Assembly: GCF_000273375.1 (NCBI RefSeq)
Contig: NZ_CM001557.1
Location: forward strand, 84,388 to 148,387
DNA from: Bartonella birtlesii IBS 325
Lineage (GTDB): Bacteria > Pseudomonadota > Alphaproteobacteria > Rhizobiales > Rhizobiaceae
Reading direction: 5' to 3'
DNA: 64,000 nucleotides
The notes beneath the pieces were generated by a model that saw nothing but the letters and a program-made list of their open reading frames with translations, ran no database searches and was not told the origin of the DNA. How positions within the stretch are numbered: position 1 is the first letter of the stretch; every line of letters begins with the position of its first letter. Below, one piece after another: positions 1 through 64,000 of the stretch. The translations under genes were made by a program, and so were the position numbers.

Positions 1-2
1 AA

Positions 3-1832
3 AATAGCTCAGGCATTAGCATTTATGGGTTAGATAAAGATGCTGAAGTTAATCTTAAAGATTCAGAAATTCATGCTGATATTTTATTAAAAAATATGAA
101 AAAAGAGCAAATTAATCCACAGAACTTTACATTAACAACCAATCATTCCTATTTAGAAGGTCGAGCAAGAACATTAGGAGAAAATAAGACTATTTTTGAT
201 CTTACAAACAACACAAAATGGCTTTTAAAACCAAGCAAGAGTGCTCTAGATAGTGATGTGGATTCATCTGACTATACCCGATTTACTGTTAGTGAAAATT
301 CATATTCCAACCTTTCTGAACTAAGCCTCACAAACAGCGTTATTGTGTTTGACAAACCTGTAGAGGAACAATACCAAACTTTATTGGTAGGACCTAATCC
401 GCATCAAGAGAATAAAGAACAAAATACAACAATTGCCTATAGTGCAAAAGGTTCTGCAGAAATTCATTTTAACTCTCGCTGGAGCAGTCATTCTCCATTA
501 ATGGAACAAAAAACCGATCGCCTTGTCATCAATGGTGATGTCTCTGGCAGTACCGTAGTTCACATCAATCTTCTAGAAAAGGAGAAAAGAATAGCCGATA
601 GCAGTTCTGTTTGGGGTGAACATATGGCTTCACTCCCTTCAGAGACTCATGGAATTTCAGTCATTCAAGTTTCTGGAAAAGCAGATCAAAGTTCCTTTAC
701 ATTAGCAGGAAAATATATAACGATGGGTGGGTTACCTTATAAATATACACTCAACGCCTACGCACCAGGAACATCCCATGAAAGCCAAAATCTCTTTGGT
801 AAGAATAACCGTGATTTCTGGGATTTCCGCTTGCAAAATGCCTATCTTGATAAAGACAAGAAGATCAGGGCTCTTGTACCACAAGTAGCGAATTATTTGG
901 TCGCACCTGGTGTTTTATTTTCTGCTGGATTTACTGATGTAAAAAACCAAAACGCATTGTTAGACAATATATATACAACAATGTTTGAAGCAGAAAATAA
1001 GAAGAAAAAAGCTCTCTTTTTATCCTCCTATGGTGAAAAAGTTACCTTATCTTCCAATCGTGATCCTCTACATTATGGTTACGGTGCTGATGTAAATTAT
1101 GGTGCGCTGCAAATAGGTGTCGTATTAGCAGCATTAGAAGCGAAAGATATCAATACACATTTTGGTCTTTTAGGAACCTACGGGAAACTTGCCTTTACGC
1201 CAAAAGATATGGAAGATTCTGAAAAGACAATTCTTGATAAGTGGTCTCTTACAGCTTACAGTGATATAAGACATAGCAACGGTATGTACGTAAATGCGCT
1301 TCTTTCTTACGGAGCTTTAAAAGGAAATATTACTACAGCTCTTATTGGCAATGCTGCAAAATTAGATGGCACTGAAACATTCAATATATCTGCAACTATT
1401 GGCCAAAAATTAGCAACAGGTATGGAAGGACTCATATTTGAGCCACAAGCGCAGTTTATTTATCAAAATCTTATGTTTGATACACTTTCAGATGCAAATA
1501 ATTTTGAAGTTGATATGGGCAATCCGCATCAATGGTTGGTACGCATTGGTGGACGTTTAACACAAACTCTTAAAACTATGGAAGAAGGTCATGCTGTTTC
1601 TTTCTATGGTAAACTAAATGTGACCAAAGCTTTTGCTGATGGTAAAACAATAAAAATTGTCGACAGTTTTTATCTTGATCCTACCGGTTCTTCTATTGAA
1701 GGTGGTGTTGGTGTTAATGCCTTCCTCTCTCAAAATATTGCTCTCCATGGTGATATTAGTTATCGGCAAAAACTGCAAAAAGCTGGTGTATCTGGAATCA
1801 ATTTTTCTGGTGGAATACGCTATCATTTCTAA
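3..1832 (+). CDS. Autotransporter, C-terminal part (5' end outside window)
   Basis: The reading frame is open from base 3, so the gene enters from the left edge and only about 609 C-terminal residues are visible. The first ~350 visible residues are polar, Asn/Ser/Thr-rich beta-helix-like passenger sequence. The last ~250 residues (from about base 1068) alternate hydrophobic and polar residues with many aromatics and Gly, and the protein ends in Tyr-His-Phe, as expected for an outer-membrane autotransporter barrel with a terminal aromatic residue. Such proteins secrete their own passenger to the cell surface, and Bartonella has a family of inducible autotransporters of this kind. Which member this is cannot be told without the N-terminus. 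A hairpin terminator follows 25 bases after the stop. Confidence 0.85.
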   Translation, partial: NSSGISIYGLDKDAEVNLKDSEIHADILLKNMKKEQINPQNFTLTTNHSYLEGRARTLGENKTIFDLTNNTKWLLKPSKSALDSDVDSSDYTRFTVSENSYSNLSELSLTNSVIVFDKPVEEQYQTLLVGPNPHQENKEQNTTIAYSAKGSAEIHFNSRWSSHSPLMEQKTDRLVINGDVSGSTVVHINLLEKEKRIADSSSVWGEHMASLPSETHGISVIQVSGKADQSSFTLAGKYITMGGLPYKYTLNAYAPGTSHESQNLFGKNNRDFWDFRLQNAYLDKDKKIRALVPQVANYLVAPGVLFSAGFTDVKNQNALLDNIYTTMFEAENKKKKALFLSSYGEKVTLSSNRDPLHYGYGADVNYGALQIGVVLAALEAKDINTHFGLLGTYGKLAFTPKDMEDSEKTILDKWSLTAYSDIRHSNGMYVNALLSYGALKGNITTALIGNAAKLDGTETFNISATIGQKLATGMEGLIFEPQAQFIYQNLMFDTLSDANNFEVDMGNPHQWLVRIGGRLTQTLKTMEEGHAVSFYGKLNVTKAFADGKTIKIVDSFYLDPTGSSIEGGVGVNAFLSQNIALHGDISYRQKLQKAGVSGINFSGGIRYHF

Positions 1833-1856
1833 AGCAAAGTCGGTATTAATTTTAAT

Positions 1857-1885
1857 AAAGGCAGCTAAAAGTGCTGCCTTTTATA
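1857..1885 (+). terminator. Rho-independent terminator of the autotransporter gene
   Basis: AAAGGCAGC (1857-1865) pairs with GCTGCCTTT (1873-1881) around a 7-base loop and runs into TTTTATAA. It lies 25 bases after the autotransporter stop. The rest of 1833-2141 shows no gene. Confidence 0.8.
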
Positions 1886-2141
1886 ATTTCTATTTTGTTT
1901 TGCATAAAATCTTACGAGAACATGCTAAAATGTCATTCAATAGGCAGGAAAACCTTTTCCAATCATTAAAAAAAATGACATCTCTTCTTCACTAATACCA
2001 TTCTCTCTAGTTAAAGAGCAGATCTTTGCTATACGCATCAAATTTATCTAATTACGACACACCTACGGGTATATGCCCGCTAAACAAATCCTAATCCTCT
2101 CACTTTTCTACCAAGAATCTCCTCTATGAACTGAATTTTGT

Positions 2142-2549
2142 TCACCGCTCCTCTGTTTCTTTCGTACGTGCAACAACTTGCATCACTTGTGAAAGATCAT
2201 TGACAGCATCCAAATGTGTTTGAAGCAACTCACTATTACGATGTAGTTTTCTCTGTAAACCCGCTAGTAAATTTTCAACCTCATTTTCAATATCTTCATT
2301 CATATAGCGTTTTACATCACTTATAGACTTATTAAGATCACGTAAGCCACGTATTTTACATAAATTTATTTCTTCATAATCTGGAACACCATTGCTCTCT
2401 AACATATTGCTTTCATAATCGACAACTTGTGCCAATCCTTTAACAGCAGCAACAAATTTTGTCATAGCCCAATCCCGATCGATAAGATTATTATCAAGGA
2501 CTTTTGCTTTTGCTGCAAAGCTATCATCACCATATTGCATGACCGACAT
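2142..2549 (-). CDS. Hypothetical helical protein, 135 aa
   Basis: The start is supported by GAAGGGGAAATAGAATG, a good ribosome binding site. The product is soluble, highly charged and predicted helical, with heptad-like Leu/Val spacing from about residue 40 to the end. No signal peptide, membrane segment or catalytic motif is visible. The family is not recognised. The general look (short, coiled, acidic) fits a chaperone or structural partner, but this is only an impression. It stands alone, with no operon partner on either side. Base composition is slightly less AT-rich than the flanking gene-free DNA, consistent with a maintained gene. Confidence 0.6.
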   Translation of the reverse strand: MSVMQYGDDSFAAKAKVLDNNLIDRDWAMTKFVAAVKGLAQVVDYESNMLESNGVPDYEEINLCKIRGLRDLNKSISDVKRYMNEDIENEVENLLAGLQRKLHRNSELLQTHLDAVNDLSQVMQVVARTKETEER

Positions 2550-3675
2550 TCTATTTCCCCTTCATATCACTCAATTTTGCTCTCAAATAGCAAATAAGGA
2601 AGATTAAACGACCTTCTCTTTAAATGCTGATACACCCAAATCGTACTCATACATTTAATTGCACTCCATTGTGCATAAATTCATTGTGCTAATATTGCTC
2701 CAACACAACATGATAATCTCAAAAAGCATAACAGCTATTAGACTTTTAACGCATTATGTGGAATATTTTCTTTGCTCCCCTTACTCTTAGCGTGATAAAA
2801 ATTCACCAAAAGGCCGCAAATCATCATATCGCTCTGTATATGTCAGAAAGCTCCAAATTTACTCTGCCGCAAATCTTTTGCCTGTATTATCTATATCGAC
2901 TTAGACAAAAAACGATAATGTGTTAACACGCTCATATGCCGATAAAATCCATAGCACATAAAAACTTAAACGCATTAAAAATTTCAGCAAGTTAAAGGTT
3001 TTAGCATTTCACCCTCCATAGCCTTTGGCTTTTTATGCACCCGATGCTGTATACTTTTTAGCACACAAACAAATCCGGCTTACACACATCCAGAAAAATT
3101 GACTCTCCCATGCTATTTTCTGCATACATAGCATTTTGCATAAAATCCAAAAAGAGCAATCTTTTGAACAGATCAGCCACACGGCACTCTCAAAAAAGAC
3201 ACCTTAAATAGCTAACTCACTACAAATCTGCCTTTTTTAAAAATTATTAGCTTTTCTTTGCAATAAAAGACTATATAGGATTTTTGCTTCCCTTTCAAGA
3301 GTTCTTAAAAACATACAGTCTTATTAAGCTTTCGAGAGTTTTAAATTGTCTCATTTTGAAGTTTACAGCATTTCTGTATGACATCATCTTCTTCATATCA
3401 CTGCATTAAATCCATGTCACTGCATTAAATCCATATCACTGCATTAAATATTGTGTAGGTTTGCTGCTAATGCCGCTTTGTTACATTTAAACCCCATACG
3501 TAAAAATCATCAAAACAAGAAGTTCCTAAACAGTAAAACTTCATCTTTTTCATACTTCACAGTATAAAAACACTATTCTCATAAGAAAAAATTTAAGCTT
3601 GCCGCATATGTTAATCAGCATATATTATAACTGTAACATACTGTTATGAACAAAAAAGAACAGCAAGAGGTTTTT
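2550..3675. other. Gene-poor stretch, about 1.1 kb
   Basis: No open frame with a credible start and ribosome binding site was seen on either strand. The stretch contains a short tandem repeat (3394-3450) and otherwise looks like decayed AT-rich DNA. Confidence 0.6.
3394..3450. repeat. 19-bp tandem repeat, three units
   Basis: Three consecutive 19-base units (3394-3412, 3413-3431, 3432-3450) share CAT[A/G]TCACTGCATTAAAT. The units differ at only two positions. No function is visible. Simple replication slippage is the likely origin. Confidence 0.85.
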
Positions 3676-3771
3676 ATGGTTGATATGATAAAATCTGCTA
3701 TGCTTTATTTAACCCTGATTGTTACCATCAATGCTCTCGTCGCGCTAGCTCTGTTAAGAAAAACACAATAG
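3676..3771 (+). CDS. Small one-pass membrane protein, 31 aa
   Basis: The frame starts at an ATG preceded by CAAGAGGTTTTT, a good AGAGG ribosome binding site at normal spacing. An in-frame ATG 30 bases upstream (3646) has no such site. The product has one hydrophobic segment of about 19 residues followed by Arg-Lys-Thr-Gln, so it would be a small single-span membrane peptide. Nothing else is known of it from the sequence. It could be a chance frame, but the ribosome binding site and the membrane profile argue for a real gene. Confidence 0.4.
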   Translation: MVDMIKSAMLYLTLIVTINALVALALLRKTQ

Positions 3772-4477
3772 CTGTACCTTCCCAAGTTTTTGTATAATCT
3801 GAACAAATAAGTACTACGAATTTTTGTAACATTTGAAGATATGAATGTTAAGACAACCAAATCTCCCAGGCATTAATTTCAGTTGCTGTCTTTAATTATT
3901 CTTGTGTTAATCTTTATTTTTTATGTGCATTTTTAACAACCCAAGAGAATATTTATTCTTTTCTCAATTCGCTTTTAAAAGGAGCACTTCCACCCCCCAA
4001 AAACAAAAGCTCTTACCCTTCTCACCAATCTGTAACAAAATTACTTTTGCTGGAAAGCATTCACTTAACAACCAAACATATGCCATCTTTCCAAATGCAC
4101 CAGACAAACTCTCTATTTTGTTCAACTTTATGCTTTTGTCCATTGATTGGAAGAAAATTGAAATCAGAGAGATAACATTGTTTTTTGCTCTGTATGATAG
4201 ACACTATCACCGTAATGCAACTTGCACTGATATTTTAGATACAAATCTAATTCTTTTATAACTGCTAAAAACTTAGCATCCAGAAAAATAAGAAACTCTG
4301 CATAAAGCAGAGTTTCTTATTTAAAGCCTTTCTCTTTTTACTTTTCAAGTTAAGATGATCTTTCACTTAAAGCAGAAAAAACAAGACACTTATTTTTGTC
4401 TAAAACTTCACTTTTATACTATTATTTTTCAGATTCAGGAGATTTTAAGTAAAGTTTTTCAACTTCACATTAAAAAT
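3772..4477. other. Gap between small genes, one doubtful frame and a terminator
   Basis: The only long frame here (3923-4261, 112 codons, + strand) has no ribosome binding site and a composition typical of chance frames, so it is not called. A strong hairpin at 4290-4318 is listed separately. Confidence 0.5.
4290..4322. terminator. Strong hairpin, probable bidirectional terminator
   Basis: AAGAAACTCTGC (4290-4301) pairs perfectly with GCAGAGTTTCTT (4307-4318) around a 5-base loop. AT-rich flanks on both sides would allow termination in either direction, including transcription arriving from the minus-strand lipoprotein gene at 4478-4687. Confidence 0.7.
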
Positions 4478-4687
4478 TCACATACCATATCCAAGAGTTG
4501 CTTTCAAAACATTTTTACAATTCTCAGATGCCTGAAAAGACGGGCCTGCAGACGCGCATTTCTTATACCATTTATCGAGTAACTCTCCATCTTTCTTAAA
4601 ATCTTCTACGCTATAGACCTTTTCTTCACAACCAACTACCGCAAGCCCAGTACAAAATAGCAATGCTGTGATGATAACTTTGTTCAT
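4478..4687 (-). CDS. EexN-type small lipoprotein, 69 aa
   Basis: The N-terminus is a lipoprotein signal ending in Val-Val-Gly-Cys (lipobox, Cys at about residue 20). Next comes the family block Tyr-Ser-Val-Glu-Asp-Phe-Lys-Lys-Asp, then Trp-x-x-Lys-Cys and a late Asn-Cys. Seven genes in the window share this pattern. It matches the EexN family, named after plasmid entry-exclusion lipoproteins that sit in the inner membrane and limit redundant conjugation. This copy lies outside any T4SS operon, next to a second copy (4872-5147, same strand), and has a shortened C-terminus. Its N-terminal DNA is very similar to the copies inside the Vbh operon, so it is probably a dispersed duplicate. Whether it still functions is unknown. 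Confidence 0.75.
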   Translation of the reverse strand: MNKVIITALLFCTGLAVVGCEEKVYSVEDFKKDGELLDKWYKKCASAGPSFQASENCKNVLKATLGYGM

Positions 4688-4871
4688 AAATAAATTCCCC
4701 TTCTTTTAGATTTACAAAATTTTAGCACAAATCCCATTAAAATTGTACATTTAGTTCATTGTGCATGTTCAAAAATTCTATCCCTCCTCTGTACGTAACT
4801 TTTTATAACCCTAAACAAAATATAAAAAAATCGTGCCCTCATATATTGTTTATAATTTACTTGTTGTCTTG

Positions 4872-5147
4872 TTATTTTCCAGTTTCATTTTTCTCTTTGT
4901 GATCGTCAAGAAGTTCCTTTGCAAGATTTTTATAATATTCTCGAAAAAGCTCCATACCAGCTTGTACGACATTCTGACAATTTTTGGATTTCACGAGTGA
5001 AGATAGCCCCATCTCCGTACATTTCTTTTGCCATTCTTTCATTAATTCCTTATCTTTCTTAAAATCCTCCACGCTGTAGTCCCTTTTGCAACCAACAGCA
5101 ACAAATCCAGTACAAAGCAGCAGTGCTGTAATAATGACTTTGTTCAT
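4872..5147 (-). CDS. EexN-type small lipoprotein, 91 aa
   Basis: Signal peptide with lipobox Val-Ala-Val-Gly-Cys, then the block Tyr-Ser-Val-Glu-Asp-Phe-Lys-Lys-Asp and Trp-Gln-Lys-Lys-Cys, then Lys-Asn-Cys, and a charged helical tail rich in Lys and Glu. It is full length compared with the copies in the Vbh operon (88 to 107 aa). An AGAGGGGT-type ribosome binding site precedes the ATG. It lies upstream of the shorter copy at 4478-4687 in the same direction, separated by 184 bases of AT-rich DNA, so the two arose by duplication but need not be co-transcribed. Expected location is the periplasmic face of the inner membrane. Confidence 0.8.
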   Translation of the reverse strand: MNKVIITALLLCTGFVAVGCKRDYSVEDFKKDKELMKEWQKKCTEMGLSSLVKSKNCQNVVQAGMELFREYYKNLAKELLDDHKEKNETGK

Positions 5148-6390
5148 AATTTTACCCCTCTTTTGTTTTACACTTTAATGGCTATAGGGTTGTATTCCAT
5201 CATTTTTTATTACACCTGCAATATATCTCTTTGAGAAATGCTCATAGCTGCAACACAAACATACTGAATTATAAGAGCAGCTTACATTTGCAACACTCCC
5301 AGCACAATTGTTCATCGTGATTGAAGTCCTCAAACCTCAGCAGCAATTGAGACATCTTTGCCTTGTTCAAAAAGCTTTTTAACCACTTCCTTTTTTCAAA
5401 AAAATACTTGGTTACAAAAACAAAATATCACAAATACCCCATGAAACACTTGCAATATCTGTCATCATTGCTATTTTCTCGCAAACAAAAACAACATCTC
5501 TCATGCACGAATTTCATCCACCATATCTATATTGCCGGAAAAAAAGTTTTGATATAATTTCCTATATCCTTACAACAATACTGTAAGCAATATTCCAAAA
5601 CAACCTTACATGTCTCAGAAAAACAAAGAAATCGGGTTCCATTCCCTCAAAAAAACATCACAGTCCATCAAAGAATGTGGAGCCATAAAACAATATCAAG
5701 CAAATGAAAGGAGATTTCTTTTGTAGATTTTAAGCGGAAGGCAAATTTTACTAAGCAACCCTATTAGTGAATAAAAAACTTATTTTCAGCCTCCCTCCGA
5801 ACTTCAATAAAGTTTAATAATAAAACTATAGTTAAGAAAATAATCAACACCACTAGCTTTTCATAATAAAGTAAACAAGCGCTAACTTCAAATTAAAAAA
5901 CGTTATCAACACAATTCTTAAAGAAAATCTATGCGTTTCTTCAACTACTCTGGCGCAAATAAGCTTACGGATGATCATACCTATAGACGAGGAATGGAGA
6001 AAAAACTATCCTTATATTCAATTATAGAATGTTAAATGCTGTAAAATACAGTAATTTTCTTAACCATAGTACGAGTAGATATGCTAACATTTCTCCAGAT
6101 AAACGCATATCAAATATGGTACTTTTATCTGTTTGACCATCACAACCGCCCTTCTTTCTCATTACTATAAGAAGATATCACTTATAAAAAGTGCGCATTC
6201 TCTTTCATACCAGCTCGCATTTATTCTCTAGTGATTTATATTCAAATTGATTCAACCAAGCCTTGTTAAAAGAACGCAAAACAACAGAGAAACCAGATAA
6301 TGTATAATCATAAGACATCACCGCTCAGTATGTATCTATAATATCTACCTGTTAGAAAAAAACTCTAAACCAATGGAATTGTATTATTTT
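5148..6390. other. Gene-free stretch, about 1.2 kb
   Basis: Only short chance frames were found (the longest, 5363-5557, has no ribosome binding site and no recognisable content). No RNA gene, repeat or hairpin stood out. It separates the lipoprotein pair from the ParA locus. Confidence 0.6.
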
Positions 6391-6621
6391 TTACACTTTT
6401 CCATATTTCTTTGAAAGCAATTCGCGCACCTCATCTGCTATTTTTGTCCCGCGACTTGCACAACTCACCTTAATCAAGCGATGCAAATTTTCCGGCACAT
6501 CGATTGTGAGGCGCTTCATACCGCCATCATTGCCTTTATGATTTCCCACCCATGCATCAGCTGTTAAAGGAATTGATTTATTAGTTGGCTTTGTCCCGAT
6601 CTTAATTTTTTTACTCATCAT
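6391..6621 (-). CDS. Small partner of ParA, ribbon-helix-helix-like, 76 aa
   Basis: The gene overlaps the end of the ParA gene in an ATGA junction, so the two are translationally coupled. The N-terminal third is basic and polar. The C-terminal part (about residues 35-76) reads Lys-Arg-Leu-Thr-Ile-Asp-Val-Pro followed by two short helices, typical of a ribbon-helix-helix DNA-binding fold. Small proteins of this kind accompany ParA/VirC1-type ATPases on plasmids of alphaproteobacteria. Inference: it binds a partition or transfer site and works with ParA. Its presence beside a T4SS locus points to a plasmid ancestor. Confidence 0.7.
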   Translation of the reverse strand: MMSKKIKIGTKPTNKSIPLTADAWVGNHKGNDGGMKRLTIDVPENLHRLIKVSCASRGTKIADEVRELLSKKYGKV

Positions 6622-7244
6622 ACGAACTCCTTGATTTCCAGTGCAACAGCTTCAATTTCTGCTGCCGCTGGTCCATGTTTATCGATTTCATAGACGGCCT
6701 TTCCCTGTGCTGCAGCTTCCGCAAAAATTACACGCTGAGCAATGGTTGCAGAAAGAACATGCAGGGGATATACTCCAAGAGCTTCTCCCACATCACGCCC
6801 AATCGCTGTATTAACTATTTTACGATTAATAACAAAAGCAGATTTAAGATTTTCTTTATAAACCCGTGCTTCATCAATAAGCTTTACAATACCATCGGCT
6901 GCCCAAATATCATATGGACTAGGCTGCACAGGAATGAGCACAAAATCCGAAGCCATAAGAGCACTGCGAGCAAGATCAGTTACGCGTGGAGGCCCATCAA
7001 TAATGATATGATCATAATCATGACAAATCTGTGTAATCTCTTTATGAATCGTTGCACGCGGCAAACCGAGCACTGGAAACAAGGGGGCCTCTTCACGCGC
7101 AGCAGCCCAATCCAATGCGCTCCCCTGCGGATCACCATCAATAAGCAATACACGTGCTCCAGAGTACGCAAAATTAGCAGCAAGATTCACACTCAAAGTG
7201 GTTTTTCCTACCCCTCCCTTTTGATTCAAGATTCCAATAATCAT
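6618..7244 (-). CDS. parA: ParA family ATPase, plasmid partition/VirC1 type, 208 aa
   Basis: The deviant Walker A motif Lys-Gly-Gly-Val-Gly-Lys-Thr-Thr is at residues 9-16, the Asp-Gly-Asp-Pro-Gln switch at about 36-40, and the Ile-Ile-Ile-Asp-Gly-Pro-Pro Walker B region near 80. At 208 aa it has the compact size of plasmid ParA and VirC1 proteins and lacks the N-terminal DNA-binding domain of larger ParA proteins. Such ATPases segregate plasmids or, as VirC1, bring transfer DNA to the cell pole and T4SS. The gene forms an operon with a small DNA-binding protein gene. It lies 4.6 kb before the Vbh T4SS with core genes between, so the plasmid-derived block may have been split by rearrangement. 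Confidence 0.88.
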   Translation of the reverse strand: MIIGILNQKGGVGKTTLSVNLAANFAYSGARVLLIDGDPQGSALDWAAAREEAPLFPVLGLPRATIHKEITQICHDYDHIIIDGPPRVTDLARSALMASDFVLIPVQPSPYDIWAADGIVKLIDEARVYKENLKSAFVINRKIVNTAIGRDVGEALGVYPLHVLSATIAQRVIFAEAAAQGKAVYEIDKHGPAAAEIEAVALEIKEFV

Positions 7245-7659
7245 TCATTACGCCTTTCAGCTTTATCGTTTTTACGATTATACAGAAAACGATAAAGGAG
7301 GCAAGCACCTCACACGTGCAAAAAACGCATCTCCCCTATTCCATGATAAAGAAACAGCCAAAGTTTTTCCCTTGATATAAAAGGGATGAAAGCAAAAATA
7401 TTGTCTCTATTAGGGATCTAAGGTTATATGAGAAAAAATGATAGAAGATGTAATTATAAATCAAAGCATTAACGAAAATGCAGTAAATAAAATTTATCAC
7501 AATGCAATCCACTGTTTCAAAAACAAGTCTTTTTCTCAGCAAAGGAGAGTTTTTTTAAAAATATGAACAAACGCTCATCTTTCATAATATTTCTCTTCAG
7601 CATCTTTTTTGAGTATAGCAAAAAATATTATGAAGAGAGCAGTATGGGAGAAAAACAAA

Positions 7660-7989
7660 ATGCACATACAAAAAATTGACCACGATATTTTTATTAGTAG
7701 TCAAATCAGCGTGGAAAATATCAAAATATTAGCACAAGCAGGCTTTAAAACGATTATCTGTAACCGTCCCGATCAAGAAGAGCCTCACCAACCTGATTTT
7801 TGCACCATTAAAGCAACAGCAGACGAATATGGCATAACAGCCCACTATATTCCTATCGTACCACCTTCCATAAAACAATCAGATATTGAAGCCATGAAAA
7901 CAATTTTAAAAAAAGCCCCCAGACCCCTACTCGCCTATTGTCATCACGGAACACGCTCAAGATATCTTTATCAATTAGCCTGCCTTTAA
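7660..7989 (+). CDS. BLH/TIGR01244-type phosphatase domain protein, 109 aa
   Basis: The start at 7660 is preceded by GGGAGAAAAACAAA. An in-frame ATG 51 bases upstream lacks a clear ribosome binding site. The product is a small dual-specificity-phosphatase-like fold: an N-terminal beta strand with Ile-Ser-Ser-Gln, a middle Ile-Ile-Cys-Asn-Arg-Pro-Asp block, and the signature Ala-Tyr-Cys-His-His-Gly-Thr-Arg-Ser near residue 93, with the catalytic Cys and Arg present. This matches the family found alone or fused to beta-lactamase-like hydrolases. The physiological substrate is unknown. The gene stands alone, divergent from the ParA locus. Confidence 0.75.
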   Translation: MHIQKIDHDIFISSQISVENIKILAQAGFKTIICNRPDQEEPHQPDFCTIKATADEYGITAHYIPIVPPSIKQSDIEAMKTILKKAPRPLLAYCHHGTRSRYLYQLACL

Positions 7990-8484
7990 ACTTGCCTTAA
8001 TGGAGATCATACCCCACAAATGCTCTCCACGTGCCATGATATTGTATATCCATAGGCTTATTTTAAAGAGACATCCCTCATACTCCCCAGCCCATCCATG
8101 GGTGGTAAAAGCTCCATATCACGATAAAAACATTATGCACCAACGCCCCACACCCATGAAGATACAAACCGGCACCATCACACATTCTACCAGCACAAAA
8201 TGCTGCCATCCCTCCTTGACACTTGAGAGCATTCATAACAGGTATTCTTATTTTTTTCCAAACACTTTATTCCTCATAAACCAACCTTGCTTACAAGGTA
8301 CAAAGAAAAGATGTTGATTGCTTGACCACAAACAATTAAAAAACAGCATTTTTTGCCTATCGCGATCACAGAATAAGTTTTCTACACCTTTATTGGTTCG
8401 AGCATCTTTCATCATAAATTTTAACAGATCAGAAAGAAACAAGCAGTAAAGTTTCATAGAAGAATCATAAAATTTCATAAAGTT
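7990..8484. other. Gap without a convincing gene
   Basis: Two frames overlap here on opposite strands (8000-8317 and 8248-8523). Neither has a ribosome binding site or a recognisable product. The stretch looks like spacer or decayed DNA. Confidence 0.5.
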
Positions 8485-8664
8485 ATGAAAAAGATAAAGA
8501 CAATACTTAAATCTGATCTGCATCTATTAGATGCCGCCTCTCACCAACGCAAAAAGCATATATTGCATAACGTTTTAGAATATATCTTCGTGATCATAGT
8601 CAGTTTAAGTGCTATTTTTGCTACCATTATCTCTTTTGCAGATCAACTTAAGACATATTTTTAA
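8485..8664 (+). CDS. Small membrane protein, 59 aa
   Basis: A 60-codon frame starts ATGAAAAAGATAAAG and ends TATTTTTAA. The first 30 residues are basic and amphipathic, with Lys, His and Arg. A hydrophobic segment of about 20 residues follows (residues 33-52), then a short polar tail. The 3' end overlaps the last codons of ribF on the other strand by 17 bases. The ribosome binding site is weak, so expression is uncertain. No family is recognised. Confidence 0.4.
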   Translation: MKKIKTILKSDLHLLDAASHQRKKHILHNVLEYIFVIIVSLSAIFATIISFADQLKTYF

Positions 8665-9649
8665 AAGTAAGCAGCTCATCCAATTGTGATAAGGGTTGTA
8701 CTTTTGCTAAAATTGCCTTTGCGGCTTTTTCATCACGTTGCATTTGTGCAATCAAAGGCTCTAGCCCATCAAATTTTTTTTGCCCACGTAAAAACTGAAA
8801 AAAAGAAACGGTGCAACTTTCCCCATAAAGATCATCGTTAAAATCAAACAAATAAGTTTCCAACAACGGAGCACCATCTTTAACAACCGTTGGGCGACAA
8901 CCAAAACTTGCTACCCCATCATGTAAAATACCGTTAGCACGGCGCAATCGTACGGCATAAACCCCATGTGCCAAACTGACTTGGAGAGGAAGCGCTTGGT
9001 TAGCAGTCGGAAACCCCAAAAGACGGCCAAGTTGCTCACCTTGAATAACATCTGAACGCACACGGTAACGCGTGCCCAACAAATGGGCTGCCTTTTCCAC
9101 TTGTCCCTGAGAGAGAAGTTTACGAACAGAACTAGAAGAAACAATCAATTGCTGTGCATCCTGCGTGGTGGATAAGCAAGGCATCTGTACAACCTCAAAT
9201 CCATATTCTTTTCCTCTTTGACAAAGTAGCTGTGAATTTCCACTTTTTTTGTAACCAAATCGAAAATTTTCACCCGTTACCACTACATAAACATCAAAAG
9301 CTTCTTTTAAAATGGCATGAATAAATTGATCTGCTGAAAGAGCTGCAAAATCTGCATCAAAGGGCTGTTCAATCACTCCATTAAACCCAAGGATTTTTAA
9401 AATTTCTGCTTTTTCAGCAGCTTCTGTCAAGCGATCAACAGGCGCTGAGGGCTGAAAAAAACTCCTTGGATGGGGTTCAAAGGTTAAAACAACAGCAGGT
9501 TTATTTTTTATACGCGCTATATCAAGCGCTTTTTGGAGCACCACCTGATGTCCACGATGGACACCATCAAAATTTCCAAGTGCTAACACCGCTCCCCGCC
9601 AAGTTATAGGAAGTCTATCAATCCCCTGAAGACGCAAAAATTCAGACAT
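8648..9649 (-). CDS. ribF: Bifunctional riboflavin kinase / FAD synthetase
   Basis: RibF phosphorylates riboflavin to FMN and adenylylates FMN to FAD. The N-terminal nucleotidyltransferase domain begins with Leu-Gly-Asn-Phe-Asp-Gly-Val-His-Arg-Gly-His near residue 25. The C-terminal kinase domain has Gly-Phe-Pro-Thr-Ala-Asn near residue 200. At 333 aa the length is normal. The start at 9649 overlaps the stop of the upstream HAD gene as TAATG, which is typical of translational coupling. An alternative ATG 15 bases upstream is less likely. The HAD-ribF pair is a common arrangement in Rhizobiales and marks this segment as chromosomal core. Confidence 0.93.
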   Translation of the reverse strand: MSEFLRLQGIDRLPITWRGAVLALGNFDGVHRGHQVVLQKALDIARIKNKPAVVLTFEPHPRSFFQPSAPVDRLTEAAEKAEILKILGFNGVIEQPFDADFAALSADQFIHAILKEAFDVYVVVTGENFRFGYKKSGNSQLLCQRGKEYGFEVVQMPCLSTTQDAQQLIVSSSSVRKLLSQGQVEKAAHLLGTRYRVRSDVIQGEQLGRLLGFPTANQALPLQVSLAHGVYAVRLRRANGILHDGVASFGCRPTVVKDGAPLLETYLFDFNDDLYGESCTVSFFQFLRGQKKFDGLEPLIAQMQRDEKAAKAILAKVQPLSQLDELLTFKNMS

Positions 9650-10494
9650 TACTGAAGAGCCCACATGATTGCTTGTGGTTCATAACCATGACGCTCAAGA
9701 AAAGATTGCAAAGCTTGCTTATCCAACACACCGTTTTGCATATAATCATAACGGTGAATACCACCCATAATATAAAGAACATCGAGACCAAAATGGACAG
9801 CACCTTTGACATCGGTTAAAAGACCATCACCAATAGCCAAAACTTGACTTTTCACCACTCTTCCACGAATTTTTTTTAAATGTTCAAAGGCACATTCATA
9901 AATAGGCGCGTGGGGTTTTCCGGCAACACGCACTTCGCCTCCCAATTGTTGGTAAAGACGCGCCAATGCACCAGCGCACCAAAATTCTTGATTTCCATAA
10001 TGAACAATTACATCGGGATTGGCGCAAATAAAAGGCAAATTCCGCCCACGCATACGCAAAAACATCTCTTTATAGGCAGCTGGTTCTTCATCAAGCTCTT
10101 CAAGAAAGCCACTACAAACCACAACAGAAGCGTCTCGTTCTTCCACCAATTCACAATCCAATCCTTCAAACAACACCAAATCACGTTGTTGACCAATAAA
10201 AAAAACTTTACGCGGGGCAGCACAAATAAGATCACGCGTTACATCTCCTGAAGTAATAATGGCATCATAATAATCACTATGAACATTCATATTTTGTAAC
10301 TGAACAATGACATCTTCCCGCGGTCGGGGTGAATTGGTTAAGAAAATGACATTTTTACCCATCTGTCGAATTTTGTACAGCACTTCCAATGCTGGTTCAA
10401 ATGCATGCACACCATTATGCACAACACCCCACACATCGCAAAAAACAGCTTCGTAATGCGCTATAACAGTCTCAATATGGGTAAGTTCATTCAT
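9649..10494 (-). CDS. HAD-superfamily hydrolase (TIGR01459 type, NagD-like)
   Basis: Motif I Val-Phe-Cys-Asp-Val-Trp-Gly-Val lies near residue 20 (the nucleophile Asp and following Gly are present; the second Asp of the usual DxD is replaced by Trp, as is normal in this subfamily). A Thr-Asn-Ser-Pro-Arg motif II lies near residue 53, and Gly-Asp-Gly-Leu-Leu-Thr-Asp-Val near residue 228 supplies the metal-binding Asp residues. The substrate is probably a small phosphate ester but is not known. The start at 10494 is preceded by AGGTGCAAG. An upstream in-frame ATG at 10527 lacks this. It is the first gene of a two-gene operon with ribF. Confidence 0.88.
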   Translation of the reverse strand: MNELTHIETVIAHYEAVFCDVWGVVHNGVHAFEPALEVLYKIRQMGKNVIFLTNSPRPREDVIVQLQNMNVHSDYYDAIITSGDVTRDLICAAPRKVFFIGQQRDLVLFEGLDCELVEERDASVVVCSGFLEELDEEPAAYKEMFLRMRGRNLPFICANPDVIVHYGNQEFWCAGALARLYQQLGGEVRVAGKPHAPIYECAFEHLKKIRGRVVKSQVLAIGDGLLTDVKGAVHFGLDVLYIMGGIHRYDYMQNGVLDKQALQSFLERHGYEPQAIMWALQ

Positions 10495-11337
10495 CTTGCA
10501 CCTATTTATATTCTTGCCATTTATCAAACTGTTTTTTGCGTTAAAATTTCTTATTAAAAGAGCATTCTTCTATCATCTGCTGTCTCAACACTGTATTTTC
10601 CCCGCACCAAACGAAGCACAGCCTCTAGGAAACCAAGTGCAAAATTCTAAAACACCTCATAGCAAAATGAGGAATTGTACAATCTACCTTCTTCTTATAA
10701 AAACCTTCATTCTCAAAATGACTGTCTACAGTTTTTGCTCCAAAACACTCAAGTTTTTATTTTAACAATCAACGAATAAATAATTGTATAAGAAAACTGC
10801 AAAAAAAGAAAAAGTTCCGCTTTTCTAAAATGCATTTTCTTGAGGAGAAACAGCATATTGAGCCTATAAATTCTGCAACATTGTTTATATAAAATAATAA
10901 CTTTTCAGTAAACGCACCATAGATTATCTAAGAATATTTAAAATTTATTGTTTAAAATAACTTAATGCAGAGATTCTAAATATCTTTTAGAAAAGTTATC
11001 TCTATACTAAAAAATAATATAAAGAATGGTTTTTTCACGTACTTTTATTTTTTTACAATAAAAGAGAAAAGAAATGATAAATACGCCCTTCCCTCTGCTC
11101 CACTTAAGCTCTCTCAAAGAGGAAAAAAATACGAGAAGTATCAGTCATCAATTTTTATGATAAGCAGCAGATTTCTTCTTATGCAGGCTATAACCTCCTT
11201 TTACACCACCAAACCTTGGCTTTTATACCAATAAATTAAAGTAACAGTTGCATATTTTATTTCTGCCATGTAATGAAAAATGCAGTGAGAGACAAACAAA
11301 GCCGTGCCTATTGAATGGAGAAATTAAGGGGGACATA
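10495..11337. other. Intergenic stretch, about 840 bases
   Basis: It lies between two divergent genes and should hold their promoters. A + strand frame at 10496-10765 has no ribosome binding site and is antisense to the HAD start region, so it is not called. Nothing else is visible. Confidence 0.5.
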
Positions 11338-11727
11338 ATGGATGATTTGATCACTCGTCAAGAAATTGAAGAAGAAGTAGAAGAAATAAATTCAGAACCA
11401 GAACGAGAGATTTTACGCCGTATATACAGAAAAAGGCATAACGTACTGCTCTACTCCATTTTTCTTTTTCTCTATACTATTCGTGGACTGGTTAAGCGCA
11501 TACTAAACATCATACAGGGAATAAGTTTTGTTATGCTCGGTATGAGTATTCTAGTATACTGGTTAGAAATGCCGGGACCTAGGACGGTAGAGTTTAGAGG
11601 ACCTTTCATAATCACAACAATTATCTTTATTATTCTATTTTGTTCTTCTGTAGCTCTCAGTTGGTTTTATGACATCCTTTTATTTCGTCTGTCACCACCA
11701 AATATTCGTTTTTTTCTCTCTGATTAA
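11338..11727 (+). CDS. Two-span membrane protein of unknown function, 129 aa
   Basis: The start is fixed by TTAAGGGGGACATAATG, a strong ribosome binding site. The N-terminal 30 residues are strongly acidic (many Glu), followed by an Arg/Lys-rich stretch, then two hydrophobic segments at about residues 58-78 and 88-112. A small inner-membrane protein with a cytoplasmic acidic head is likely. The family is not recognised. A terminator follows at 11765-11810, so it is a single-gene transcript. It borders the Vbh locus and could belong to it, but nothing proves that. Confidence 0.65.
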   Translation: MDDLITRQEIEEEVEEINSEPEREILRRIYRKRHNVLLYSIFLFLYTIRGLVKRILNIIQGISFVMLGMSILVYWLEMPGPRTVEFRGPFIITTIIFIILFCSSVALSWFYDILLFRLSPPNIRFFLSD

Positions 11728-11764
11728 AATTACGCAACAAAGCATACCCTCAACGTACTCATAC

Positions 11765-11810
11765 ACAGCGCGGTTAACAGAAAACGACTTAACCGTGCTG
11801 TTATTTTTCT
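11765..11810 (+). terminator. Rho-independent terminator
   Basis: CAGCGCGGTTAA pairs with TTAACCGTGCTG around an 11-base loop, followed by TTATTTTTCTT. It ends the 11338-11727 transcript and faces the minus-strand nuclease-like gene. Confidence 0.8.
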
Positions 11811-11835
11811 TACTTTTCAATTTTCTTGAAAATCT

Positions 11836-12558
11836 TTAAGGATCAATGGGATTATAGCTTCCATGATCTCTTCTCCATTCTTCTGGCGGTTCAAATTCGC
11901 TAGACCACAATCCCACCTGTGCTTTTTGCGCAACTGATTGTAAGTTTTTATAATCCGCTGGTGAGGGAAAATGATGCTGATCGTTTGTCAATACCATCAT
12001 GCCTTCTGAAAGTCCCAAGCGTGCCAAATCAACCCCATCAACAAAACATTGTGCATAATAAACCTGTTGAACAACACGCGTTTGCCGACAAGTAACATTT
12101 TTATCGATTGTTTTTGTCACAAGCCATGCCGTAACAAAAGCTCCACATGGCCATTTAATTCCATGGCGTGAAGCGAATTGCCGCATTTCACAAGACTCAA
12201 CACCATATAATCGGATATTGCGAATGATTTTTTTTCTCCACCCCTCATCCATGGACGTGATCATTTTAAAAGTAACGCCGCTTGTCACTTGTATAGCACC
12301 AGAATAAACAGGAACATTTTCTTCATAAAACTGTTTTGGCAATGACTCTAAAGGTAAAGGCATTTCTTGTTTGTGATCATACATTTTTAGATCTGATTCT
12401 TGAAACTGTTTTTCCACTGTTTTCTGTATTTTTTGCACAACAGTATTTTGCATAAAATCTGTAGCATTTTGACGAAAATACAAAACAATAAAAATAATAA
12501 TATAAATAAAAATCAGATATTTAAATAATAATCGAAAAGGTTTTCTAAAAAGTATCAT
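11836..12558 (-). CDS. Membrane-anchored thermonuclease-like protein (Vbh-side paralog)
   Basis: An N-terminal hydrophobic segment (about residues 12-30) anchors or exports the protein. The C-terminal half (about residues 85-225) resembles the staphylococcal-nuclease OB fold as found in alphaproteobacterial homologues: Ile-Arg-Leu-Tyr-Gly-Val-Glu-Ser-Cys-Glu, Trp-Pro-Cys-Gly, a central Cys-Arg, Gln-Cys-Phe-Val-Asp-Gly, and Gly-Leu-Trp-Ser-Ser near the end. The usual Asp-Ala-Pro-Glu catalytic block is altered, so nuclease activity is doubtful. A paralog (30969-31709) sits in the same divergent position before the VirB locus. This shared placement suggests co-duplication with the T4SS and a possible periplasmic role tied to it. 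Confidence 0.75.
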   Translation of the reverse strand: MILFRKPFRLLFKYLIFIYIIIFIVLYFRQNATDFMQNTVVQKIQKTVEKQFQESDLKMYDHKQEMPLPLESLPKQFYEENVPVYSGAIQVTSGVTFKMITSMDEGWRKKIIRNIRLYGVESCEMRQFASRHGIKWPCGAFVTAWLVTKTIDKNVTCRQTRVVQQVYYAQCFVDGVDLARLGLSEGMMVLTNDQHHFPSPADYKNLQSVAQKAQVGLWSSEFEPPEEWRRDHGSYNPIDP

Positions 12559-12700
12559 TTTGTATATTATAAAAAATTTTGTCTATTTCATTAAAAAAGA
12601 AAATACTATAACTAAAACAATAGTATTTTTTATTTTTTTATATTATACATTACAGTAAATTAATATTAAGCAATTTATTCTAATATGCGGGGACATTTCG

Positions 12701-13048
12701 ATGTTAAAAACAAACAATCATTTTACGCAGAGTCGTGCTTTATCAAAATTAGCCTTTTCAAACACACAAAAGAAATGGTTAACAACAATCCTTATGTTGT
12801 TCATTGCCTTTATAGCACTAAGCGAACCAGCATTTGCAGAGGGCTTCGGAAAAATTGACGATCTGCTTCAAAAAATAGTCAAAGCCTTAACAGGAACCAT
12901 TGCAAAATCTATTGCCACAATTGCGGTTGCTGGTGTTGGACTTGCATGGATGGCTGGTTATGTTGAAATGCGCAAAGCTTTCTTCGTTTGTGTTGGTATC
13001 GGCATTGTTATGGGTGCAACGCAAATCGTATCAATGCTTTCCAATTAA
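12701..13048 (+). CDS. vbhB2: VirB2-like pilin of the Vbh T4SS
   Basis: 115 aa. A long N-terminal region ends in a hydrophobic signal and Ala-Phe-Ala-Glu cleavage site near residue 47. The mature part has two hydrophobic helices separated by a short polar loop with Met-Arg-Lys, the standard TrbC/VirB2 pilin layout. VirB2 subunits form the extracellular pilus. It is the first gene of the Vbh operon, preceded by a very AT-rich region shared with the divergent nuclease-like gene. The paralog at 32072 has the same layout, with related C-terminal residues (Arg-Lys-Ala-[Ala/Phe]-Phe-Val). Confidence 0.88.
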   Translation: MLKTNNHFTQSRALSKLAFSNTQKKWLTTILMLFIAFIALSEPAFAEGFGKIDDLLQKIVKALTGTIAKSIATIAVAGVGLAWMAGYVEMRKAFFVCVGIGIVMGATQIVSMLSN

Positions 13049-13076
13049 TTTGCTAACCACAACATTTGCAAAAATC

Positions 13077-13403
13077 ATGGAAGAGCGCAATAGGCTAACG
13101 GAAGATACGTTATTTCTTGCCTGCACACGCCCTGCAATGATTGCAGGCGTAACAGTGGAAGCTATGGGATTAAATGCCATGGGAACAATGATATTGTTTA
13201 TTATGGCAGGCAATTTTTTTCTTATAACCTTTGGTGTTACTATACACTTCATCTTCAAGGAAATTCTCAAGCACGACCATAATAAATTTCGTATCCTCCT
13301 AACATGGCAAAAAACACGCCTATTTGCTAGAAACGCGCATCTATGGGGCGGGGCAAGTCTTTCTCCATTACGGTTAGTTCGTAATTATGAGGAACTGCGA
13401 TGA
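13077..13403 (+). CDS. vbhB3: VirB3-like protein of the Vbh T4SS
   Basis: 108 aa. The start at 13077 is chosen because the sequence from there matches the virB3 copy at 32393 (Phe-Leu-Ala-Cys-Thr-Arg-Pro-Ala-Met block followed by two membrane segments). The frame itself is open further upstream without homology. VirB3 is a small inner-membrane protein that works with the VirB4 ATPase during pilus assembly. The last residues overlap the start of vbhB4 in an ATGA junction. Confidence 0.88.
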   Translation: MEERNRLTEDTLFLACTRPAMIAGVTVEAMGLNAMGTMILFIMAGNFFLITFGVTIHFIFKEILKHDHNKFRILLTWQKTRLFARNAHLWGGASLSPLRLVRNYEELR

Positions 13404-15760
13404 AAACAAGAGAGCGCAAGCGTGAACAACAGCCGGAATCCATCATCCCTTACGTGCGCCATGTCAACAAACATGTCATCGCATTGGATTCCCGCGCGCT
13501 CATGATGGTTGTTAAGCTTGAAGGGATTAACTTTGAAACCGCCGATATTATTGATCTCAACGTGCTTCATGAACAATTAAACAACCTGTTTAAGAATATC
13601 GCTGATGAACGCATCGCCCTTTATAGCCATATTATCAGAAAGCGCGAAACAGTCTATCCGGATGGCACTTTTAGATCAGTATTTGCCAAACAATTGGATG
13701 ACAAATACCGTGAACGGATGGTTTCTCAAGAGCTTTATCGCAATGAGCTTTATCTTTCCATCTTGTGGAATCCCCATATTGACAAAGCCGATAAATTAGC
13801 GGAGTTTTTTAAGCGTTTAGGCAAAGCAAAAGCAGAAAAGACAGAAGCTGATGCAGAATCCATTCGCAAACTTGAAGATGTTACCACAGACATTATTCAA
13901 AATTTAGAGCGCTATGGTGCAAAAAGGCTTGGCCTTTATGAACATGAAGGCAATATTTTTTCGCAGCAAAGTGAGTTTATCCACCAATTGGTGGGAGGTC
14001 GTCGTGAACGTATCCCCCTCACATGGGGAACGATAGCATCTTCTGTCTATACAGATCGTCTCATTTTTGGGAAAGAAGTCATAGAAATACGCACCGAGGC
14101 GGGACAGCGTTTTGCGGGCATGTTTGGTTGGAAAGAATATCCAGCAAAAACCAGAGTAGGCATGGCAGATGGTTTGCTGACTCTTCCCTTTGAATTTATT
14201 TTCACCCAATCTTTTGTTTTCAAAAGCAAAAACATTGCCAAGCAGATTATGGGGCGCAAACAAAACCAAATGGTCAATTCCGGAGACCGTGCGGGCTCAC
14301 AAATTATGGAATTGGATGATGCACTTGATGATCTTGAATCCAACCGTTTTGTTTTAGGCGAACATCACTTATCCTTGGCGGTCTTTGCTGATACACCGCA
14401 AGAGCTTGCAGATAATCTTGCCAAGGCGCGTTCTCGTCTTACAGATGGTGGCGCCGTTATTGCACGGGAAGATTTAGGGCTTGCTGCTGCTTGGTGGGCA
14501 CAATTACCTGGCAATTATGCCTATCGCACACGCTCTGGTGCGATAACAAGCCGCAACTATGCAGCCCTTTCTCCATTTCATTCTTTTCCGGTTGGAAAAA
14601 TAGATGGCAATGTGTGGGGACCAGCGGTAGCCTTGATGAAAACCTCTGCCGGCTCACCCTTTTATTTTAACTTTCACTTTGGTGATTTAGGCAATACTTT
14701 TGTGTGTGGACCGTCGGGTTCTGGAAAAACGGTGATTGTCAATTTTCTCTTAGCACAACTTCAAAAGCATGATCCGAATATGGTCTTTTTTGACAAAGAC
14801 CGTGGTGCAGAACTTTTTGTCAGAGCGGGCGGTGGCACCTATATGCCGCTAAAAAATGGCAAGCCGACAGGGATAGCACCGCTAAAAGGCTTAGATTATG
14901 ACAATCCAGCAGATAGAGTGTTTTTACGGCAATGGATTACCAAACTTGTTTCTGCTGAGGGTCAAAAAATTAGTGAATCGGAAAGGCAAGATATTGCTGC
15001 GGCGGTTGACCAACTTGCCCTATTGCCCAAGGAACAACGGACAATTTCTGCCCTACAAATGTTTTTTGACACCACGCATAGAGAAGGCATCTCTGGGCGT
15101 TTAGAGAGATGGTGTAAAGGCAATGCCTTGGGGTGGGTTTTTGACAATCCTGATGATGACATAGGCATTGATGCAAAATTTATCGGTTATGATATGACGG
15201 ACTTTTTGGACAATGAAGAAATTCGTCCTCCCTTAATGATGTATCTTTTTCATAGAATTCTTTCTCTCATTGATGGGCGTCGCATTATCATTGTCATTGA
15301 TGAATTTTGGAAAGCCTTAGAAGATGATTCCTTTAAAGCCTTTGCGCAAGATAGGCTGAAAACAATTCGTAAACAAAATGGCTTGATGTTGTTTGCAACG
15401 CAAAGCCCCAAAGATGCAATCAACTCGACAATTGCCCACACCATTATAGAACAATGCCCAACACAGATTTATTTTCCCAATCAAAAGGGCAATCATGGGG
15501 ATTATGTAGAGGGTTTTAAATTATCAGACAGGGAATTTAACCTGATACAAACAGAATTAAGCCGAGAGTCACGGCGTTTTCTTGTCAAACAAGGTCAAAG
15601 TTCAGTTGTAGCAGAGCTGAATCTACGTGGTTTTGATGATGAAATAGCGATCTTAAGCGGCACCACCAAGAATATTGAACTCCTAGAAACCATTATGGAT
15701 GAAGTTGGTGAATCTCCAGAAAAATGGCTTCCTATTTTTCAAGAAAGGTCAAAACAATGA
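13400..15760 (+). CDS. vbhB4: VirB4 ATPase of the Vbh T4SS
   Basis: 786 aa, normal for VirB4. Walker A Gly-Pro-Ser-Gly-Ser-Gly-Lys-Thr is at residues 437-444, and Walker B Ile-Ile-Ile-Val-Ile-Asp-Glu-Phe-Trp lies near residue 630. The N-terminal CagE/TrbE domain covers about residues 30-400. VirB4 energises pilus biogenesis and substrate transfer at the inner membrane. It is closely similar along its whole length to VirB4 of the second locus (32701), including both ATPase motifs. It overlaps its neighbours on both sides by four bases (ATGA), showing tight operon coupling. Confidence 0.95.
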   Translation: MKTRERKREQQPESIIPYVRHVNKHVIALDSRALMMVVKLEGINFETADIIDLNVLHEQLNNLFKNIADERIALYSHIIRKRETVYPDGTFRSVFAKQLDDKYRERMVSQELYRNELYLSILWNPHIDKADKLAEFFKRLGKAKAEKTEADAESIRKLEDVTTDIIQNLERYGAKRLGLYEHEGNIFSQQSEFIHQLVGGRRERIPLTWGTIASSVYTDRLIFGKEVIEIRTEAGQRFAGMFGWKEYPAKTRVGMADGLLTLPFEFIFTQSFVFKSKNIAKQIMGRKQNQMVNSGDRAGSQIMELDDALDDLESNRFVLGEHHLSLAVFADTPQELADNLAKARSRLTDGGAVIAREDLGLAAAWWAQLPGNYAYRTRSGAITSRNYAALSPFHSFPVGKIDGNVWGPAVALMKTSAGSPFYFNFHFGDLGNTFVCGPSGSGKTVIVNFLLAQLQKHDPNMVFFDKDRGAELFVRAGGGTYMPLKNGKPTGIAPLKGLDYDNPADRVFLRQWITKLVSAEGQKISESERQDIAAAVDQLALLPKEQRTISALQMFFDTTHREGISGRLERWCKGNALGWVFDNPDDDIGIDAKFIGYDMTDFLDNEEIRPPLMMYLFHRILSLIDGRRIIIVIDEFWKALEDDSFKAFAQDRLKTIRKQNGLMLFATQSPKDAINSTIAHTIIEQCPTQIYFPNQKGNHGDYVEGFKLSDREFNLIQTELSRESRRFLVKQGQSSVVAELNLRGFDDEIAILSGTTKNIELLETIMDEVGESPEKWLPIFQERSKQ

Positions 15761-16503
15761 AAAAACTTTTATTGGCAACAGCCATCTATGCAACTTCATT
15801 TGGCTTTCAAACAAATGCCTTCGCACAAATGCCTACATTCGATTTAAAATCTTTTATGCAAGGGGGAAAGCAACTTGACGAATTGAGGAAACAATTCGAA
15901 CAAGGCAAACAACAGCTTGAGCAATTAAAGAGCCAACTCGATCAAGCAAAACAATTATATAACTCCTTAAATGTCAAGCCTGACATCTCGGGATTGAAAG
16001 AAATGTTTAACAAGCAAGGGAGCAGTGGCGCCCTCCCTTCTGATTTTAACCACTTTCAACAATCGATGGGCAGTGGCGGTGGCGGTGGCGGTGGCAGCAA
16101 AAACACGCAAAAATGGCAAGAAGAACTCTTATACAAAGAGCCCTCAGGCGGAGCAGGCTCAAAAGAGGCGGCAGATGCTTTTTACGCACAGGAAGTGAAA
16201 AAAGCACAACAGAACACGATAGGACAAGCGGCAAAAGGCCAAGACGTCTACGAAGAAGCCAGTGAAACACAAAAAAACATTACCAAGCTCCTTGACGAAC
16301 TTGGAAGTACTGAAGATGCGGGTAAAATTCAAGGCATTCAAGCAAAATTAGCAGCGATACAAGCAAAACTCCAAACACAAGTTCTCCAAATGCAAGCCGC
16401 CGCGATGATTCAACAAGCGGAAATTGAAGCTGCTAAAATCCGTCGGCAAGAAGAAATTAAAGCTGAGTATGCAGATTATGCAAAAAAATTAATGGGAGAA
16501 TAA
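15757..16503 (+). CDS. vbhB5: VirB5-like protein of the Vbh T4SS with poly-Gly linker
   Basis: 248 aa. The start at 15757 overlaps the vbhB4 stop (ATGA). A signal peptide ends at Ala-Phe-Ala-Gln near residue 23. Gln/Lys/Leu coiled-coil segments occur at about residues 38-70 and 165-240. Between them is a run of seven glycines encoded by GGTGGC repeats (16075-16098). VirB5 proteins sit at the pilus tip and help contact the target cell. The paralog in the VirB locus is only 148 aa (17-kDa antigen type) and shares mainly the C-terminal helix, so the Vbh protein has an additional N-terminal domain. Confidence 0.82.
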   Translation: MKKLLLATAIYATSFGFQTNAFAQMPTFDLKSFMQGGKQLDELRKQFEQGKQQLEQLKSQLDQAKQLYNSLNVKPDISGLKEMFNKQGSSGALPSDFNHFQQSMGSGGGGGGGSKNTQKWQEELLYKEPSGGAGSKEAADAFYAQEVKKAQQNTIGQAAKGQDVYEEASETQKNITKLLDELGSTEDAGKIQGIQAKLAAIQAKLQTQVLQMQAAAMIQQAEIEAAKIRRQEEIKAEYADYAKKLMGE

Positions 16504-16506
16504 ACC

Positions 16507-16773
16507 ATGAACAAGATCATCATCACCACACTACTGCTTTGCACAGGGCTCATCACAACTGGATGTGAAAAAACCTATAGCGTAGAAGAATTTAAAAAAG
16601 ATAAAAAATTGATGGAAGAAGTATTACTGAAATGTTTGATGTCAGGGGATTTGAATTCGAAAAATTGTAAAAATGCAGAGAAAGCTGAACTTGAAACCCG
16701 TAAAAAATGGGGAGGCTTTGGCTCGACAAATGACGATAAACAAGAATCTGAAAAGAAACAGGACAATAAATAA
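16507..16773 (+). CDS. EexN-type lipoprotein 1 of the Vbh operon
   Basis: 88 aa with lipobox Ile-Thr-Thr-Gly-Cys and the family block Glu-Lys-Thr-Tyr-Ser-Val-Glu-Glu-Phe-Lys-Lys-Asp. It differs from its paralogs by lacking the Trp before the first downstream Cys (Glu-Val-Leu-Leu-Lys-Cys). It lies between vbhB5 and vbhB6, the place occupied by the entry-exclusion gene in pKM101-type transfer operons. The stop overlaps the next copy's ATG (TAATG). Expected role: an inner-membrane lipoprotein limiting uptake from identical donors. In a Bartonella setting this may be a vestige of conjugation or may have a new role. Confidence 0.82.
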   Translation: MNKIIITTLLLCTGLITTGCEKTYSVEEFKKDKKLMEEVLLKCLMSGDLNSKNCKNAEKAELETRKKWGGFGSTNDDKQESEKKQDNK

Positions 16774-17096
16774 TGAATAAAGTTCTCATAACAACATTGC
16801 TACTTTGCACAGGGCTCATCACCGCTGGATGTGAAAAAACCTATAGCGTCGCAGAGTTTAAGAAAGATAAAAAATTGATGGAAGAGTGGAATGCTAAATG
16901 TGGATTCGCAGGGACTTCAAAAAATTGTGAAACCCTAAGATTAGCAGAAGATGAACTTGAGAAAGAATATAAGCAAAACGCTGAAGAAAGAGCTCGTAAA
17001 CGTAGAGAGGAGCGAGAGAAAAAGCAAAAAGAAGAGAAAGCTGAATATGAAAAATGGAACGCTAAACAAAAACAGGATAACAATTTTGACCCATAA
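16773..17096 (+). CDS. EexN-type lipoprotein 2 of the Vbh operon
   Basis: 107 aa, the longest copy. Lipobox Ile-Thr-Ala-Gly-Cys, family block Tyr-Ser-Val-Ala-Glu-Phe-Lys-Lys-Asp, then Trp-Asn-Ala-Lys-Cys and Lys-Asn-Cys. The C-terminal 40 residues are almost entirely Glu, Lys and Arg and should form a charged helix. It is coupled to the preceding copy by a TAATG overlap. The first ~35 codons are nearly identical to those of the copies at 17429 and 18051, indicating recent duplication or gene conversion. Confidence 0.82.
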   Translation: MNKVLITTLLLCTGLITAGCEKTYSVAEFKKDKKLMEEWNAKCGFAGTSKNCETLRLAEDELEKEYKQNAEERARKRREEREKKQKEEKAEYEKWNAKQKQDNNFDP

Positions 17097-17161
17097 ATAA
17101 AACTACGGCCACAACCGGAAATAACCATATTCGCAAAAATTAGACAGAGCGGAGCATCTAA

Positions 17162-17407
17162 ATGGCAATAATAACCAAAGGCGTATTTACTGAAACAGAC
17201 AATATGTTGACGATCCCCCTTACAAATGCAATGGATAGCACCACTACACATCACTATTGCGCTTTAGCTGCTCAACTTAAAAAGCTCTATGCACTTTATA
17301 ATATATTTATGGCAACATTATGTCTGCGCTCTAGATTTATCATCACTGGTTATAAAAAACCAGAACATAGCAGAATTTTAAAATTGTGCTCAAACCTCAA
17401 AAATTGA
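17162..17407 (+). pseudogene. Truncated virB6 copy 1
   Basis: 81 codons. The first part (Thr-Asp-Asn-x-Leu-x-x-Pro-Leu-Thr-Asn-x-Met-Asp) resembles the N-terminus of VirB6 at 18387 ([10 protein letters not shown]). The frame then loses similarity and ends, so the membrane domain is missing. The 3' half is almost identical to that of the second truncated copy (17791-18003). Both therefore descend from one already truncated gene that was duplicated together with an EexN gene. It is probably non-functional, although an expressed small peptide cannot be excluded. Confidence 0.65.
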
Positions 17408-17428
17408 AAGAAAGAAGGGGAATTAATC

Positions 17429-17728
17429 GTGAATAAAGTTCTCGTAACAACATTGCTACTTTGCACAGGACTCATCACCGCTGGGTGTGAAAAAATTCAC
17501 AGTGTAGAGGAATTTAAGAAAGACGAAAAATTACGCAATGAGTGGACACCTAAATGTATGTGGAAAAAACCTTCTAAAACAGAATCTCCTCAAAATTGTG
17601 AAAACTTAGGAAAAGCACTAGACGAACTTAGTGAGGAATCCTTTCAAAACTATCTAAATAAATATCGTAAAAATGACGATAAGAAAAAAACGAAAGAACA
17701 ATCTGAAAAGAAAGAGGACAGTAATTAA
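17429..17728 (+). CDS. EexN-type lipoprotein 3 of the Vbh operon
   Basis: 99 aa starting at GTG with AAGAAGGGGAATT upstream as ribosome binding site. Lipobox Ile-Thr-Ala-Gly-Cys, block His-Ser-Val-Glu-Glu-Phe-Lys-Lys-Asp, Trp-x-x-Lys-Cys and Gln-Asn-Cys, then a Lys/Glu-rich tail. It differs from its neighbours mainly in the mature part, while the signal region is almost identical at DNA level. It is part of the tandem unit [truncated virB6 + EexN]. Confidence 0.8.
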   Translation: MNKVLVTTLLLCTGLITAGCEKIHSVEEFKKDEKLRNEWTPKCMWKKPSKTESPQNCENLGKALDELSEESFQNYLNKYRKNDDKKKTKEQSEKKEDSN

Positions 17729-17790
17729 ATCATAAAAATTTGGCTTCGTATGGAACACGAAACCCATTGATAAGGAGTAGAAAAAAGACA

Positions 17791-18003
17791 ATGGCAGCGT
17801 ATGATATATTTACCAAGATGGACAACGGATTGATGGAGCCCCTTACAAATACAATGAGTGGCGTCATTACACATCTCTATTGCGCTTTATCTTCTCAACT
17901 TAAACACCTTCACGCATTTTATAATATATTTATGGCAAGATTATGTCTGCGCTCTAGATTTATCATCACTGGTTATAAAAAACCAGAACATAGCAGAATT
18001 TAA
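17791..18003 (+). pseudogene. Truncated virB6 copy 2
   Basis: 70 codons from ATGGCAGCG. The N-terminal Lys-Met-Asp-Asn-Gly-Leu-Met-Glu-Pro-Leu-Thr is clearly VirB6-like (compare [10 protein letters not shown] in the full gene at 18387). Similarity fades after about 40 codons, and the rest of the VirB6 membrane domain is absent. The last ~60 bases are nearly identical to copy 1, as is the following spacer. Confidence 0.65.
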
Positions 18004-18050
18004 AGATTGTGCTCAAACCTCAAAACAGAAAGAAAGAAGGGGAAATATCT

Positions 18051-18320
18051 ATGAATAAAGTTCTCATAACAACATTGCTACTTTGCACAGGGCTCATCAC
18101 CGCTGGTTGTGAAAAAACCTATAGCGTCGCAGAATTTAAAAAAGATAAAAAATTGATGGAAGAATGGGTTGTGAAATGTGGAGTCTCAGGTAATTCAAAA
18201 AATTGTGAAAATGCACGATTAGCAGCAGCTGAACTTCGTAAAGAATATTACCATAACCTTGCAAATGAACTTCTTGAAGATAATCAAGAACAAAAAAAAT
18301 CTGAAAAAACAGAAAAATAA
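18051..18320 (+). CDS. EexN-type lipoprotein 4 of the Vbh operon
   Basis: 89 aa. The start at 18051 is supported by AAGAAGGGGAAATATCT and by alignment with its paralogs. The frame is open for 14 more codons upstream without homology. Lipobox Ile-Thr-Ala-Gly-Cys, block Tyr-Ser-Val-Ala-Glu-Phe-Lys-Lys-Asp, Trp-Val-Val-Lys-Cys, Lys-Asn-Cys. The tail resembles the isolated copy at 4872-5147 (Tyr-x-x-Asn-Leu-Ala-x-Glu-Leu-Leu), suggesting that copy was derived from this one or the reverse. Confidence 0.82.
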   Translation: MNKVLITTLLLCTGLITAGCEKTYSVAEFKKDKKLMEEWVVKCGVSGNSKNCENARLAAAELRKEYYHNLANELLEDNQEQKKSEKTEK

Positions 18321-18386
18321 ACTATAGAAAAAAGAGGAAGAGTTTTCCAAGAAATTGGAGCACTACATATTACAAAGGGACTAATA

Positions 18387-19322
18387 ATGGCACTTAGCGC
18401 ACTATTTTTCTTTACTCGGATGGACAAAGCTGTCATGGATCCCCTTGTAAAGCTAATGGATCAAAGTATTGGCGGTCTTGCAGCTGGTTTAAATGCTCCA
18501 ATTAAACTCTCTGCCACAATTTATATCATTTTTCTTGGTTATAATGTTATCTACGGTCGTTATTCTGTACCATTATGGGATTTTATAGCAACAGCTTTCA
18601 AACTTGGTATCATTGTTACACTAACCACAAATGCTTCTAGCTATAATACATGGGTCAGAGATATATTTTTCCATGATTTGCCTAATGCTATTACACATCT
18701 TGTACACACATCAAAGCTAGAACCCAGTATATGGGATAGTATGCTTCACAATGCGGCTGGAAAAATTTTTAAACAAGTAGAAAATGCAGGAATTCTTGAT
18801 ACTATTGGCATATGGATAGGTGGAGCAATCTGTACGGTAATTATTACTATATTTTGTGGTATTGGTTTTATTATATCAACATTTGCTAAAATTGGTTTAT
18901 TTCTTGTCCTATCAGTAGGTCCACTCTTTATAAGCCTGTATATGTTTTCAACAACAAAAAGATTTACAGAAGCATGGTTAGGACAAGTTGCTAATTTTAT
19001 CATTCTACAAATTTTGATAGTTCTACTAGGCAGTTTATATATTGATATTGCAATGAGTATCCTTAAAGAAAGTTTTGGAGAAATTCTCCTAACCTTACTT
19101 CGAATTCTTGTTATTAGTTTTTGTGGCGGTTACCTCTTCATTAACTTACCCGGCATTGCATCAACTTTAGCTGCTGGTGGAGCCTCTCTTACAGGAGCAG
19201 CGAAATTAGGTGCAGACTCAGCAAAACCGTTTGGGAAAGCTGCTGAAGCAGGGGCTAAGGCAGGTGGGCGAGCTGTTCTTCATGGTCTACAAAAACTCAT
19301 CACAAAAATACGGGGGCACTAA
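18387..19322 (+). CDS. vbhB6: VirB6-like membrane protein of the Vbh T4SS
   Basis: 311 aa with an N-terminal Met-Asp-x-x-Val-Met-Asp-Pro block and about five to six hydrophobic segments between residues 40 and 265. The C-terminus is Ala/Gly/Lys-rich. VirB6 is the polytopic inner-membrane channel component of the T4SS. The paralog at 35494 shares the central Val-Gly-Pro-Leu-Phe-Ile-Ser-Leu-Tyr segment (Leu-Gly-Pro there) and the Leu-Pro-Gly-Ile-Ala-Ser block near residue 255. This is the only full-length virB6 of the Vbh locus. Confidence 0.9.
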
Positions 19323-19328
19323 GTTCAA

Positions 19329-19622
19329 ATGCGGGAATTTAAAAAAATTGGGGTAATTTTATCGCTGATCCTCTTGAGCGGTTGTATGTCTTCATCAAAC
19401 GCCCTGAAGTCATTACCAAAATGCGATGGATATTCTAAGCGACCATTAAACAAATCAATGTGGAATTGGGAAGGGAAAACGCCCTCTTCCACTCCCATCA
19501 TCATCAGCAACAATAAAGACATAAAAGCATCAGTCAAAGAGGGCAAATTCGAAACGCTTCTCGCGCAAAAATTAACTGATGAAGAAATGAAATCCTACAA
19601 AGATTGCGGGCAAAAAGCATGA
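19329..19622 (+). CDS. vbhB7: VirB7-like lipoprotein of the Vbh T4SS
   Basis: 97 aa with lipobox Leu-Leu-Ser-Gly-Cys near residue 19. The mature part has Lys-Cys-Asp-Gly, Arg-Pro-Leu-Asn-Lys and Trp-Asn-Trp-Glu-Gly-Lys, which reappear as Arg-Cys-Asn-Gly, Arg-Ala-Leu-Asn-Lys and Trp-Asp-Trp-Glu-Asn-Lys in VirB7 of the second locus. VirB7 anchors the outer-membrane core complex by pairing with VirB9. The stop overlaps the vbhB8 start in an ATGA junction. Confidence 0.85.
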
Positions 19623-20290
19623 AAGAAAAAGACGTAGAACAATACATCGCTGAAGCGCGCCTGTTTGATCAAGACCGTATACTCGCCTCACGCCGCATCA
19701 CCCGCGCCTCACTCACCATTGCTGCGATAGCCGTTATTGTCGCGACACTGTCCTCCATCGCGGTCATCACCCTCACCCCGCTCAAAACCGTTGAACCCTT
19801 CGTCATCCGTGTAGACAACTCAACCGGCATTGTCGAAGTGGTGGAAGCCTTAAAAGAAGGCCCAACAAATGTCGACGAAGCGATCACCCGCTATTTCGCC
19901 GCAAAATATGTCCGCTCCCGTGAAGGCTTTGAAGCCGAAGAGATACAACACAACTTCCAAACCGTCTCTCTGCTCTCTTCTCCAGAAGAACAAGAAAGAT
20001 TTGCCAGCTGGTATGGAGCAAAAAATCCACAAAGTCCACAAATCCTCTACAAACACGCAAGCGTTACAATCACGATAAAATCAATCTCCTTCATCAATCA
20101 AGATGTTGCCCAAGTGCGCTATTACAGAACAATACGAGACGATGAAACCAATAAAGAACTCATCACCCACTGGGTTGCAACACTCACTTTTGAATATATC
20201 AACGCTCCTATCTCTGTACAAAACCGTTTGATAAATCCTCTCGGCTTTATTGTTAATGAATATAGAACAGATCCAGAAGTGGTCAACTGA
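19619..20290 (+). CDS. vbhB8: VirB8-like protein of the Vbh T4SS
   Basis: 223 aa. The start at 19619 is set by the ATGA overlap with vbhB7. A short cytoplasmic part precedes one membrane helix (about residues 32-55) and a periplasmic VirB8 domain with [11 protein letters not shown] near residue 65 and Asn-Pro-Leu-Gly-Phe near residue 208. VirB8 is the inner-membrane assembly factor of the T4SS. The paralog at 36995 is very similar. Local G+C is visibly higher here than in the rest of the operon. Confidence 0.92.
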
Positions 20291-20293
20291 TCC

Positions 20294-21145
20294 ATGAAAA
20301 AAAAATTCCTTATTCTTTTTCTAAGCACCATCGCCTTTTCTCCTGTACCTTGGAGCAAAGCCAGTGTTTTTCCTACCCGCGCTCCCAGCGACAGTCGTAT
20401 TCGCTTCGTCAATTATGATGCTTATAATGTCACAAAAATTATTGGCTCCATACGCTCATCAGTGCAAATAGAATTTTCTGCCGATGAAGAAATTGCTCAT
20501 GTGGCTATCGGCAACAGCATTGCATGGGAAGTTGCTCCCGCTGGCAATATTCTGTTCCTCAAAGCACGAGAAGTGCAACCTATTACCAATCTGCAAGTGG
20601 TTACCACCCGTCGTGATGGCTCAAAACGCTCCTATCAATTTGAACTCATGGTTAAAGATGGAGAAATTTCAACTGCACAAGAAACATATTTCCTCGTGAA
20701 ATTTCGCTACCCGCAAGACGAAGCAGAACGAAGAAGACTAGCAGCACTTCTGCGACAAGAAAAAAAACAAGCTAGACAAATTGATGGTCTTTTTGATAGT
20801 TATGAAACCTACGGACCACGCAATTGGGCTTATAGTGCACAAGGGTCGAGCAATCTTGAACCATCCTCCGTTTATGACAACGGAAAAACCACAACTTTTA
20901 CCTTTCCCGATAATCAAGAAATTCCTGCTATTTATATTGTTGGCAGTGACGGAACAGAATCCCTCGTTCCCAAAACCACCAAAGGCAATATGGTGATTGT
21001 CCATGCCATTAGCGCCAAATTCACCTTAAGAAATGGCAGAAATGTTTTATGCATCTTTAATGAAGCCTATCAACAAAAAGGCATAAATCCAGGAACCGGA
21101 ACAACCTCACCATCTGTTGAACGCAAAATCGCATCAGATCTTTAA
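20294..21145 (+). CDS. vbhB9: VirB9-like outer-membrane core protein of the Vbh T4SS
   Basis: 283 aa with a signal peptide (cleavage after Ser-Lys-Ala near residue 24). The N-terminal domain starts Asp-Ser-Arg-Ile-Arg-Phe-Val-Asn-Tyr-Asp, and the C-terminal domain has [11 protein letters not shown] near residue 193. VirB9 forms the core complex with VirB7 and VirB10. The paralog at 37660 is highly similar through the whole length. Confidence 0.93.
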   Translation: MKKKFLILFLSTIAFSPVPWSKASVFPTRAPSDSRIRFVNYDAYNVTKIIGSIRSSVQIEFSADEEIAHVAIGNSIAWEVAPAGNILFLKAREVQPITNLQVVTTRRDGSKRSYQFELMVKDGEISTAQETYFLVKFRYPQDEAERRRLAALLRQEKKQARQIDGLFDSYETYGPRNWAYSAQGSSNLEPSSVYDNGKTTTFTFPDNQEIPAIYIVGSDGTESLVPKTTKGNMVIVHAISAKFTLRNGRNVLCIFNEAYQQKGINPGTGTTSPSVERKIASDL

Positions 21146-21173
21146 AGCAAGCGGGAATAAAGGGGGCTCAGCT

Positions 21174-22385
21174 ATGAGTGATAAAACAACCATCGAAGAT
21201 CGTGGTGCAATTGGCGATGAACGCAACAATACCTCACAAAGCCTTGGCAAAAAAATTGTCATCGCTCTAGCCTGTATAGGATTTTGTGCCTATGCACTCT
21301 GGAATATCCTCTCCACCCCCACAGAACAAAAAGACACAGCAAAACCTCATAAAAAACAAGCACAAAATTTTCACAATTCACTGGCACCTTTAGAACTAGC
21401 CCCCACTGACCCGCGTGCAAAAATTGGCCCAATAACTCTACCACCACCACAACCACTCGCACCAGAACCCAAAAAAGATGATCCCTTACTTGATGCCGCA
21501 AGACGCGCCCCTGTTCTCGCTTTTGCCAAAGGTTCTAAATCTCAGTTAAAAGATATCGTCAACAATGGTCTTACCAATGCCTTTGAAAAATTTAATGCCC
21601 TTGAAAATCTCACCAATATACAAAATTCTTCTGCCCTTCAAGACACTAAAAATTTTGTAACCCTGTTAAAACCAACCAAAACAGAAGAGACAAAAGCAAG
21701 TTTCATAGGCAATAGAAACTTTATCATCGCCATGGGAACATCTATTCCCTGTATCTTAGAAACGGCATTAAACAGTGACCAACCTGGCTTTGCAAGCTGT
21801 GTTATCAACCGCGATATCCTCTCTGACAACGGGCGCGTTGTTCTGCTTGACAAAGGAACCCAAGTGATTGGCGAATACCGAGGCGGTATAAAACAAGGGC
21901 AATCTCGCCTCTTTGTCCTTTGGACCAGAGCAAAAACCCCCACGGGTGTCATCATTCCCCTTGCTTCACCAGCAACCGATAGTTTAGGAAGAGCTGGTTT
22001 TGATGGCAATATCAACACCCATTGGTGGGAGCGCTTTGGTTCTTCCTTGTTGCTTAGCGTTATTGATAGTGCCACAACAACCCTCACGAATAAAATGAAA
22101 AACAATTCCAATACAGCAGGCGCAAACAACTCTGGAGGTGGAAACGACGGTAGTGATTTTGGAGGAGCAAACAATGCTGGAAAAGATGCGGCAAGTGTAG
22201 CTCTTGAAAACCAAATCAACATCCCCCCTACTTTAGAAAAATATCAAGGTGAACTGGTCAACATTTTTGTGGCAAGAGATTTGGATTTTTCTTCCGTGTA
22301 TAAACTTACCATTACAACAAGAAGAAACAAAATTTTTCCACGCTCTATTCCAAGAGATTTCTTTTACCATTCTCAAATGCAGTAA
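21174..22385 (+). CDS. vbhB10: VirB10-like core protein of the Vbh T4SS
   Basis: 403 aa. The start at 21174 has AAAGGGGGCTCAGCT upstream. An in-frame ATG 57 bases earlier lies inside vbhB9. One membrane helix (about residues 25-43) is followed by a Pro-rich periplasmic linker with Leu-Pro-Pro-Pro-Gln-Pro, and then the TrbI/VirB10 beta-barrel domain from about residue 175 (Met-Gly-Thr-Ser-Ile-Pro-Cys-Ile-Leu-Glu-Thr-Ala). A Gly/Asn-rich antenna-like insert lies near residue 320. VirB10 spans both membranes and gates the channel. Unlike the second locus, this copy is intact. Confidence 0.93.
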   Translation: MSDKTTIEDRGAIGDERNNTSQSLGKKIVIALACIGFCAYALWNILSTPTEQKDTAKPHKKQAQNFHNSLAPLELAPTDPRAKIGPITLPPPQPLAPEPKKDDPLLDAARRAPVLAFAKGSKSQLKDIVNNGLTNAFEKFNALENLTNIQNSSALQDTKNFVTLLKPTKTEETKASFIGNRNFIIAMGTSIPCILETALNSDQPGFASCVINRDILSDNGRVVLLDKGTQVIGEYRGGIKQGQSRLFVLWTRAKTPTGVIIPLASPATDSLGRAGFDGNINTHWWERFGSSLLLSVIDSATTTLTNKMKNNSNTAGANNSGGGNDGSDFGGANNAGKDAASVALENQINIPPTLEKYQGELVNIFVARDLDFSSVYKLTITTRRNKIFPRSIPRDFFYHSQMQ

Positions 22386-22394
22386 AAATAAATT

Positions 22395-23447
22395 ATGGCA
22401 ACAGCAAAAAATTCAGAACGCGCCTCTATCGTCTTAACCAAGTTAAAGATCTTAGATGATTATCTCAATAATGATAATTTATTTGAAATTGTCATCAATC
22501 GCCCTGGTGAAGTGATTGTTGAAGGTCCCAATGGTTGGCAAACCCACACTATACAAGAATTGACCTATAGTGAATTAGAAGGAATTGCAAAAGTCGTTGC
22601 TGCCTATACAACACAAAAGATTAATGTAGAAAATCCTGTTCTCTCCGCAACACTCCCCAACAATGAACGCATACAAATTGTCATGCCCCCAGCCGTCGCC
22701 CCCAATACCATCAGCATGACAATTCGCAAACCTTCATCACGCACTTTTTCCCTTGAAAGTTTACACAAAAATCAATTGTTTTCTGTAACAAGAAATGTCA
22801 GTTTCACCCCCCTTGAACAAATGAAAAAGCGAGCAGATGAACTTTCTGACACAGAACAAGAATTAACCGATCTCTTTATGGCCAAAGACTTTTGTCATTT
22901 CTTAGAAAAAGCCGTTATTACACAACAAAATATCTTAATCTCTGGCAAAACCGGTTCGGGAAAAACCACCCTCTCCAAAGCTTTAATTGCCAAAATCCCT
23001 GAAGATGAACGCATTCTCACCATTGAAGATACTCCAGAACTTGTCGTTCCTCATTCAAACAAAGTGCAACTTTTTTACTCAAAAGACAATCAAGGACTGG
23101 CAAAAGCAGGCGCAAAAGAGTTACTTGAATCGGGACTACGCATGCGCCCCGACCGAATACTTTTGCAAGAACTGCGTGATGGCACAGCTTTCTATTATAT
23201 CCGCAATGTCAATTCTGGTCACCCAGGCTCCATCACCACAGTTCACGCCTCCACAGCACTTTCAGCCTTTGAACAAATGACACTGCTTGTCAAAGAAAGT
23301 GATGGAGGTGGAAATTTAGCACGAGAAGATATCCGTGGTTTATTAATTTCTATGATTGACGTCATCATCCAATGTAAACGCCTTGAAGGCAAATTTCGTG
23401 TCACAGAAGTTTACTACGACCCTTTTAAACGTCGAGATGCTTTTTAA
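22395..23447 (+). CDS. vbhB11: VirB11-like ATPase of the Vbh T4SS
   Basis: 350 aa. Walker A Gly-Lys-Thr-Gly-Ser-Gly-Lys-Thr-Thr is at about residues 184-192. It is followed by the Asp box Thr-Ile-Glu-Asp-Thr-Pro-Glu, Walker B-like Arg-Ile-Leu-Leu-Gln-Glu-Leu-Arg, and the His box Gly-His-Pro-Gly-Ser-Ile-Thr-Thr-Val-His. VirB11 is the hexameric traffic ATPase at the base of the T4SS. It is the last gene of the Vbh operon. No virD4/traG gene follows, unlike in plasmid-borne Vbh systems. Confidence 0.95.
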   Translation: MATAKNSERASIVLTKLKILDDYLNNDNLFEIVINRPGEVIVEGPNGWQTHTIQELTYSELEGIAKVVAAYTTQKINVENPVLSATLPNNERIQIVMPPAVAPNTISMTIRKPSSRTFSLESLHKNQLFSVTRNVSFTPLEQMKKRADELSDTEQELTDLFMAKDFCHFLEKAVITQQNILISGKTGSGKTTLSKALIAKIPEDERILTIEDTPELVVPHSNKVQLFYSKDNQGLAKAGAKELLESGLRMRPDRILLQELRDGTAFYYIRNVNSGHPGSITTVHASTALSAFEQMTLLVKESDGGGNLAREDIRGLLISMIDVIIQCKRLEGKFRVTEVYYDPFKRRDAF

Positions 23448-23459
23448 AAACGGTCTAAG

Positions 23460-23690
23460 TTAATAAAACAAATCAGAATGCGTCCCTGTATATTCAAAAA
23501 GCCGATCTGGCTCGATATGTATATTTCTCAAACCATGAATTTGTTCTAAGTAAGCGTCTATAACGCAAAGTAATAGCTCTCTTTTTTCTCAAATCTTTCC
23601 TAGGCTTAGCAATGACTTTAAGGTTGCGTTTAAATTGGTTTGCGTGAAGAACCTGAAACATGAAATCCCCAAATTACAAAACAAATCCTT
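23460..23690 (-). pseudogene. YafQ/RelE-type toxin relic
   Basis: Read on the minus strand, the end of this segment encodes Glu-Gln-Ile-His-Gly-Leu-Arg-Asn-Ile-His-Ile-Glu-Pro-Asp-Arg-Leu, then Tyr-Thr-Gly-Thr-His-Ser-Asp-Leu-Phe and a stop at 23460-23462. This is the conserved C-terminal signature of YafQ-type endoribonuclease toxins, including the catalytic-region His residues. Upstream the frame is broken, so no intact toxin gene exists. It lies directly after the RelB/DinJ relic in the usual antitoxin-toxin order. Confidence 0.65.
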
Positions 23691-23922
23691 CATGTCTTTA
23701 GCAACGTATATATCTTCCCTTTTGTCACTCTTCTCAAAAGTTTCAAGCGTTTCGCATAAGAAGCATACATCTCAAATGGCAATCTTCTTTCATTAATAAC
23801 TTTAGTGAAAGCAATCCGTATAAAATCAGACACGGTAAGTCCTAGAGTAGCTAATATTTCATGTACTTTTTTTAAATTCTTAAATCTATGCGTGCACGCG
23901 CAATATCTTTTTCTACATTCAT
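23690..23922 (-). pseudogene. RelB/DinJ-type antitoxin relic, frameshifted
   Basis: A start at 23922 has an excellent ribosome binding site (AAAGGGGGGACTATG). The product begins like DinJ (Ala-Arg-Ala-Arg-Ile-Asp). After 16 codons the frame stops, and the continuation (Lys-Asn-Leu-Lys-Lys-Val-His-Glu-Ile-Leu, then Leu-Gly-Leu-Thr-Val-Ser-Asp-Phe-Ile-Arg, then Leu-Pro-Phe-Glu-Met) lies in another frame. The shift is near 23880. DinJ proteins neutralise YafQ toxins and repress their own operon. Here both genes are dead. Confidence 0.7.
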
Positions 23923-24622
23923 AGTCCCCCCTTTGGTTACCTCTTTGCCACATAGCTTAATGAGGTGATAAAAATAAGCTTTTATTCCTTGCCATACCCG
24001 TGTAATAGCTTCTTTTGAAAGAGACAGTACTTCAACTTTTAATCTTTTACATTTACAGATAAATTTATCTATCTTTTGTTCATAAAAATTTTTATAAAAG
24101 GATTGAAGCTTCTTAAGAGAAGAAATTGCAAGCGAAATATTATAAATTGCCTCTTCACGTTCTTGTCCCGCTGTTTTAAACGAATCTATGAAACAATTTG
24201 ACCCACGCAGTTCCGCAATTTTATCAGGAAATATCCAAAATATCAGACAATTTATCACCTTTGCCTGCTAAAATTATTTGCTCAATATTGAGCGCGACCG
24301 CTTGCAGGTCTTTATAGATAGATGCTAAACGATTGTTCAACTCTTTAAACATATCAATGTAAGATTTTTCGTTTCTAAGAGCGCTTAACGCCTTCTATTC
24401 TAGATTAGAGTTATCTATATAAGCAGCAAGGTATGGAGCTTGTTTTGTTGTTTTTGAGACAAAATTCAAATCTTTTTGCAATTATTCAACTTCGAGTTCT
24501 TCTTTTTGAAATTTATCAGAAGCTGTCTTTGTCCTGTCCGAAAGGATTTAAATCTTTTCTCTTTGTTGTTTAGAGAACTCTTTATTTATCTCAATATAAG
24601 AGGACAATTTCTTTCCAATACT
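23923..24622 (-). pseudogene. vbhT: Decayed BID region of vbhT
   Basis: The frame of the Fic gene continues downstream of its stop for another ~370 bases and is interrupted by further stops after coherent stretches such as Tyr-Ile-Glu-Ile-Asn-Lys-Glu-Phe, Tyr-Leu-Ala-Ala-Tyr-Ile-Asp and Leu-Gln-Ala-Val-Ala-Leu-Asn-Ile-Glu. Near 24250 it shifts frame and continues with Ile-Ala-Glu-Leu-Arg-Gly-Ser-Asn, then Arg-Glu-Glu-Ala-Ile-Tyr-Asn-Ile-Ser. This helix-rich pattern matches BID/relaxase-C-terminal domains. In VbhT proteins a BID domain follows the Fic domain, so this is the eroded secretion signal of the toxin. Confidence 0.75.
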
Positions 24623-25243
24623 TTAAACAACATCAACTCTGCTATTTTCTTTAAATTCAGTGATGTTCTTACGGATCAATACAGAAAGTAATTCAGAATT
24701 ACCAAAATGTGCCGCAATTGATGCCTCTATCATTTCTTGTTGCTTAACACCCTCCCAATTGATAGGGTGTCCAGCTTCACAAGCAAGCTGCCCTATAAAT
24801 TCACGTTGAGTACGCCCATTCCCCTCCCGAAACGGATGCAAGGCATTCACCTCACCCATATAATATCCAGCCCTTTGGCTAAATTCATCAGCGTCAAGAC
24901 CATGCAGATAGAGCTCTTTTTCAAGCTGTTGCGTAATCTTCGGTGCATAACCTTCAATCCGATTATAGCTAGCAAACATACTATTGCCTTTGGCGATATC
25001 CACTGAACGAATTTGCCCCGCCCATTCATATACGTCACCAAACAGCTTTTTATGAATCTCTTTCATGTGATTGAGATCAAACTTACCACGAACAGGAACA
25101 TGCATAAGTTCAAAAGCTCGCAGATAAGAAAAAGTAGATTCTACACGCTCTAATGTGGTTTTATCGTTAATTCTAAACCGATTATACAGCACACCGGTTT
25201 TAGGATCGGTATAAGGATCACCGTTTCCCTTATACTTCTCCAC
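24623..25243 (-). CDS. vbhT: VbhT-type Fic domain (truncated toxin)
   Basis: 206 aa. Fic enzymes transfer AMP from ATP to target proteins. The active-site motif His-Pro-Phe-Arg-Glu-Gly-Asn-Gly-Arg-Thr-Gln-Arg (about residues 136-147) is complete, and the flap region and Val-Tyr-Glu-Trp-Ala-Gly helix near residue 73 are present. The sequence closely resembles the Fic part of VbhT (conjugatively transferred Fic-BID toxin) but ends right after Ser-Arg-Val-Asp-Val-Val, where full-length VbhT continues. It overlaps vbhA by 14 bases. The retained Fic core with a retained antitoxin suggests it now acts only as a chromosomal FicT-FicA pair. Confidence 0.9.
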   Translation of the reverse strand: MEKYKGNGDPYTDPKTGVLYNRFRINDKTTLERVESTFSYLRAFELMHVPVRGKFDLNHMKEIHKKLFGDVYEWAGQIRSVDIAKGNSMFASYNRIEGYAPKITQQLEKELYLHGLDADEFSQRAGYYMGEVNALHPFREGNGRTQREFIGQLACEAGHPINWEGVKQQEMIEASIAAHFGNSELLSVLIRKNITEFKENSRVDVV

Positions 25244-25418
25244 GTTTTATCCTTTCCATAAGATCCTTGATAATATCACTTATTTCAAGCTCTCCAATAA
25301 TAACACGCTCCATCTGAGAAACGACCTGTGAATCTGGCTCCAACCCCTCTAAATGTTGACTTGCCAATGCATTTTTAGCAGCAAAGCGACGCAGCTTAAT
25401 TTCCTCTTCACTCAACAT
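25230..25418 (-). CDS. vbhA: VbhA-type antitoxin of the Fic toxin
   Basis: 62 aa, helical. It contains Ser-Gln-His-Leu-Glu-Gly near residue 20, which fits the inhibitory-helix motif (Ser/Thr)-x-x-x-Glu-(Gly/Asn) whose Glu blocks productive ATP binding in class I Fic proteins. The gene is upstream of, and overlaps, the Fic gene, the standard VbhA-VbhT order. It is also related to BiaA at 40809 in the VirB locus. Confidence 0.88.
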   Translation of the reverse strand: MLSEEEIKLRRFAAKNALASQHLEGLEPDSQVVSQMERVIIGELEISDIIKDLMERIKRGEV

Positions 25419-26001
25419 ATAAAATCCTCTTTTACTTGCTTATTACTATAACATAATTGAGCTACAGAAACAAAATATTTTACGTTTATTGAGCAAAACA
25501 TCCTATGATTTTAGGCATGTTGCAGCATGGTTTTGATTTTGTACTTGTTGCTGTTACAAAAATTTTGGAGTATTTATCAAAAGAGTAAAAACAGCTGTTA
25601 TTTTTTCTGATGCATTCCCCATTGCAGCACTGTACCCCCGCACAAAAAAGAGAACACTTCGAAATTTTCTATCATCTCAAAAGTACTTCTAACGCCGACA
25701 CAATCTGATATAAATCTAGGGTCATAATTTTGGCAGCACAATGAGCCGTTTACATGAAGTGCCTCTCTTAAAACTCCCTGTCTGAGCTCCTTAATCTTTC
25801 TCAAAACGCTTACCAAAAAACAACGCTTGAGACATATGAAGACCTAGCTAAAGTGAACCTACTATGTTAAAGAAATGCACCCTATTTAAAATTAAGAAAA
25901 TGTGAGAAACATTTGCCATAAAGATCTAAGAGTAGATTTCTTTTTTCCAGTGTGAAGAGCAAAGTTTTACAGAAAATATACATTGAACTGGAGGGAGATA
26001 A
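25419..26001. other. Intergenic stretch with an unrecognised frame
   Basis: A minus-strand frame at 25598-25816 (72 codons) has no ribosome binding site. Its product is not recognised and may be a piece of a decayed gene. The last 40 bases hold the ribosome binding site CTGGAGGGAGATAA of the ABC transporter gene. No other structure was seen. Confidence 0.45.
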
Positions 26002-27021
26002 ATGGGTTCATTGTTGATTGATGTCAATAACGTCTCAAAAACATACCGTAACATAAACAGTACCACTGGTTTTACCAACAAAGTGGTTTCTCTTTTCAAA
26101 CCTACCTATTCAAGTTATCATGCGCTGAAAGAGATCAGTTTTACTTTATTTTCGGGGCAATCACTCGCAATAGTTGGTCCCAACGGAGCGGGCAAATCAA
26201 CATTGATTAAAATACTTTCTGGTATACAAGCTGCTGATGAGGGAGATGTTAAAGTCCTAGGATTTCATCCCTATAAAGCCAAAAAAAGTCTGTTTAAATC
26301 TCTGGGTGTAGTATTTGGTCACAAAAGTTGCTTATGGTGGGATTTACCCCTGCACTACAGTCTAGACATGACTCGCCCTTTATATGATCTTGAAAAGGAT
26401 GCTTTTAACCGCGATCTTAAAGAAATTACGGAGTTATTAAACATTGAGCATATCATGGATAAACCCGTGCGTATGCTAAGCCTTGGTGAGAGAGTAAAAA
26501 GCGAATTAGCATTTAACTTGTCCTTTAGACCTAAATTATTGTTTCTAGATGAGCCAACTATTGGTCTTGATATTACTTCTAAACATGAAATCAGAGAGCT
26601 GCTTAAAAAACTAAAAAAAGAGCAAGGTATAGGATATATCATCACCAGTCATGACATGGGGGATATTGATGGTTACGTCGATGATATTATTCTTTTACAT
26701 AAAGGAAAAAAGCAGTTTCATGGCGATATTGATACGCTTAAACAGATGATCCCCTCATATGTAAAAATAACATTTTTTTGTGAACACTTACCAACAGCTT
26801 CAACTCTTATAAAGGACATTGATGAATTTGCATTAAAATTATCTGTTCCTTTAACAGAGAAACACTTTAATGATGAAAAATGTACACTGGAAATTTCACT
26901 CCCACGTGAAGATGTGCCACGTTTCATAAGAGAAATCGCAACAGAACTTGACTGTCCATTCTCTGTATCCACTCCCTCACTTGAAGAGATACTCCGTGTT
27001 AAATTCAAAGAATTTCTCTAA
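26002..27021 (+). CDS. ABC-2 type exporter, ATP-binding subunit
   Basis: 339 aa. Walker A Gly-Pro-Asn-Gly-Ala-Gly-Lys-Ser-Thr at residues 59-67, signature Leu-Ser-Leu-Gly-Glu near residue 163, Walker B Leu-Leu-Phe-Leu-Asp-Glu-Pro-Thr near residue 180, and the switch His in Thr-Ser-His-Asp near residue 216. A C-terminal extension of ~90 residues is typical of the DrrA/NatA-like export group. GGAGGGAGATAA precedes the ATG. It forms an operon with two permease genes. The substrate is unknown. The operon lies between the two T4SS loci and may have no link to them. Confidence 0.92.
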   Translation: MGSLLIDVNNVSKTYRNINSTTGFTNKVVSLFKPTYSSYHALKEISFTLFSGQSLAIVGPNGAGKSTLIKILSGIQAADEGDVKVLGFHPYKAKKSLFKSLGVVFGHKSCLWWDLPLHYSLDMTRPLYDLEKDAFNRDLKEITELLNIEHIMDKPVRMLSLGERVKSELAFNLSFRPKLLFLDEPTIGLDITSKHEIRELLKKLKKEQGIGYIITSHDMGDIDGYVDDIILLHKGKKQFHGDIDTLKQMIPSYVKITFFCEHLPTASTLIKDIDEFALKLSVPLTEKHFNDEKCTLEISLPREDVPRFIREIATELDCPFSVSTPSLEEILRVKFKEFL

Positions 27022-27820
27022 CCATTGCTTTGCTCTCTTTCTCTTTGCCAAAAATGGATTACTCACAATCCTCAGTGATAGGGCAATGTTTTTTACCGAT
27101 ATTGTTATGGGGACACTATCACCCTTCGTGATTCAACTTCTGTTGTGGAATGCGCTTTTTTCTGACACGAGCCACAGCATAAACGGTTTTAGCTTTCATG
27201 ATATGATGTATTATTATGCCTTTGCCTTAATTTTCTCACGCTTAAATAATGGTTATAACGTAATGCAATCTTTCTCTAAGCATGTTAAAGAAGGCAAATT
27301 AGAAGTCACACTTACCAAACCCTTCAGCTATATGACACAAATGCTATTTACCTTTTTGGGTGAAAGTGTGTTATATGCCATGCCCTTACTGGCTATTTTT
27401 GCTATAAAGCTTATTTTATCATACGAAAATATTTCAGGATTGGTCATAGTTTTTATGTTGTTTTTCCTCATTGTTATTCTCTCGCAATTGCTGTGTTTTT
27501 TCCTTTCCTTTGCCATTGCCTTATTGAGTTTCTGGGTGATTGAATCCAATATATTGCTTTCTTTCGGTATTCTCAGTTCAGCGCTTCTTGGTGGCACTCT
27601 TCTACCTCCCTCTTTTTGGCCAACATGGCTCATTCCATTGATGCAGTTTAATCCTTATCGTTTTACGATATCAGCTCCTGCCGAATTTCTTTCAACGCAT
27701 GATCTGAAAGTATTTCAAAAATTTATGTTGGGCAGTGTTTTTTATATTTTGTGTCTTTTATTCTTCATTCATATTGCTTGGGAAAAAGGAATGAAAGCAT
27801 ATCATGGAGCGGGAGGATAA
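26996..27820 (+). CDS. ABC-2 family permease 1
   Basis: About 274 aa with six hydrophobic segments, matching ABC-2 membrane proteins of the PF06182 type that pair with the preceding ATPase. The start is uncertain. A GTG at 26996 has GAAGAG upstream and overlaps the ATPase end by 26 bases. An ATG at 26948 would add 16 residues, overlapping the ATPase gene further. The end overlaps permease 2 by 17 bases. Conserved-looking features are Gly-Lys-Leu-Glu-Val-Thr-Leu-Thr-Lys-Pro near residue 100, shared in form with permease 2 (Gly-Lys-Ile-Glu-Gly-Tyr-Leu-Thr-Lys-Pro). Confidence 0.85.
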   Translation: MLNSKNFSNHCFALFLFAKNGLLTILSDRAMFFTDIVMGTLSPFVIQLLLWNALFSDTSHSINGFSFHDMMYYYAFALIFSRLNNGYNVMQSFSKHVKEGKLEVTLTKPFSYMTQMLFTFLGESVLYAMPLLAIFAIKLILSYENISGLVIVFMLFFLIVILSQLLCFFLSFAIALLSFWVIESNILLSFGILSSALLGGTLLPPSFWPTWLIPLMQFNPYRFTISAPAEFLSTHDLKVFQKFMLGSVFYILCLLFFIHIAWEKGMKAYHGAGG

Positions 27821-28592
27821 ACTGAAAACAATCCTTTACTTTATCAGCATGAATATACGCCGACAAATTGTTTACGGTAAAAATTTCACTGGAGAATTTA
27901 TTCTTTCTCTGTGCTATTATTTTATTCAATTCATCTTTATTGATAAAATCTCTTCTTTTTCAGGAAACATTGGGAACTATAGCAGAGATGAAATTCACCT
28001 TATTTTTGTTGTTTTCATTTTGCTTGGGATATTTTTGAATATTTTTACCTATTCTATTGAAGCATTTTTTGAAAACGTTGCGGAGGGGAAAATTGAAGGA
28101 TATCTGACAAAGCCTGTTTCAATTTGGCTATTAATGCTGTTCGGCTGGTGTAAACCTCTCTATCTGATCAAGCTCTTTGTTCTTTGCGTGAGTGCTTATT
28201 CATTTGTCTCATTACCGGATATGTCAGAGATAAAGCTGAAATGGCTTTCCTTTATCGTTGCAATTGCTTGTATCTTTATCGTTAACTTATGCTTTTTCAT
28301 GATGTTCAACTTTATAACATTCATAACCAACCGTAAAATGCCCGTTGCCTATTTTCATGCAATGCTCTACCAGCTTTCCTTTGTCCCCATAGCAATTTAT
28401 CCCTTAAATCTTGTGAAATGGCTTTTATTTTTACTGCCCTTAGCTTTTTCTGCTTCCCTACCTGTGTCACTCCTGCTTAGTAAAAATGAATGGCATATTG
28501 GCTATCTTCTGTTAAGTACTATTTTGTCCATGACTATAACTTTTGTGATCTATAAAAAATCAATCCGTCAATTTAATGGGCTAGGAGGATGA
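27804..28592 (+). CDS. ABC-2 family permease 2
   Basis: 262 aa with six hydrophobic segments. Gly-Lys-Ile-Glu-Gly-Tyr-Leu-Thr-Lys-Pro near residue 95 is a family marker also present in permease 1, so the two form a heterodimeric channel served by the ATPase at 26002. The start overlaps the previous gene. It is the last gene of the three-gene operon, with no clear terminator hairpin after the stop. Confidence 0.85.
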   Translation: MEREDKLKTILYFISMNIRRQIVYGKNFTGEFILSLCYYFIQFIFIDKISSFSGNIGNYSRDEIHLIFVVFILLGIFLNIFTYSIEAFFENVAEGKIEGYLTKPVSIWLLMLFGWCKPLYLIKLFVLCVSAYSFVSLPDMSEIKLKWLSFIVAIACIFIVNLCFFMMFNFITFITNRKMPVAYFHAMLYQLSFVPIAIYPLNLVKWLLFLLPLAFSASLPVSLLLSKNEWHIGYLLLSTILSMTITFVIYKKSIRQFNGLGG

Positions 28593-28899
28593 AATAAAAT
28601 CAGCATAATGCCAGCAGCATTTCAACATCATCAATAAAATAAAGAAAGTTGTTAAAAATTCGGATGTTTTTCTCATTTTTTCCACAGTATAAGGCGCAGT
28701 TAGATGCCCCTATAAAATCTCCCCTATCATCATAATATTGATGCGCTGATATAAAAGCTTGAAAAGTACGCTACCTCTCACTTTAAAAAATGATAAATTA
28801 AGACAAACTGTTTCATTGCAGTCTCCTGCAATAACTTTACACTCGAGCCAAATATTTTGATTATATAGAAAAAAATCAGCAGAGATCTTAAAATCCTAA

Positions 28900-29464
28900 G
28901 GTTTGAACACGAAAATGCACCTCAGACCCTTAAAACTTACGGAAGATTTTGCCATGTCCAGGTGCTTCCTGCACTAAAGCAAAATGCTGATCTGAGTTCA
29001 GTACTTTCAAAGCTCCCGGAAATTCAATGCAAAAGCGCACTTTCCCAGTGGTAGAATACCAAAAAAATCCTTATAACGACATTTTTGTTGGCAAATTCAT
29101 TGGTAAAAAAATTTTCTTGAGACGAAATATGCTAAAAATGTCTTAAACCTGAAAACAGTCTCTAGAGATAAGTTTCCAACAGATTCCAAACTATGAAAAA
29201 GGCTTAAACCGTTTTGGAGCAGGGGAGTTAAAAGAAATTCCCGATATTTTGACGGTATTTTGCCGGTATTTTGCCGGTATTTTGAATGTTCCACTTACCC
29301 TTTTTAAGCCGATATCTCCACAAAACTGCATGCTCCCCACCCTCATGATGAAATCGCCTCAAACAGAGAAGAATACCTGCTACTCAAAAAATTTTGGAGT
29401 GCTCACCACGGTAAAACGAAAAGCAATCTTACAATTGATCTCTGATCAAAATAAAAACTTTTAA
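28900..29464 (+). pseudogene. Brt RNA / XRE regulator unit, decayed
   Basis: The segment GATTTTGCCATGTCCAGGTG near 28950, the internal AGCAAAATGCTGA and a CTCCCGGA near 29014 match the Brt-like leaders at 62-64 kb. Downstream, AGACGAAATATGCTAAAAAT (29118-29137) and a final stretch encoding Arg-Lys-Ala-Ile-Leu-Gln-Leu-Ile-Ser-Asp-Gln-Asn-Lys-Asn-Phe match the start and end of the XRE regulator at 62648. Stops and indels break the frame, so no regulator is made. The RNA part has lost the GC-rich 3' hairpin. Confidence 0.75.
29251..29283 (+). repeat. 11-bp tandem repeat, three units
   Basis: Units GACGGTATTTT, GCCGGTATTTT, GCCGGTATTTT at 29251-29261, 29262-29272 and 29273-29283. They lie inside the regulator relic and replace the stretch encoding Ala-Asp-Ile in the intact paralog, so they are a slippage product in decaying sequence. 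Confidence 0.85.
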
Positions 29465-30143
29465 AATATGGGTATAGGGTTGCTAAACTCCTCTGTTCTT
29501 GACTTCCTCCCCCTACCTCAAAGGATGCGAATTTCTCCCAAAATCAGTTGCTAAATAATCTAACTTCTCATTAGAGCTCATCCCATTTAGCTTCCATTTC
29601 ATATGGTTCTTTCCAGAAAATTCTATAAACACCCCCTCCCCTGAGGGTCCACCATACTCTTTCATAAAACACCACATGATAAAGTTTGTGCCGTGCATCA
29701 ACACCCTAAAAATGGTGTTGGTACAACAACAAGATAAGTATTCATGCGTATTTTTAAAAAAGCATCTTCTCTCTTCACTGTAGAGACTCTCTTTTTATTA
29801 TAGACCGCTCTCTTTAATTATAAATGGTGTGCTTAATAGATCTGCATCAATACTTGGCATCTGTTACAAATTCCCTAAAGACATGTTTTTGTATCCAAAA
29901 TCTCAACACTTTACCAACTTCACAAAAAAATAACAATATGCAATTCTCTCATGATCATAATCCTCAATCTGATTAAAGATGAAACAAACAATACGATTGC
30001 GAATATAATTTGAGGAGCTCGTCTGAAATGGAAAAATGATAAAAATACCTGCTATAAAAATTAAAAAAGAAACGATCCGTTGAACAGCAACCACTTTATT
30101 TCGGGATTTATGTATAACACTTTACTATTGGAGTATATATTTA
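29465..30143. other. No convincing gene
   Basis: Two short minus-strand frames (29513-29704 and 29903-30094) are present. The second would start at GTG 50 bases after the EexN gene and encode one membrane segment, but neither has a good ribosome binding site or a recognised product. Confidence 0.45.
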
Positions 30144-30377
30144 CTAAAATGCATGACCACGATCTGTAGAATCAGACTTTGGCGAGTAAAACATTTCATT
30201 ATCTGCTTGTAATAAATTTTGACAATTTTTAGATTCCTTTACAGAAAACCCAAGGAAACATTTTTTCCCCCATTCTTCTCTCAATTTTGCATCTTTTTTA
30301 AAATCTTCCACACTATAAGTTTTCTCACATCCCACTACAAATAATAGAGCCATACATAATAAAATAATTTTTTTCAT
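30144..30377 (-). CDS. EexN-type small lipoprotein, 77 aa
   Basis: Lipobox Phe-Val-Val-Gly-Cys near residue 17, family block Glu-Lys-Thr-Tyr-Ser-Val-Glu-Asp-Phe-Lys-Lys-Asp, Trp-Gly-Lys-Lys-Cys and Lys-Asn-Cys. AAAAGAGGGATAAA is the ribosome binding site. It is more diverged in its signal peptide than the six other copies (starts Met-Lys-Lys-Ile-Ile). It lies upstream of the VirB locus on the opposite strand. The virB operon itself has no EexN gene between virB5 and virB6, so this may be the former or relocated exclusion gene of that system. Confidence 0.8.
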   Translation of the reverse strand: MKKIILLCMALLFVVGCEKTYSVEDFKKDAKLREEWGKKCFLGFSVKESKNCQNLLQADNEMFYSPKSDSTDRGHAF

Positions 30378-30968
30378 TTTATCCCTCTTTTAATATCCCC
30401 CCCAAGCTGAGGTTCTTATTTTATACTGTTTTAAAATACAGCTTTAGTGATCACCACTTCTTATTTTTTAAAATGAGCACGATAGTCAAGTAACACAAAA
30501 ATATTTACCATAATACAAAATGCACTATAAAAAAGGATCAATCTTTTTTTGCTCCTTTATATTTTTATTATTAATTTCCCCTTTATACGATAACTGTCGT
30601 TTCATTTTTTATACTTAACTATTTTAAGATATAAATAAAATAATAAAGAATGCAAGCATGGAGATTTCTTCGTAAAAACTTCAAGCTCAATATTAAACGG
30701 AAGATTTTCTTAAAAAACAAATAATTTTATACACTACATTGATACGATTATTGCAGACAAATCGCCCTTGAAAACTAAAGCGAATATTCTAACAACAAAC
30801 AGACCTTGAAAATAGCTTGCCATAAGTCTACGGCTATGAAAACATAAGCATAATTTTAGAACTTATTTCCATTTTTCCTATGGTCTGTTTTCATTTACTT
30901 TGTAAATTTTTTGATAAAAACTATCAAATAAATATGTTCGTAACACCAATCATAAATCGCTAAAGGGA
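30378..30968. other. Gene-free, very AT-rich stretch
   Basis: About 590 bases between two minus-strand genes without an open frame of note. It should hold the EexN gene promoter. No hairpin or repeat was recognised. Confidence 0.55.
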
Positions 30969-31709
30969 TTAATTGCCAAAAGGATTATAAGAGCCATTAT
31001 CCCTCCGCCATTGTAAAGGTTCGATAAAATCACTGGACCAAAGACCAATTTTGTTGTTGCGTGCGATTTCTTCTGCATGACGATACTGTGTTGGAATAGG
31101 ATTTTTATTTTCTTTTGCAAGCACCAACATACCCTCCGCAAGACCTGCTTCAGCCAAGTCAACACCACCTACAAAACATTGCGCATAAGAAATACCATTG
31201 TGCATCAGAGCCTGCTTACAAGACAAATTCTGACCAAGTGTTTTGGTAACCAACCAAGCCATAGTAACCGCGCCACAAGGCCACTCCTGATCATTTAATT
31301 TTGCCTTCTGACGTGGCGCACAACTATCCACTCCATAAAGATGAATATTGCGCGTGATATGCTTACGCCACGATTGCGCAACAGAGGTAAGCAATTTAAA
31401 TGTAACACCGCTGGTAACCGATGCCTTCCCCTGAAAAACAGCCCCATTACCCAATGAAACAGTTTCTTGTGAATCAACAGCTTGTTTATTTTTTGCTAAT
31501 TGCTGCTTGATAACGAGCGCCGTTGGCTTTTTCTCTGCCAAACGTATATCCATAATATCTTGGACATTACGCATCGTATATGTTTTGAGAACACTCAAAT
31601 CGGTTTTCTCTTTGTATTTGCTCATCCCCCATAATATAGAACCCACAATGTAAATAATAACGATCAGTTTAAATCGCCCTAGATTCATACATTCACTTAA
31701 AAAATTCAT
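30969..31709 (-). CDS. Membrane-anchored thermonuclease-like protein (VirB-side paralog)
   Basis: 246 aa. A hydrophobic N-terminal segment lies at about residues 12-28. The C-terminal domain parallels the 11836-12558 protein: Ser-Gly-Val-Thr-Phe-Lys, Trp-Arg-Lys, Ile-His-Leu-Tyr-Gly-Val-Asp-Ser-Cys, Trp-Pro-Cys-Gly-Ala, Ala-Gln-Cys-Phe-Val-Gly-Gly, Gly-Leu-Trp-Ser-Ser and Trp-Arg-Arg-Asp near the end. The Glu of the usual nuclease motif is missing here (Asp-Ser-Cys-Ala), so catalysis is doubtful. An alternative start is the Met at residue 8. It is divergent from virB2. Confidence 0.75.
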   Translation of the reverse strand: MNFLSECMNLGRFKLIVIIYIVGSILWGMSKYKEKTDLSVLKTYTMRNVQDIMDIRLAEKKPTALVIKQQLAKNKQAVDSQETVSLGNGAVFQGKASVTSGVTFKLLTSVAQSWRKHITRNIHLYGVDSCAPRQKAKLNDQEWPCGAVTMAWLVTKTLGQNLSCKQALMHNGISYAQCFVGGVDLAEAGLAEGMLVLAKENKNPIPTQYRHAEEIARNNKIGLWSSDFIEPLQWRRDNGSYNPFGN

Positions 31710-32071
31710 TATTTATTTGCCTTTTCATATTTCTATCAATGATTTACCTACCTTTAAAAGAGAAAACTCTAAGCAAAATATGTTGAGTGTTAACTCCATT
31801 ATGTAAATAAAAAATATTATTCTCATACGATTGGCTATTTGCCATCTTAAGAAAGAGAATACAACTTAAAATTGCCATTTTTGTGCAACACAATCAAAAC
31901 ATAAAAAAATCTTCTGTCTCTTAAGAAGAAGATTTTGAGAGTGAGCAATAACCACTATCAAAACTTTTTAAAAAATAATTGAGGGAGGATTTGGGCTGCA
32001 AATCATAAGGAAGAAAAATTCTGCGCCCACAAGAGACGAGAAGATAAACAATTTTTTTAAAGAGAGGTAAA
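31710..32071 (+). promoter_or_regulatory. Divergent regulatory region upstream of virB2
   Basis: About 360 bases between the divergent nuclease-like gene and virB2, which must hold the virB operon promoter. A hairpin AAAATCTTCT (31907-31916) / AGAAGATTTT (31927-31936) lies in the leader, and AAAGAGAGGTAAA is the virB2 ribosome binding site. No clean -35/-10 pair could be fixed by eye. Confidence 0.45.
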
Positions 32072-32392
32072 ATGACAAACACTCTATCCAAAAACAGCAT
32101 CCTTATCGTTATCATGTTGCTTTTAACAGCGTTCGTTATCTCAAATCCGTCTTATGCAGCTTCCACTACGAGTGGGCTGGGGAACATCGATAATGTTTTG
32201 CAAACCATTGTTGATATGATGACAGGAGCAACAGCAAAGCTCATTGCCATTCTATGTGTTGCTGCCGTGGGTATTGCTTGGATGTACGGTTTTTTTGATT
32301 TGCGCAAAGCAGCTTTTGTTATTATCGGCATTGGCATTGTTTTTGGAGCACCTGCTCTCGTTGGAAAATTAATAGGAGGAGGTACGACATAA
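32072..32392 (+). CDS. virB2: VirB2 pilin of the VirB/VirD4 T4SS
   Basis: 106 aa with a signal peptide ending Ser-Tyr-Ala-Ala near residue 28 and two hydrophobic helices joined by Asp-Leu-Arg-Lys-Ala. This is the T-pilus subunit. AGAGAGGTAAA precedes the ATG. It is followed directly by virB3 with no gap. Confidence 0.92.
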   Translation: MTNTLSKNSILIVIMLLLTAFVISNPSYAASTTSGLGNIDNVLQTIVDMMTGATAKLIAILCVAAVGIAWMYGFFDLRKAAFVIIGIGIVFGAPALVGKLIGGGTT

Positions 32393-32704
32393 ATGAATGA
32401 AGATCCTCTTTTCCTTGCCTGTACAAGACCTGCCATGTTTGCCGGTGTCACAATAGAAGCGATGGCATTAAATGTTATGGCAACCACCATTCTTTTTATT
32501 CTCACAAGCGGTTTTTCCATGCTTGGTCTTGGTGTTGGCATGCACTTTGTTTTGCGTGAAGTAACAAAATACGATCACAATCAGTTTCGTGTGTTATTTG
32601 CCTGGCTCAATACAAGAGGAAAACAAAAAAATGTCAATAGATGGGGAGGAGGATCAACGTCCCCCTTACGCCTTATTCGTACTTATAAGGAATTGAGCAG
32701 ATGA
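32393..32704 (+). CDS. virB3: VirB3 of the VirB/VirD4 T4SS
   Basis: 103 aa beginning Met-Asn-Glu-Asp-Pro-Leu-Phe-Leu-Ala-Cys-Thr-Arg-Pro-Ala-Met, with two adjacent membrane helices at about residues 18-60. It starts immediately after the virB2 stop and overlaps virB4 by four bases (ATGA). VirB3 associates with the VirB4 ATPase. Confidence 0.93.
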   Translation: MNEDPLFLACTRPAMFAGVTIEAMALNVMATTILFILTSGFSMLGLGVGMHFVLREVTKYDHNQFRVLFAWLNTRGKQKNVNRWGGGSTSPLRLIRTYKELSR

Positions 32705-35064
32705 AACAGTCGTCAATCATGAAACGGGAAACTTTGCCTGAAGATTATATTCCCTATATACGCCATATCAATCAACACGTTGTTGCATTAAATTCACGTT
32801 GTTTAATGACAGTGATTGCCATTGAAGGCGTAAATTTTGACACTGCAGATATCGATCAATTGAATTCTTTACACAATCAATTAAACACGCTCTTAAAGAA
32901 TATTGCTGATGAACGTGTTGCTTTATATTCTCATATTATTCGCCGTCGTGAAACAATTTATCCAGAGGGGCGTTTTTTTTCATCTTTTGCAGCAACATTA
33001 GATAAAAAATATAAAGAGAAAATGATTTCGCAAGAGCTTTATAGAAATGATCTGTTCGTTTCACTGCTTTGGAATCCGGCATCAGATAAAACCGAACAAC
33101 TTGCTTTATTTTTCCAGCGTTTAGCAAAAGCTAAAAAGACGCAATCTGAACCAGATCAGGATGCTATTCACAAAATTGAAGAGTTAAGCCAAGATTTTAT
33201 ACACGGTTTAGAAGCCTATGATGCACGAATGCTGTCCATTTATGAACATGAAGGTATTTTATTTTCTGAACAAAGTGAATTTCTTCATCAGTTAGTAGGT
33301 GGTAGAAGGGAGCGTATCCCCCTTACATTTGGTACTATTGCCTCAACGATTTATTCAGATCGTGTTATTTTCGGTAAAGAGATCATAGAAATTCGCCATG
33401 AAAGCAATGAACGCTTTGTTGGCATATTTGGCTGGAAAGAATATCCCTCAAGAACCCGCCCTGGCATGACCGATGAATTGCTGACAGCCCCTTTTGAATT
33501 TATTTTAACACAATCTTTTGTCTTTAAAAGCAAAGCAGCTGCCAGCACCATTATGGGCCGCAAACAAAATCAAATGATTAATACGGCTGATCGTGCCAGC
33601 TCACAAATTGAAGCGCTTAATGAAGCTTTAGATGATTTAGAGTCAAATCGTTTTGTTTTGGGAGAACATCATCTCTCTTTGGCTGTTTTTGCAAATCATC
33701 CTAAAATATTAGCAGAAAATCTTTCCAAAGCACGTTCGCATTTAACCAATGGTGGTGCTGTTATTGCTAGAGAGGATTTAGGACTAGAAGCTGCATGGTG
33801 GGCACAACTACCTGGAAATTTCAGCTATCGAGCACGCTCTGGAGCCATTACCAGCAGGAATTTTGCTGCCCTATCACCCTTTCATTCCTTTCCTATTGGC
33901 AAATTAGAAGGTAATGTTTGGGGATCTGCTGTAGCATTACTGAAAACCCAAGCTGGTTCACCTTATTATTTTAATTTTCATTATGGTGATCTTGGTAACA
34001 CCTTTGTATGCGGTCCATCAGGATCTGGTAAAACAGTAATTGTGAATTTTCTTCTCGCACAATTACAAAAACACAATCCAACAATGGTTTTTTTTGACAA
34101 AGATCAAGGTGCAGAGATTTTTGTGCGTGCAGGAGGTGGAAAATATAAACCATTAAAAAACGGGCAACCCACCGGTATCGCACCCTTAAAAGGCTTGAAA
34201 TACACAGAAAAAAATAAAATCTTTCTTCGTAATTGGATCTTAAAGCTCGTCACAGCTGAAGGACAAACAGTAACAGAAGAAGAGCGACAAGATATCAGCA
34301 ACGCTATCGATTCCTTAGAAAGCTTGCCCCGGGCGCAACGTTCTCTTGCTGCTCTCCAATTGTTTTTTGATAACACTTCAAAAGAAGGGATTGCTATACG
34401 GTTACAACCTTGGATTAAAGGTGAGGCATTAGGTTGGGTTTTTGATAACGATCAAGATGATCTCAATTTAGATGCCCAATTTATTGGTTATGACATGACT
34501 GATTTCTTAGATAATGAGGAAATTCGTCGCCCTTTAATGATGTATCTATTTCACCGTATCCTTGATCTTATCGATGGGCGGCGCATTATTATTGTCATTG
34601 ATGAATTCTGGAAAGCACTTGAAGATGATTCCTTCAAAGCTTTTGCACAAGATCGTCTCAAAACAATCCGTAAACAAAATGGCATGATGCTGTTTGCTAC
34701 ACAAAGTCCTAAAGATGCTTTAAATTCAACAATTGCTCACACGATCATCGAGCAATGTCCCACGCAAATATTTTTTCCCAATCAAAAAGCAAATTATCGT
34801 GACTATGTTGAAGATTTCAAACTAACTGAGCGTGAATTTGAACTGATACAGTCAGAATTAAGCAGAGAATCCCGTCGTTTTCTTATCAAACAGGGACAAA
34901 ATTCCGTCGTTGCAGAACTTAACTTACGCGGAATGGATGATGAGATCGCCGTTTTAAGCGGCACAACCAAAAATATCGAACTCATGAACCAAATCATCAG
35001 CGAATATGGAACAGATCCCCAAAAATGGCTGCCCATTTTTCATAAAAGGAGAGAAAAACAATGA
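32701..35064 (+). CDS. virB4: VirB4 ATPase of the VirB/VirD4 T4SS
   Basis: 787 aa. Walker A Gly-Pro-Ser-Gly-Ser-Gly-Lys-Thr starts at residue 438. Walker B Ile-Ile-Ile-Val-Ile-Asp-Glu-Phe-Trp-Lys lies near residue 630, followed by Phe-Ala-Thr-Gln-Ser-Pro. The length equals that of vbhB4 within one residue, and the two align without large gaps. It overlaps virB3 and virB5 by ATGA junctions. Confidence 0.96.
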   Translation: MKQSSIMKRETLPEDYIPYIRHINQHVVALNSRCLMTVIAIEGVNFDTADIDQLNSLHNQLNTLLKNIADERVALYSHIIRRRETIYPEGRFFSSFAATLDKKYKEKMISQELYRNDLFVSLLWNPASDKTEQLALFFQRLAKAKKTQSEPDQDAIHKIEELSQDFIHGLEAYDARMLSIYEHEGILFSEQSEFLHQLVGGRRERIPLTFGTIASTIYSDRVIFGKEIIEIRHESNERFVGIFGWKEYPSRTRPGMTDELLTAPFEFILTQSFVFKSKAAASTIMGRKQNQMINTADRASSQIEALNEALDDLESNRFVLGEHHLSLAVFANHPKILAENLSKARSHLTNGGAVIAREDLGLEAAWWAQLPGNFSYRARSGAITSRNFAALSPFHSFPIGKLEGNVWGSAVALLKTQAGSPYYFNFHYGDLGNTFVCGPSGSGKTVIVNFLLAQLQKHNPTMVFFDKDQGAEIFVRAGGGKYKPLKNGQPTGIAPLKGLKYTEKNKIFLRNWILKLVTAEGQTVTEEERQDISNAIDSLESLPRAQRSLAALQLFFDNTSKEGIAIRLQPWIKGEALGWVFDNDQDDLNLDAQFIGYDMTDFLDNEEIRRPLMMYLFHRILDLIDGRRIIIVIDEFWKALEDDSFKAFAQDRLKTIRKQNGMMLFATQSPKDALNSTIAHTIIEQCPTQIFFPNQKANYRDYVEDFKLTEREFELIQSELSRESRRFLIKQGQNSVVAELNLRGMDDEIAVLSGTTKNIELMNQIISEYGTDPQKWLPIFHKRREKQ

Positions 35065-35507
35065 AAAAATATGGCTTAATTACACTATTATCTTTATCTT
35101 TCATCTCTCATGCAACGTCACAAACAGCACCAATTGCTGATGGCTATTATAAAGATGCATTAGAAAGCACACAAAAATCAGACACCACAAGATCAGAAAC
35201 AGCTGAATCAATTTATACGTCTACAGCTGAAAACATAAAAGAAATTGAAAATATAAATCAACAACTTGAAAATATTAAATCAAAAGCGGAAACTAAACCT
35301 GAAGAATTTCAAGCACTTCAAATAAGGCTCTCCCTTCTTCAAGCAAGGCTTCAGACAGATATCGTAAAACTCCAATCTCTTTCTATGATTGAAACAAAAA
35401 ATAAAAAAACAATAGAGGAGATCCATGAAGAACAAGCACAGAAAAAACATGAAGAAATGGTAGAAAAATTAAGAGAAAAACTCGAGAATTCTAATGTCAA
35501 ACTTTAG
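35061..35507 (+). CDS. virB5: VirB5, 17-kDa-antigen type
   Basis: 148 aa with a signal peptide (cleavage near residue 20, Ala-Thr-Ser-Gln). The mature protein is almost all helix, Glu/Gln/Lys-rich. The size and position match the immunodominant 17-kDa antigen of Bartonella, which is its VirB5. It is about 100 residues shorter than vbhB5 and lacks the Gly-rich linker. The 3' end overlaps virB6 by 14 bases. Confidence 0.9.
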   Translation: MKKYGLITLLSLSFISHATSQTAPIADGYYKDALESTQKSDTTRSETAESIYTSTAENIKEIENINQQLENIKSKAETKPEEFQALQIRLSLLQARLQTDIVKLQSLSMIETKNKKTIEEIHEEQAQKKHEEMVEKLREKLENSNVKL

Positions 35508-36486
35508 TTTAGCCCCCTTTGAAAACATTTCTGGATATATTTTAGCTCCACTTGATAATGTAATGAACTCGACAGTGAGTAATTTATCTTCTGCTATTTC
35601 AGCTCCACTGAATCTCGCTTCGATCATTTTTATCTTTCTGTATGGCTATAATGTTATGACTGGTCGGGTTGCTCTTTCTATGCATAGCCTTCTCAATAAC
35701 GTTGTTAAAATCATTGTGGTAACAACCATGGCAACCAACGCAGACACATTCAATATCTATGTCAAAGATATTTTCTTCAATGATTTAGTGAACGCTATTG
35801 GAAATGCACTCAACAGCAATTCTACTGGTTCTAATGTTTTTGATTACATTTTGTTACAGGCAACTACACGTTATCAAGAAGTCTTATCGAAAGCTTGGTT
35901 CCTGGAAAAGATACTTGTCGGCATCCTTGGTTCTTTAATGATTTTAGCTGTTATTATCTTTTGTATAGGTGGTTTTATTGTGCAAATTTTTGCACAGGTT
36001 GCACTTGTCATGATTATAGGTCTTGGCCCTCTCTTTATTAGCCTCTATTTGTTCAATGCAACCAGAAAATTCACCGATGCATGGATTACAACATTGATTA
36101 ACTTTACCGTTTTGCAGGTTCTGGTAATCATGCTTGGAACCATTATGTGCAAAGTTATTCTACACGTTCTCAAAGACTCATATGATTCAATCTATTACCT
36201 TTTCCCTCCTGTTGTTGTGATCTCAATCGTAGGAGCGATTCTCTTCCGTACACTTCCTGGCATTGCCTCTGCTCTCGCTGCTGGTGGACCATACTTTACT
36301 GCTGGTGTCTCTTCAGGTGGACAAATTGTCAACATGATTAGCAATAGCGCTAAATCTGGTGGAAATGCAGCAAAAAGCGCACTTTCATACCTCTCTGGTG
36401 CAAAAGGTTACGCAGGCAAAGCGGCAAGTTCTGCAGGTGCTGCAAAGGCGGCGAAAATGGGAGCTGGAGGTCGTGGTGGATTTTAA
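35494..36486 (+). CDS. virB6: VirB6 of the VirB/VirD4 T4SS
   Basis: 330 aa, polytopic, with about six hydrophobic segments between residues 35 and 270, and an Ala/Gly/Ser/Lys-rich C-terminus. Central Leu-Gly-Pro-Leu-Phe-Ile-Ser-Leu-Tyr and later Leu-Pro-Gly-Ile-Ala-Ser-Ala are shared with vbhB6. It forms the inner-membrane channel. A 204-base gap with a stem-loop separates it from virB7, the largest gap inside this operon. Confidence 0.93.
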   Translation: MSNFSLAPFENISGYILAPLDNVMNSTVSNLSSAISAPLNLASIIFIFLYGYNVMTGRVALSMHSLLNNVVKIIVVTTMATNADTFNIYVKDIFFNDLVNAIGNALNSNSTGSNVFDYILLQATTRYQEVLSKAWFLEKILVGILGSLMILAVIIFCIGGFIVQIFAQVALVMIIGLGPLFISLYLFNATRKFTDAWITTLINFTVLQVLVIMLGTIMCKVILHVLKDSYDSIYYLFPPVVVISIVGAILFRTLPGIASALAAGGPYFTAGVSSGGQIVNMISNSAKSGGNAAKSALSYLSGAKGYAGKAASSAGAAKAAKMGAGGRGGF

Positions 36487-36528
36487 TCAGAGCTTCCTAA
36501 AAGAAAGCAAAATTCTTGTTTTTACCTT

Positions 36529-36550
36529 GCGTGCGCTAAAAAGCGCACGC
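36529..36550 (+). promoter_or_regulatory. GC-rich stem-loop between virB6 and virB7
   Basis: GCGTGCGC (36529-36536) pairs perfectly with GCGCACGC (36543-36550) around TAAAAA. There is no T-run afterwards, so it is not a standard terminator. It may stabilise or attenuate the operon transcript, lowering expression of virB7 onwards relative to virB2-virB6. Confidence 0.5.
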
Positions 36551-36690
36551 CCCATGCTCATATTGCATACAACAATTGATGTGCTTGATTTCATGAAACC
36601 AATCAAACTCTTTCATCGCATGGCTTTTTGAAATCATTCAAAACGAAAGCATCCATGCATTGCATTCCAAAGTATTTGTGAGTTCAAAAA

Positions 36691-37005
36691 ATGAAGCGAA
36701 AAATAACTTTTTTTGTAATCCTTACAATCGCCCTTACTGGCTGTGCTTCTCTAAGTGGCCCCAAAAAACCACCACGCTGTAATGGCAAACAAACCCGTGC
36801 TTTAAATAAGGATAAATGGGATTGGGAGAATAAAGGTATAATTCTGTCAGAAAAAATCGCAAAGCCTGTTACGACACCAATTATCCTCAACACACTGGAA
36901 AGTGAACAAGCGACAGCAGACGTGACACTAAAAGCAGCCTCATTAAATTCCATAAACCAAGAAACATTCTCTCATAGAACCTTGGAGGTCGCGCGTGAAA
37001 AGTAA
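36691..37005 (+). CDS. virB7: VirB7 lipoprotein of the VirB/VirD4 T4SS
   Basis: 104 aa, lipobox Ala-Leu-Thr-Gly-Cys near residue 16. Mature part Pro-Arg-Cys-Asn-Gly, Arg-Ala-Leu-Asn-Lys and Trp-Asp-Trp-Glu-Asn-Lys as in vbhB7. The tail is longer and polar. It overlaps virB8 by 11 bases. Confidence 0.87.
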
Positions 37006-37663
37006 TGAATTTGATGAATATATAAAAGAAGCACGCTCATTCGACATTGATCGCATGCATAGCATGCGTGTACGGATGAAAGTTTCTATGGCTTTGACAA
37101 TACTTTTTGGCTTAATGACAATTGCTTTAGCCTTGGCTGTAGCAGCATTAGCACCTTTAAAAACTGTAGAGCCTTTTGTTATTCGTATTGATAATTCAAC
37201 AGGCATTGTTGATACGGTTAGTGCATTAAAGGAATCTCCCAATAACTATGATGAAGCGATAACGCGCTATTTTGCTAGCAAATATGTTCGTGCACGTGAA
37301 GGCTTTCAAACCGCAGAGGCAGAAAACAATTTTCGCTTGATCTCTCTTTTATCTTCACCAGAAGAACAAAACCGTTTTGCAAGATGGTATGCAGGCAACA
37401 ATCCAGAAAGTCCGCAAAATATCTATCAAAACATGACCGTCACGGTTGCAATAAAATCAATTTCCTTCTTAAGCAAAGATCTTATTCAAGTACGTTATTA
37501 TAAAACGGTCAGAGAACTAAATGGCAAAGAGAATATTTCCCATTGGGTTTCGATCTTAAATTTTTCCTACATTAATGCACGCATTTCAACAAAAGACCGC
37601 TTAATCAACCCACTTGGCTTTCAAGTATCGGAATATCGCTCCGATCCAGAGGTGATAAAATGA
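36995..37663 (+). CDS. virB8: VirB8 of the VirB/VirD4 T4SS
   Basis: 222 aa starting at GTG, supported by TTGGAGGTCGCGC just upstream. One membrane helix (about residues 30-54), then a periplasmic domain with [11 protein letters not shown] and Asn-Pro-Leu-Gly-Phe. It overlaps virB9 by four bases (ATGA). It acts as the nucleation point of the inner-membrane complex. Confidence 0.94.
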
Positions 37664-38523
37664 TCAGATTCTCTCATATAATCTTAGCATTCATTATCGC
37701 GATAAGCTATCATACAGCTTTCTCATTTGCAGAAACTGCGCCTGTGAGTGCACGCAAAGACAATCGCATTAGATTTATCAATTATGACCCATACAATGTC
37801 ACAAAAATCATTGGTTCTATTCGTTCTTCGGTCCAATTGGAATTTGCCGATGATGAAGAAGTGACTTATGTGGGAATTGGTAATTCTGTTGCTTGGCAAG
37901 TTGCACCAGCCGGCCACTTTGTTTTTCTCAAACCGCGCGAAGTTCAACCTGTTACCAATTTACAAATTGTCACAACCCGCCAAGATGCGACAAAACGCTC
38001 CTACCAATTTGAACTACAAGTGCGTGAAGGAGATGTTTCAGCAGGTAATGAGACATATTTTTTGGTAAAGTTTCGCTATCCAGAAGATGAAGCCTTGCGT
38101 CGAAAATTAGCAGAAGCAGAAAAAGCCGCACAGCGCGAGAAAAATGTTGTTAATGACGTTTTAAATATTCATGAAAATTTTGGACCACGAAATTGGGCTT
38201 ATGAGGCACAAGGCTCACCCCTCATTGAACCTACTTCTGTCTATGACAACGGTAAAACAACAACATTTACATTTCTAGGCAATACTGAAATCCCTGCTAT
38301 TTATCTTGTCTCACGTGATGGGCAAGAAGCTCTCGTTCCAAAATCGATTAAAGGAAATCAGGTCATAGTTCATGCTACAGCTGCGCAATTCACTTTGCGC
38401 CGTGGCAATGACGTATTGTGTATCTTCAATAAAAATTTTGTGCCTGCAGGGATTAACCCCGAAACCGGTACAACATCCCCATCCGTACAACGTAAAGTGA
38501 ACATAGGAAACAGCCATGAATAA
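37660..38523 (+). CDS. virB9: VirB9 of the VirB/VirD4 T4SS
   Basis: 287 aa with a signal peptide (cleavage near residue 24) and the N-terminal block [10 protein letters not shown]. The C-terminal part has Tyr-Asn/Asp-rich [10 protein letters not shown]. It is full length relative to vbhB9 (283 aa). The end overlaps virB10 by eight bases. Confidence 0.94.
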
Positions 38524-39663
38524 TACAATGGATGAAAAAAGCATCAATGATCGCGATACGATAACAAATTTGCAAGGCAAAAAACAACAAGGCAATGTGG
38601 GCAAAGCAATAGCTCTTGTAATTCTTTTCAGTGTCTGCCTTTATTTAGCATATTCAACGCTTGCAACAGATAAAAAACAAGCTATTGAACCTCCTAAAGA
38701 AGGAATTATTAAGCAAACAGAATTTTTTCGCCCAGCAGAGCCAAAGCCTATAGCTCTTGAACAGCCCTCACAAAATAACGCTTTATTACCCAAAGTTGAA
38801 TTACCAACACCAAAAATAAATCACCAAAATCCGATGATGATAAACTCTTAGAAGCTGCACAACGTGCTCCTGTACTCGCCTATGCAACCCCCCATCAAAC
38901 CACCACAACCACAGCAGCAAATAAGGATGCTTTACTGAATCAAGAAGAAAACAAACCTGATAAAACAGCACAGCAGTTTAATCATCTTCTCAAGCCCACC
39001 ACCCTTAGCGGTATTCGCGCGTCCATCCTCGGCGATCGTAATTACATTATTGCCATGGGCGCTTCTATCCCTTGTATCTTAGAAACGGCAATCAGCAGTG
39101 ATCAACCAGGATTTACCAGTTGTATTGTTTCTAGAGATATTTTGTCAGATAACGGACGCGTTGTTCTCCTTGATAAAGGTACACAAATTATTGGTGAATA
39201 TCGTGCTGGATTAAAAAGGGGGCAAAATCGTCTCTTTGTGCTCTGGAATAGAGCCAAAACACCAAATGGTATCATTATCACACTTGCTTCACCAGCAACA
39301 GACGCTTTAGGGCGTTCTGGTATGGATGGAGATATTGATAATCATTGGTTCGAGAGGATTGGTTCTGCGCTTCTTGTATCGATTGTAAAAGATGCAACCA
39401 GCTATGTAAGAGGCCGTTTCTTAAAAGGTCCAGAAAAAAGCTCTGCTGAAACAGCCTCTTCGGGAGAAAATATTGCAAATATTCTCACAGAAAATTACGC
39501 CAATATTCCTCCAACATTGACCAAAAACCAAGGAGAAATGGTTAATGTTTTTGTTGCCCGCGATTTAGATTTTTCCAATGTTTATAAATTGAAAATCATC
39601 GAAAAAAACAACAGATTACCAATCGTGCCCTTTCAAAAAACTTTTATAAAAATTCTGCAGTGA
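38516..39663 (+). pseudogene. virB10: VirB10 of the VirB/VirD4 T4SS, frameshifted in an A-run
   Basis: The first frame (38516-38851) gives the cytoplasmic part, the membrane helix (about residues 30-48) and the Pro-rich linker. The rest lies in another frame and runs to 39663, beginning Ser-Pro-Lys-Ser-Asp-Asp-Asp-Lys-Leu-Leu-Glu-Ala-Ala-Gln-Arg-Ala-Pro-Val-Leu, which matches vbhB10. One missing A in AAAAA at 38812-38816 explains the switch: with six A the linker would read Pro-Lys-Asn-Lys-Ser-Pro through. The barrel domain (Met-Gly-Ala-Ser-Ile-Pro-Cys-Ile-Leu-Glu-Thr-Ala) is otherwise undamaged. It may be a sequence error, a phase-variable tract or a slippage site. A -1 slip of a Lys tRNA on this run would also restore the frame. 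Confidence 0.88.
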
Positions 39664-39670
39664 CGCTAAA

Positions 39671-40741
39671 ATGAATCAGAACTTGCACAGCTTGAACGAT
39701 GAAACCATTGCAATTGTTTTAACAAAACTCGAACCACTCAGTGCTTTTTTAAAAGACGATAGTCTTTTTGAAATTGTTATCAATCGTCCCTATCAAGTGA
39801 TGATTGAAGGGGTTAAGGGATGGGAAACCATAGAAGCACCATCTCTCTCCTTTCATGAACTTATGGGGATTGCTAAAGTTGTTGCGTCTTATTCTAAGCA
39901 AAATATATCGGACAAAAATCCCATATTATCTGCGACTCTTCCAGGAAATGAGCGTATTCAAATTGTCATTCCACCAGCGGTAGAAAAAGATACGATTAGT
40001 ATGACAATTCGCAAACCCTCCTCGCAAAGTTTTTCTCTTGAAGATCTTGCCAACAAAGATCTCTTTTCCCTGTGTGAACAAGTGTCATTTACACCGTTAA
40101 ATGATTACCCTTCACGTTTTAACGAGCTCAAAAACACCGAATATGAATTAGCAACTGCCTATTGTAATAAGGATTTTGTCTCCTTTTTAAATCAGGCTGT
40201 AAAATGCCAAAAAAATATTTTAATTGCTGGAAAAACCGGTTCTGGCAAAACAACATTATCCAAAGCATTAATCGCCAAAATTCCTCATGATGAGCGTATT
40301 ATCACCATTGAAGATACGCAAGAATTGGTTGTCTCTCAACCCAATCATGTTTCTATGATTTATTCAAAAGACCGGCAAGGCTTAGCCTCTGTTGGCCCCA
40401 AAGAATTGCTTGAATCTGCTTTACGCATGCGCCCTGACCGCATTCTTTTACAAGAACTTCGAGATGGTACAGCTTTTTATTATATCCGCAATGTCAATTC
40501 AGGACACCCTGGTTCAATTACCACGGTTCATGCCTCAACAGCTCTTGCTGCCTTTGAACAAATGACTCTTTTGGTCAAAGAAAGTGAGGGAGGAAGCGAT
40601 TTAGAACGTGATGATATTCGCGGTCTATTGATTTCAATGATTGATATTATCATTCAATGTAAACGGATTGAAGGAAAATTTAAAGTCACGGAAATCTATT
40701 ATGATCCATTCAAACAACGCAACATCTTTGGTGGTAACTAA
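39671..40741 (+). CDS. virB11: VirB11 ATPase of the VirB/VirD4 T4SS
   Basis: 356 aa. Walker A Gly-Lys-Thr-Gly-Ser-Gly-Lys-Thr-Thr near residue 190, Asp box Thr-Ile-Glu-Asp-Thr-Gln-Glu, His box Gly-His-Pro-Gly-Ser-Ile-Thr-Thr-Val-His-Ala. It aligns with vbhB11 along its length. It is the last virB gene before the effector region; biaA follows after 67 bases. Confidence 0.96.
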   Translation: MNQNLHSLNDETIAIVLTKLEPLSAFLKDDSLFEIVINRPYQVMIEGVKGWETIEAPSLSFHELMGIAKVVASYSKQNISDKNPILSATLPGNERIQIVIPPAVEKDTISMTIRKPSSQSFSLEDLANKDLFSLCEQVSFTPLNDYPSRFNELKNTEYELATAYCNKDFVSFLNQAVKCQKNILIAGKTGSGKTTLSKALIAKIPHDERIITIEDTQELVVSQPNHVSMIYSKDRQGLASVGPKELLESALRMRPDRILLQELRDGTAFYYIRNVNSGHPGSITTVHASTALAAFEQMTLLVKESEGGSDLERDDIRGLLISMIDIIIQCKRIEGKFKVTEIYYDPFKQRNIFGGN

Positions 40742-40808
40742 AGAGAAATAAGGTCTACTAAAAAGGCTTTTTAAAGGCAGTCCTTGAAAAGCTAGAAAGG
40801 AAGAATAA

Positions 40809-41015
40809 ATGCCAACAAAGACAACAGAAAATCTTTTATCGATAACAGCAGAAGAACTACAGCAGCGCCGTGAAACTGTTGACGCCACCATAAACAGCCA
40901 TGCGCTTGAAGGAATAATGCTTCATTCCAAAACGCTCAAAATTTTGGAAGAATATGCCAAAGGAAATATTTCACTAGAAGAATTTAACACTCTCATGGAC
41001 AGCGCAATATTATAA
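40809..41015 (+). CDS. biaA: BiaA, inhibitory antitoxin of BepA
   Basis: 68 aa, helical. Ser-His-Ala-Leu-Glu-Gly near residue 30 fits the Fic inhibitory motif (Ser/Thr)-x-x-x-Glu-(Gly/Asn), like VbhA. It lies 10 bases before bepA. The expected role is to block AMP transfer by the BepA Fic domain in the bacterium before secretion. AGCTAGAAAGGAAGAATAA gives a good ribosome binding site. Decayed copies of this gene precede bepB and bepC. Confidence 0.88.
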   Translation: MPTKTTENLLSITAEELQQRRETVDATINSHALEGIMLHSKTLKILEEYAKGNISLEEFNTLMDSAIL

Positions 41016-41025
41016 AGAGGTAACA

Positions 41026-42660
41026 ATGCCAAAAGCAAAAGCAAAAACAAAAAATATACAAATAACTTCTCCTCATCATTATGTCTATCCAAATACCACG
41101 ACACTCAAAAACAAATATGGAATAAAAGACTTCAAAGCCTTTCTAGAGAAAACCTCGCATGATTCAGCAAAAGCAATGGTTAATCTGCGTGAATCTCCTC
41201 TGCCAGAACAGTTTAATAGTTCTTATCTATGCCATATTCATTCCCAGTTATTTAAAGATACATTTGAATGGGCAGGACATTTTCGCCATGTCCCCTTTAC
41301 ATTTGAAGATGGCACCACAGCCGCCATGCCAGAAATGAAAAGAACAGGATGGGAAAATGCTTTTGCACTGGGTGATGAAATCCAAGAAGGTCTACAAAAA
41401 TTAGATAAAACGCTTGTAGAAAAAAATAATTTGCGAGGTTTAACGCGTGAAGAATTTAACTTTCAAGCAATAAGCTTATTTAACTCTCTCAATCAACTTC
41501 ACCCTTTTAGAGAAGGCAATGGACGCACACAACGAGCATTTTTTGAAAATCTTGCCAAAGCCGCAGGCCATCAACTTGAATTTTCGCTTGTCACCAAAGA
41601 ACGCATGATGCTCGCCAGTATTGCAGTAGCAGAAAAAGGCGATCTAGAACCTATGCAACATCTGTTTGAAGATATCTCCAATCCAGAAAAAATTCACCTT
41701 TTAAAGGAATTTACAGACAACATGAAAGCGCTTGGACGCAATGTGAATGATCGTCCTGTTATGGTAACAAAGGAAGGTGAAACTTACACAGGGACATACA
41801 GAGGTGCTGGTTTTAATAGCTTTGCTTGCAATGTGAAGGGGGCTTACATCATCGGCAATAAAGAACATCTCACACCAGAACAACTTAAAACATTAAAACC
41901 CGGTGATAGATTTACCTTCACCGTCCCACAAAAACAAGAGTTAAAAAACACGCTCATTCCAAAAGAAACAATAGCCCCTTTGACAGCAAATGAGCTTGCC
42001 GAAAAGATTGCTGAAGATGCCTGTGTCCACACTGCTCGAGACCAAATCCAGAAATGTGCAAAAATTGTCTATGGTAACTCAAAAGCATTAAACGAAAAGA
42101 TGGTGGAGATTATTAAAAATCCAAACTTTGGCCAAAACCTTGCCAATCAGATTGAAAAAGCTCCTCACTCTGTTTCTCGTCTTGCAGGGATCGACCTTTT
42201 TTGCTTTCAAAATCAAGCACGTGCAAACGCTAAAAATCATATTGATGTTCTTTGTAATGCAATTGTAAATTTTACATATGCGGTAAAACATGCTAAAAAA
42301 GAAATCACCCAAGAACATCAAGAACAACAAAATTGCCGTGCAAAATCGGTAGAAATGCCGAGCCAAGAGCTGCAAAATCTCTTTGGTCTACCAGAAGAAT
42401 TGCAGCAAGAGGCTTTAACGCATAATCCTCTTCTTCAAAAAGAACTTAGCAATCTTATAAAAAACGTTAATGTGCGTCTTTCCTCACAAGAGCATAAAGC
42501 GATCAGAAATGGTGACTGTGAAACGCTCGCGCGAACTCTCGGCACATCGGTCAAGAAAGCAGAAGAAATTACACACACTATTCAAAAAATCAAAGAAGTC
42601 TACCAGCAAACCCAAGAACGTAAACTCAATCATTCAAATGTGCTTGCTATGGCTAGCTAA
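41026..42660 (+). CDS. bepA: BepA-type Fic-BID effector
   Basis: 544 aa. Fic domain about residues 10-215, with His-Pro-Phe-Arg-Glu-Gly-Asn-Gly-Arg-Thr-Gln-Arg from residue 159, all catalytic positions present. An OB-fold-like connector follows (Glu-Gly-Glu-Thr-Tyr-Thr-Gly-Thr, Ile-Ile-Gly-Asn-Lys, about 230-310), then the BID secretion domain (about 330-440, with Ser-Arg-Leu-Ala-Gly) and a positively charged tail. BID plus tail is the T4SS signal read by VirD4. Bartonella BepA is known as a host-cell survival effector. It sits between virB11 and virD4, as in other rodent- and cat-associated species. Confidence 0.92.
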   Translation: MPKAKAKTKNIQITSPHHYVYPNTTTLKNKYGIKDFKAFLEKTSHDSAKAMVNLRESPLPEQFNSSYLCHIHSQLFKDTFEWAGHFRHVPFTFEDGTTAAMPEMKRTGWENAFALGDEIQEGLQKLDKTLVEKNNLRGLTREEFNFQAISLFNSLNQLHPFREGNGRTQRAFFENLAKAAGHQLEFSLVTKERMMLASIAVAEKGDLEPMQHLFEDISNPEKIHLLKEFTDNMKALGRNVNDRPVMVTKEGETYTGTYRGAGFNSFACNVKGAYIIGNKEHLTPEQLKTLKPGDRFTFTVPQKQELKNTLIPKETIAPLTANELAEKIAEDACVHTARDQIQKCAKIVYGNSKALNEKMVEIIKNPNFGQNLANQIEKAPHSVSRLAGIDLFCFQNQARANAKNHIDVLCNAIVNFTYAVKHAKKEITQEHQEQQNCRAKSVEMPSQELQNLFGLPEELQQEALTHNPLLQKELSNLIKNVNVRLSSQEHKAIRNGDCETLARTLGTSVKKAEEITHTIQKIKEVYQQTQERKLNHSNVLAMAS

Positions 42661-42811
42661 AACTATAAGACATTTTACCTTCATTTACATTATTCATGAG
42701 TGGAAATATTTTGATACTTCACCACTCATGAAAAAAGCGATTTTAGGGTCCTACCAGTAATTTTGCAAAGAGCACACGTCATTTCTAGAGAAAATCGAAA
42801 GTAAGACAAGA

Positions 42812-44731
42812 ATGAAATACACAAAGACACAACTGGCAACTATTTTAGCGCCAATTGCTCTAGGCACTCTAGTAATATTTCTCGTCCCTCATTTGTTGTT
42901 ATTTGTCACAAATGGATTGCAAACCAAGCAACTTTATTGGTATCTTCGCTCAGAGCCCTTATTGGTACTGGTACTGGTTGCTACCGTATCACTGCTTTAT
43001 AGCTTCTCACAAAAACTGCATCTACGTAAAGGGATTACCTTTATCTCAGCTCTCTTTTTTGGCATCACTGCCCTCTATCATATTGGCGGTGAAATAAAAC
43101 GTTTAAGCCCCTATGTTGGCCAACAAGGGATAAGTTGGGGCTATGCTCTAAAGTTCATGGATCCAATGGTTGTCTTTGGTACTATTATCGGCGTTACTCT
43201 TTTAGCAGTTCAGCTCATAACAATCTCTCCGCGTGCAAGCAAAGTCAAACGTGCAAAAAAAGGTGTTTTGGGTGATGCTTCATGGATGTCTTTAAAAGAT
43301 GCGGCGAAAATCTTTCCTGCCAACGGTCAAATTGTTGTTGGTGAAAGATACCGTGTTGATCAAGATAGCGTACGCAATATTCCGTTTGCACCTGGTGATA
43401 AAACAACATGGGGGAAAGGTGGAAAAGCACCTTTGCTCAGCTTTAATCTTGATTTTGGTTCAACGCACATGATCTTTTTTGCCGGTTCTGGTGGATATAA
43501 AACGACAAGTACAGTCGTTCCAACATGTTTAACCTATCCAGGCTCTATTGTTTGTCTTGACCCTTCAACAGAAATTGCACCAATGGTCAGATTTGCGCGG
43601 AAAAAAATGAATAATAGAAATGTTATTGTTCTCGACCCCAATTCTATTCTAACAAAAAATTTTAATGTACTCGATTGGCTTTTAGATGATAGCGTACCAC
43701 GCACAAAGCGTGAAGCAAATATTGTGGGTTTTGCCAAATTACTTATTACAGATAAAAAATCAGAGAATTCTTCAGCAGAATATTTTTCAACACAAGCGCA
43801 TAATCTTTTAACCGCTCTTCTTGCACATGTTATATTTTCTGATGAATATGAAGAAAGTGAACGCAATTTAAAAACTTTGCGCACCATCCTCTCTCAGTCA
43901 GAAACGGCTGTTGTAAATCAATTGCGCATGATTCAGGAAACAACACCTTCTCTTTTCATTCGTGAAATGGTTGGTATTTTTACAGAAATGGCAGACCAAA
44001 CTTTTTCAGGAGTCTACACAACTGCGTCAAAAGACACCCAGTGGCTTTCTTTATCCAATTACGCTGATCTTGTTTGTGGAGATGACTTTTCATCATCGGA
44101 TCTTGCAAATGGCAATACAGATGTTTTTCTCAACCTTCCCGCAAGCATTTTGAACAGTTACCCAGCAATTGGACGGGTGATTATTGGTGCCTTTCTCAAT
44201 GCAATGGTTACAGCTGACGGAAATTACAAAAAGCGTGTTTTGTTTGTCTTGGATGAAGTGGATCTTCTTGGTTATATGAACATTTTAGAAGAAGCACGCG
44301 ATCGCGGTCGTAAATATGGCACATCCTTGATGCTCTTTTATCAATCCTCTGGTCAGTTAGTCAATCACTTTGGAGAAGCAGGAGCACGATCATGGTTTGA
44401 AAGTTGCTCCTTTGTAAGTTATGCCGCCATCAAAGATCTCCAAACAGCCAAAGATATTTCAGAGCGCTGTGGTCAAATGACAGTTGAAGTAACCGGAACA
44501 AGTAAATCAAGAGGTTTGTCTTTGGGAAAAAGCTCTTACAATATTAATTCTCAACAAAGAGCGTTGATTTTACCCCATGAGATTATTCAAGAAATGCGCC
44601 AAGATGAACAAATTATTCTTATGCAAGGACAGCGCCCTTTACGATGTGGTCGAGCGGTTTACTTTAGAAGAAAAGAAATGTTAGCAGCTACTGAAAAGAA
44701 CCGATTTGCTCCTAAAGCACAGAAAAATTAA
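42812..44731 (+). CDS. virD4: VirD4 coupling protein
   Basis: 639 aa. Three to four N-terminal membrane segments (residues ~8-145). Walker A Gly-Ser-Gly-Gly-Tyr-Lys-Thr-Thr-Ser near residue 226, Walker B Val-Leu-Phe-Val-Leu-Asp-Glu-Val-Asp near residue 477. VirD4 binds BID-containing effectors and feeds them to the T4SS. It is the only coupling-protein gene seen in the window, so the Vbh machine either shares it or has none. Fragments of a second copy lie at 46850-47190. Confidence 0.95.
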   Translation: MKYTKTQLATILAPIALGTLVIFLVPHLLLFVTNGLQTKQLYWYLRSEPLLVLVLVATVSLLYSFSQKLHLRKGITFISALFFGITALYHIGGEIKRLSPYVGQQGISWGYALKFMDPMVVFGTIIGVTLLAVQLITISPRASKVKRAKKGVLGDASWMSLKDAAKIFPANGQIVVGERYRVDQDSVRNIPFAPGDKTTWGKGGKAPLLSFNLDFGSTHMIFFAGSGGYKTTSTVVPTCLTYPGSIVCLDPSTEIAPMVRFARKKMNNRNVIVLDPNSILTKNFNVLDWLLDDSVPRTKREANIVGFAKLLITDKKSENSSAEYFSTQAHNLLTALLAHVIFSDEYEESERNLKTLRTILSQSETAVVNQLRMIQETTPSLFIREMVGIFTEMADQTFSGVYTTASKDTQWLSLSNYADLVCGDDFSSSDLANGNTDVFLNLPASILNSYPAIGRVIIGAFLNAMVTADGNYKKRVLFVLDEVDLLGYMNILEEARDRGRKYGTSLMLFYQSSGQLVNHFGEAGARSWFESCSFVSYAAIKDLQTAKDISERCGQMTVEVTGTSKSRGLSLGKSSYNINSQQRALILPHEIIQEMRQDEQIILMQGQRPLRCGRAVYFRRKEMLAATEKNRFAPKAQKN

Positions 44732-44836
44732 AAACTATCTCCCTATGGAGACTATACATCAAAACAAGAACAACAACATCAAAGGGTAAAAGCAAAAATT
44801 CTGTTTCATAAAACCTCACAAATAAGGAATTTCCGC

Positions 44837-45103
44837 ATGATCCAGAAAGAAAAATGTGGGGGGAAAAAGTCCTTGAATGGTATTGTTATATTTGTGTTTA
44901 CCAAGCTCAATATTCTTTATCAAACGCTCTCTTCACCACCAAATAATGCATATCAATCATATCTATGTCTTAAGAACCCTATCAAGAAGTTTTTGAAGGC
45001 GACTCTTTTCCCTTATCCAATGCTCAAGATTTCAAAAGAATATGCGAGGGGGATTTTCAAACAAAAAGTTCTACACACTCTCATGAAAAGTGTAACATTA
45101 TAA
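44837..45103 (+). pseudogene. biaA relic upstream of bepB
   Basis: The 3' ~100 bases align with biaA: ATGCTCAAGATTTCAAAAGA against ACGCTCAAAATTTTGGAAGA, then a shared ACACTCTCATG and ATTATAAGG end. In protein terms Leu-Lys-Ile-x-x-Glu-Tyr-Ala-x-Gly and Thr-Leu-Met are kept, but the inhibitory Ser-x-x-x-Glu-Gly helix is no longer in frame. An 88-codon frame exists, but its N-terminal half is not BiaA-like. It lies 11 bases before bepB, where the antitoxin would be expected. Confidence 0.7.
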
Positions 45104-45114
45104 GGAATGTAACA

Positions 45115-46743
45115 ATGCCAAAAGCAAAAACAAAAAATACACTTTCTTCCTCACCCCATCATTATATCTATCCCGGTACCCAAATACTCAAAAATAAATA
45201 TGGAGAAACGGATTTAAAACGCTTTCTGGAAAAATCCTCCCATGACATAGAACAAGCCAAAATCAGTTTGCGTGAAGAGCCGCTACCAGAATATTTTGAT
45301 GGTGCTTATCTATGTCATATCCATCAAGAATTGTTTAAAAATACTTTCGAATGGGCTGGACATCTGCGCCATATTCCTTTCACATTTGCAGATGGTAGCG
45401 TTGCCGCCATGCCAGAAATGAAAAGAATGGAATGGGGCAATGATTTTGCAACCAGTGAAGAGATCCCCAAACTCTTACAAAAATTAGAGCAAACCCTTGC
45501 CGAAAAAGATAATTTACAAGGTCTAACGCGCGAAGAATTTATCGTGGAGGCAACGAGCTTATTTCATTCTCTTTACAAAATTCATCCATTTATAGATGGC
45601 AATGAACACACAGAACAAGTTTTTTTTGAAAATCTCGCCAAAGCCGCAGGATATCAGCTTGACTTTTCACTTGCCACACAAAAACGCATGGTGGCTGTGT
45701 GTACCGAAGCAATACAATATGGCAATACACAACTATTGAAAGACCTTTTTGAAGATATATCCAATCCAGAAAAAATACGTCTTTTAAAAGAGTTTATGGA
45801 CCACATCAACAATACAGGACGCGATGTGAATAATCGCCTTGTTATGGCAACAAAAGCAGGAGAAACCTATATGGGAACCTATAAAGGTTGTTATTCAGAA
45901 GGTTTTGTGCTCGATGTGCAAGGGACTTACATCATTGGTAACAAAGATGATCTCACACCAGAACGATTAAAATCATTAAAATCCGGCGATATCATTACCT
46001 TTACCACCCCCAAAAACAAAGAGCTTGAAAACACGCTTATTCCAAAAGAAACATTAGCGCCTCTCACAAAAAGTGAATGTGCCAGAACAGTTGCATTGAA
46101 TAGCTATGTCCTTAAAGCTCAAAAGCAAGTCCGAGAACACGCAAAAGCCGTTTATGGTAATGCAAACGCATTAAACGAACAGATAGAAGAGATTATTAAA
46201 AATCCAGAATTAGGCCGACAATTTGCCCATCAAATTAAACAGGCACCGCGCTCTGTTTTGCCTCTTGCAGGTTTCAGTATATGCGGTCTACAAAATCCCG
46301 CACGTATACACGCTCGAAATTATCTTGATGGGCTCTCTCTTGCCGTTGAGAATTATGTCTACACTGTAGAAGCTACCTATAATATAATCACTCGAAACCA
46401 TAAAATTGAACAAGAACGTCTTGGAAAAACGGTAGAAAATCCCAGTCAAAATTTGCAAAACCTTTTTGCCTTACCACCCGAACAACAAAGAGAAGCCTTG
46501 TCTCAATCTTCTCAGTTATACCAAGAACTTCGCACTTTTATACGCAGTTTAGAATATCGTCTTTCATCAAACGAATGGAGTGCGATCACAAATAAAGATT
46601 ATGAAACACTTGCCCAAAATATTGGCGTATCAGAACAGAAAGCACGAGAAATTACCAACACTGTTCAAAAAGCCAAAGAAACCCATCAACAAGCCCACAC
46701 ATATGCAACCGCTCGCTCAAATACGCTCTCTATTGCCAGTTAA
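45115..46743 (+). CDS. bepB: BepB-type Fic-BID effector with degenerate Fic motif
   Basis: 542 aa, with the same three-part layout as BepA (Fic about 10-215, OB-like connector 230-310, BID 330-440). The Fic motif from residue 157 reads His-Pro-Phe-Ile-Asp-Gly-Asn-Glu-His-Thr-Glu-Gln: the Gly and both Arg residues needed to bind ATP phosphates are gone. AMP transfer is therefore unlikely. Either another nucleotide reaction or a non-enzymatic role remains. The antitoxin gene upstream has decayed, which fits loss of a harmful activity. The BID domain is intact (Val-Leu-Pro-Leu-Ala-Gly), so secretion should be kept. The BepB name is given by position. Confidence 0.82.
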   Translation: MPKAKTKNTLSSSPHHYIYPGTQILKNKYGETDLKRFLEKSSHDIEQAKISLREEPLPEYFDGAYLCHIHQELFKNTFEWAGHLRHIPFTFADGSVAAMPEMKRMEWGNDFATSEEIPKLLQKLEQTLAEKDNLQGLTREEFIVEATSLFHSLYKIHPFIDGNEHTEQVFFENLAKAAGYQLDFSLATQKRMVAVCTEAIQYGNTQLLKDLFEDISNPEKIRLLKEFMDHINNTGRDVNNRLVMATKAGETYMGTYKGCYSEGFVLDVQGTYIIGNKDDLTPERLKSLKSGDIITFTTPKNKELENTLIPKETLAPLTKSECARTVALNSYVLKAQKQVREHAKAVYGNANALNEQIEEIIKNPELGRQFAHQIKQAPRSVLPLAGFSICGLQNPARIHARNYLDGLSLAVENYVYTVEATYNIITRNHKIEQERLGKTVENPSQNLQNLFALPPEQQREALSQSSQLYQELRTFIRSLEYRLSSNEWSAITNKDYETLAQNIGVSEQKAREITNTVQKAKETHQQAHTYATARSNTLSIAS

Positions 46744-46849
46744 AAAATATGCAACCTTATATTTAATTTGAACACCCATCTTGATCTGAACATCCATGTA
46801 GAAGAAATGTTTTCATATTCTTATCATCCATGCAAAAATAGATCACTTA

Positions 46850-47190
46850 AGTGCCCTACCAGTAATTTTGCACAGAACATGCATGCCATCTCTAAAATAA
46901 TTGAACAAGTAATTATTAGTGCTCTTTTAAACGCCACGATTACAGCTGACAGTAACTATAAAAACATGTTTTGTTTGTCTTAAATAAAGTAGACCTTTGG
47001 GTTATGGTTATATAAAGAGCGCTCATTTTACCCAACGAAATTGTGCAAGAGATGTGCCAAGATGAATAAATGATTCTCATGCAAAGACACCCCCTTTACG
47101 ATGTAGTCGAGTGATCTATTTTAGGAGGGAAAAGGATGCTAGGGCTACTGAAAAGGACCGTTTTGCTCCTAAAGCACAGAAAAATTAAAA
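46850..47190 (+). pseudogene. virD4 relic between bepB and bepC
   Basis: GTGCCCTACCAGTAATTTTG (46850 region) matches the sequence just upstream of virD4 (42750). Then 46900-46982 matches codons around 44165-44255 of virD4 (ATTACAGCTGACAG, ATGTTTTGTTTGTCTT), and 47020-47187 matches the last ~160 bases (CTCCTAAAGCACAGAAAAAT). The middle of the gene is deleted and several stops are present. Confidence 0.85.
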
Positions 47191-47293
47191 ACTATCTCCC
47201 TATGGAGACTATGCATCAAAACAAGAACAACAACATCAAAGGGTAAGAGCAAAAATTCTGTTTCATAAAACCCCATAAGCAAGGAATTTCCGC

Positions 47294-47560
47294 ATGATCC
47301 AAAAAGAAAAATGTGGGGGGAAAAAGTCCTTGAATGGTATTATTATATTTGTGTTTACCAAGCTCAATATTCTTTATCAAACGCTCTCTTCACCACCAAA
47401 CAATGCATATCAATCATATCTATGTCTTAAGAACTCTATCAAAAAGCTTTTGAAGACAACTCTTTTCCCTCATCCAATGCTCAAGATCTCAAAAGAATAT
47501 GTGAGGGGGATTTTCAAACAAAAAGTTCAGCACACTTTCATCAATCACCCTATCCTATAA
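47294..47560 (+). pseudogene. biaA relic upstream of bepC
   Basis: Nearly identical over 267 bases to the relic at 44837-45103, including the same frame and the same loss of the inhibitory motif. The last ~25 bases differ (no TTATAAGG end as in the first copy). It arose with the virD4 relic by block duplication. Confidence 0.75.
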
Positions 47561-47571
47561 GGAGAGAATAT

Positions 47572-49170
47572 ATGTTAGAGCAAAATTATCTATATAAAAA
47601 TAGCAACACATTAAAAAATAAATATGGTATAAAAGATCCCCAAAAACTGTATACACGCTGTGCCCATGATGCAGCAAGAGCAGCTGTGAATTTTCGTTAT
47701 GAACCCCTACCACAAAAATTTGATACTGCTTATCTGAAAACAATTCACTGGAGTCTCTTCTACAAAAGTTTTGAGTGGGCAGGCAAAACTCGCGAACAGT
47801 CCTTTACATTTGAAGATGGGACCATCGCCCGTATGCCAGCAATGCGCCCTAAAGGTCATGAAGTTCCTTTTGCCATCGGTCCACAGATTCAAAGAGAGCT
47901 TAAACAATTAGAACGAATGCTGCATACAAAGAATAATTTACGCGGTTTATCACGCCAAGAATTTGCTGAAAATGCTGCTGAAGTCTTTATGATTCTCAAC
48001 CATGCACATCCTTTTAGAAAAGGCAACGGACGTGTACAGCGAACGTTTATGGAAAAACTTGGACAGGCCGCTGGCCATCAAATTGACTTTTCTTTTACAA
48101 CAAAAGAACGCTTAACACATGCCTGTGTTGCCGCAATGCAACAAAATAATCCGCAACCAATGCGGCATCTTTTTGAGGATGTGACCAATCCTCAAAAAGC
48201 ATTACTTTTAAAAGAATTTATCTCTCATATGAAAAATGCTGGACTTGAAGAAATCAATAACCACATTGTGATTGCAGCAAAAGAAGGTGAAACCTATAAT
48301 GGCATCTATAGAGGCATGACAAAAGAGGGCTTTATCATCGAGGTTGATGGTGTTTTTGTCGTCGGCGACAAAAATGATCTCTCACCAGAACAAATAAAGA
48401 CATTACAAAACGGTGCATCTATCTGCTTTGAAAAATCAAATGTACAAAATTTAAAAGACATACTCATTCCAAAAGAAACATTAGCACCTCTCAGTCAAGA
48501 AGAATTGTTTGCAAAAGTTTCTGCTGCCCCCCTTATTGAAGCCAGTAAAAAAAACGTTGAACATTTATCAAAAAAAGTTTACGGCAATCCTAAAGTTTTA
48601 AACATGAAAATAGAGTTAGTAAATGCGGATCCAAGCTTGGGTCGTGTATTTGCTGAGCACATTGCCCAGCATCCCCAATCAATCTGTAAATTTGCAGGGT
48701 TCAAAATGCTTGGCATAAAGAGTCCAGAGCGCAGACAAGCTGAAGAACATATTTCACAGCTTTGTGAAATGTTTAAAAACTATGCGATGACAGTACGACA
48801 AACACAGGATACACTTTTAGAAAAACACACAAAAGAACAAAATCGTGTAGGCCAATCTATTGAAAAACCAAATAAAGACTTACAAAACCTTTTTGCCTTA
48901 CCACCAGAACAACAAAGAGAGGCCTTGTCTCATTCTCCTACACTGCAAAGACAACTCCATGTTTATGCGCGCCAACTACAAAATCGTTTATCAGCAGAAG
49001 AACGTCAAGCCATACAGCAAAAAGACCACACAAAACTTTCTTACCTAATTGGTGTATCAGAAAGCAAAGCAAAAGAGATTGCAAACACCTTACAGCTCAC
49101 CAAAGAAGCACAATGTCAGGTACGATCCCTTAAAATGAGTCGCTCTTCATCAATGGCTCTTACCGGTTAA
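47572..49170 (+). CDS. bepC: BepC-type Fic-BID effector
   Basis: 532 aa, Fic-OB-BID layout. The Fic motif from residue 146 reads His-Pro-Phe-Arg-Lys-Gly-Asn-Gly-Arg-Val-Gln-Arg: the acidic metal-binding residue is replaced by Lys, the known hallmark of BepC proteins, which act on host actin regulation without classical AMP transfer. The BID domain covers about residues 320-425 (Ile-Cys-Lys-Phe-Ala-Gly). AAGGAGAGAATAT is the ribosome binding site. A terminator-like hairpin follows. Confidence 0.9.
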   Translation: MLEQNYLYKNSNTLKNKYGIKDPQKLYTRCAHDAARAAVNFRYEPLPQKFDTAYLKTIHWSLFYKSFEWAGKTREQSFTFEDGTIARMPAMRPKGHEVPFAIGPQIQRELKQLERMLHTKNNLRGLSRQEFAENAAEVFMILNHAHPFRKGNGRVQRTFMEKLGQAAGHQIDFSFTTKERLTHACVAAMQQNNPQPMRHLFEDVTNPQKALLLKEFISHMKNAGLEEINNHIVIAAKEGETYNGIYRGMTKEGFIIEVDGVFVVGDKNDLSPEQIKTLQNGASICFEKSNVQNLKDILIPKETLAPLSQEELFAKVSAAPLIEASKKNVEHLSKKVYGNPKVLNMKIELVNADPSLGRVFAEHIAQHPQSICKFAGFKMLGIKSPERRQAEEHISQLCEMFKNYAMTVRQTQDTLLEKHTKEQNRVGQSIEKPNKDLQNLFALPPEQQREALSHSPTLQRQLHVYARQLQNRLSAEERQAIQQKDHTKLSYLIGVSESKAKEIANTLQLTKEAQCQVRSLKMSRSSSMALTG

Positions 49171-49199
49171 ACAAAAAACCGCTTTGACTTTTTCTATTC

Positions 49200-49234
49200 T
49201 TTGGCGCTTTCATCGCGATCGCGCCAAAATTGTT
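49200..49234 (+). terminator. Terminator-like hairpin after bepC
   Basis: TTTGGCGC (49200-49207) pairs with GCGCCAAA (49221-49228), with an inner CGCGATCGCG palindrome. It is followed by ATTGTT. The arm sequence resembles the hairpin after bepD, so the two were copied with the surrounding DNA. Confidence 0.65.
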
Positions 49235-49288
49235 CTAAAACGTTACAAAAAATCATCCTAAAGAGCTTTGAAAATTTTATTTAACTTA

Positions 49289-49317
49289 TTGATAAAATTT
49301 CACAAAAAAACTGTAGA
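49289..49317 (+). promoter_or_regulatory. Predicted promoter of bepD
   Basis: TTGATA (49289-49294), 17-base spacer, TGTAGA (49312-49317). The same arrangement with TGTATA occurs before bepE. The ~120 bases around it are conserved between the two sites. It lies 150 bases before the bepD start. Confidence 0.6.
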
Positions 49318-49467
49318 AAAGACATAAATATCGATTACCCTGCTTTATGAATAGCGCAAATCTTTGGAGGTCATTCAATGGATATCTTCCTTTGTATAGA
49401 GCGAGCACAATATAAAGGGGGAGAGTGCACCAAAGAGGTTTTCTCAAAATATTGAAAGGAAACGTGC

Positions 49468-50523
49468 ATGAAAAAACACCAGCCATCCCCTTCTACCAAT
49501 GTAGATGAACTAAGAAGACGTTTTGAACAACAAAATCTAGGAGAATCTGAGACAGAAGCCCTCTACGCAAAAGTGAATAAACCCCCCAAAGAACAGCGCC
49601 CTTCTCAACAAGAAGAAACTGTTTATGCATCCCCTAGAACCAAACCAGAAGCCGTCTATGCACCGCAAAGGCCACCAGAAGGTGCTGCAGAAAGTGCCTA
49701 TGCAACACCACCGCATAGGCCCAATCAAAAACCACTGGTAAGTCCTTATGCAGTAAGTGATGTAACGCAACGCCAATGGCCAGAATACGACATGGTAGGT
49801 AATGGAGCACAGGATGGACGAAATCCCCAAAAACAGATGGAGTCCGCCTATGCAGAGATTGATTTTGGTGCACAAGGTGGGCGTTCCCCACAAAAACCGG
49901 TAGAATCTATCTATGCAACCGTTGGCTTAGGTGCACGGGATGAGCACGGTCCCTTACAACAAGAAAATCTCATCTACCAAGGGGTTAGTGGCGCAGGAAG
50001 AACGACACCTCCTCCACAAACCCCAAAAGATGAAGTTACTTCGAAGCTTTTGAAAGACCAAAATTTTCAGTATGGTGTCATGGAAATTCAAGAACGATGT
50101 CAAGTTGTTTATGGTAACCGACATGCTTTAAATGGGCAACTCTCTAAAGTTCTAGAAAATCCTCAAGCTGGAGATAGAATTTTATGGGACCTTGCAGAAA
50201 ATCCAGAAGGTCCTGGGAAACTTGCCGGTCACAAACTACTTGGGGTAAAAAGCTCAGGTCGCAAAGAAGCTGAAGAAGAATTTCAACATCTTTGTTCAGC
50301 CTTCGAAAGACATGTAGTTACTGCACAAAAGCTACACAAGGCTTTTACCCGTGAGCAGGAAAGACAACGTGGTCCTGAAAGAGAAGCAAGCCCAGAAAAG
50401 CAGGAACATAAACATCATCACCATCACCGTCGTGGAAAAGAAAGAGAACAGGGTTCTCCAGAGCAGGAAACACAGCGCAGACATAGCCCCAAAACCGAAA
50501 AAGGAATGGCGTTTGCGATGTAA
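49468..50523 (+). CDS. bepD: BepD-type effector with tyrosine motifs and one BID domain
   Basis: 351 aa. The N-terminal half (residues ~25-175) holds at least six EPIYA-like tyrosine motifs: Glu-Ala-Leu-Tyr-Ala-Lys, Glu-Thr-Val-Tyr-Ala-Ser, Glu-Ala-Val-Tyr-Ala-Pro, Glu-Ser-Ala-Tyr-Ala-Thr, Glu-Ser-Ala-Tyr-Ala-Glu, Glu-Ser-Ile-Tyr-Ala-Thr. Host kinases phosphorylate such sites, which then recruit SH2 proteins. A BID domain spans about 190-296, followed by a Glu/Lys tail with a His-rich run (five His). GAAAGGAAACGTGC precedes the ATG, a start context shared with bepE and bepF. The symbol is by architecture and order. Confidence 0.85.
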   Translation: MKKHQPSPSTNVDELRRRFEQQNLGESETEALYAKVNKPPKEQRPSQQEETVYASPRTKPEAVYAPQRPPEGAAESAYATPPHRPNQKPLVSPYAVSDVTQRQWPEYDMVGNGAQDGRNPQKQMESAYAEIDFGAQGGRSPQKPVESIYATVGLGARDEHGPLQQENLIYQGVSGAGRTTPPPQTPKDEVTSKLLKDQNFQYGVMEIQERCQVVYGNRHALNGQLSKVLENPQAGDRILWDLAENPEGPGKLAGHKLLGVKSSGRKEAEEEFQHLCSAFERHVVTAQKLHKAFTREQERQRGPEREASPEKQEHKHHHHHRRGKEREQGSPEQETQRRHSPKTEKGMAFAM

Positions 50524-50569
50524 GCATGTGTATGTAAAAACACATAAATTTTTGCCTTTCAGCTAATTT

Positions 50570-50608
50570 CTTGGCGCGATTGTAACAAAGCAATTGCGCC
50601 AAGAGCTG
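50570..50608 (+). terminator. Terminator-like hairpin after bepD
   Basis: CTTGGCGCGATTG pairs with CAATTGCGCCAAG with one mismatch, loop TAACAAAG (50570-50603). It is similar to the one after bepC. Confidence 0.65.
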
Positions 50609-50663
50609 TTATGAGATGCAACAAAAAAACATCAAAAAAGCTTCAGAAATTTTGTATAACTTA

Positions 50664-50692
50664 TTGATAAAATTTCACAAAAAAACTGTATA
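50664..50692 (+). promoter_or_regulatory. Predicted promoter of bepE
   Basis: TTGATA (50664-50669), 17-base spacer AAATTTCACAAAAAAAC identical to that before bepD, TGTATA (50687-50692). Conservation of the whole element between two effector genes supports it. Confidence 0.6.
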
Positions 50693-50833
50693 AAAGACAT
50701 AAATATCAATTACATGAGTTATGAATAGTATAAATCTTTGGAGGCCATTCAAATTAATATCTTTCCTTAATAAAAAATGAAAGGTGGAGAATGCACCAAA
50801 GAGATTTTCTCAAAATATTGAAAGGAAATGTGC

Positions 50834-52093
50834 ATGAAAAAAAATAAACCCTCTTCTTTTCCCTCCCCTTCAGTACAAGAACAGATAAACCCCTATGAAG
50901 AAGCCACCACAAAAGTGGTATCCCCAGAAAACCTTTCCACAAAATCCACGCCAAGAGATAAAACAGCCTCTTTTAACAGGAGAGAGGTCGAACAAGGATT
51001 GTCTGTAAAGAATACTTCTGAAAGACACACCGTAGTTTCCTCACAAAAAACAAAACATTCCCCTTCCTCTCTCGAAAAAGAAGGCCCCTCTGCAACAACA
51101 ACTATATCCCAAACAACCATAACTCTCTCAGAGGAAGAAATTACAAGATTATTACAACACAGCCGATTAATAACCTCATATAAAGAAGAAATTCAACATT
51201 GGTGCGGAATTGTTTATGGCAATCCACATGCTTTACAGAAGAAAACTGAAGAAATTCAAAGAGATCCCTCTATAGGAGAAGGCTTATCATCACAAATTGC
51301 AACAAATCCTGAAAGCATTCATAAATTTGCTGGCATGCAAGCTTTTGGTATGAAAAGTAGCGCACGCAAACATGCCGAAGAAGGTCTTTCTACTCTTTGT
51401 GGCCTTGTTAATTGTTATGTAGAGGCTATAAAGAATTCAAGAGAGAATTTCTCTATAACTCCACAAGCAGAGCTCAATTTTTATGAAAAAGCACTGGGTA
51501 GTGATGCAGTAGCCACCATTTTACAAAGACCATATCACCCTTATTTAAGGAAAGAAGCCCTCTCAAATGATGAAATTGCTGACAAAACGCGACAACATCC
51601 TATGGTCAAAAGACACAAAGCACAAATTGACCATTGGTGCGATATAGTCTTTAGCAAATCTGATATTTTGCAATCACAAACTGAAGCGTTGCTTATAAAT
51701 CCAGCTATGGCAGAAGAGCTCACATGGCAACTTGCGGCCTATCCGCAATCTATTGGGCGTTATGCCGGTGTCAATATGTGTGGTTTAAAAAACAAAGCAC
51801 GCAAACATGCTGAATCAGGTCTTTCACATCTGCTTGATGCCGTTGACAATTATGCAAACACTATACAACGAGTAAAAGAAAGCTTTTTACAAGTCCAATC
51901 CATATCACAAGAACACAGTGAATCATCTGCTGAATTAGCGCAAAACTTATCACGGTCTTCTGAACTGTCTGAAGGTTTAGCGGCAATCAAGCATCCCGAA
52001 ACCACTGAAGCTTCTACACAGACGCCTGAAAAAGCGCAAGACACGCGATTGCGCAAAGCTGCAACATCAAAAGCAATGGCCTTTGCCAGCTAA
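50834..52093 (+). CDS. bepE: BepE-type effector with two BID domains
   Basis: 419 aa from the ATG at 50834, preferred over an in-frame ATG six bases earlier because of the GAAAGGAAATGTGC context shared with its neighbours. The N-terminal ~100 residues are polar and Ser/Thr/Lys-rich, with only one tyrosine (Asn-Pro-Tyr-Glu-Glu), so classical EPIYA motifs are missing. BID 1 spans about 101-213 (His-Lys-Phe-Ala-Gly) and BID 2 about 245-354 (Gly-Arg-Tyr-Ala-Gly), followed by a polar tail. Two BIDs fit BepE. The poor tyrosine content is unusual and makes the name tentative. Confidence 0.78.
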   Translation: MKKNKPSSFPSPSVQEQINPYEEATTKVVSPENLSTKSTPRDKTASFNRREVEQGLSVKNTSERHTVVSSQKTKHSPSSLEKEGPSATTTISQTTITLSEEEITRLLQHSRLITSYKEEIQHWCGIVYGNPHALQKKTEEIQRDPSIGEGLSSQIATNPESIHKFAGMQAFGMKSSARKHAEEGLSTLCGLVNCYVEAIKNSRENFSITPQAELNFYEKALGSDAVATILQRPYHPYLRKEALSNDEIADKTRQHPMVKRHKAQIDHWCDIVFSKSDILQSQTEALLINPAMAEELTWQLAAYPQSIGRYAGVNMCGLKNKARKHAESGLSHLLDAVDNYANTIQRVKESFLQVQSISQEHSESSAELAQNLSRSSELSEGLAAIKHPETTEASTQTPEKAQDTRLRKAATSKAMAFAS

Positions 52094-52380
52094 AAATGCA
52101 TAAGTTTGAGTTTTTCATTTTGTTTCTTTGTGCAGTTATCACAAAAAAGCAAAAGAGTTCATACTAAGAGAGTGGAAGATTGTATCAAAAATCTTTCAAT
52201 AATCATTATAACCAATAATCACCTTAAATGATTGAAAACAAATATCAATCATGGACTATACAAACAACACAAAGCCTTTTGAAATCATTCAATGAGACAT
52301 TCTCTAAAAAAATTAAAGGTGCGGAATGCACAAAAAGATTTTCAAAGCAAATATTTGAGATAGCTTGAAAGGAAACTTGC

Positions 52381-55086
52381 ATGAAAAAAAGACAACTCTC
52401 CCCTTCTGTAGCACGCATGGTAGAAGAATTTCAAAAAAAACATGAACAATCTACAGCAACACCTCCCGCTAGAAACACTCAAAAACCACCTCTTCCCAAA
52501 CGTCCAGAAAATATCACCCATGCAAGAGTTACTCCACCAAAAACGTCTCACATAAGCAATACAACACAAAGCAATACAACAACCCAAGAAAGCCAAGCAG
52601 CTCAGATAAGCGTTACTCCACAAAGACCACCACGTGCAAGAGAAAGGCAACAAAGTAACACAACAACAAAAGAGAACCAAACAGCTCAGGTAAGAGTTGC
52701 CCCACAAAGACCACCACGTGCAAGAGATAGAGAATTACTCAACAAAGCAACAACACAAGAGGGAGAAGGAGTATACGCAATACCTGCTCCGCAAAAACCT
52801 CCACGTATGAGAGGCAATTCTGTGAAGCAAAAACAACCAGAAGCATCTCTCTACGATAAACCTACGCTACAAAGACAACAACCAACGCAGGCAAAAAACA
52901 GGGCGCAAAACCCTACAACAACACAAGAGGGAGAAGGAGTATACGCAATACCTGCTCCGCAAAAACCACCACGTATGAGAGGCAATTCTGTAAAGCAAAA
53001 ACAACCAGAAGCATCTCTCTACGATAAACCTGCGCTACAAAGACAACAACCAACGCAGGCAAAAAACAGGACGCAAAACAATGCAGCACCACAGGAGAGC
53101 GAACCCATATATGCAGAAATGACCATAAAAACACCGCTTCCCACAAAAAAAAGAGAAAGACGTGGTACGATCACTCAAAAAGAGGAAACTATATACACAA
53201 CGGTTGCTTCAGCAAGAATAAGCACAGCTTTCTCGAAAGAAGAAATAATCTTAAAAATTAGAAATAATCCGTTGGTCCAAACCTGTAAAGACGAAATCAG
53301 AACTTTATCTCAAACTGTTTATGGCGACCAAGATATTTTTCAGAAAAAACTTGAAGAAATTGAAAAAAATCCTATCCTCGGAGAAAGTCTTTCATGGCAA
53401 GTTGCAGCAAATCCTAAACTCGTTGCAAATTTTGCTGGGAAAAAAATTTTCGGCATAAAAGATCAAACACGCAAAGAGGCTGAAGAAAACATATCATCCC
53501 TGTGTCTTGCTCTTGAAAATTATGCTGCGGTTGTAAAGCAGGCAAAAGAAAACATTTTGCATGGACATCTGGCAGGACAGGTACACCATAAGAATTCGCT
53601 CGATCTCAAGCAAATAGCTAAAGATCTACAAAAGCCACGCAAAGCTGAACAAGAAGAGACAACTCTTTCACACAAAGAAATTGTACGTAGAGTCAAAAGC
53701 AATACAGCAGTCCAATATTGTCACGCAGAAATCGTCTATTGGTGCACAATTGCTTTTGGTGATCCACGTATTTTGCAGTATAGACTTGAAGAAGTGCACA
53801 AATCTCCTGCCATGGGAGAAGAGCTCTCATGGCAAGTGACAACACACCCTCACACGTTTGGGAAACTTGCTGGTCGCAATTTTTCTGGCATAAAAAATCA
53901 AGCCCGAAAAGAGGCTGAAAATGCTCTTACACGTCTGGGTGAAGCTATTGAAGGTTATGCCGAGGCGGTAAAACATGCAAAAGAGCACATCTTACAAAGC
54001 CAAGAAGAAAAACAAAAACGCAATATACAATCTCCAGAACAAGAGAAAAGCATGCAAAGACAGCAAAGCCTCTCAAAACCTCCTCAACATCCTAAACGCC
54101 CATCAGCAGACAAACATCAGGAAGCTGTTGAAACTGTCATGCAAACTGAATGGGAGAAGCTTGGTGCTAAACCACGCACATTAACAACACCCCAAAGACC
54201 TACCCAACAGACACAAGAGAGCATTTTACCTACTTCTCACACAGAACAAAAACGCAATATACAATCTCCAGAACAAGAGAAAAGCATGCAAAGACAGCAA
54301 AGCCTCTCAAAACCTCCTCAACATCCTAAACGCTCATCAGCAGACAAACATCAGGAAGCTGTTGAAACTGTCATGCAAACTGAATGGGAGAAGCTTGGTG
54401 CTAAACCACGCACATTAACAACACCCCAAAGACCTACCCAACAGACACAAGAGAGCATTTTACCTACTTCTCACACAGAACAAAAAATGCAAAAAGAGCA
54501 AACTGCCGAAAAACAGCAAAAATTATTTACAGCTAAAAAGGCAAGAACTCCTCTCTCGCATAAGGAAATTAGTGAGAAAGTTCAAAGCGACCACTCTGTT
54601 CAACGTGCTCGAATAGAAATCTGCAATTGGTGTAATATTGTTTATGGTAACCCATTTATTTTGCAACATAACACTGAAGATGTGCAAAAAGTTCCTGTTT
54701 TGGGAGAAGAACTCTCATGGCAAGTTGTAAACCAACCAACCATGTTTGCTCCGCTTGCTGGAAAGAAAATGTTTGGCATAAAAAATCAAGCCCGCAAACA
54801 CGCTGAAGAAGCTGTTCCGTCCCTATGTGCTGCCATTGATGATTATACCAAAATTGTAAAAAAAGTCAGAGAAGAGATTGTAAAAACATATCAAGAACAA
54901 TCTATAAAGCTGGATGAAGATATGCAAAAACAACAAAACCTCTCGCAATCTCCTCAATTGCTCGAACACTCACCCAAAAACAGGCATCAAGAACCTGCTG
55001 AAAACTCTATGCAAGCAGAAAAAAGCCCACCGAGTGTTCGACCACGCAAAGTTACAGCGTCAACAACAATATCTTTTGCCGGTTAA
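52381..55086 (+). CDS. bepF: BepF-type effector, tyrosine repeats and three BID domains
   Basis: 901 aa. Residues ~1-120 are Pro/Gln/Arg-rich (repeated Pro-Gln-Arg-Pro-Pro-Arg-Ala-Arg). Two 56-residue repeats follow, each with Glu-Gly-Val-Tyr-Ala-Ile-Pro and Ser-Leu-Tyr-Asp-Lys-Pro, then Glu-Pro-Ile-Tyr-Ala-Glu and Glu-Thr-Ile-Tyr-Thr-Thr. BID 1 is about 287-397, BID 2 431-540, BID 3 726-838. Between BID 2 and BID 3 lie two 78-residue near-identical repeats. The C-terminus is charged. Three BIDs plus tyrosine motifs fit BepF. In BepF proteins the non-terminal BIDs act in host invasion while the last one mediates secretion. A terminator follows. Confidence 0.85.
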   Translation: MKKRQLSPSVARMVEEFQKKHEQSTATPPARNTQKPPLPKRPENITHARVTPPKTSHISNTTQSNTTTQESQAAQISVTPQRPPRARERQQSNTTTKENQTAQVRVAPQRPPRARDRELLNKATTQEGEGVYAIPAPQKPPRMRGNSVKQKQPEASLYDKPTLQRQQPTQAKNRAQNPTTTQEGEGVYAIPAPQKPPRMRGNSVKQKQPEASLYDKPALQRQQPTQAKNRTQNNAAPQESEPIYAEMTIKTPLPTKKRERRGTITQKEETIYTTVASARISTAFSKEEIILKIRNNPLVQTCKDEIRTLSQTVYGDQDIFQKKLEEIEKNPILGESLSWQVAANPKLVANFAGKKIFGIKDQTRKEAEENISSLCLALENYAAVVKQAKENILHGHLAGQVHHKNSLDLKQIAKDLQKPRKAEQEETTLSHKEIVRRVKSNTAVQYCHAEIVYWCTIAFGDPRILQYRLEEVHKSPAMGEELSWQVTTHPHTFGKLAGRNFSGIKNQARKEAENALTRLGEAIEGYAEAVKHAKEHILQSQEEKQKRNIQSPEQEKSMQRQQSLSKPPQHPKRPSADKHQEAVETVMQTEWEKLGAKPRTLTTPQRPTQQTQESILPTSHTEQKRNIQSPEQEKSMQRQQSLSKPPQHPKRSSADKHQEAVETVMQTEWEKLGAKPRTLTTPQRPTQQTQESILPTSHTEQKMQKEQTAEKQQKLFTAKKARTPLSHKEISEKVQSDHSVQRARIEICNWCNIVYGNPFILQHNTEDVQKVPVLGEELSWQVVNQPTMFAPLAGKKMFGIKNQARKHAEEAVPSLCAAIDDYTKIVKKVREEIVKTYQEQSIKLDEDMQKQQNLSQSPQLLEHSPKNRHQEPAENSMQAEKSPPSVRPRKVTASTTISFAG
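52747..53082 (+). repeat. 168-bp tandem repeat in bepF (tyrosine-motif unit)
   Basis: Two in-frame 168-base units (56 codons), from ACACAAGAGGGAGAAGGAGT at 52753 and again at 52921. They are almost identical at DNA level. Each supplies two potential phosphotyrosine sites, so copy number changes alter host signalling capacity. Confidence 0.9.
54010..54477 (+). repeat. 234-bp tandem repeat in bepF (linker unit)
   Basis: Two in-frame 234-base units (78 codons), with CGCAATATACAATCTCCAGA at 54019 and 54253. They are nearly identical, differing at only a few bases. They encode a polar Gln/Pro/Lys-rich linker between BID 2 and BID 3. Confidence 0.9.
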
Positions 55087-55116
55087 ATCTTATAAGCTTT
55101 GATTTTTATCGTATCT

Positions 55117-55156
55117 CTTGGTGCAATCATTCCACTAAAGATTGCACCAAGAAATA
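55117..55156 (+). terminator. Terminator after bepF
   Basis: CTTGGTGCAATC (55117-55128) pairs perfectly with GATTGCACCAAG (55140-55151) around an 11-base loop. It marks the end of the effector array. Confidence 0.7.
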
Positions 55157-55350
55157 CTGTGTAGAGTTATAGCATATCGGCACAAAATATACCTTAATCC
55201 AACAAACATAGAGCATTGCACAAGAAGGTTCCCCGACAAAAACCAACACATACTGCTCCATGAAGGATAAAGCGTGATTTTTTGTGTCAAATTTATATGA
55301 AAAAAGCCTGCATGAAAAATATAAGGCTTGAGAACATACGCCGTCTTATA

Positions 55351-55560
55351 AATGAGTACTAAAGAAGGTGAAACTTATACGGGTTTTATGACGAATATTA
55401 ATGGTACTTGCATCATAGGAAACAAAGAATTTCTCATACCAGAGGGAGTGAAAACATTAAAAATTGGTGTTTCTCTTGCTTTATAGCCTCCTCCTCTCAA
55501 GAACAAAAAATGTTTATTCCAAAAGAAACGATAACCTCTCTAATGCATAAAAAAACGACT
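55351..55560 (+). pseudogene. Relic of a Fic-BID bep gene (OB-fold part)
   Basis: Translation of this segment gives Thr-Lys-Glu-Gly-Glu-Thr-Tyr-Thr-Gly, Ile-Ile-Gly-Asn-Lys-Glu and, after a stop and shift, Ile-Pro-Lys-Glu-Thr, the same blocks in the same order as the OB-like connector of BepA, BepB and BepC. No Fic or BID part is visible nearby. The remaining DNA of 55157-56134 shows no gene. Confidence 0.8.
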
Positions 55561-56134
55561 ATGCATGTATAAGATTGAATATTGTTTAAAAAAATAACAT
55601 CACTGCTTTTTGCTTCTCCCTTACCAACTTTTATGTTGCAAGGGCGCGAAAATAAATGAAACCAGCACATATATGTACATACGAAAAGGTTTTACATCAT
55701 TTTCAGCATTTGAAATCACTCTACAATAGATCGAGTGCTTTACCATTCTAAACGCTCTATAAACTAGCTTTTTTATGTATCAAAGGCATTTAAAAATCAC
55801 ACTGGCATATAAAGCAATATAATACAGAAACGTACGACCAAGAAACAAAACACTGCAAAAGTAGGAAGTCCCATTGGTGTCTCCATTCCTTTACACTCTT
55901 TGCCTAGTTATATTAGCTATATTTTCAAATTAAGTAAAAAGAAACTTTGTTTTTTTATAAATAAAACAACCTTAAAGAATATAGATACCCGCTTATTGAC
56001 AGAAAGATAAACACCATCATAAAACACTTTAGCTTTACAAAAGAGTATTTATATTAACAAACTGATTAGATTTTTATGATCTAAAAAGGGCTTTATTAAT
56101 CACTTCTTCTTCATGACAAACCTGATGTATCTTT

Positions 56135-57706
56135 ATGACCTTGATTAAAAAGTTTGCCACTGTTGCTTCCGGAACCCTGATGAGCCGTATTTTTGGCTTT
56201 GTACGTGAAATGCTGATGGCAGCAGCATTGGGGACTGGTCCTGTTTCCGATGCGTTCAATGCGGCATTTCGTTTTCCCAATACATTCCGCCGTTTTTTTG
56301 CTGAAGGCGCCTTTAATGCAGCTTTTATCCCCCTTTTTTCAAAAAAAATTACCGAAGATGGTCAAGAAACCGCATGCAAATTCGCAGAAGAAGTCTTTGG
56401 CGTTCTTTTTTCGCTGCTGTTACTTTTAACCATAGCCATGGAATTAAGTATGCCTTTTTTAGTACGAACGGTTATTGCTCCAGGTTTTACAGAGGATGCC
56501 ACAAAATTTAACGCCACGGTTCATTTCACCGCAATCATGTTTCCCTATTTAACATGCATGTCTTTAGCAGCAATGATGGGAGGAATGTTAAATGCCTTGC
56601 GACGCTATTTTATTGCAGCCATAGCGCCCCTCTTTTTGAATATTATTCTTATTAGCGTACTTGCCTATGCTTGGATCTATCAGCTTGACGCTTGGCATAT
56701 CGGCTTAAATCTTTCTTGGGGTGTCTTAGCAGCAGGAATCCTTCAACTCACCTTGATCGCGGTTGCTTTGCGTCAAAGTGGCATGAAAATTTTCCTCCGT
56801 CTTCCCCATTTTAGCCCCAATGTTCGCAAGCTTCTCACTTTAGCGTTCCCTGCTGCCATCACAGGAGGCATTACCCAAATCAATTTGCTCATCAATACCA
56901 ACATTGCTTCTAGCCAATCGGGTGCCGTGTCTTCTTTGATGTATGCTGATCGTCTCTACCAATTACCCCTAGGCGTAATAGCAATTGCCATTGCAACGGT
57001 TCTTTTACCAGAATTAACAAGGGCTCTACGCAGCAAACAGCACAAAGAAAAGCACAATTTGCAAAATCGCTCTATTGAATTAACTCTGTTGTTAACCCTA
57101 CCCGCATCCATTGCTTTTTTACTGCTCTCCACCCCCATTGTCAGTTTTCTTTTTGAGCGTGGACAATTTACCAGTCAGTCAACACACCATGTTGCACAGT
57201 TGCTTGAACTTTACGGGCTGGGACTTCCAGCCTTTGTCCTAATCAAAGTGCTTATTCCTAATTTTTTTGCCCATGAAGATACAAAAACACCGATGATTTT
57301 CACTGGCATTTGCGTTTTCATCAATATTGGTCTTGCTTTAACATTATTTCCTTCTTTGTCAGCACGAGGCATTGTCATTGCCGAAATTACCTCTGGATGG
57401 GTCAACACACTGTTGCTTTGTGGTGCACTCATCAAACGCAGCTATTGGAAATACGATGCACAACTGCTAAAACGCATTACATGTTTGATACTCGTCACTG
57501 TTTTAAGCATGATAACCCTTCATTATCTGTTTAATGTGCTTGGCTTTTTGTCTTTTCCCTTATCCTCACACGCGCCGTTTTTCTTGCGTGCAAGCACCTT
57601 AGCAGGGATAATGCTTGTCATATTCTTGGTATATCTCAGTGCTTATTTTTTACTTGACACGCGCTCCTTTTTCCGCACCCTCAAAAATTTCAAAAAACAC
57701 CTCTAA
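56135..57706 (+). CDS. murJ: Lipid II flippase MurJ
   Basis: 523 aa, about 14 hydrophobic segments. The N-terminus Ser-Arg-Ile-Phe-Gly-Phe-Val-Arg-Glu and Pro-Asn-Thr-Phe-Arg-Arg-Phe-Phe-Ala-Glu-Gly-Ala-Phe are hallmark MurJ blocks. It moves lipid II across the inner membrane for peptidoglycan synthesis. It is followed by trpS after 77 bases, a usual order in Rhizobiales. This marks the return to core chromosome after the effector island. Confidence 0.95.
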   Translation: MTLIKKFATVASGTLMSRIFGFVREMLMAAALGTGPVSDAFNAAFRFPNTFRRFFAEGAFNAAFIPLFSKKITEDGQETACKFAEEVFGVLFSLLLLLTIAMELSMPFLVRTVIAPGFTEDATKFNATVHFTAIMFPYLTCMSLAAMMGGMLNALRRYFIAAIAPLFLNIILISVLAYAWIYQLDAWHIGLNLSWGVLAAGILQLTLIAVALRQSGMKIFLRLPHFSPNVRKLLTLAFPAAITGGITQINLLINTNIASSQSGAVSSLMYADRLYQLPLGVIAIAIATVLLPELTRALRSKQHKEKHNLQNRSIELTLLLTLPASIAFLLLSTPIVSFLFERGQFTSQSTHHVAQLLELYGLGLPAFVLIKVLIPNFFAHEDTKTPMIFTGICVFINIGLALTLFPSLSARGIVIAEITSGWVNTLLLCGALIKRSYWKYDAQLLKRITCLILVTVLSMITLHYLFNVLGFLSFPLSSHAPFFLRASTLAGIMLVIFLVYLSAYFLLDTRSFFRTLKNFKKHL

Positions 57707-57783
57707 TATTTTATCTTGCTTTCATAAAAACGCTTTGACACAAAACACAAAATAAACAACCTGACTTAAGAAAGAACTTTTCT

Positions 57784-58853
57784 ATGGGCACCTTTACACC
57801 GCTTGTCTTTTCCGGCGTACAACCGAGTGGTAACTTACATCTTGGCAATTATCTTGGAGCCATAAAGCATTGGGTTGAGCTGCAAACATCTTATAATTGT
57901 CTATATTGCGTTGTCGATATGCATGCACTTACAGTGAACCCAGATCCACAAACTTTAAGTGCATCAACCAGAGCAGCCACAGCCACTTTTTTAGCTGCTG
58001 GTATTGATCCTCAAAAACACATTATTTTCAACCAGTCTCAGGTTTTTCAACATGCCGAACTTGCATGGATTTTAAATTGTATCGCCCGTATTGGCTGGCT
58101 CCAACGCATGACACAATTTAAAGATAAAGCAGGAAAAGATCGTGAAAAAGCATCCCTAGGACTTTTCGCTTATCCAAGTCTGATGGCAGCCGATATTTTA
58201 CTCTATCGTGCCACACATGTTCCAGTGGGTGAAGATCAAAAACAGCATGTTGAACTCACGCGCGATATTGCGCAAAAATTCAATAACGATTATGCTGACC
58301 GCATTGCAGATTTAAATTTTGATATTTCAATGCAAATGAATGAGGAAAAAAGACAAGGCTTTTTCCCAATGCCAGAAGCACTGATAGGAAAAACAGCCAT
58401 GCGTATAATGTCCTTGCGCGATGGTACAAAAAAAATGTCAAAATCAGATCCTTCAGATTTTTCACGCATTAATTTGACCGATGATGCTGATCTTATTGCA
58501 AAAAAATACGCAAAGCAAAAACCGATTCCGCCCCTCTCCCCGACACATTGGAAGCTTTAGAAGGACGACCAGAGATTGACAATCTGCTTGGTATTTATGC
58601 GGCTTTTGCCCAAATAAGTAAAGAAAAGGCTCTTTTAGAGTTTTCTGGAAAACAATTTTCGCTTTTCAAAACAGCCTTAGCTGACCTTGCCGTCCATAAG
58701 CTTGCACCCATAACAGAAGAACTGCGTCGACTGCATCAAGAAAGTGCTTATATTGACTCTGTTTTGCACGATGGTGCACAACGTGCCAGTGCTCTAGCAG
58801 AAAAAAATATGAAAAAAATCCGTAAAATCGTTGGATTTTTGCACCATACTTGA
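57784..58853 (+). pseudogene. trpS: Tryptophanyl-tRNA synthetase, frameshifted in an A-run
   Basis: The first frame (57784-58560) has [13 protein letters not shown] (HIGH-like region) and Lys-Met-Ser-Lys-Ser near residue 218 (KMSKS). Its last ~18 codons are out of frame. The proper C-terminus continues in the next frame to 58853 (Leu-Glu-Gly-Arg-Pro-Glu, then Asn-Leu-Leu-Gly-Ile-Tyr). Seven A occur at 58500-58506; eight would give [12 protein letters not shown], the expected family sequence. TrpS charges tRNA-Trp and should be essential, so a sequencing error in the A-run is the simplest explanation. Confidence 0.92.
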
Positions 58854-58935
58854 AACAACAAAACTAATCGTAAAGAGTACAAAAAGAACACTAGAACACT
58901 TCTATATAGGATATACACAATGTCATTATATACAA

Positions 58936-59973
58936 ATGAACAACTCATTAACACTTATCATTTCTAATGATGGTGTGCCTTATATGCGACAAGTTCCAAA
59001 AGCAGCACGTAATTTTTATAAAACAAATAAAGATTTATTTTTTAGTGAACAATCCACTGAATTTAAATTGAAAGTTTTTTCAAAGTTAATAAATAAAGCA
59101 AGATTAGCACGGTTTTTTGAGGAAAATGTTAATAATCCGCTCAGGATATTTATAAAACAAAATAGTGGTGAAAATATTAAACTGAACAAGGGAAATGGTT
59201 TAGAATCGTTATATATAAATCGTGAAGACAAGTATAAAGTTGATAAAAGCTTTGACGCAATTGAATCTGCATTTGAAAATGAATATGGATTGCACCAGCT
59301 TTTAAATGATATAATGTTTCAATTTGTTGATTATGATAACGGCGACAGCTATAATCTTACAAAAAAGTTAATTAATTCAGCGATTAACAATGAAAATGTA
59401 CCATTACAAGCTACACAAGTTATTTATATACCTGATATAAGAGAAATCGAATTAAGTGAGGATAATTATCAACGCGCCATAGCTATAATTAAAAACGTTG
59501 TTCAGTTATTACAATTTAAAAGTCGTTTGTATAATGCTGGTTATTTAGTGACAGCTTGTCCAAAAAGGGATCTTGTTCTTATATTTGAAGCCACCGCACA
59601 AATATCTAATGATTCATATTCTGCCGCATTAGATGTTGAACCACTAAAATTTGATAACTTTGGTGAAGGAAATGAAGATGTAATAGGGTTAGCATTAAGC
59701 TCTAAAGCAATTTCAATACATGATCCTAAAAGAAAAATTAGCAGCAACCTTAATATAAGCACTCTATTTTTAGAAAACTTTTTTTATGTAGAGCAACTAA
59801 TGACGTTTAATATATCTGAAGTAATGATTGTGTTTAAAGCAGGAGATGAAAATCAAATACAATCAACTATTGAACTTTTAAACGTTAAACAACGTAGAGA
59901 ATTAGAAAAGGAAGCAGAGTTTAAAGCTTTAAATGAAGAAGTTAATACAAAGGAAAATGAAATAAAGGGATAA
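58936..59973 (+). CDS. Orphan AT-rich gene, 345 aa, unknown function
   Basis: The frame is open from 58831, but the ATG at 58936 fits the start of sensible composition (Met-Asn-Asn-Ser-Leu-Thr-Leu-Ile-Ile-Ser-Asn). The product is soluble, Asn/Lys/Glu-rich, with mixed alpha/beta character and a charged helical C-terminus with Lys-Gln-Arg-Arg-Glu-Leu-Glu-Lys-Glu. No family, signal peptide or catalytic motif is recognised. Codon usage is more AT-rich than in trpS and usp on either side, and it interrupts a usual core gene order, which points to an insertion by transfer. Phage origin is possible but unproven. Confidence 0.65.
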   Translation: MNNSLTLIISNDGVPYMRQVPKAARNFYKTNKDLFFSEQSTEFKLKVFSKLINKARLARFFEENVNNPLRIFIKQNSGENIKLNKGNGLESLYINREDKYKVDKSFDAIESAFENEYGLHQLLNDIMFQFVDYDNGDSYNLTKKLINSAINNENVPLQATQVIYIPDIREIELSEDNYQRAIAIIKNVVQLLQFKSRLYNAGYLVTACPKRDLVLIFEATAQISNDSYSAALDVEPLKFDNFGEGNEDVIGLALSSKAISIHDPKRKISSNLNISTLFLENFFYVEQLMTFNISEVMIVFKAGDENQIQSTIELLNVKQRRELEKEAEFKALNEEVNTKENEIKG

Positions 59974-60258
59974 AAATTTGGTTAGTTTTGAAATTAAAGA
60001 AAAATGAGAATATGATAAATTTTCTGAAAAGATGATGGTATTATACGATTGTATCAGCCATATAATTTTAAAAAATATTAAGTTTCGCTCCATAGTATGA
60101 TTTTATAATACTTTCTTTCAAAGATTTTCTCATTCAATTTTTCTCTAAAATCGCGCTATCTGAGAAATTTTATCGTAACGTTATAAAAAGAACTTTTATT
60201 GAAATATTTGAACAAGGTTGATTTGAAATATTTTCACTAAAAAAGGAGGAGGAAGCAC

Positions 60259-60750
60259 ATGGCTTCTAAGCGAAAAAATGCAAAAGCAGAGTATAAGCGA
60301 AAAATTTTAGTGATTATCGATGAAACACCAGAGTGCCGGCGTGCTGTTGCTTTTGCCGCACAACATGCTAAAAATACCAACAGAACATTAATATTGCTCT
60401 GTGTTGTTGACAGCATAGAATTTCAACATTTTCTGGGTGTAAATAATATTATGCGTACGGAATCAACGCAAAGTGCTCATAAAGTGTTGGGAGAAATTGC
60501 TAATGATGTACGCACCACACATGACCTTGAAACAGAAATTGTTATGCGTGAAGGTAAGACAATTGATGAAATTGCCAAACTGATCGACGAAGATAAGGAA
60601 ATAGCACTTATTGTTTTAGCAGCCAGTGAGCATGCAGAAGGGCCAGGACCGCTTATCCAACTCATCGGTAATCGGGGAACAGCTTTTTCAATCCCCGTCA
60701 CCGTCATTCCGAGCAATCTTGCGGATGAAGATATTGAATCTATTGCCTAG
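60259..60750 (+). CDS. Universal stress protein family
   Basis: 163 aa UspA-like fold: Arg-Lys-Ile-Leu-Val-Ile-Ile-Asp-Glu-Thr-Pro-Glu-Cys at the N-terminus, Val-Val-Asp-Ser in strand 2, and a final Ile-Pro-Val-Thr-Val-Ile-Pro. The ATP-loop near residue 135 (Gly-Pro-Gly-Pro-Leu-Ile-Gln-Leu-Ile-Gly-Asn-Arg-Gly) differs from the canonical Gly-x-x-Gly-x9-Gly-Ser, so nucleotide binding is uncertain. AAAAAGGAGGAGGAAGCAC is a very strong ribosome binding site. It is followed by nfu after 55 bases. Confidence 0.9.
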   Translation: MASKRKNAKAEYKRKILVIIDETPECRRAVAFAAQHAKNTNRTLILLCVVDSIEFQHFLGVNNIMRTESTQSAHKVLGEIANDVRTTHDLETEIVMREGKTIDEIAKLIDEDKEIALIVLAASEHAEGPGPLIQLIGNRGTAFSIPVTVIPSNLADEDIESIA

Positions 60751-60805
60751 ATACATATTCTATATTCAATGATCATTTTCATCCCTAACCATAGAAGAAA
60801 AATGT

Positions 60806-61384
60806 ATGTTTATTCAAACTGAAACCACACCAAATCCTGCAACACTGAAATTTCTGCCAGGACGTGTGGTCCTTTCCGAGGGCGTGTTAGAATTTCGCGA
60901 TCGCGAAGAAGCTGTTAAAAATTCGCCTTTAGCTGCTAAACTGTTTAATATTCCAAATGTTAACGGTGTCTTTTTGGGCTATGATTTTATCACCGTAAGC
61001 AAAAAAGAGGGAGAATGGCAACATCTTAAACCGGTCATTTTAGGCACGATTATGGAACATTTTTTGTCCAATGACCCAGTTATTACCACCAACGCGACGA
61101 CACAAGCGCAAACCCACGCCCTTAACGAAGAGTTTTATGACGAAAAAGATGCTGATATCGTCTTAACAATTAAAGAACTCCTCGAAACGCGTATTCGCCC
61201 AGCCGTTGCCAATGATGGTGGGGATATCACTTTTCGCGGATTTGAAAATGGTATTGTTTATCTCAATATGCGGGGATCTTGCGCTGGATGCCCCTCTTCA
61301 ACTGCAACGCTAAAACATGGTATTGAAAATCTTTTACGGCATTTTATTCCAGAAGTTTTAGGTGTTGAAGCCATGCCCCAATAA
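60806..61384 (+). CDS. NfuA-like iron-sulfur cluster scaffold
   Basis: 192 aa. N-terminal Nfu domain (Gln-Thr-Glu-Thr-Thr-Pro-Asn-Pro, residues 3-90) and C-terminal NifU-like domain with Cys-Ala-Gly-Cys at residues 159-162, the cluster ligands. It carries and delivers Fe-S clusters. It is probably co-transcribed with the usp gene. Complete and normal in length. Confidence 0.93.
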   Translation: MFIQTETTPNPATLKFLPGRVVLSEGVLEFRDREEAVKNSPLAAKLFNIPNVNGVFLGYDFITVSKKEGEWQHLKPVILGTIMEHFLSNDPVITTNATTQAQTHALNEEFYDEKDADIVLTIKELLETRIRPAVANDGGDITFRGFENGIVYLNMRGSCAGCPSSTATLKHGIENLLRHFIPEVLGVEAMPQ

Positions 61385-61482
61385 AAAATGAAAAAAATGA
61401 AAAAACCTTCTTCAGAAGTAATCTCAAGCACATGCAAATGCATTTCGCCAAACAAGAAAGCGCGCTACAAACTATACGCCAA

Positions 61483-61818
61483 CTAAATTTTCTTAACAAA
61501 TTCTGACTTTAGACCGATCTGACCAATCCCAGGGATCTTACAGTCAATATTATGATCTCCATCCACAAGGCGAATATTTTTCACCTTAGTCCCACTTTTG
61601 AGAACGGATGCAGCACCTTTTACTTTAAGGTCTTTCACCACCATAACGCTATCCCCGTTGGTCAAAACCTGACCATTGGCATCATAAATAATGTCGGAAG
61701 GAAAAGCATCTTCACTCTTTTGTGGCCATTCATATGCGCATTCAGGACACACAAAATTTTCACCTTCTTCATAAGTATAAAGGCCACCACAGTGAGGACA
61801 TTTAGGATATTGGCTCAT
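61483..61818 (-). CDS. yjdM: YjdM/PhnA-type zinc-ribbon protein
   Basis: 111 aa. N-terminal zinc ribbon with Cys-Pro-His-Cys and Cys-Pro-Glu-Cys, then the conserved Asp-Ala-Asn-Gly-Gln and [14 protein letters not shown]. The start at 61818 is supported by AAGAGGCAAATAT; an in-frame ATG 21 bases upstream is less likely. The function is unknown despite the historical link to phosphonate genes. It is transcribed towards nfu. Confidence 0.9.
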
Positions 61819-62069
61819 ATATTTGCCTCTTTTGTTCAAAAAATCATTCCTTTAAGCGGTCATAGAGCAATATGTACACATTGTCTATTGTCTCACAAAA
61901 AACATCTGACTTTTTCTCATCTCATCCCTGCCCCTGTGATACCGTATAATAAAAATCCCATTGGGCACCATCATCTTTACGTTTATGAAAATACTAACCG
62001 CTACACGCACACGCACTACCCTTGCAGATCACAAGTGAGGTTGAGGTATAGAAAAAACTCCTTACGAGA

Positions 62070-62258
62070 ACCCTAAAATCTGAACACGAAGATTAACCCA
62101 TTATAAATGAGCCCATACTATAGGTATCCTAAAAATTCCGGGAGATTTTGCCATGTCCAGGTGCTCTCAGCACTAAAAGCAAAATGCTGATTTGAGTTCA
62201 GTTTTAGACTCCCGGAATACCAATGCGAGGGCGCTCGCAACCGGCGGGGGACTCTAAA
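62070..62258 (+). ncRNA. Brt-like RNA leader, copy A
   Basis: It shares with copies B-D the order: 5' CCCTAAAATCTGAAC, a CCATACTATAGG hairpin, ATTCCGGGAG ... CTCCCGGAAT long stem, CCATGTCCAGGTGC core, and the GCGAGGGCGCTCGC hairpin just before the regulator start. No copy of the TTGTAA/TATAGT promoter precedes it, so expression is uncertain. Such leader RNAs upstream of XRE regulators are known in Bartonella henselae as Brt RNAs. Boundaries are approximate. Confidence 0.65.
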
Positions 62259-62380
62259 GTGCAAGTAAAAAATCCTCTCAACTACATTTTGCAAGCAAGA
62301 AAATTACAATTTTCTCGTCATTGTTTATTTGATAAGAAACGCGGTACCTCTCATGAGAAACATTGTACGTTAAGAGACAT
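62259..62380 (+). pseudogene. Truncated XRE regulator after Brt copy A
   Basis: It begins GTGCAAGTAAAAAATCC like the intact regulator (GTGCAAACCAAAACTCTC), keeps about 15 codons, then passes into AATTACAATTTTCTCGTCAT, which is not part of the intact gene. The same junction occurs in copy C, so one deletion event predates the array duplication. Confidence 0.65.
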
Positions 62381-62394
62381 TGTTTTCATTTTTA

Positions 62395-62423
62395 TTGTAA
62401 ATCCCCTGAAATTCCTTTATTAC
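62395..62423 (+). promoter_or_regulatory. Promoter of Brt copy B
   Basis: TTGTAA (62395-62400), 17-base spacer ATCCCCTGAAATTCCTT, TATTAC (62418-62423). The -35 and spacer are identical to the promoters of copies C and D. The -10 is weaker. Confidence 0.65.
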
Positions 62424-62429
62424 TTAAAA

Positions 62430-62647
62430 GGTGATTTTGGTCGCATACGCAACGACCAATAGGGAACTGAAAACCCTAAGCTCTAGCGTAAAAATAAACC
62501 CACTCTGTGGGTATCCCGGAATTCCGGGAGATTTTGCTATGTCCAGGTGCTCTCAGCACTAAAAGCAAAATGCTGACTAGAGCTCAGTGTTTTCAGACTC
62601 CCGGAATACTCATGCGAGGGCGCTCGCAACCGGCGGGGGGCTCCAAA
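62430..62647 (+). ncRNA. Brt-like RNA leader, copy B
   Basis: Hairpin TTGGTCG/CGACCAA, then AGCTCTAG (62479-62486), a CCCACTCTGTGGG hairpin, the long stem ATTCCGGGAG (62521-62530) / CTCCCGGAAT (62598-62607) enclosing TTTTGC/GCAAAA and GTGC/GCAC stems, and CTAGAGCT (62577-62584), which can pair with the 5' AGCTCTAG. The GCGAGGGCGCTCGC hairpin and GGCGGGGGG lie just before the GTG start of the intact regulator. RNA start is set 7 bases after the -10; the 3' end is approximate. Confidence 0.75.
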
Positions 62648-63013
62648 GTGCAAACCAAAACTCTCAACGACATTTTTGTAGGCAAGAGAATTCGTTTTAG
62701 GCGAAAAATGTTGAAAATGTCTCAAAAAGAATTAGCGCATGCTTTAAATGTAAGCTACCAACAAGTTCAAAAATATGAAACAGGCTTAAATCGTGTTGCT
62801 GCGGGACGCCTGAAAGATATTGCCGATATCCTAAGCGTTCCACTTACCTTTTTCTACGCTGATGTCTTAACAAAACAAGAAACCTCATACCAACATGATG
62901 CGCTCATATCGAGCAGAGAGGAATATCTGCTTTTAAAAAGATTTAGAATTTTAACCTCTGTAAAACAAAGAGCAATTTTACAACTCATCGCTGATCAAAA
63001 TGAAAGTTTTTAA
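62648..63013 (+). CDS. XRE-family transcriptional regulator (Brt-linked), 121 aa
   Basis: Start GTG at 62648 with GGCGGGGGGCTCCAAA upstream. The frame is open further 5', but that part is the RNA leader. The helix-turn-helix (about residues 10-65) reads Ile-Arg-Phe-Arg-Arg, Met-Ser-Gln-Lys-Glu-Leu-Ala, Val-Ser-Tyr-Gln-Gln-Val-Gln-Lys-Tyr-Glu, Gly-Leu-Asn-Arg. Then Pro-Leu-Thr-Phe-Phe-Tyr and a C-terminal Lys-Gln-Arg-Ala-Ile-Leu-Gln-Leu-Ile. Regulators of this type, each behind a Brt RNA, are reported to control adhesin genes such as badA in B. henselae. Here the target is unknown. Confidence 0.88.
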   Translation: MQTKTLNDIFVGKRIRFRRKMLKMSQKELAHALNVSYQQVQKYETGLNRVAAGRLKDIADILSVPLTFFYADVLTKQETSYQHDALISSREEYLLLKRFRILTSVKQRAILQLIADQNESF

Positions 63014-63068
63014 CATTATGGAGAGATCTACACTCTCTGTTCAGTAAAAAACGCTGTTTTCATTTTTA

Positions 63069-63097
63069 TTGTAAATCCCCTGAAATTCCTTTATAGT
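63069..63097 (+). promoter_or_regulatory. Promoter of Brt copy C
   Basis: TTGTAA (63069-63074), 17-base spacer, TATAGT (63092-63097), a near-consensus housekeeping promoter. Confidence 0.75.
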
Positions 63098-63103
63098 TTA
63101 AAA

Positions 63104-63323
63104 GATGTTTTGGTTGTATACGCAACGACCAAAAGGGGCCTTGAAAACCCTAAAATCCGAGCGTAAAAATGAACCCACTCTGTGGGTATCCCGGGATTCC
63201 GGGAGTTTTTGCTATGTCCAGGTGCTCTCAGCACTAAAAGCAAAAAGGCTGACTCGGATTCAGTATTTTCAAGCTCCCGGAATACCAATGCGAGGGCGCT
63301 CGCAACCGGCGGGGGGCTCTAAA
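63104..63323 (+). ncRNA. Brt-like RNA leader, copy C
   Basis: Same architecture as copy B, but the 5' segment is AATCCGAG (63154-63161) and its partner inside the hairpin is CTCGGATT (63253-63260): both sides changed and pairing is kept. The long stem is ATTCCGGGAG (63196-63205) / CTCCCGGAAT (63274-63283). Confidence 0.75.
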
Positions 63324-63395
63324 GTGCAAACCAAAACTCTCAACGACATTTTTATAGGCAAGAAAATTACAATTTTCTCGTCATTGTTTATTTGA
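63324..63395 (+). pseudogene. Truncated XRE regulator after Brt copy C
   Basis: GTG start and 14 codons as in the intact gene (Val-Gln-Thr-Lys-Thr-Leu-Asn-Asp-Ile-Phe-Ile-Gly-Lys-Lys), then a different sequence and a stop after 23 codons. Same junction as copy A. The whole helix-turn-helix is missing. Confidence 0.75.
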
Positions 63396-63455
63396 TGAGG
63401 AACACAACACCTCCCATAAAAAATGATCCGTTAAGAAAGACTGTTTTCATTTTTA

Positions 63456-63484
63456 TTGTAAATCCCCTGAAATTCCTTTATAGT
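63456..63484 (+). promoter_or_regulatory. Promoter of Brt copy D
   Basis: TTGTAA (63456-63461), 17-base spacer, TATAGT (63479-63484), identical to that of copy C. Confidence 0.75.
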
Positions 63485-63490
63485 TTAAAA

Positions 63491-63706
63491 GGTGATTTTG
63501 GTCGCATACGCAACGACCAAAAGGGTTCAAAAGCCCTAAGCTCTAGCGTAAAAATGAACCCACTCTGTGGGTGTCCCGGGATTCCGGGAGATTTTGCTAT
63601 GTCCAGGTGCTTTAAGCACTAAAAGCAAAAAACTGACTAGAGCTCAGTACTTTTGACTCCCGGAATACCAATGCGAGGGCGCTCGCACTCGGCGGGGGGC
63701 TCCAAA
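63491..63706 (+). ncRNA. Brt-like RNA leader, copy D
   Basis: As copy B: AGCTCTAG (63539-63546) and CTAGAGCT (63637-63644), stem ATTCCGGGAG (63581-63590) / CTCCCGGAAT (63657-63666), GCGAGGGCGCTCGC hairpin, GGCGGGGGG before GTG. One change in the 3' part (CACTCGG for CAACCGG). Confidence 0.75.
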
Positions 63707-64000
63707 GTGCAAACCAAAACTCTCAACGATATTTTTGTAGGCAAGAGAATTCGTTTGAGGCGAAAAATGCTAAAAATGTCTCAAAAAGAATTAGCGCATG
63801 CTTTAAATGTAAGCTACCAACAAGTTCAAAAATATGAAACAGGCTTAAATCGTGTTGCTGCGGGACGCCTGAAAGATATTGCCGATATCCTGAGCGTTCC
63901 ACTTACCTTTTTCTACGCAGATGTCTTAACAAAACAAGAAACCCCATACCAACATGATGCGCTCATATCGAGCAGAGAGGAATATCTGCTTTTAAAAAGA
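63707..64000 (+). CDS. XRE-family regulator (Brt-linked), 3' end outside window
   Basis: 98 codons are visible from the GTG at 63707. The sequence is nearly identical to the regulator at 62648 (a few changes such as Leu for Phe in the first basic block). The helix-turn-helix is complete. It is the second intact regulator of the array. The gene should end about 70 bases beyond the window if it matches the first. Confidence 0.88.
   Translation, partial: MQTKTLNDIFVGKRIRLRRKMLKMSQKELAHALNVSYQQVQKYETGLNRVAAGRLKDIADILSVPLTFFYADVLTKQETPYQHDALISSREEYLLLKR

What the first reader, a model, noticed from the sequence alone, without database searches (positions are those of the whole stretch)
62470..63670. 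Covarying long-range pairing in Brt-like RNAs suggests a pseudoknot or switch
In copies B and D the 5' segment is AGCTCTAG and a segment inside the main hairpin is CTAGAGCT. In copy C both changed, to AATCCGAG and CTCGGATT, keeping an 8-bp perfect pairing. Copy A keeps CTGAAC/GTTCAG. The second segment lies between the arms of the ATTCCGGGAG/CTCCCGGAAT stem, so the pairing crosses that stem: it must form a pseudoknot or be mutually exclusive with it. If exclusive, the freed CTCCC could pair with the GGGGGG in front of the regulator's GTG start and block translation. The pairing and its covariation are direct observations; the switch model is inference.
Basis: partly seen in the sequence, partly recalled or inferred. 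Interest (0 to 1): 0.75.

Follow-up and report, generated by a model that had tools for sequence, protein, structure and literature searches.

The report
Covarying two-state fold in Brt RNAs
The small Brt RNAs that sit in front of regulator genes in Bartonella keep a long-distance helix whose two halves change together across the genus, and this helix competes with another conserved helix, so the RNA probably switches between two shapes.

Summary
In 161 distinct full-length Brt copies from 36 genomes of the genus the two segments mostly keep pairing while their letters change. Against an independent-sites null on a tree, 17 column pairs are significant. Nine belong to this helix (P2), all in one register; a cruder null gave none. 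P2 is longer than reported: an inner 7 bp plus an outer 7-8 bp, whose arm lengths also covary. Copies with an intact regulator gene behind them keep P2 more often (weak P2 in 4 of 100 versus 20 of 55 broken).

S also shares its 5' strand with a conserved local hairpin, P4. So the RNA has two organised folds, P2+P4 or S with small hairpins P1b and Pc, unless P2 and S coexist as a pseudoknot. I cannot decide between these.

The translation-block idea is half supported: in the isolated 3' end CTCCC hides the ribosome site, but full-length folds do not show it. The copy A pairing is off-register.

Brt/Trp is a published system. Brt matches no Rfam family, and I found no covariation analysis of it in the papers I could search.

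The parts
62430..62633 (+). Brt copy B, predicted RNA
   Evidence: Ends are inferred: the start by homology with the promoter-like matches before copies C and D (copy B itself scored none), the end from the published 194-203 nt length and about 15 nt gap to trp. A slightly longer stretch folds with z -4.25.
62437..62459 (+). P1 hairpin, copy B (arms 62437-62443 / 62453-62459)
   Evidence: Column pair 45-61 significant.
62462..62476 (+). P1b hairpin GGG/CCC; its loop 62465-62473 holds most of the outer 5' arm of P2
   Evidence: All 3 pairs kept in 94 of 97 intact copies; pair 68-80 GC 138, AU 9, but not significant in the whole-alignment test.
62467..62474 (+). P2 outer, 5' arm CTGAAAAC, copy B
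   Evidence: Pairs 71-203, 74-200, 75-199, 78-196 significant.
62480..62486 (+). P2 inner, 5' arm GCTCTAG, copy B
   Evidence: Pairs 85-189, 86-188, 87-187, 89-185, 91-183 significant.
62499..62511 (+). P3 hairpin, copy B
   Evidence: Pair 107-113 significant, 10 of 10 same-branch double changes compensatory.
62514..62529 (+). P4 hairpin TCCCGGAATTCCGGGA, copy B; shares its 3' strand with S
   Evidence: All 6 pairs in 89 of 97 intact and 32 of 55 broken copies.
62521..62530 (+). S stem, 5' arm ATTCCGGGAG, copy B
   Evidence: All 10 pairs in 95 of 97 intact and 40 of 55 broken copies; nearly invariant, so almost no covariation.
62531..62571 (+). P5/P6 hairpin domain with nearly invariant internal loop, copy B
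   Evidence: P5 6 of 6 pairs in 96 of 97 intact and 53 of 55 broken copies; alignment.
62573..62587 (+). Pc hairpin CUGA(7)UCAG; its loop 62577-62583 is the inner 3' arm of P2
   Evidence: 4 of 4 pairs in 95 of 97 intact and 50 of 55 broken copies; loop of 7 nt in 91 of 100 intact.
62577..62583 (+). P2 inner, 3' arm CTAGAGC, copy B
62589..62596 (+). P2 outer, 3' arm GTTTTCAG, copy B
62598..62607 (+). S stem, 3' arm CTCCCGGAAT, copy B; can also pair the Shine-Dalgarno region
62614..62627 (+). P7 hairpin, copy B
   Evidence: 5 of 5 pairs in 95 of 97 intact and 39 of 55 broken copies.
62635..62640 (+). GGGGGG Shine-Dalgarno-like run before trp, copy B
   Evidence: Read directly.
62648..63013 (+). 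trp gene (HTH_3 regulator, 121 aa) behind copy B, GTG start
   Evidence: PF01381, E 1.4e-12.
63139..63283 (+). Brt copy C core: P2 outer 63139-63147 / 63266-63273, inner 63154-63161 / 63253-63260, P4 63189-63204, S 63196-63205 / 63274-63283
   Evidence: Followed by a 23-aa frame only.
63526..63666 (+). Brt copy D core: P2 outer 63526-63533 / 63650-63656, inner 63539-63546 / 63637-63644, P4 63574-63589, S 63581-63590 / 63657-63666
63707..64000 (+). trp gene behind copy D, runs past the window end
62078..62261 (+). Brt copy A, decayed: S and Pc kept, P2 not in register

Best explanation
Brt is a structured leader RNA with two competing folds built around shared strands. Fold 1: P2 (outer plus inner) closes a multi-branched domain, P4 forms, and CTCCC is left free. 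Fold 2: S forms by taking the P4 3' strand and CTCCC, while P2 opens and one arm of each of its halves is shown in the loop of P1b or Pc. Shown here: P2 is a helix kept by selection that covaries across the genus; S, P4, P1b and Pc are conserved in copies with an intact regulator; P4 and S share a strand and cannot coexist, and P2 and S cannot coexist in a nested fold. Inferred: the RNA switches between the two. In fold 1 the free CTCCC pairs the ribosome site of trp and keeps it silent (with termination following from lack of translation); fold 2 releases it. The trigger is unknown; the nearly invariant P5/P6 internal loop is my guess for the sensor.
For: P2: 9 of the 17 significant column pairs, all in one register, in 158 aligned copies against 150 simulated alignments. 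90.3% of P2 cells pair in register versus 60.0% and 49.6% one column off (97 intact copies). Inner pairs: 66 same-branch double changes, 63 compensatory; outer pairs 71-78: 42 and 31 (sums). Own arms -16.9 versus -10.6 kcal/mol for arms swapped among 147 distinct arm pairs; similar within genomes. Outer arm lengths covary (25, 6, 11, 43; p 6e-8). A second alignment of 57 intact copies agrees. P2 is weaker than -11 kcal/mol in 4 of 100 intact versus 20 of 55 broken copies (5 of 105 if frames running into N are counted). Two folds close in energy: P2 favoured in 62 of 81, within 3 kcal/mol in 32 of 81; when P2 is forbidden S forms (median 0.97, mean 0.83). One intact copy changed all three strands together: TCCCAG / CTGGGA / CTCCCAG. 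3' module. Published: removing the 3' region of brt1 raises trp1 (passages of PMC8070961).
Against: S and P4 are almost invariant, so covariation cannot prove them; the triple change is one event. Full-length nested folds do not show the ribosome site opening in fold 2. RNAalifold on intact copies picks fold 2 with P2 probability 0.0, single-sequence folds mostly pick fold 1: predictions disagree. A pseudoknot holding P2 and S together would remove the need for a P2/S switch. A substitution-shuffling null gave 0 significant pairs. In one search the number of further pair types is not unusual (99 of 500 shuffles reach it). On average 14.7% of swapped arms pair as well as the own ones. Four intact copies have weak P2.
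Confidence: 0.5

Rival explanations
1. P2 and S form at the same time as a pseudoknot: the Pc loop pairs the 5' segment, and the P1b loop pairs the stretch before CTCCC, on top of the S fold. The conserved small hairpins are there to present the loops. P4 is only an early folding step.
For: Pc loop is exactly 7 nt in 91 of 100 intact copies and wholly Watson-Crick complementary to the own 5' arm in 70 of 99. P1b and Pc are kept in 94 and 95 of 97. Between inner and outer P2, positions 80-194 and 83-191 never pair across (0 of 155, 0 of 156), as if held in P1b and Pc. Apart from P4 and the CTCCC/ribosome-site pairing it can hold every conserved helix; with the inner P2 written as crossing S, 98.1% of cells pair.
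Against: P4 5' arm is conserved in intact copies (89 of 97), which a static pseudoknot does not explain. Other middle positions do pair across P2: 81-193 in 156 of 158, 84-190 in 150 of 156, 79-195 in 62 of 155, 82-192 in 74 of 158. No three-dimensional test was possible; few nucleotides are left to span P2 if it is full length.
Confidence: 0.33
2. P2 simply closes one stable fold (P2+P4) and S is a chance or DNA-level feature; the RNA does not switch.
For: P2 is favoured over S in nested folds of 62 of 81 intact copies, and P2+P4 persists in the step-by-step folding of copy B.
Against: S is 10 of 10 in 95 of 97 intact copies and falls to 40 of 55 in broken ones; one intact copy changed all three strands together.
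Confidence: 0.1
3. The pairing is between two RNA molecules (a dimer of identical Brts, or between paralogues), not within one.
For: Covariation alone cannot tell cis from trans. Some mispaired copies match another copy of the same genome (for example -22.2 kcal/mol for L048_9811 3' arm with L048_6580 5' arm).
Against: Own arms are the strict best match in 108 of 154 within-genome comparisons. Words are not more different within genomes than by chance (15 of 171 same-word pairs, shuffles 13.5), so no sign of selected pairing identity. Mispaired arms look like recombination products.
Confidence: 0.06
4. Apparent covariation is hitch-hiking: linked alleles moved by gene conversion among paralogues.
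For: Copies seem to recombine (arm-swapped copies); the tree null does not model recombination; 5 of 17 significant pairs are not base pairs.
Against: All 9 significant pairs between the two P2 regions lie in one antiparallel register and are complementary; lengths covary; one intact copy per genome (33 genomes) still gives 89.9% and 92.3% pairing with up to 4 pair types.
Confidence: 0.02
5. P4 with the U run behind it is an intrinsic terminator about 105 nt into the RNA, and P2 or S tunes it.
For: P4 of copies B, C and D score as terminator-like (9 sites on both strands, 2.0 expected).
Against: The U run is 4-5 long and is needed for P5; published Brt RNAs are 194-203 nt, so RNA polymerase passes it; S is completed too late to act as an antiterminator there.
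Confidence: 0.05

Closest known systems
Brt RNA / Trp regulator family of Bartonella henselae (PMC5387305)
   Same: Same length class (inferred ends), same place directly before HTH_3/XRE regulator genes, several copies in many genomes, confined to Bartonella in our searches. The authors already proposed a riboswitch-like attenuator at the 3' end.
   Different: Their structures are single-sequence RNAfold drawings (figures not seen). In the passages and sections I read there is no covariation and no P2/S/P4 competition; the word pseudoknot does not occur in the main text.
Riboswitch or attenuator leaders with mutually exclusive helices over a ribosome site (recalled)
   Same: Two conserved helices share a strand; the freed strand can mask the ribosome site.
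   Different: No ligand shown; a heme response is reported only at reporter level in review passages. The variable part is the competing helix P2, not just a loop.
[quoted passage not shown]
   Same: Proposed double role, leader and small RNA.
   Different: SreA/B are SAM riboswitches (recalled); Brt matches no Rfam family at gathering score.
Loop-loop kissing RNAs such as ColE1 RNAI/RNAII (recalled)
   Same: A 7-nt hairpin loop fully complementary to its partner.
   Different: Here the partner is a single strand of the same RNA, and the helix extends outward.

Membership tests
Brt RNA family | RNA of about 194-203 nt just upstream of an HTH/XRE trp gene | tested here: met
   Position: 105 of 161 copies are followed by a frame of at least 100 aa, 5 of these running into N; window trp is HTH_3. 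Length only inferred; absence of a separate trp promoter was not tested.
Brt RNA family | Confined to Bartonella | tested here: met
   46 of 71 genus genomes hit; of 297 genomes drawn from the family 2 hit, both of this genus; 5 plasmid records, all Bartonella; phages none. By DNA similarity only.
Brt RNA family | High transcription with silent trp | not testable with these tools
   Published for B. henselae.
Riboswitch | Mutually exclusive conserved helices in a leader | tested here: inconclusive
   P4 and S share a strand; both are conserved. A P2/S pseudoknot is not excluded.
Riboswitch | Direct ligand binding | not testable with these tools
   Heme response of a gfp reporter is reported in review passages; no binding shown there.
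Riboswitch | Match to a known Rfam class | tested here: not met
   0 gathering matches in the window; up to E 5 only FasX at 22.1 bits against a cut-off of 100.
Intrinsic-terminator attenuator | GC hairpin plus U run at the RNA 3' end | tested here: not met
   No + strand terminator-like site at the 3' end of the RNAs in 62000-64000; the only + strand ones are P4.
H-type pseudoknot | Two crossing helices present together | tested here: inconclusive
   Crossing shown; coexistence not testable by alignment.

The most novel reading that the evidence does not exclude
A genus-wide, multi-copy RNA switch in which two small hairpins each show one arm of a long helix in their loop. The arms find their partners (kissing first, then zipping) and thereby decide which of two partners a shared GC strand takes, so each leader carries its own privately coevolving latch over a common invariant switch core.
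Probability: 0.35. Interest if true: 0.72.

Novelty: new variant of a known kind. Interest (0 to 1): 0.55.

Why it matters
Brt/Trp is linked in B. henselae to control of an adhesin and of biofilm growth, and how the RNA silences trp is left as a hypothesis in the papers I saw. A covariation-tested structure names the exact helices to probe. It also supplies natural test pairs, because matched and mispaired leaders occur in nature. It would allow an Rfam family to be built for these RNAs.

Tried and rejected
A first covariation test, a shuffle of substitutions over the tree in the style of R-scape (two versions), gave 0 significant pairs because its null scores were larger than any observed score. 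I replaced it by column-specific simulation that matches each column's rate and composition; a reader should weigh both. R-scape itself was not available.

A first constrained-folding script misused a constraint option; its S-forbidden numbers are discarded and redone.

Selection for different words within a genome: rejected (15 of 171 same-word pairs, shuffles 13.5).

Rfam relatives: none at gathering score. Relatives outside the genus by DNA similarity: none among the family genomes sampled, plasmids and phages.

Not found in print, by full-text searches (listings; three papers opened): any covariation, pseudoknot or alternative-helix analysis of Brt. Figures and supplements were not seen, so the published RNAfold drawings may already show P2. 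The 2020 paper behind the heme and deletion data was not held.

Rows dropped: partial copies (nhmmer 262 hits in overlapping loci, 215 full length, 161 distinct); 3 near-identical copies (158 left); copies whose trp frame runs into N (5 of 161) and one with too little sequence behind it. Energy tests used 81 of 100 intact copies, those with exact S arms and a recognisable ribosome site. Copies come from 36 of the 46 genomes with a match; the match list was cut, and it scored at most 10 candidates a genome.

Full report
What was claimed. Three Brt-like copies in the window pair an 8-nt 5' segment with an 8-nt segment inside the ATTCCGGGAG/CTCCCGGAAT stem (here S), and the pairing survives sequence change. 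The coordinates check exactly for copies B, C and D. For copy A the quoted 6-nt match is off-register and the homologous segments do not match well (my reading).

What it is. The window lies in a 1.83-Mb genome; the closest trp genes in named records are from Bartonella taylorii (93%) and other Bartonella. The RNAs match, by inferred length, position before HTH_3/XRE genes and genus restriction, the published Brt family of B. henselae (PMC5387305; abstract, passages and sections 17, 20, 22 read). A copy in a 1,931,047-base contig, the size I recall for B. henselae Houston-1, has the same elements: outer ATCTAAAAA / TATTTTTAGA, inner ATCCGAG / CTCGGAT (L050). No Rfam family matches. The single-sequence folds of B, C and D are more stable than shuffles (z -4.25, -3.34, -3.81). 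They show the claimed pairing as the inner part of a longer helix, P2.

Collecting relatives. BLAST found copies in 46 of 71 genomes of the genus. From automatically fetched loci and 40 further stretches, nhmmer gave 262 hits, 215 full length, 161 distinct, from 36 genomes. Alignment was by sequence only (MAFFT), so it is not fitted to any structure.

Is the covariation real? (1) Mate swap: own arms pair at -16.9 kcal/mol on average, swapped arms at -10.6, over 147 distinct arm pairs; the median copy is matched by 2.7% of swaps, the mean is 14.7%. Within genomes -16.9 versus -10.7, own strictly best in 108 of 154. (2) Tree-based simulation with each column's own rate and composition (158 copies, 150 replicates): 17 pairs at E below 0.05. 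Nine are in P2 (five inner, four outer), all with column sum 274. One each lies in P1, P3 and P5. Five are not base pairs (99-103, 82-93, 82-91, 216-221, 244-249). An earlier, cruder null gave none. (3) Changes on single branches: inner P2 63 of 66 double changes compensatory, outer P2 (71-78) 31 of 42. (4) Register: 90.3% paired in register against 60.0% and 49.6% one column away. (5) Lengths: an outer 5' loop of 8 or 9 nt goes with a 3' spacer of 9 or 10 nt (25, 6, 11, 43; p 6e-8, intact copies); in broken copies the link is not significant (p 0.19). (6) A second alignment of 57 intact copies from 33 genomes, at most two per genome and chosen to differ in their loop word: 7 of 7 inner and 7 of 8 outer pairs have changes on both sides. 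For the whole P2+P4 structure 0 of 500 shuffles reach the covariation score, but 99 of 500 reach the number of further pair types. These sequences were chosen for diversity, so absolute counts are inflated.

Link to function. Copies followed by a regulator frame of at least 100 aa keep P2: weaker than -11 kcal/mol in 4 of 100 against 20 of 55. Counting the 5 frames that run into N it is 5 of 105. P3, P4, S and P7 behave the same way (Fisher p 4.0e-7, 1.7e-6, 4.3e-6, 1.4e-6); P5 and Pc do not differ (p 0.30, 0.10). Relatedness is not corrected in these p values. Several mispaired copies look like recombinants whose arm finds its mate in another copy of the genome.

The competition. S uses CCGGGAG and CTCCCGG. 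P4 (TCCCGGNATTCCGGGA) uses the same CCGGGAG. P2 crosses S. In intact copies P4 is complete in 89 of 97 and S in 95 of 97. Both are too constant to covary, except in one intact copy where all three strands changed together, TCCCAG / CTGGGA / CTCCCAG (L048:7958-8179). Nested thermodynamics put the P2 ensemble below the S ensemble in 62 of 81 intact copies, by 2.9 kcal/mol on average (range -6.9 to 11.4), within 3 kcal/mol in 32. RNAalifold on the intact copies instead prefers S with P1b and Pc. I read this as two nearly balanced folds; it could also mean that a pseudoknot combines them, which nested methods cannot score.

Presented arms. The inner 3' arm of P2 is the loop of a conserved hairpin, Pc (CUGA/UCAG): 7 nt in 91 of 100 intact copies and fully Watson-Crick complementary to the own 5' arm in 70 of 99. 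With G-U allowed it is complementary over its full length in 72 of 99; against the 5' arms of other intact copies in 1789 of 9672. The outer 5' arm lies mainly in the loop of P1b (GGG/CCC, 94 of 97). Between inner and outer P2, positions 80-194 and 83-191 never pair across (0 of 155, 0 of 156), as expected if held in P1b and Pc; but 81-193 (156 of 158) and 84-190 (150 of 156) do, and 79-195 and 82-192 do in 62 of 155 and 74 of 158.

Output. CTCCC can pair GGRGG before the trp start. In the isolated 3' module this lowers the unpaired fraction of that site from 0.51 to 0.17 on average, by more than 0.1 in 73 of 81 and with a rise in none. In full-length folds the effect is not seen and even reversed (0.37 with S forbidden, 0.24 with P2 forbidden). 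So the translation block is plausible, not shown. No intrinsic terminator was found at the RNA 3' end. A review reports that deletion of the 3' region of brt1 raises trp1 and that a gfp gene behind brt1 is brighter at low heme (PMC8070961, passages); the original paper was not available.

Verdict. The covarying long-range helix is real and larger than reported. That it must exclude S or knot with it is correct. The switch is my leading reading, with a pseudoknot as the strongest rival. The family is known; the evolutionary test of its structure appears new in what I could search.

Noticed in passing
57784-58853: A tryptophanyl-tRNA synthetase-like reading frame (named from recall) is split into a 258-aa and a 101-aa piece in different frames; possibly an assembly error, since such a gene is normally essential.
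   Followed up: no
L048 (G021), copies 9811-9557 and 6580-6322: Two mispaired Brt copies of one genome in which the 3' arm of one matches the 5' arm of the other at -22.2 kcal/mol, as after recombination between copies.
   Followed up: partly
plasmid records H1-H5: Five Bartonella plasmids match the Brt and trp-start region (77-96% of the query), two predicted conjugative and two mobilizable, so the unit can probably travel.
   Followed up: no
62629-62640 and relatives: In CCGGNGGG before the trp start, N is C 39, T 21, A 21 and never G in the 81 intact copies that fit the pattern; G would make the pairing with CTCCCGG perfect.
   Followed up: partly
62514-62537, 63189-63212, 63574-63597: P4 followed by a short U run looks like an intrinsic terminator early in the RNA.
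   Followed up: partly
L063 3638-4436: Three Brt copies lie head to tail within 800 bases with under 40 bases between them (coordinates); the 3' arm of the second pairs best with the 5' arm of the third.
   Followed up: no
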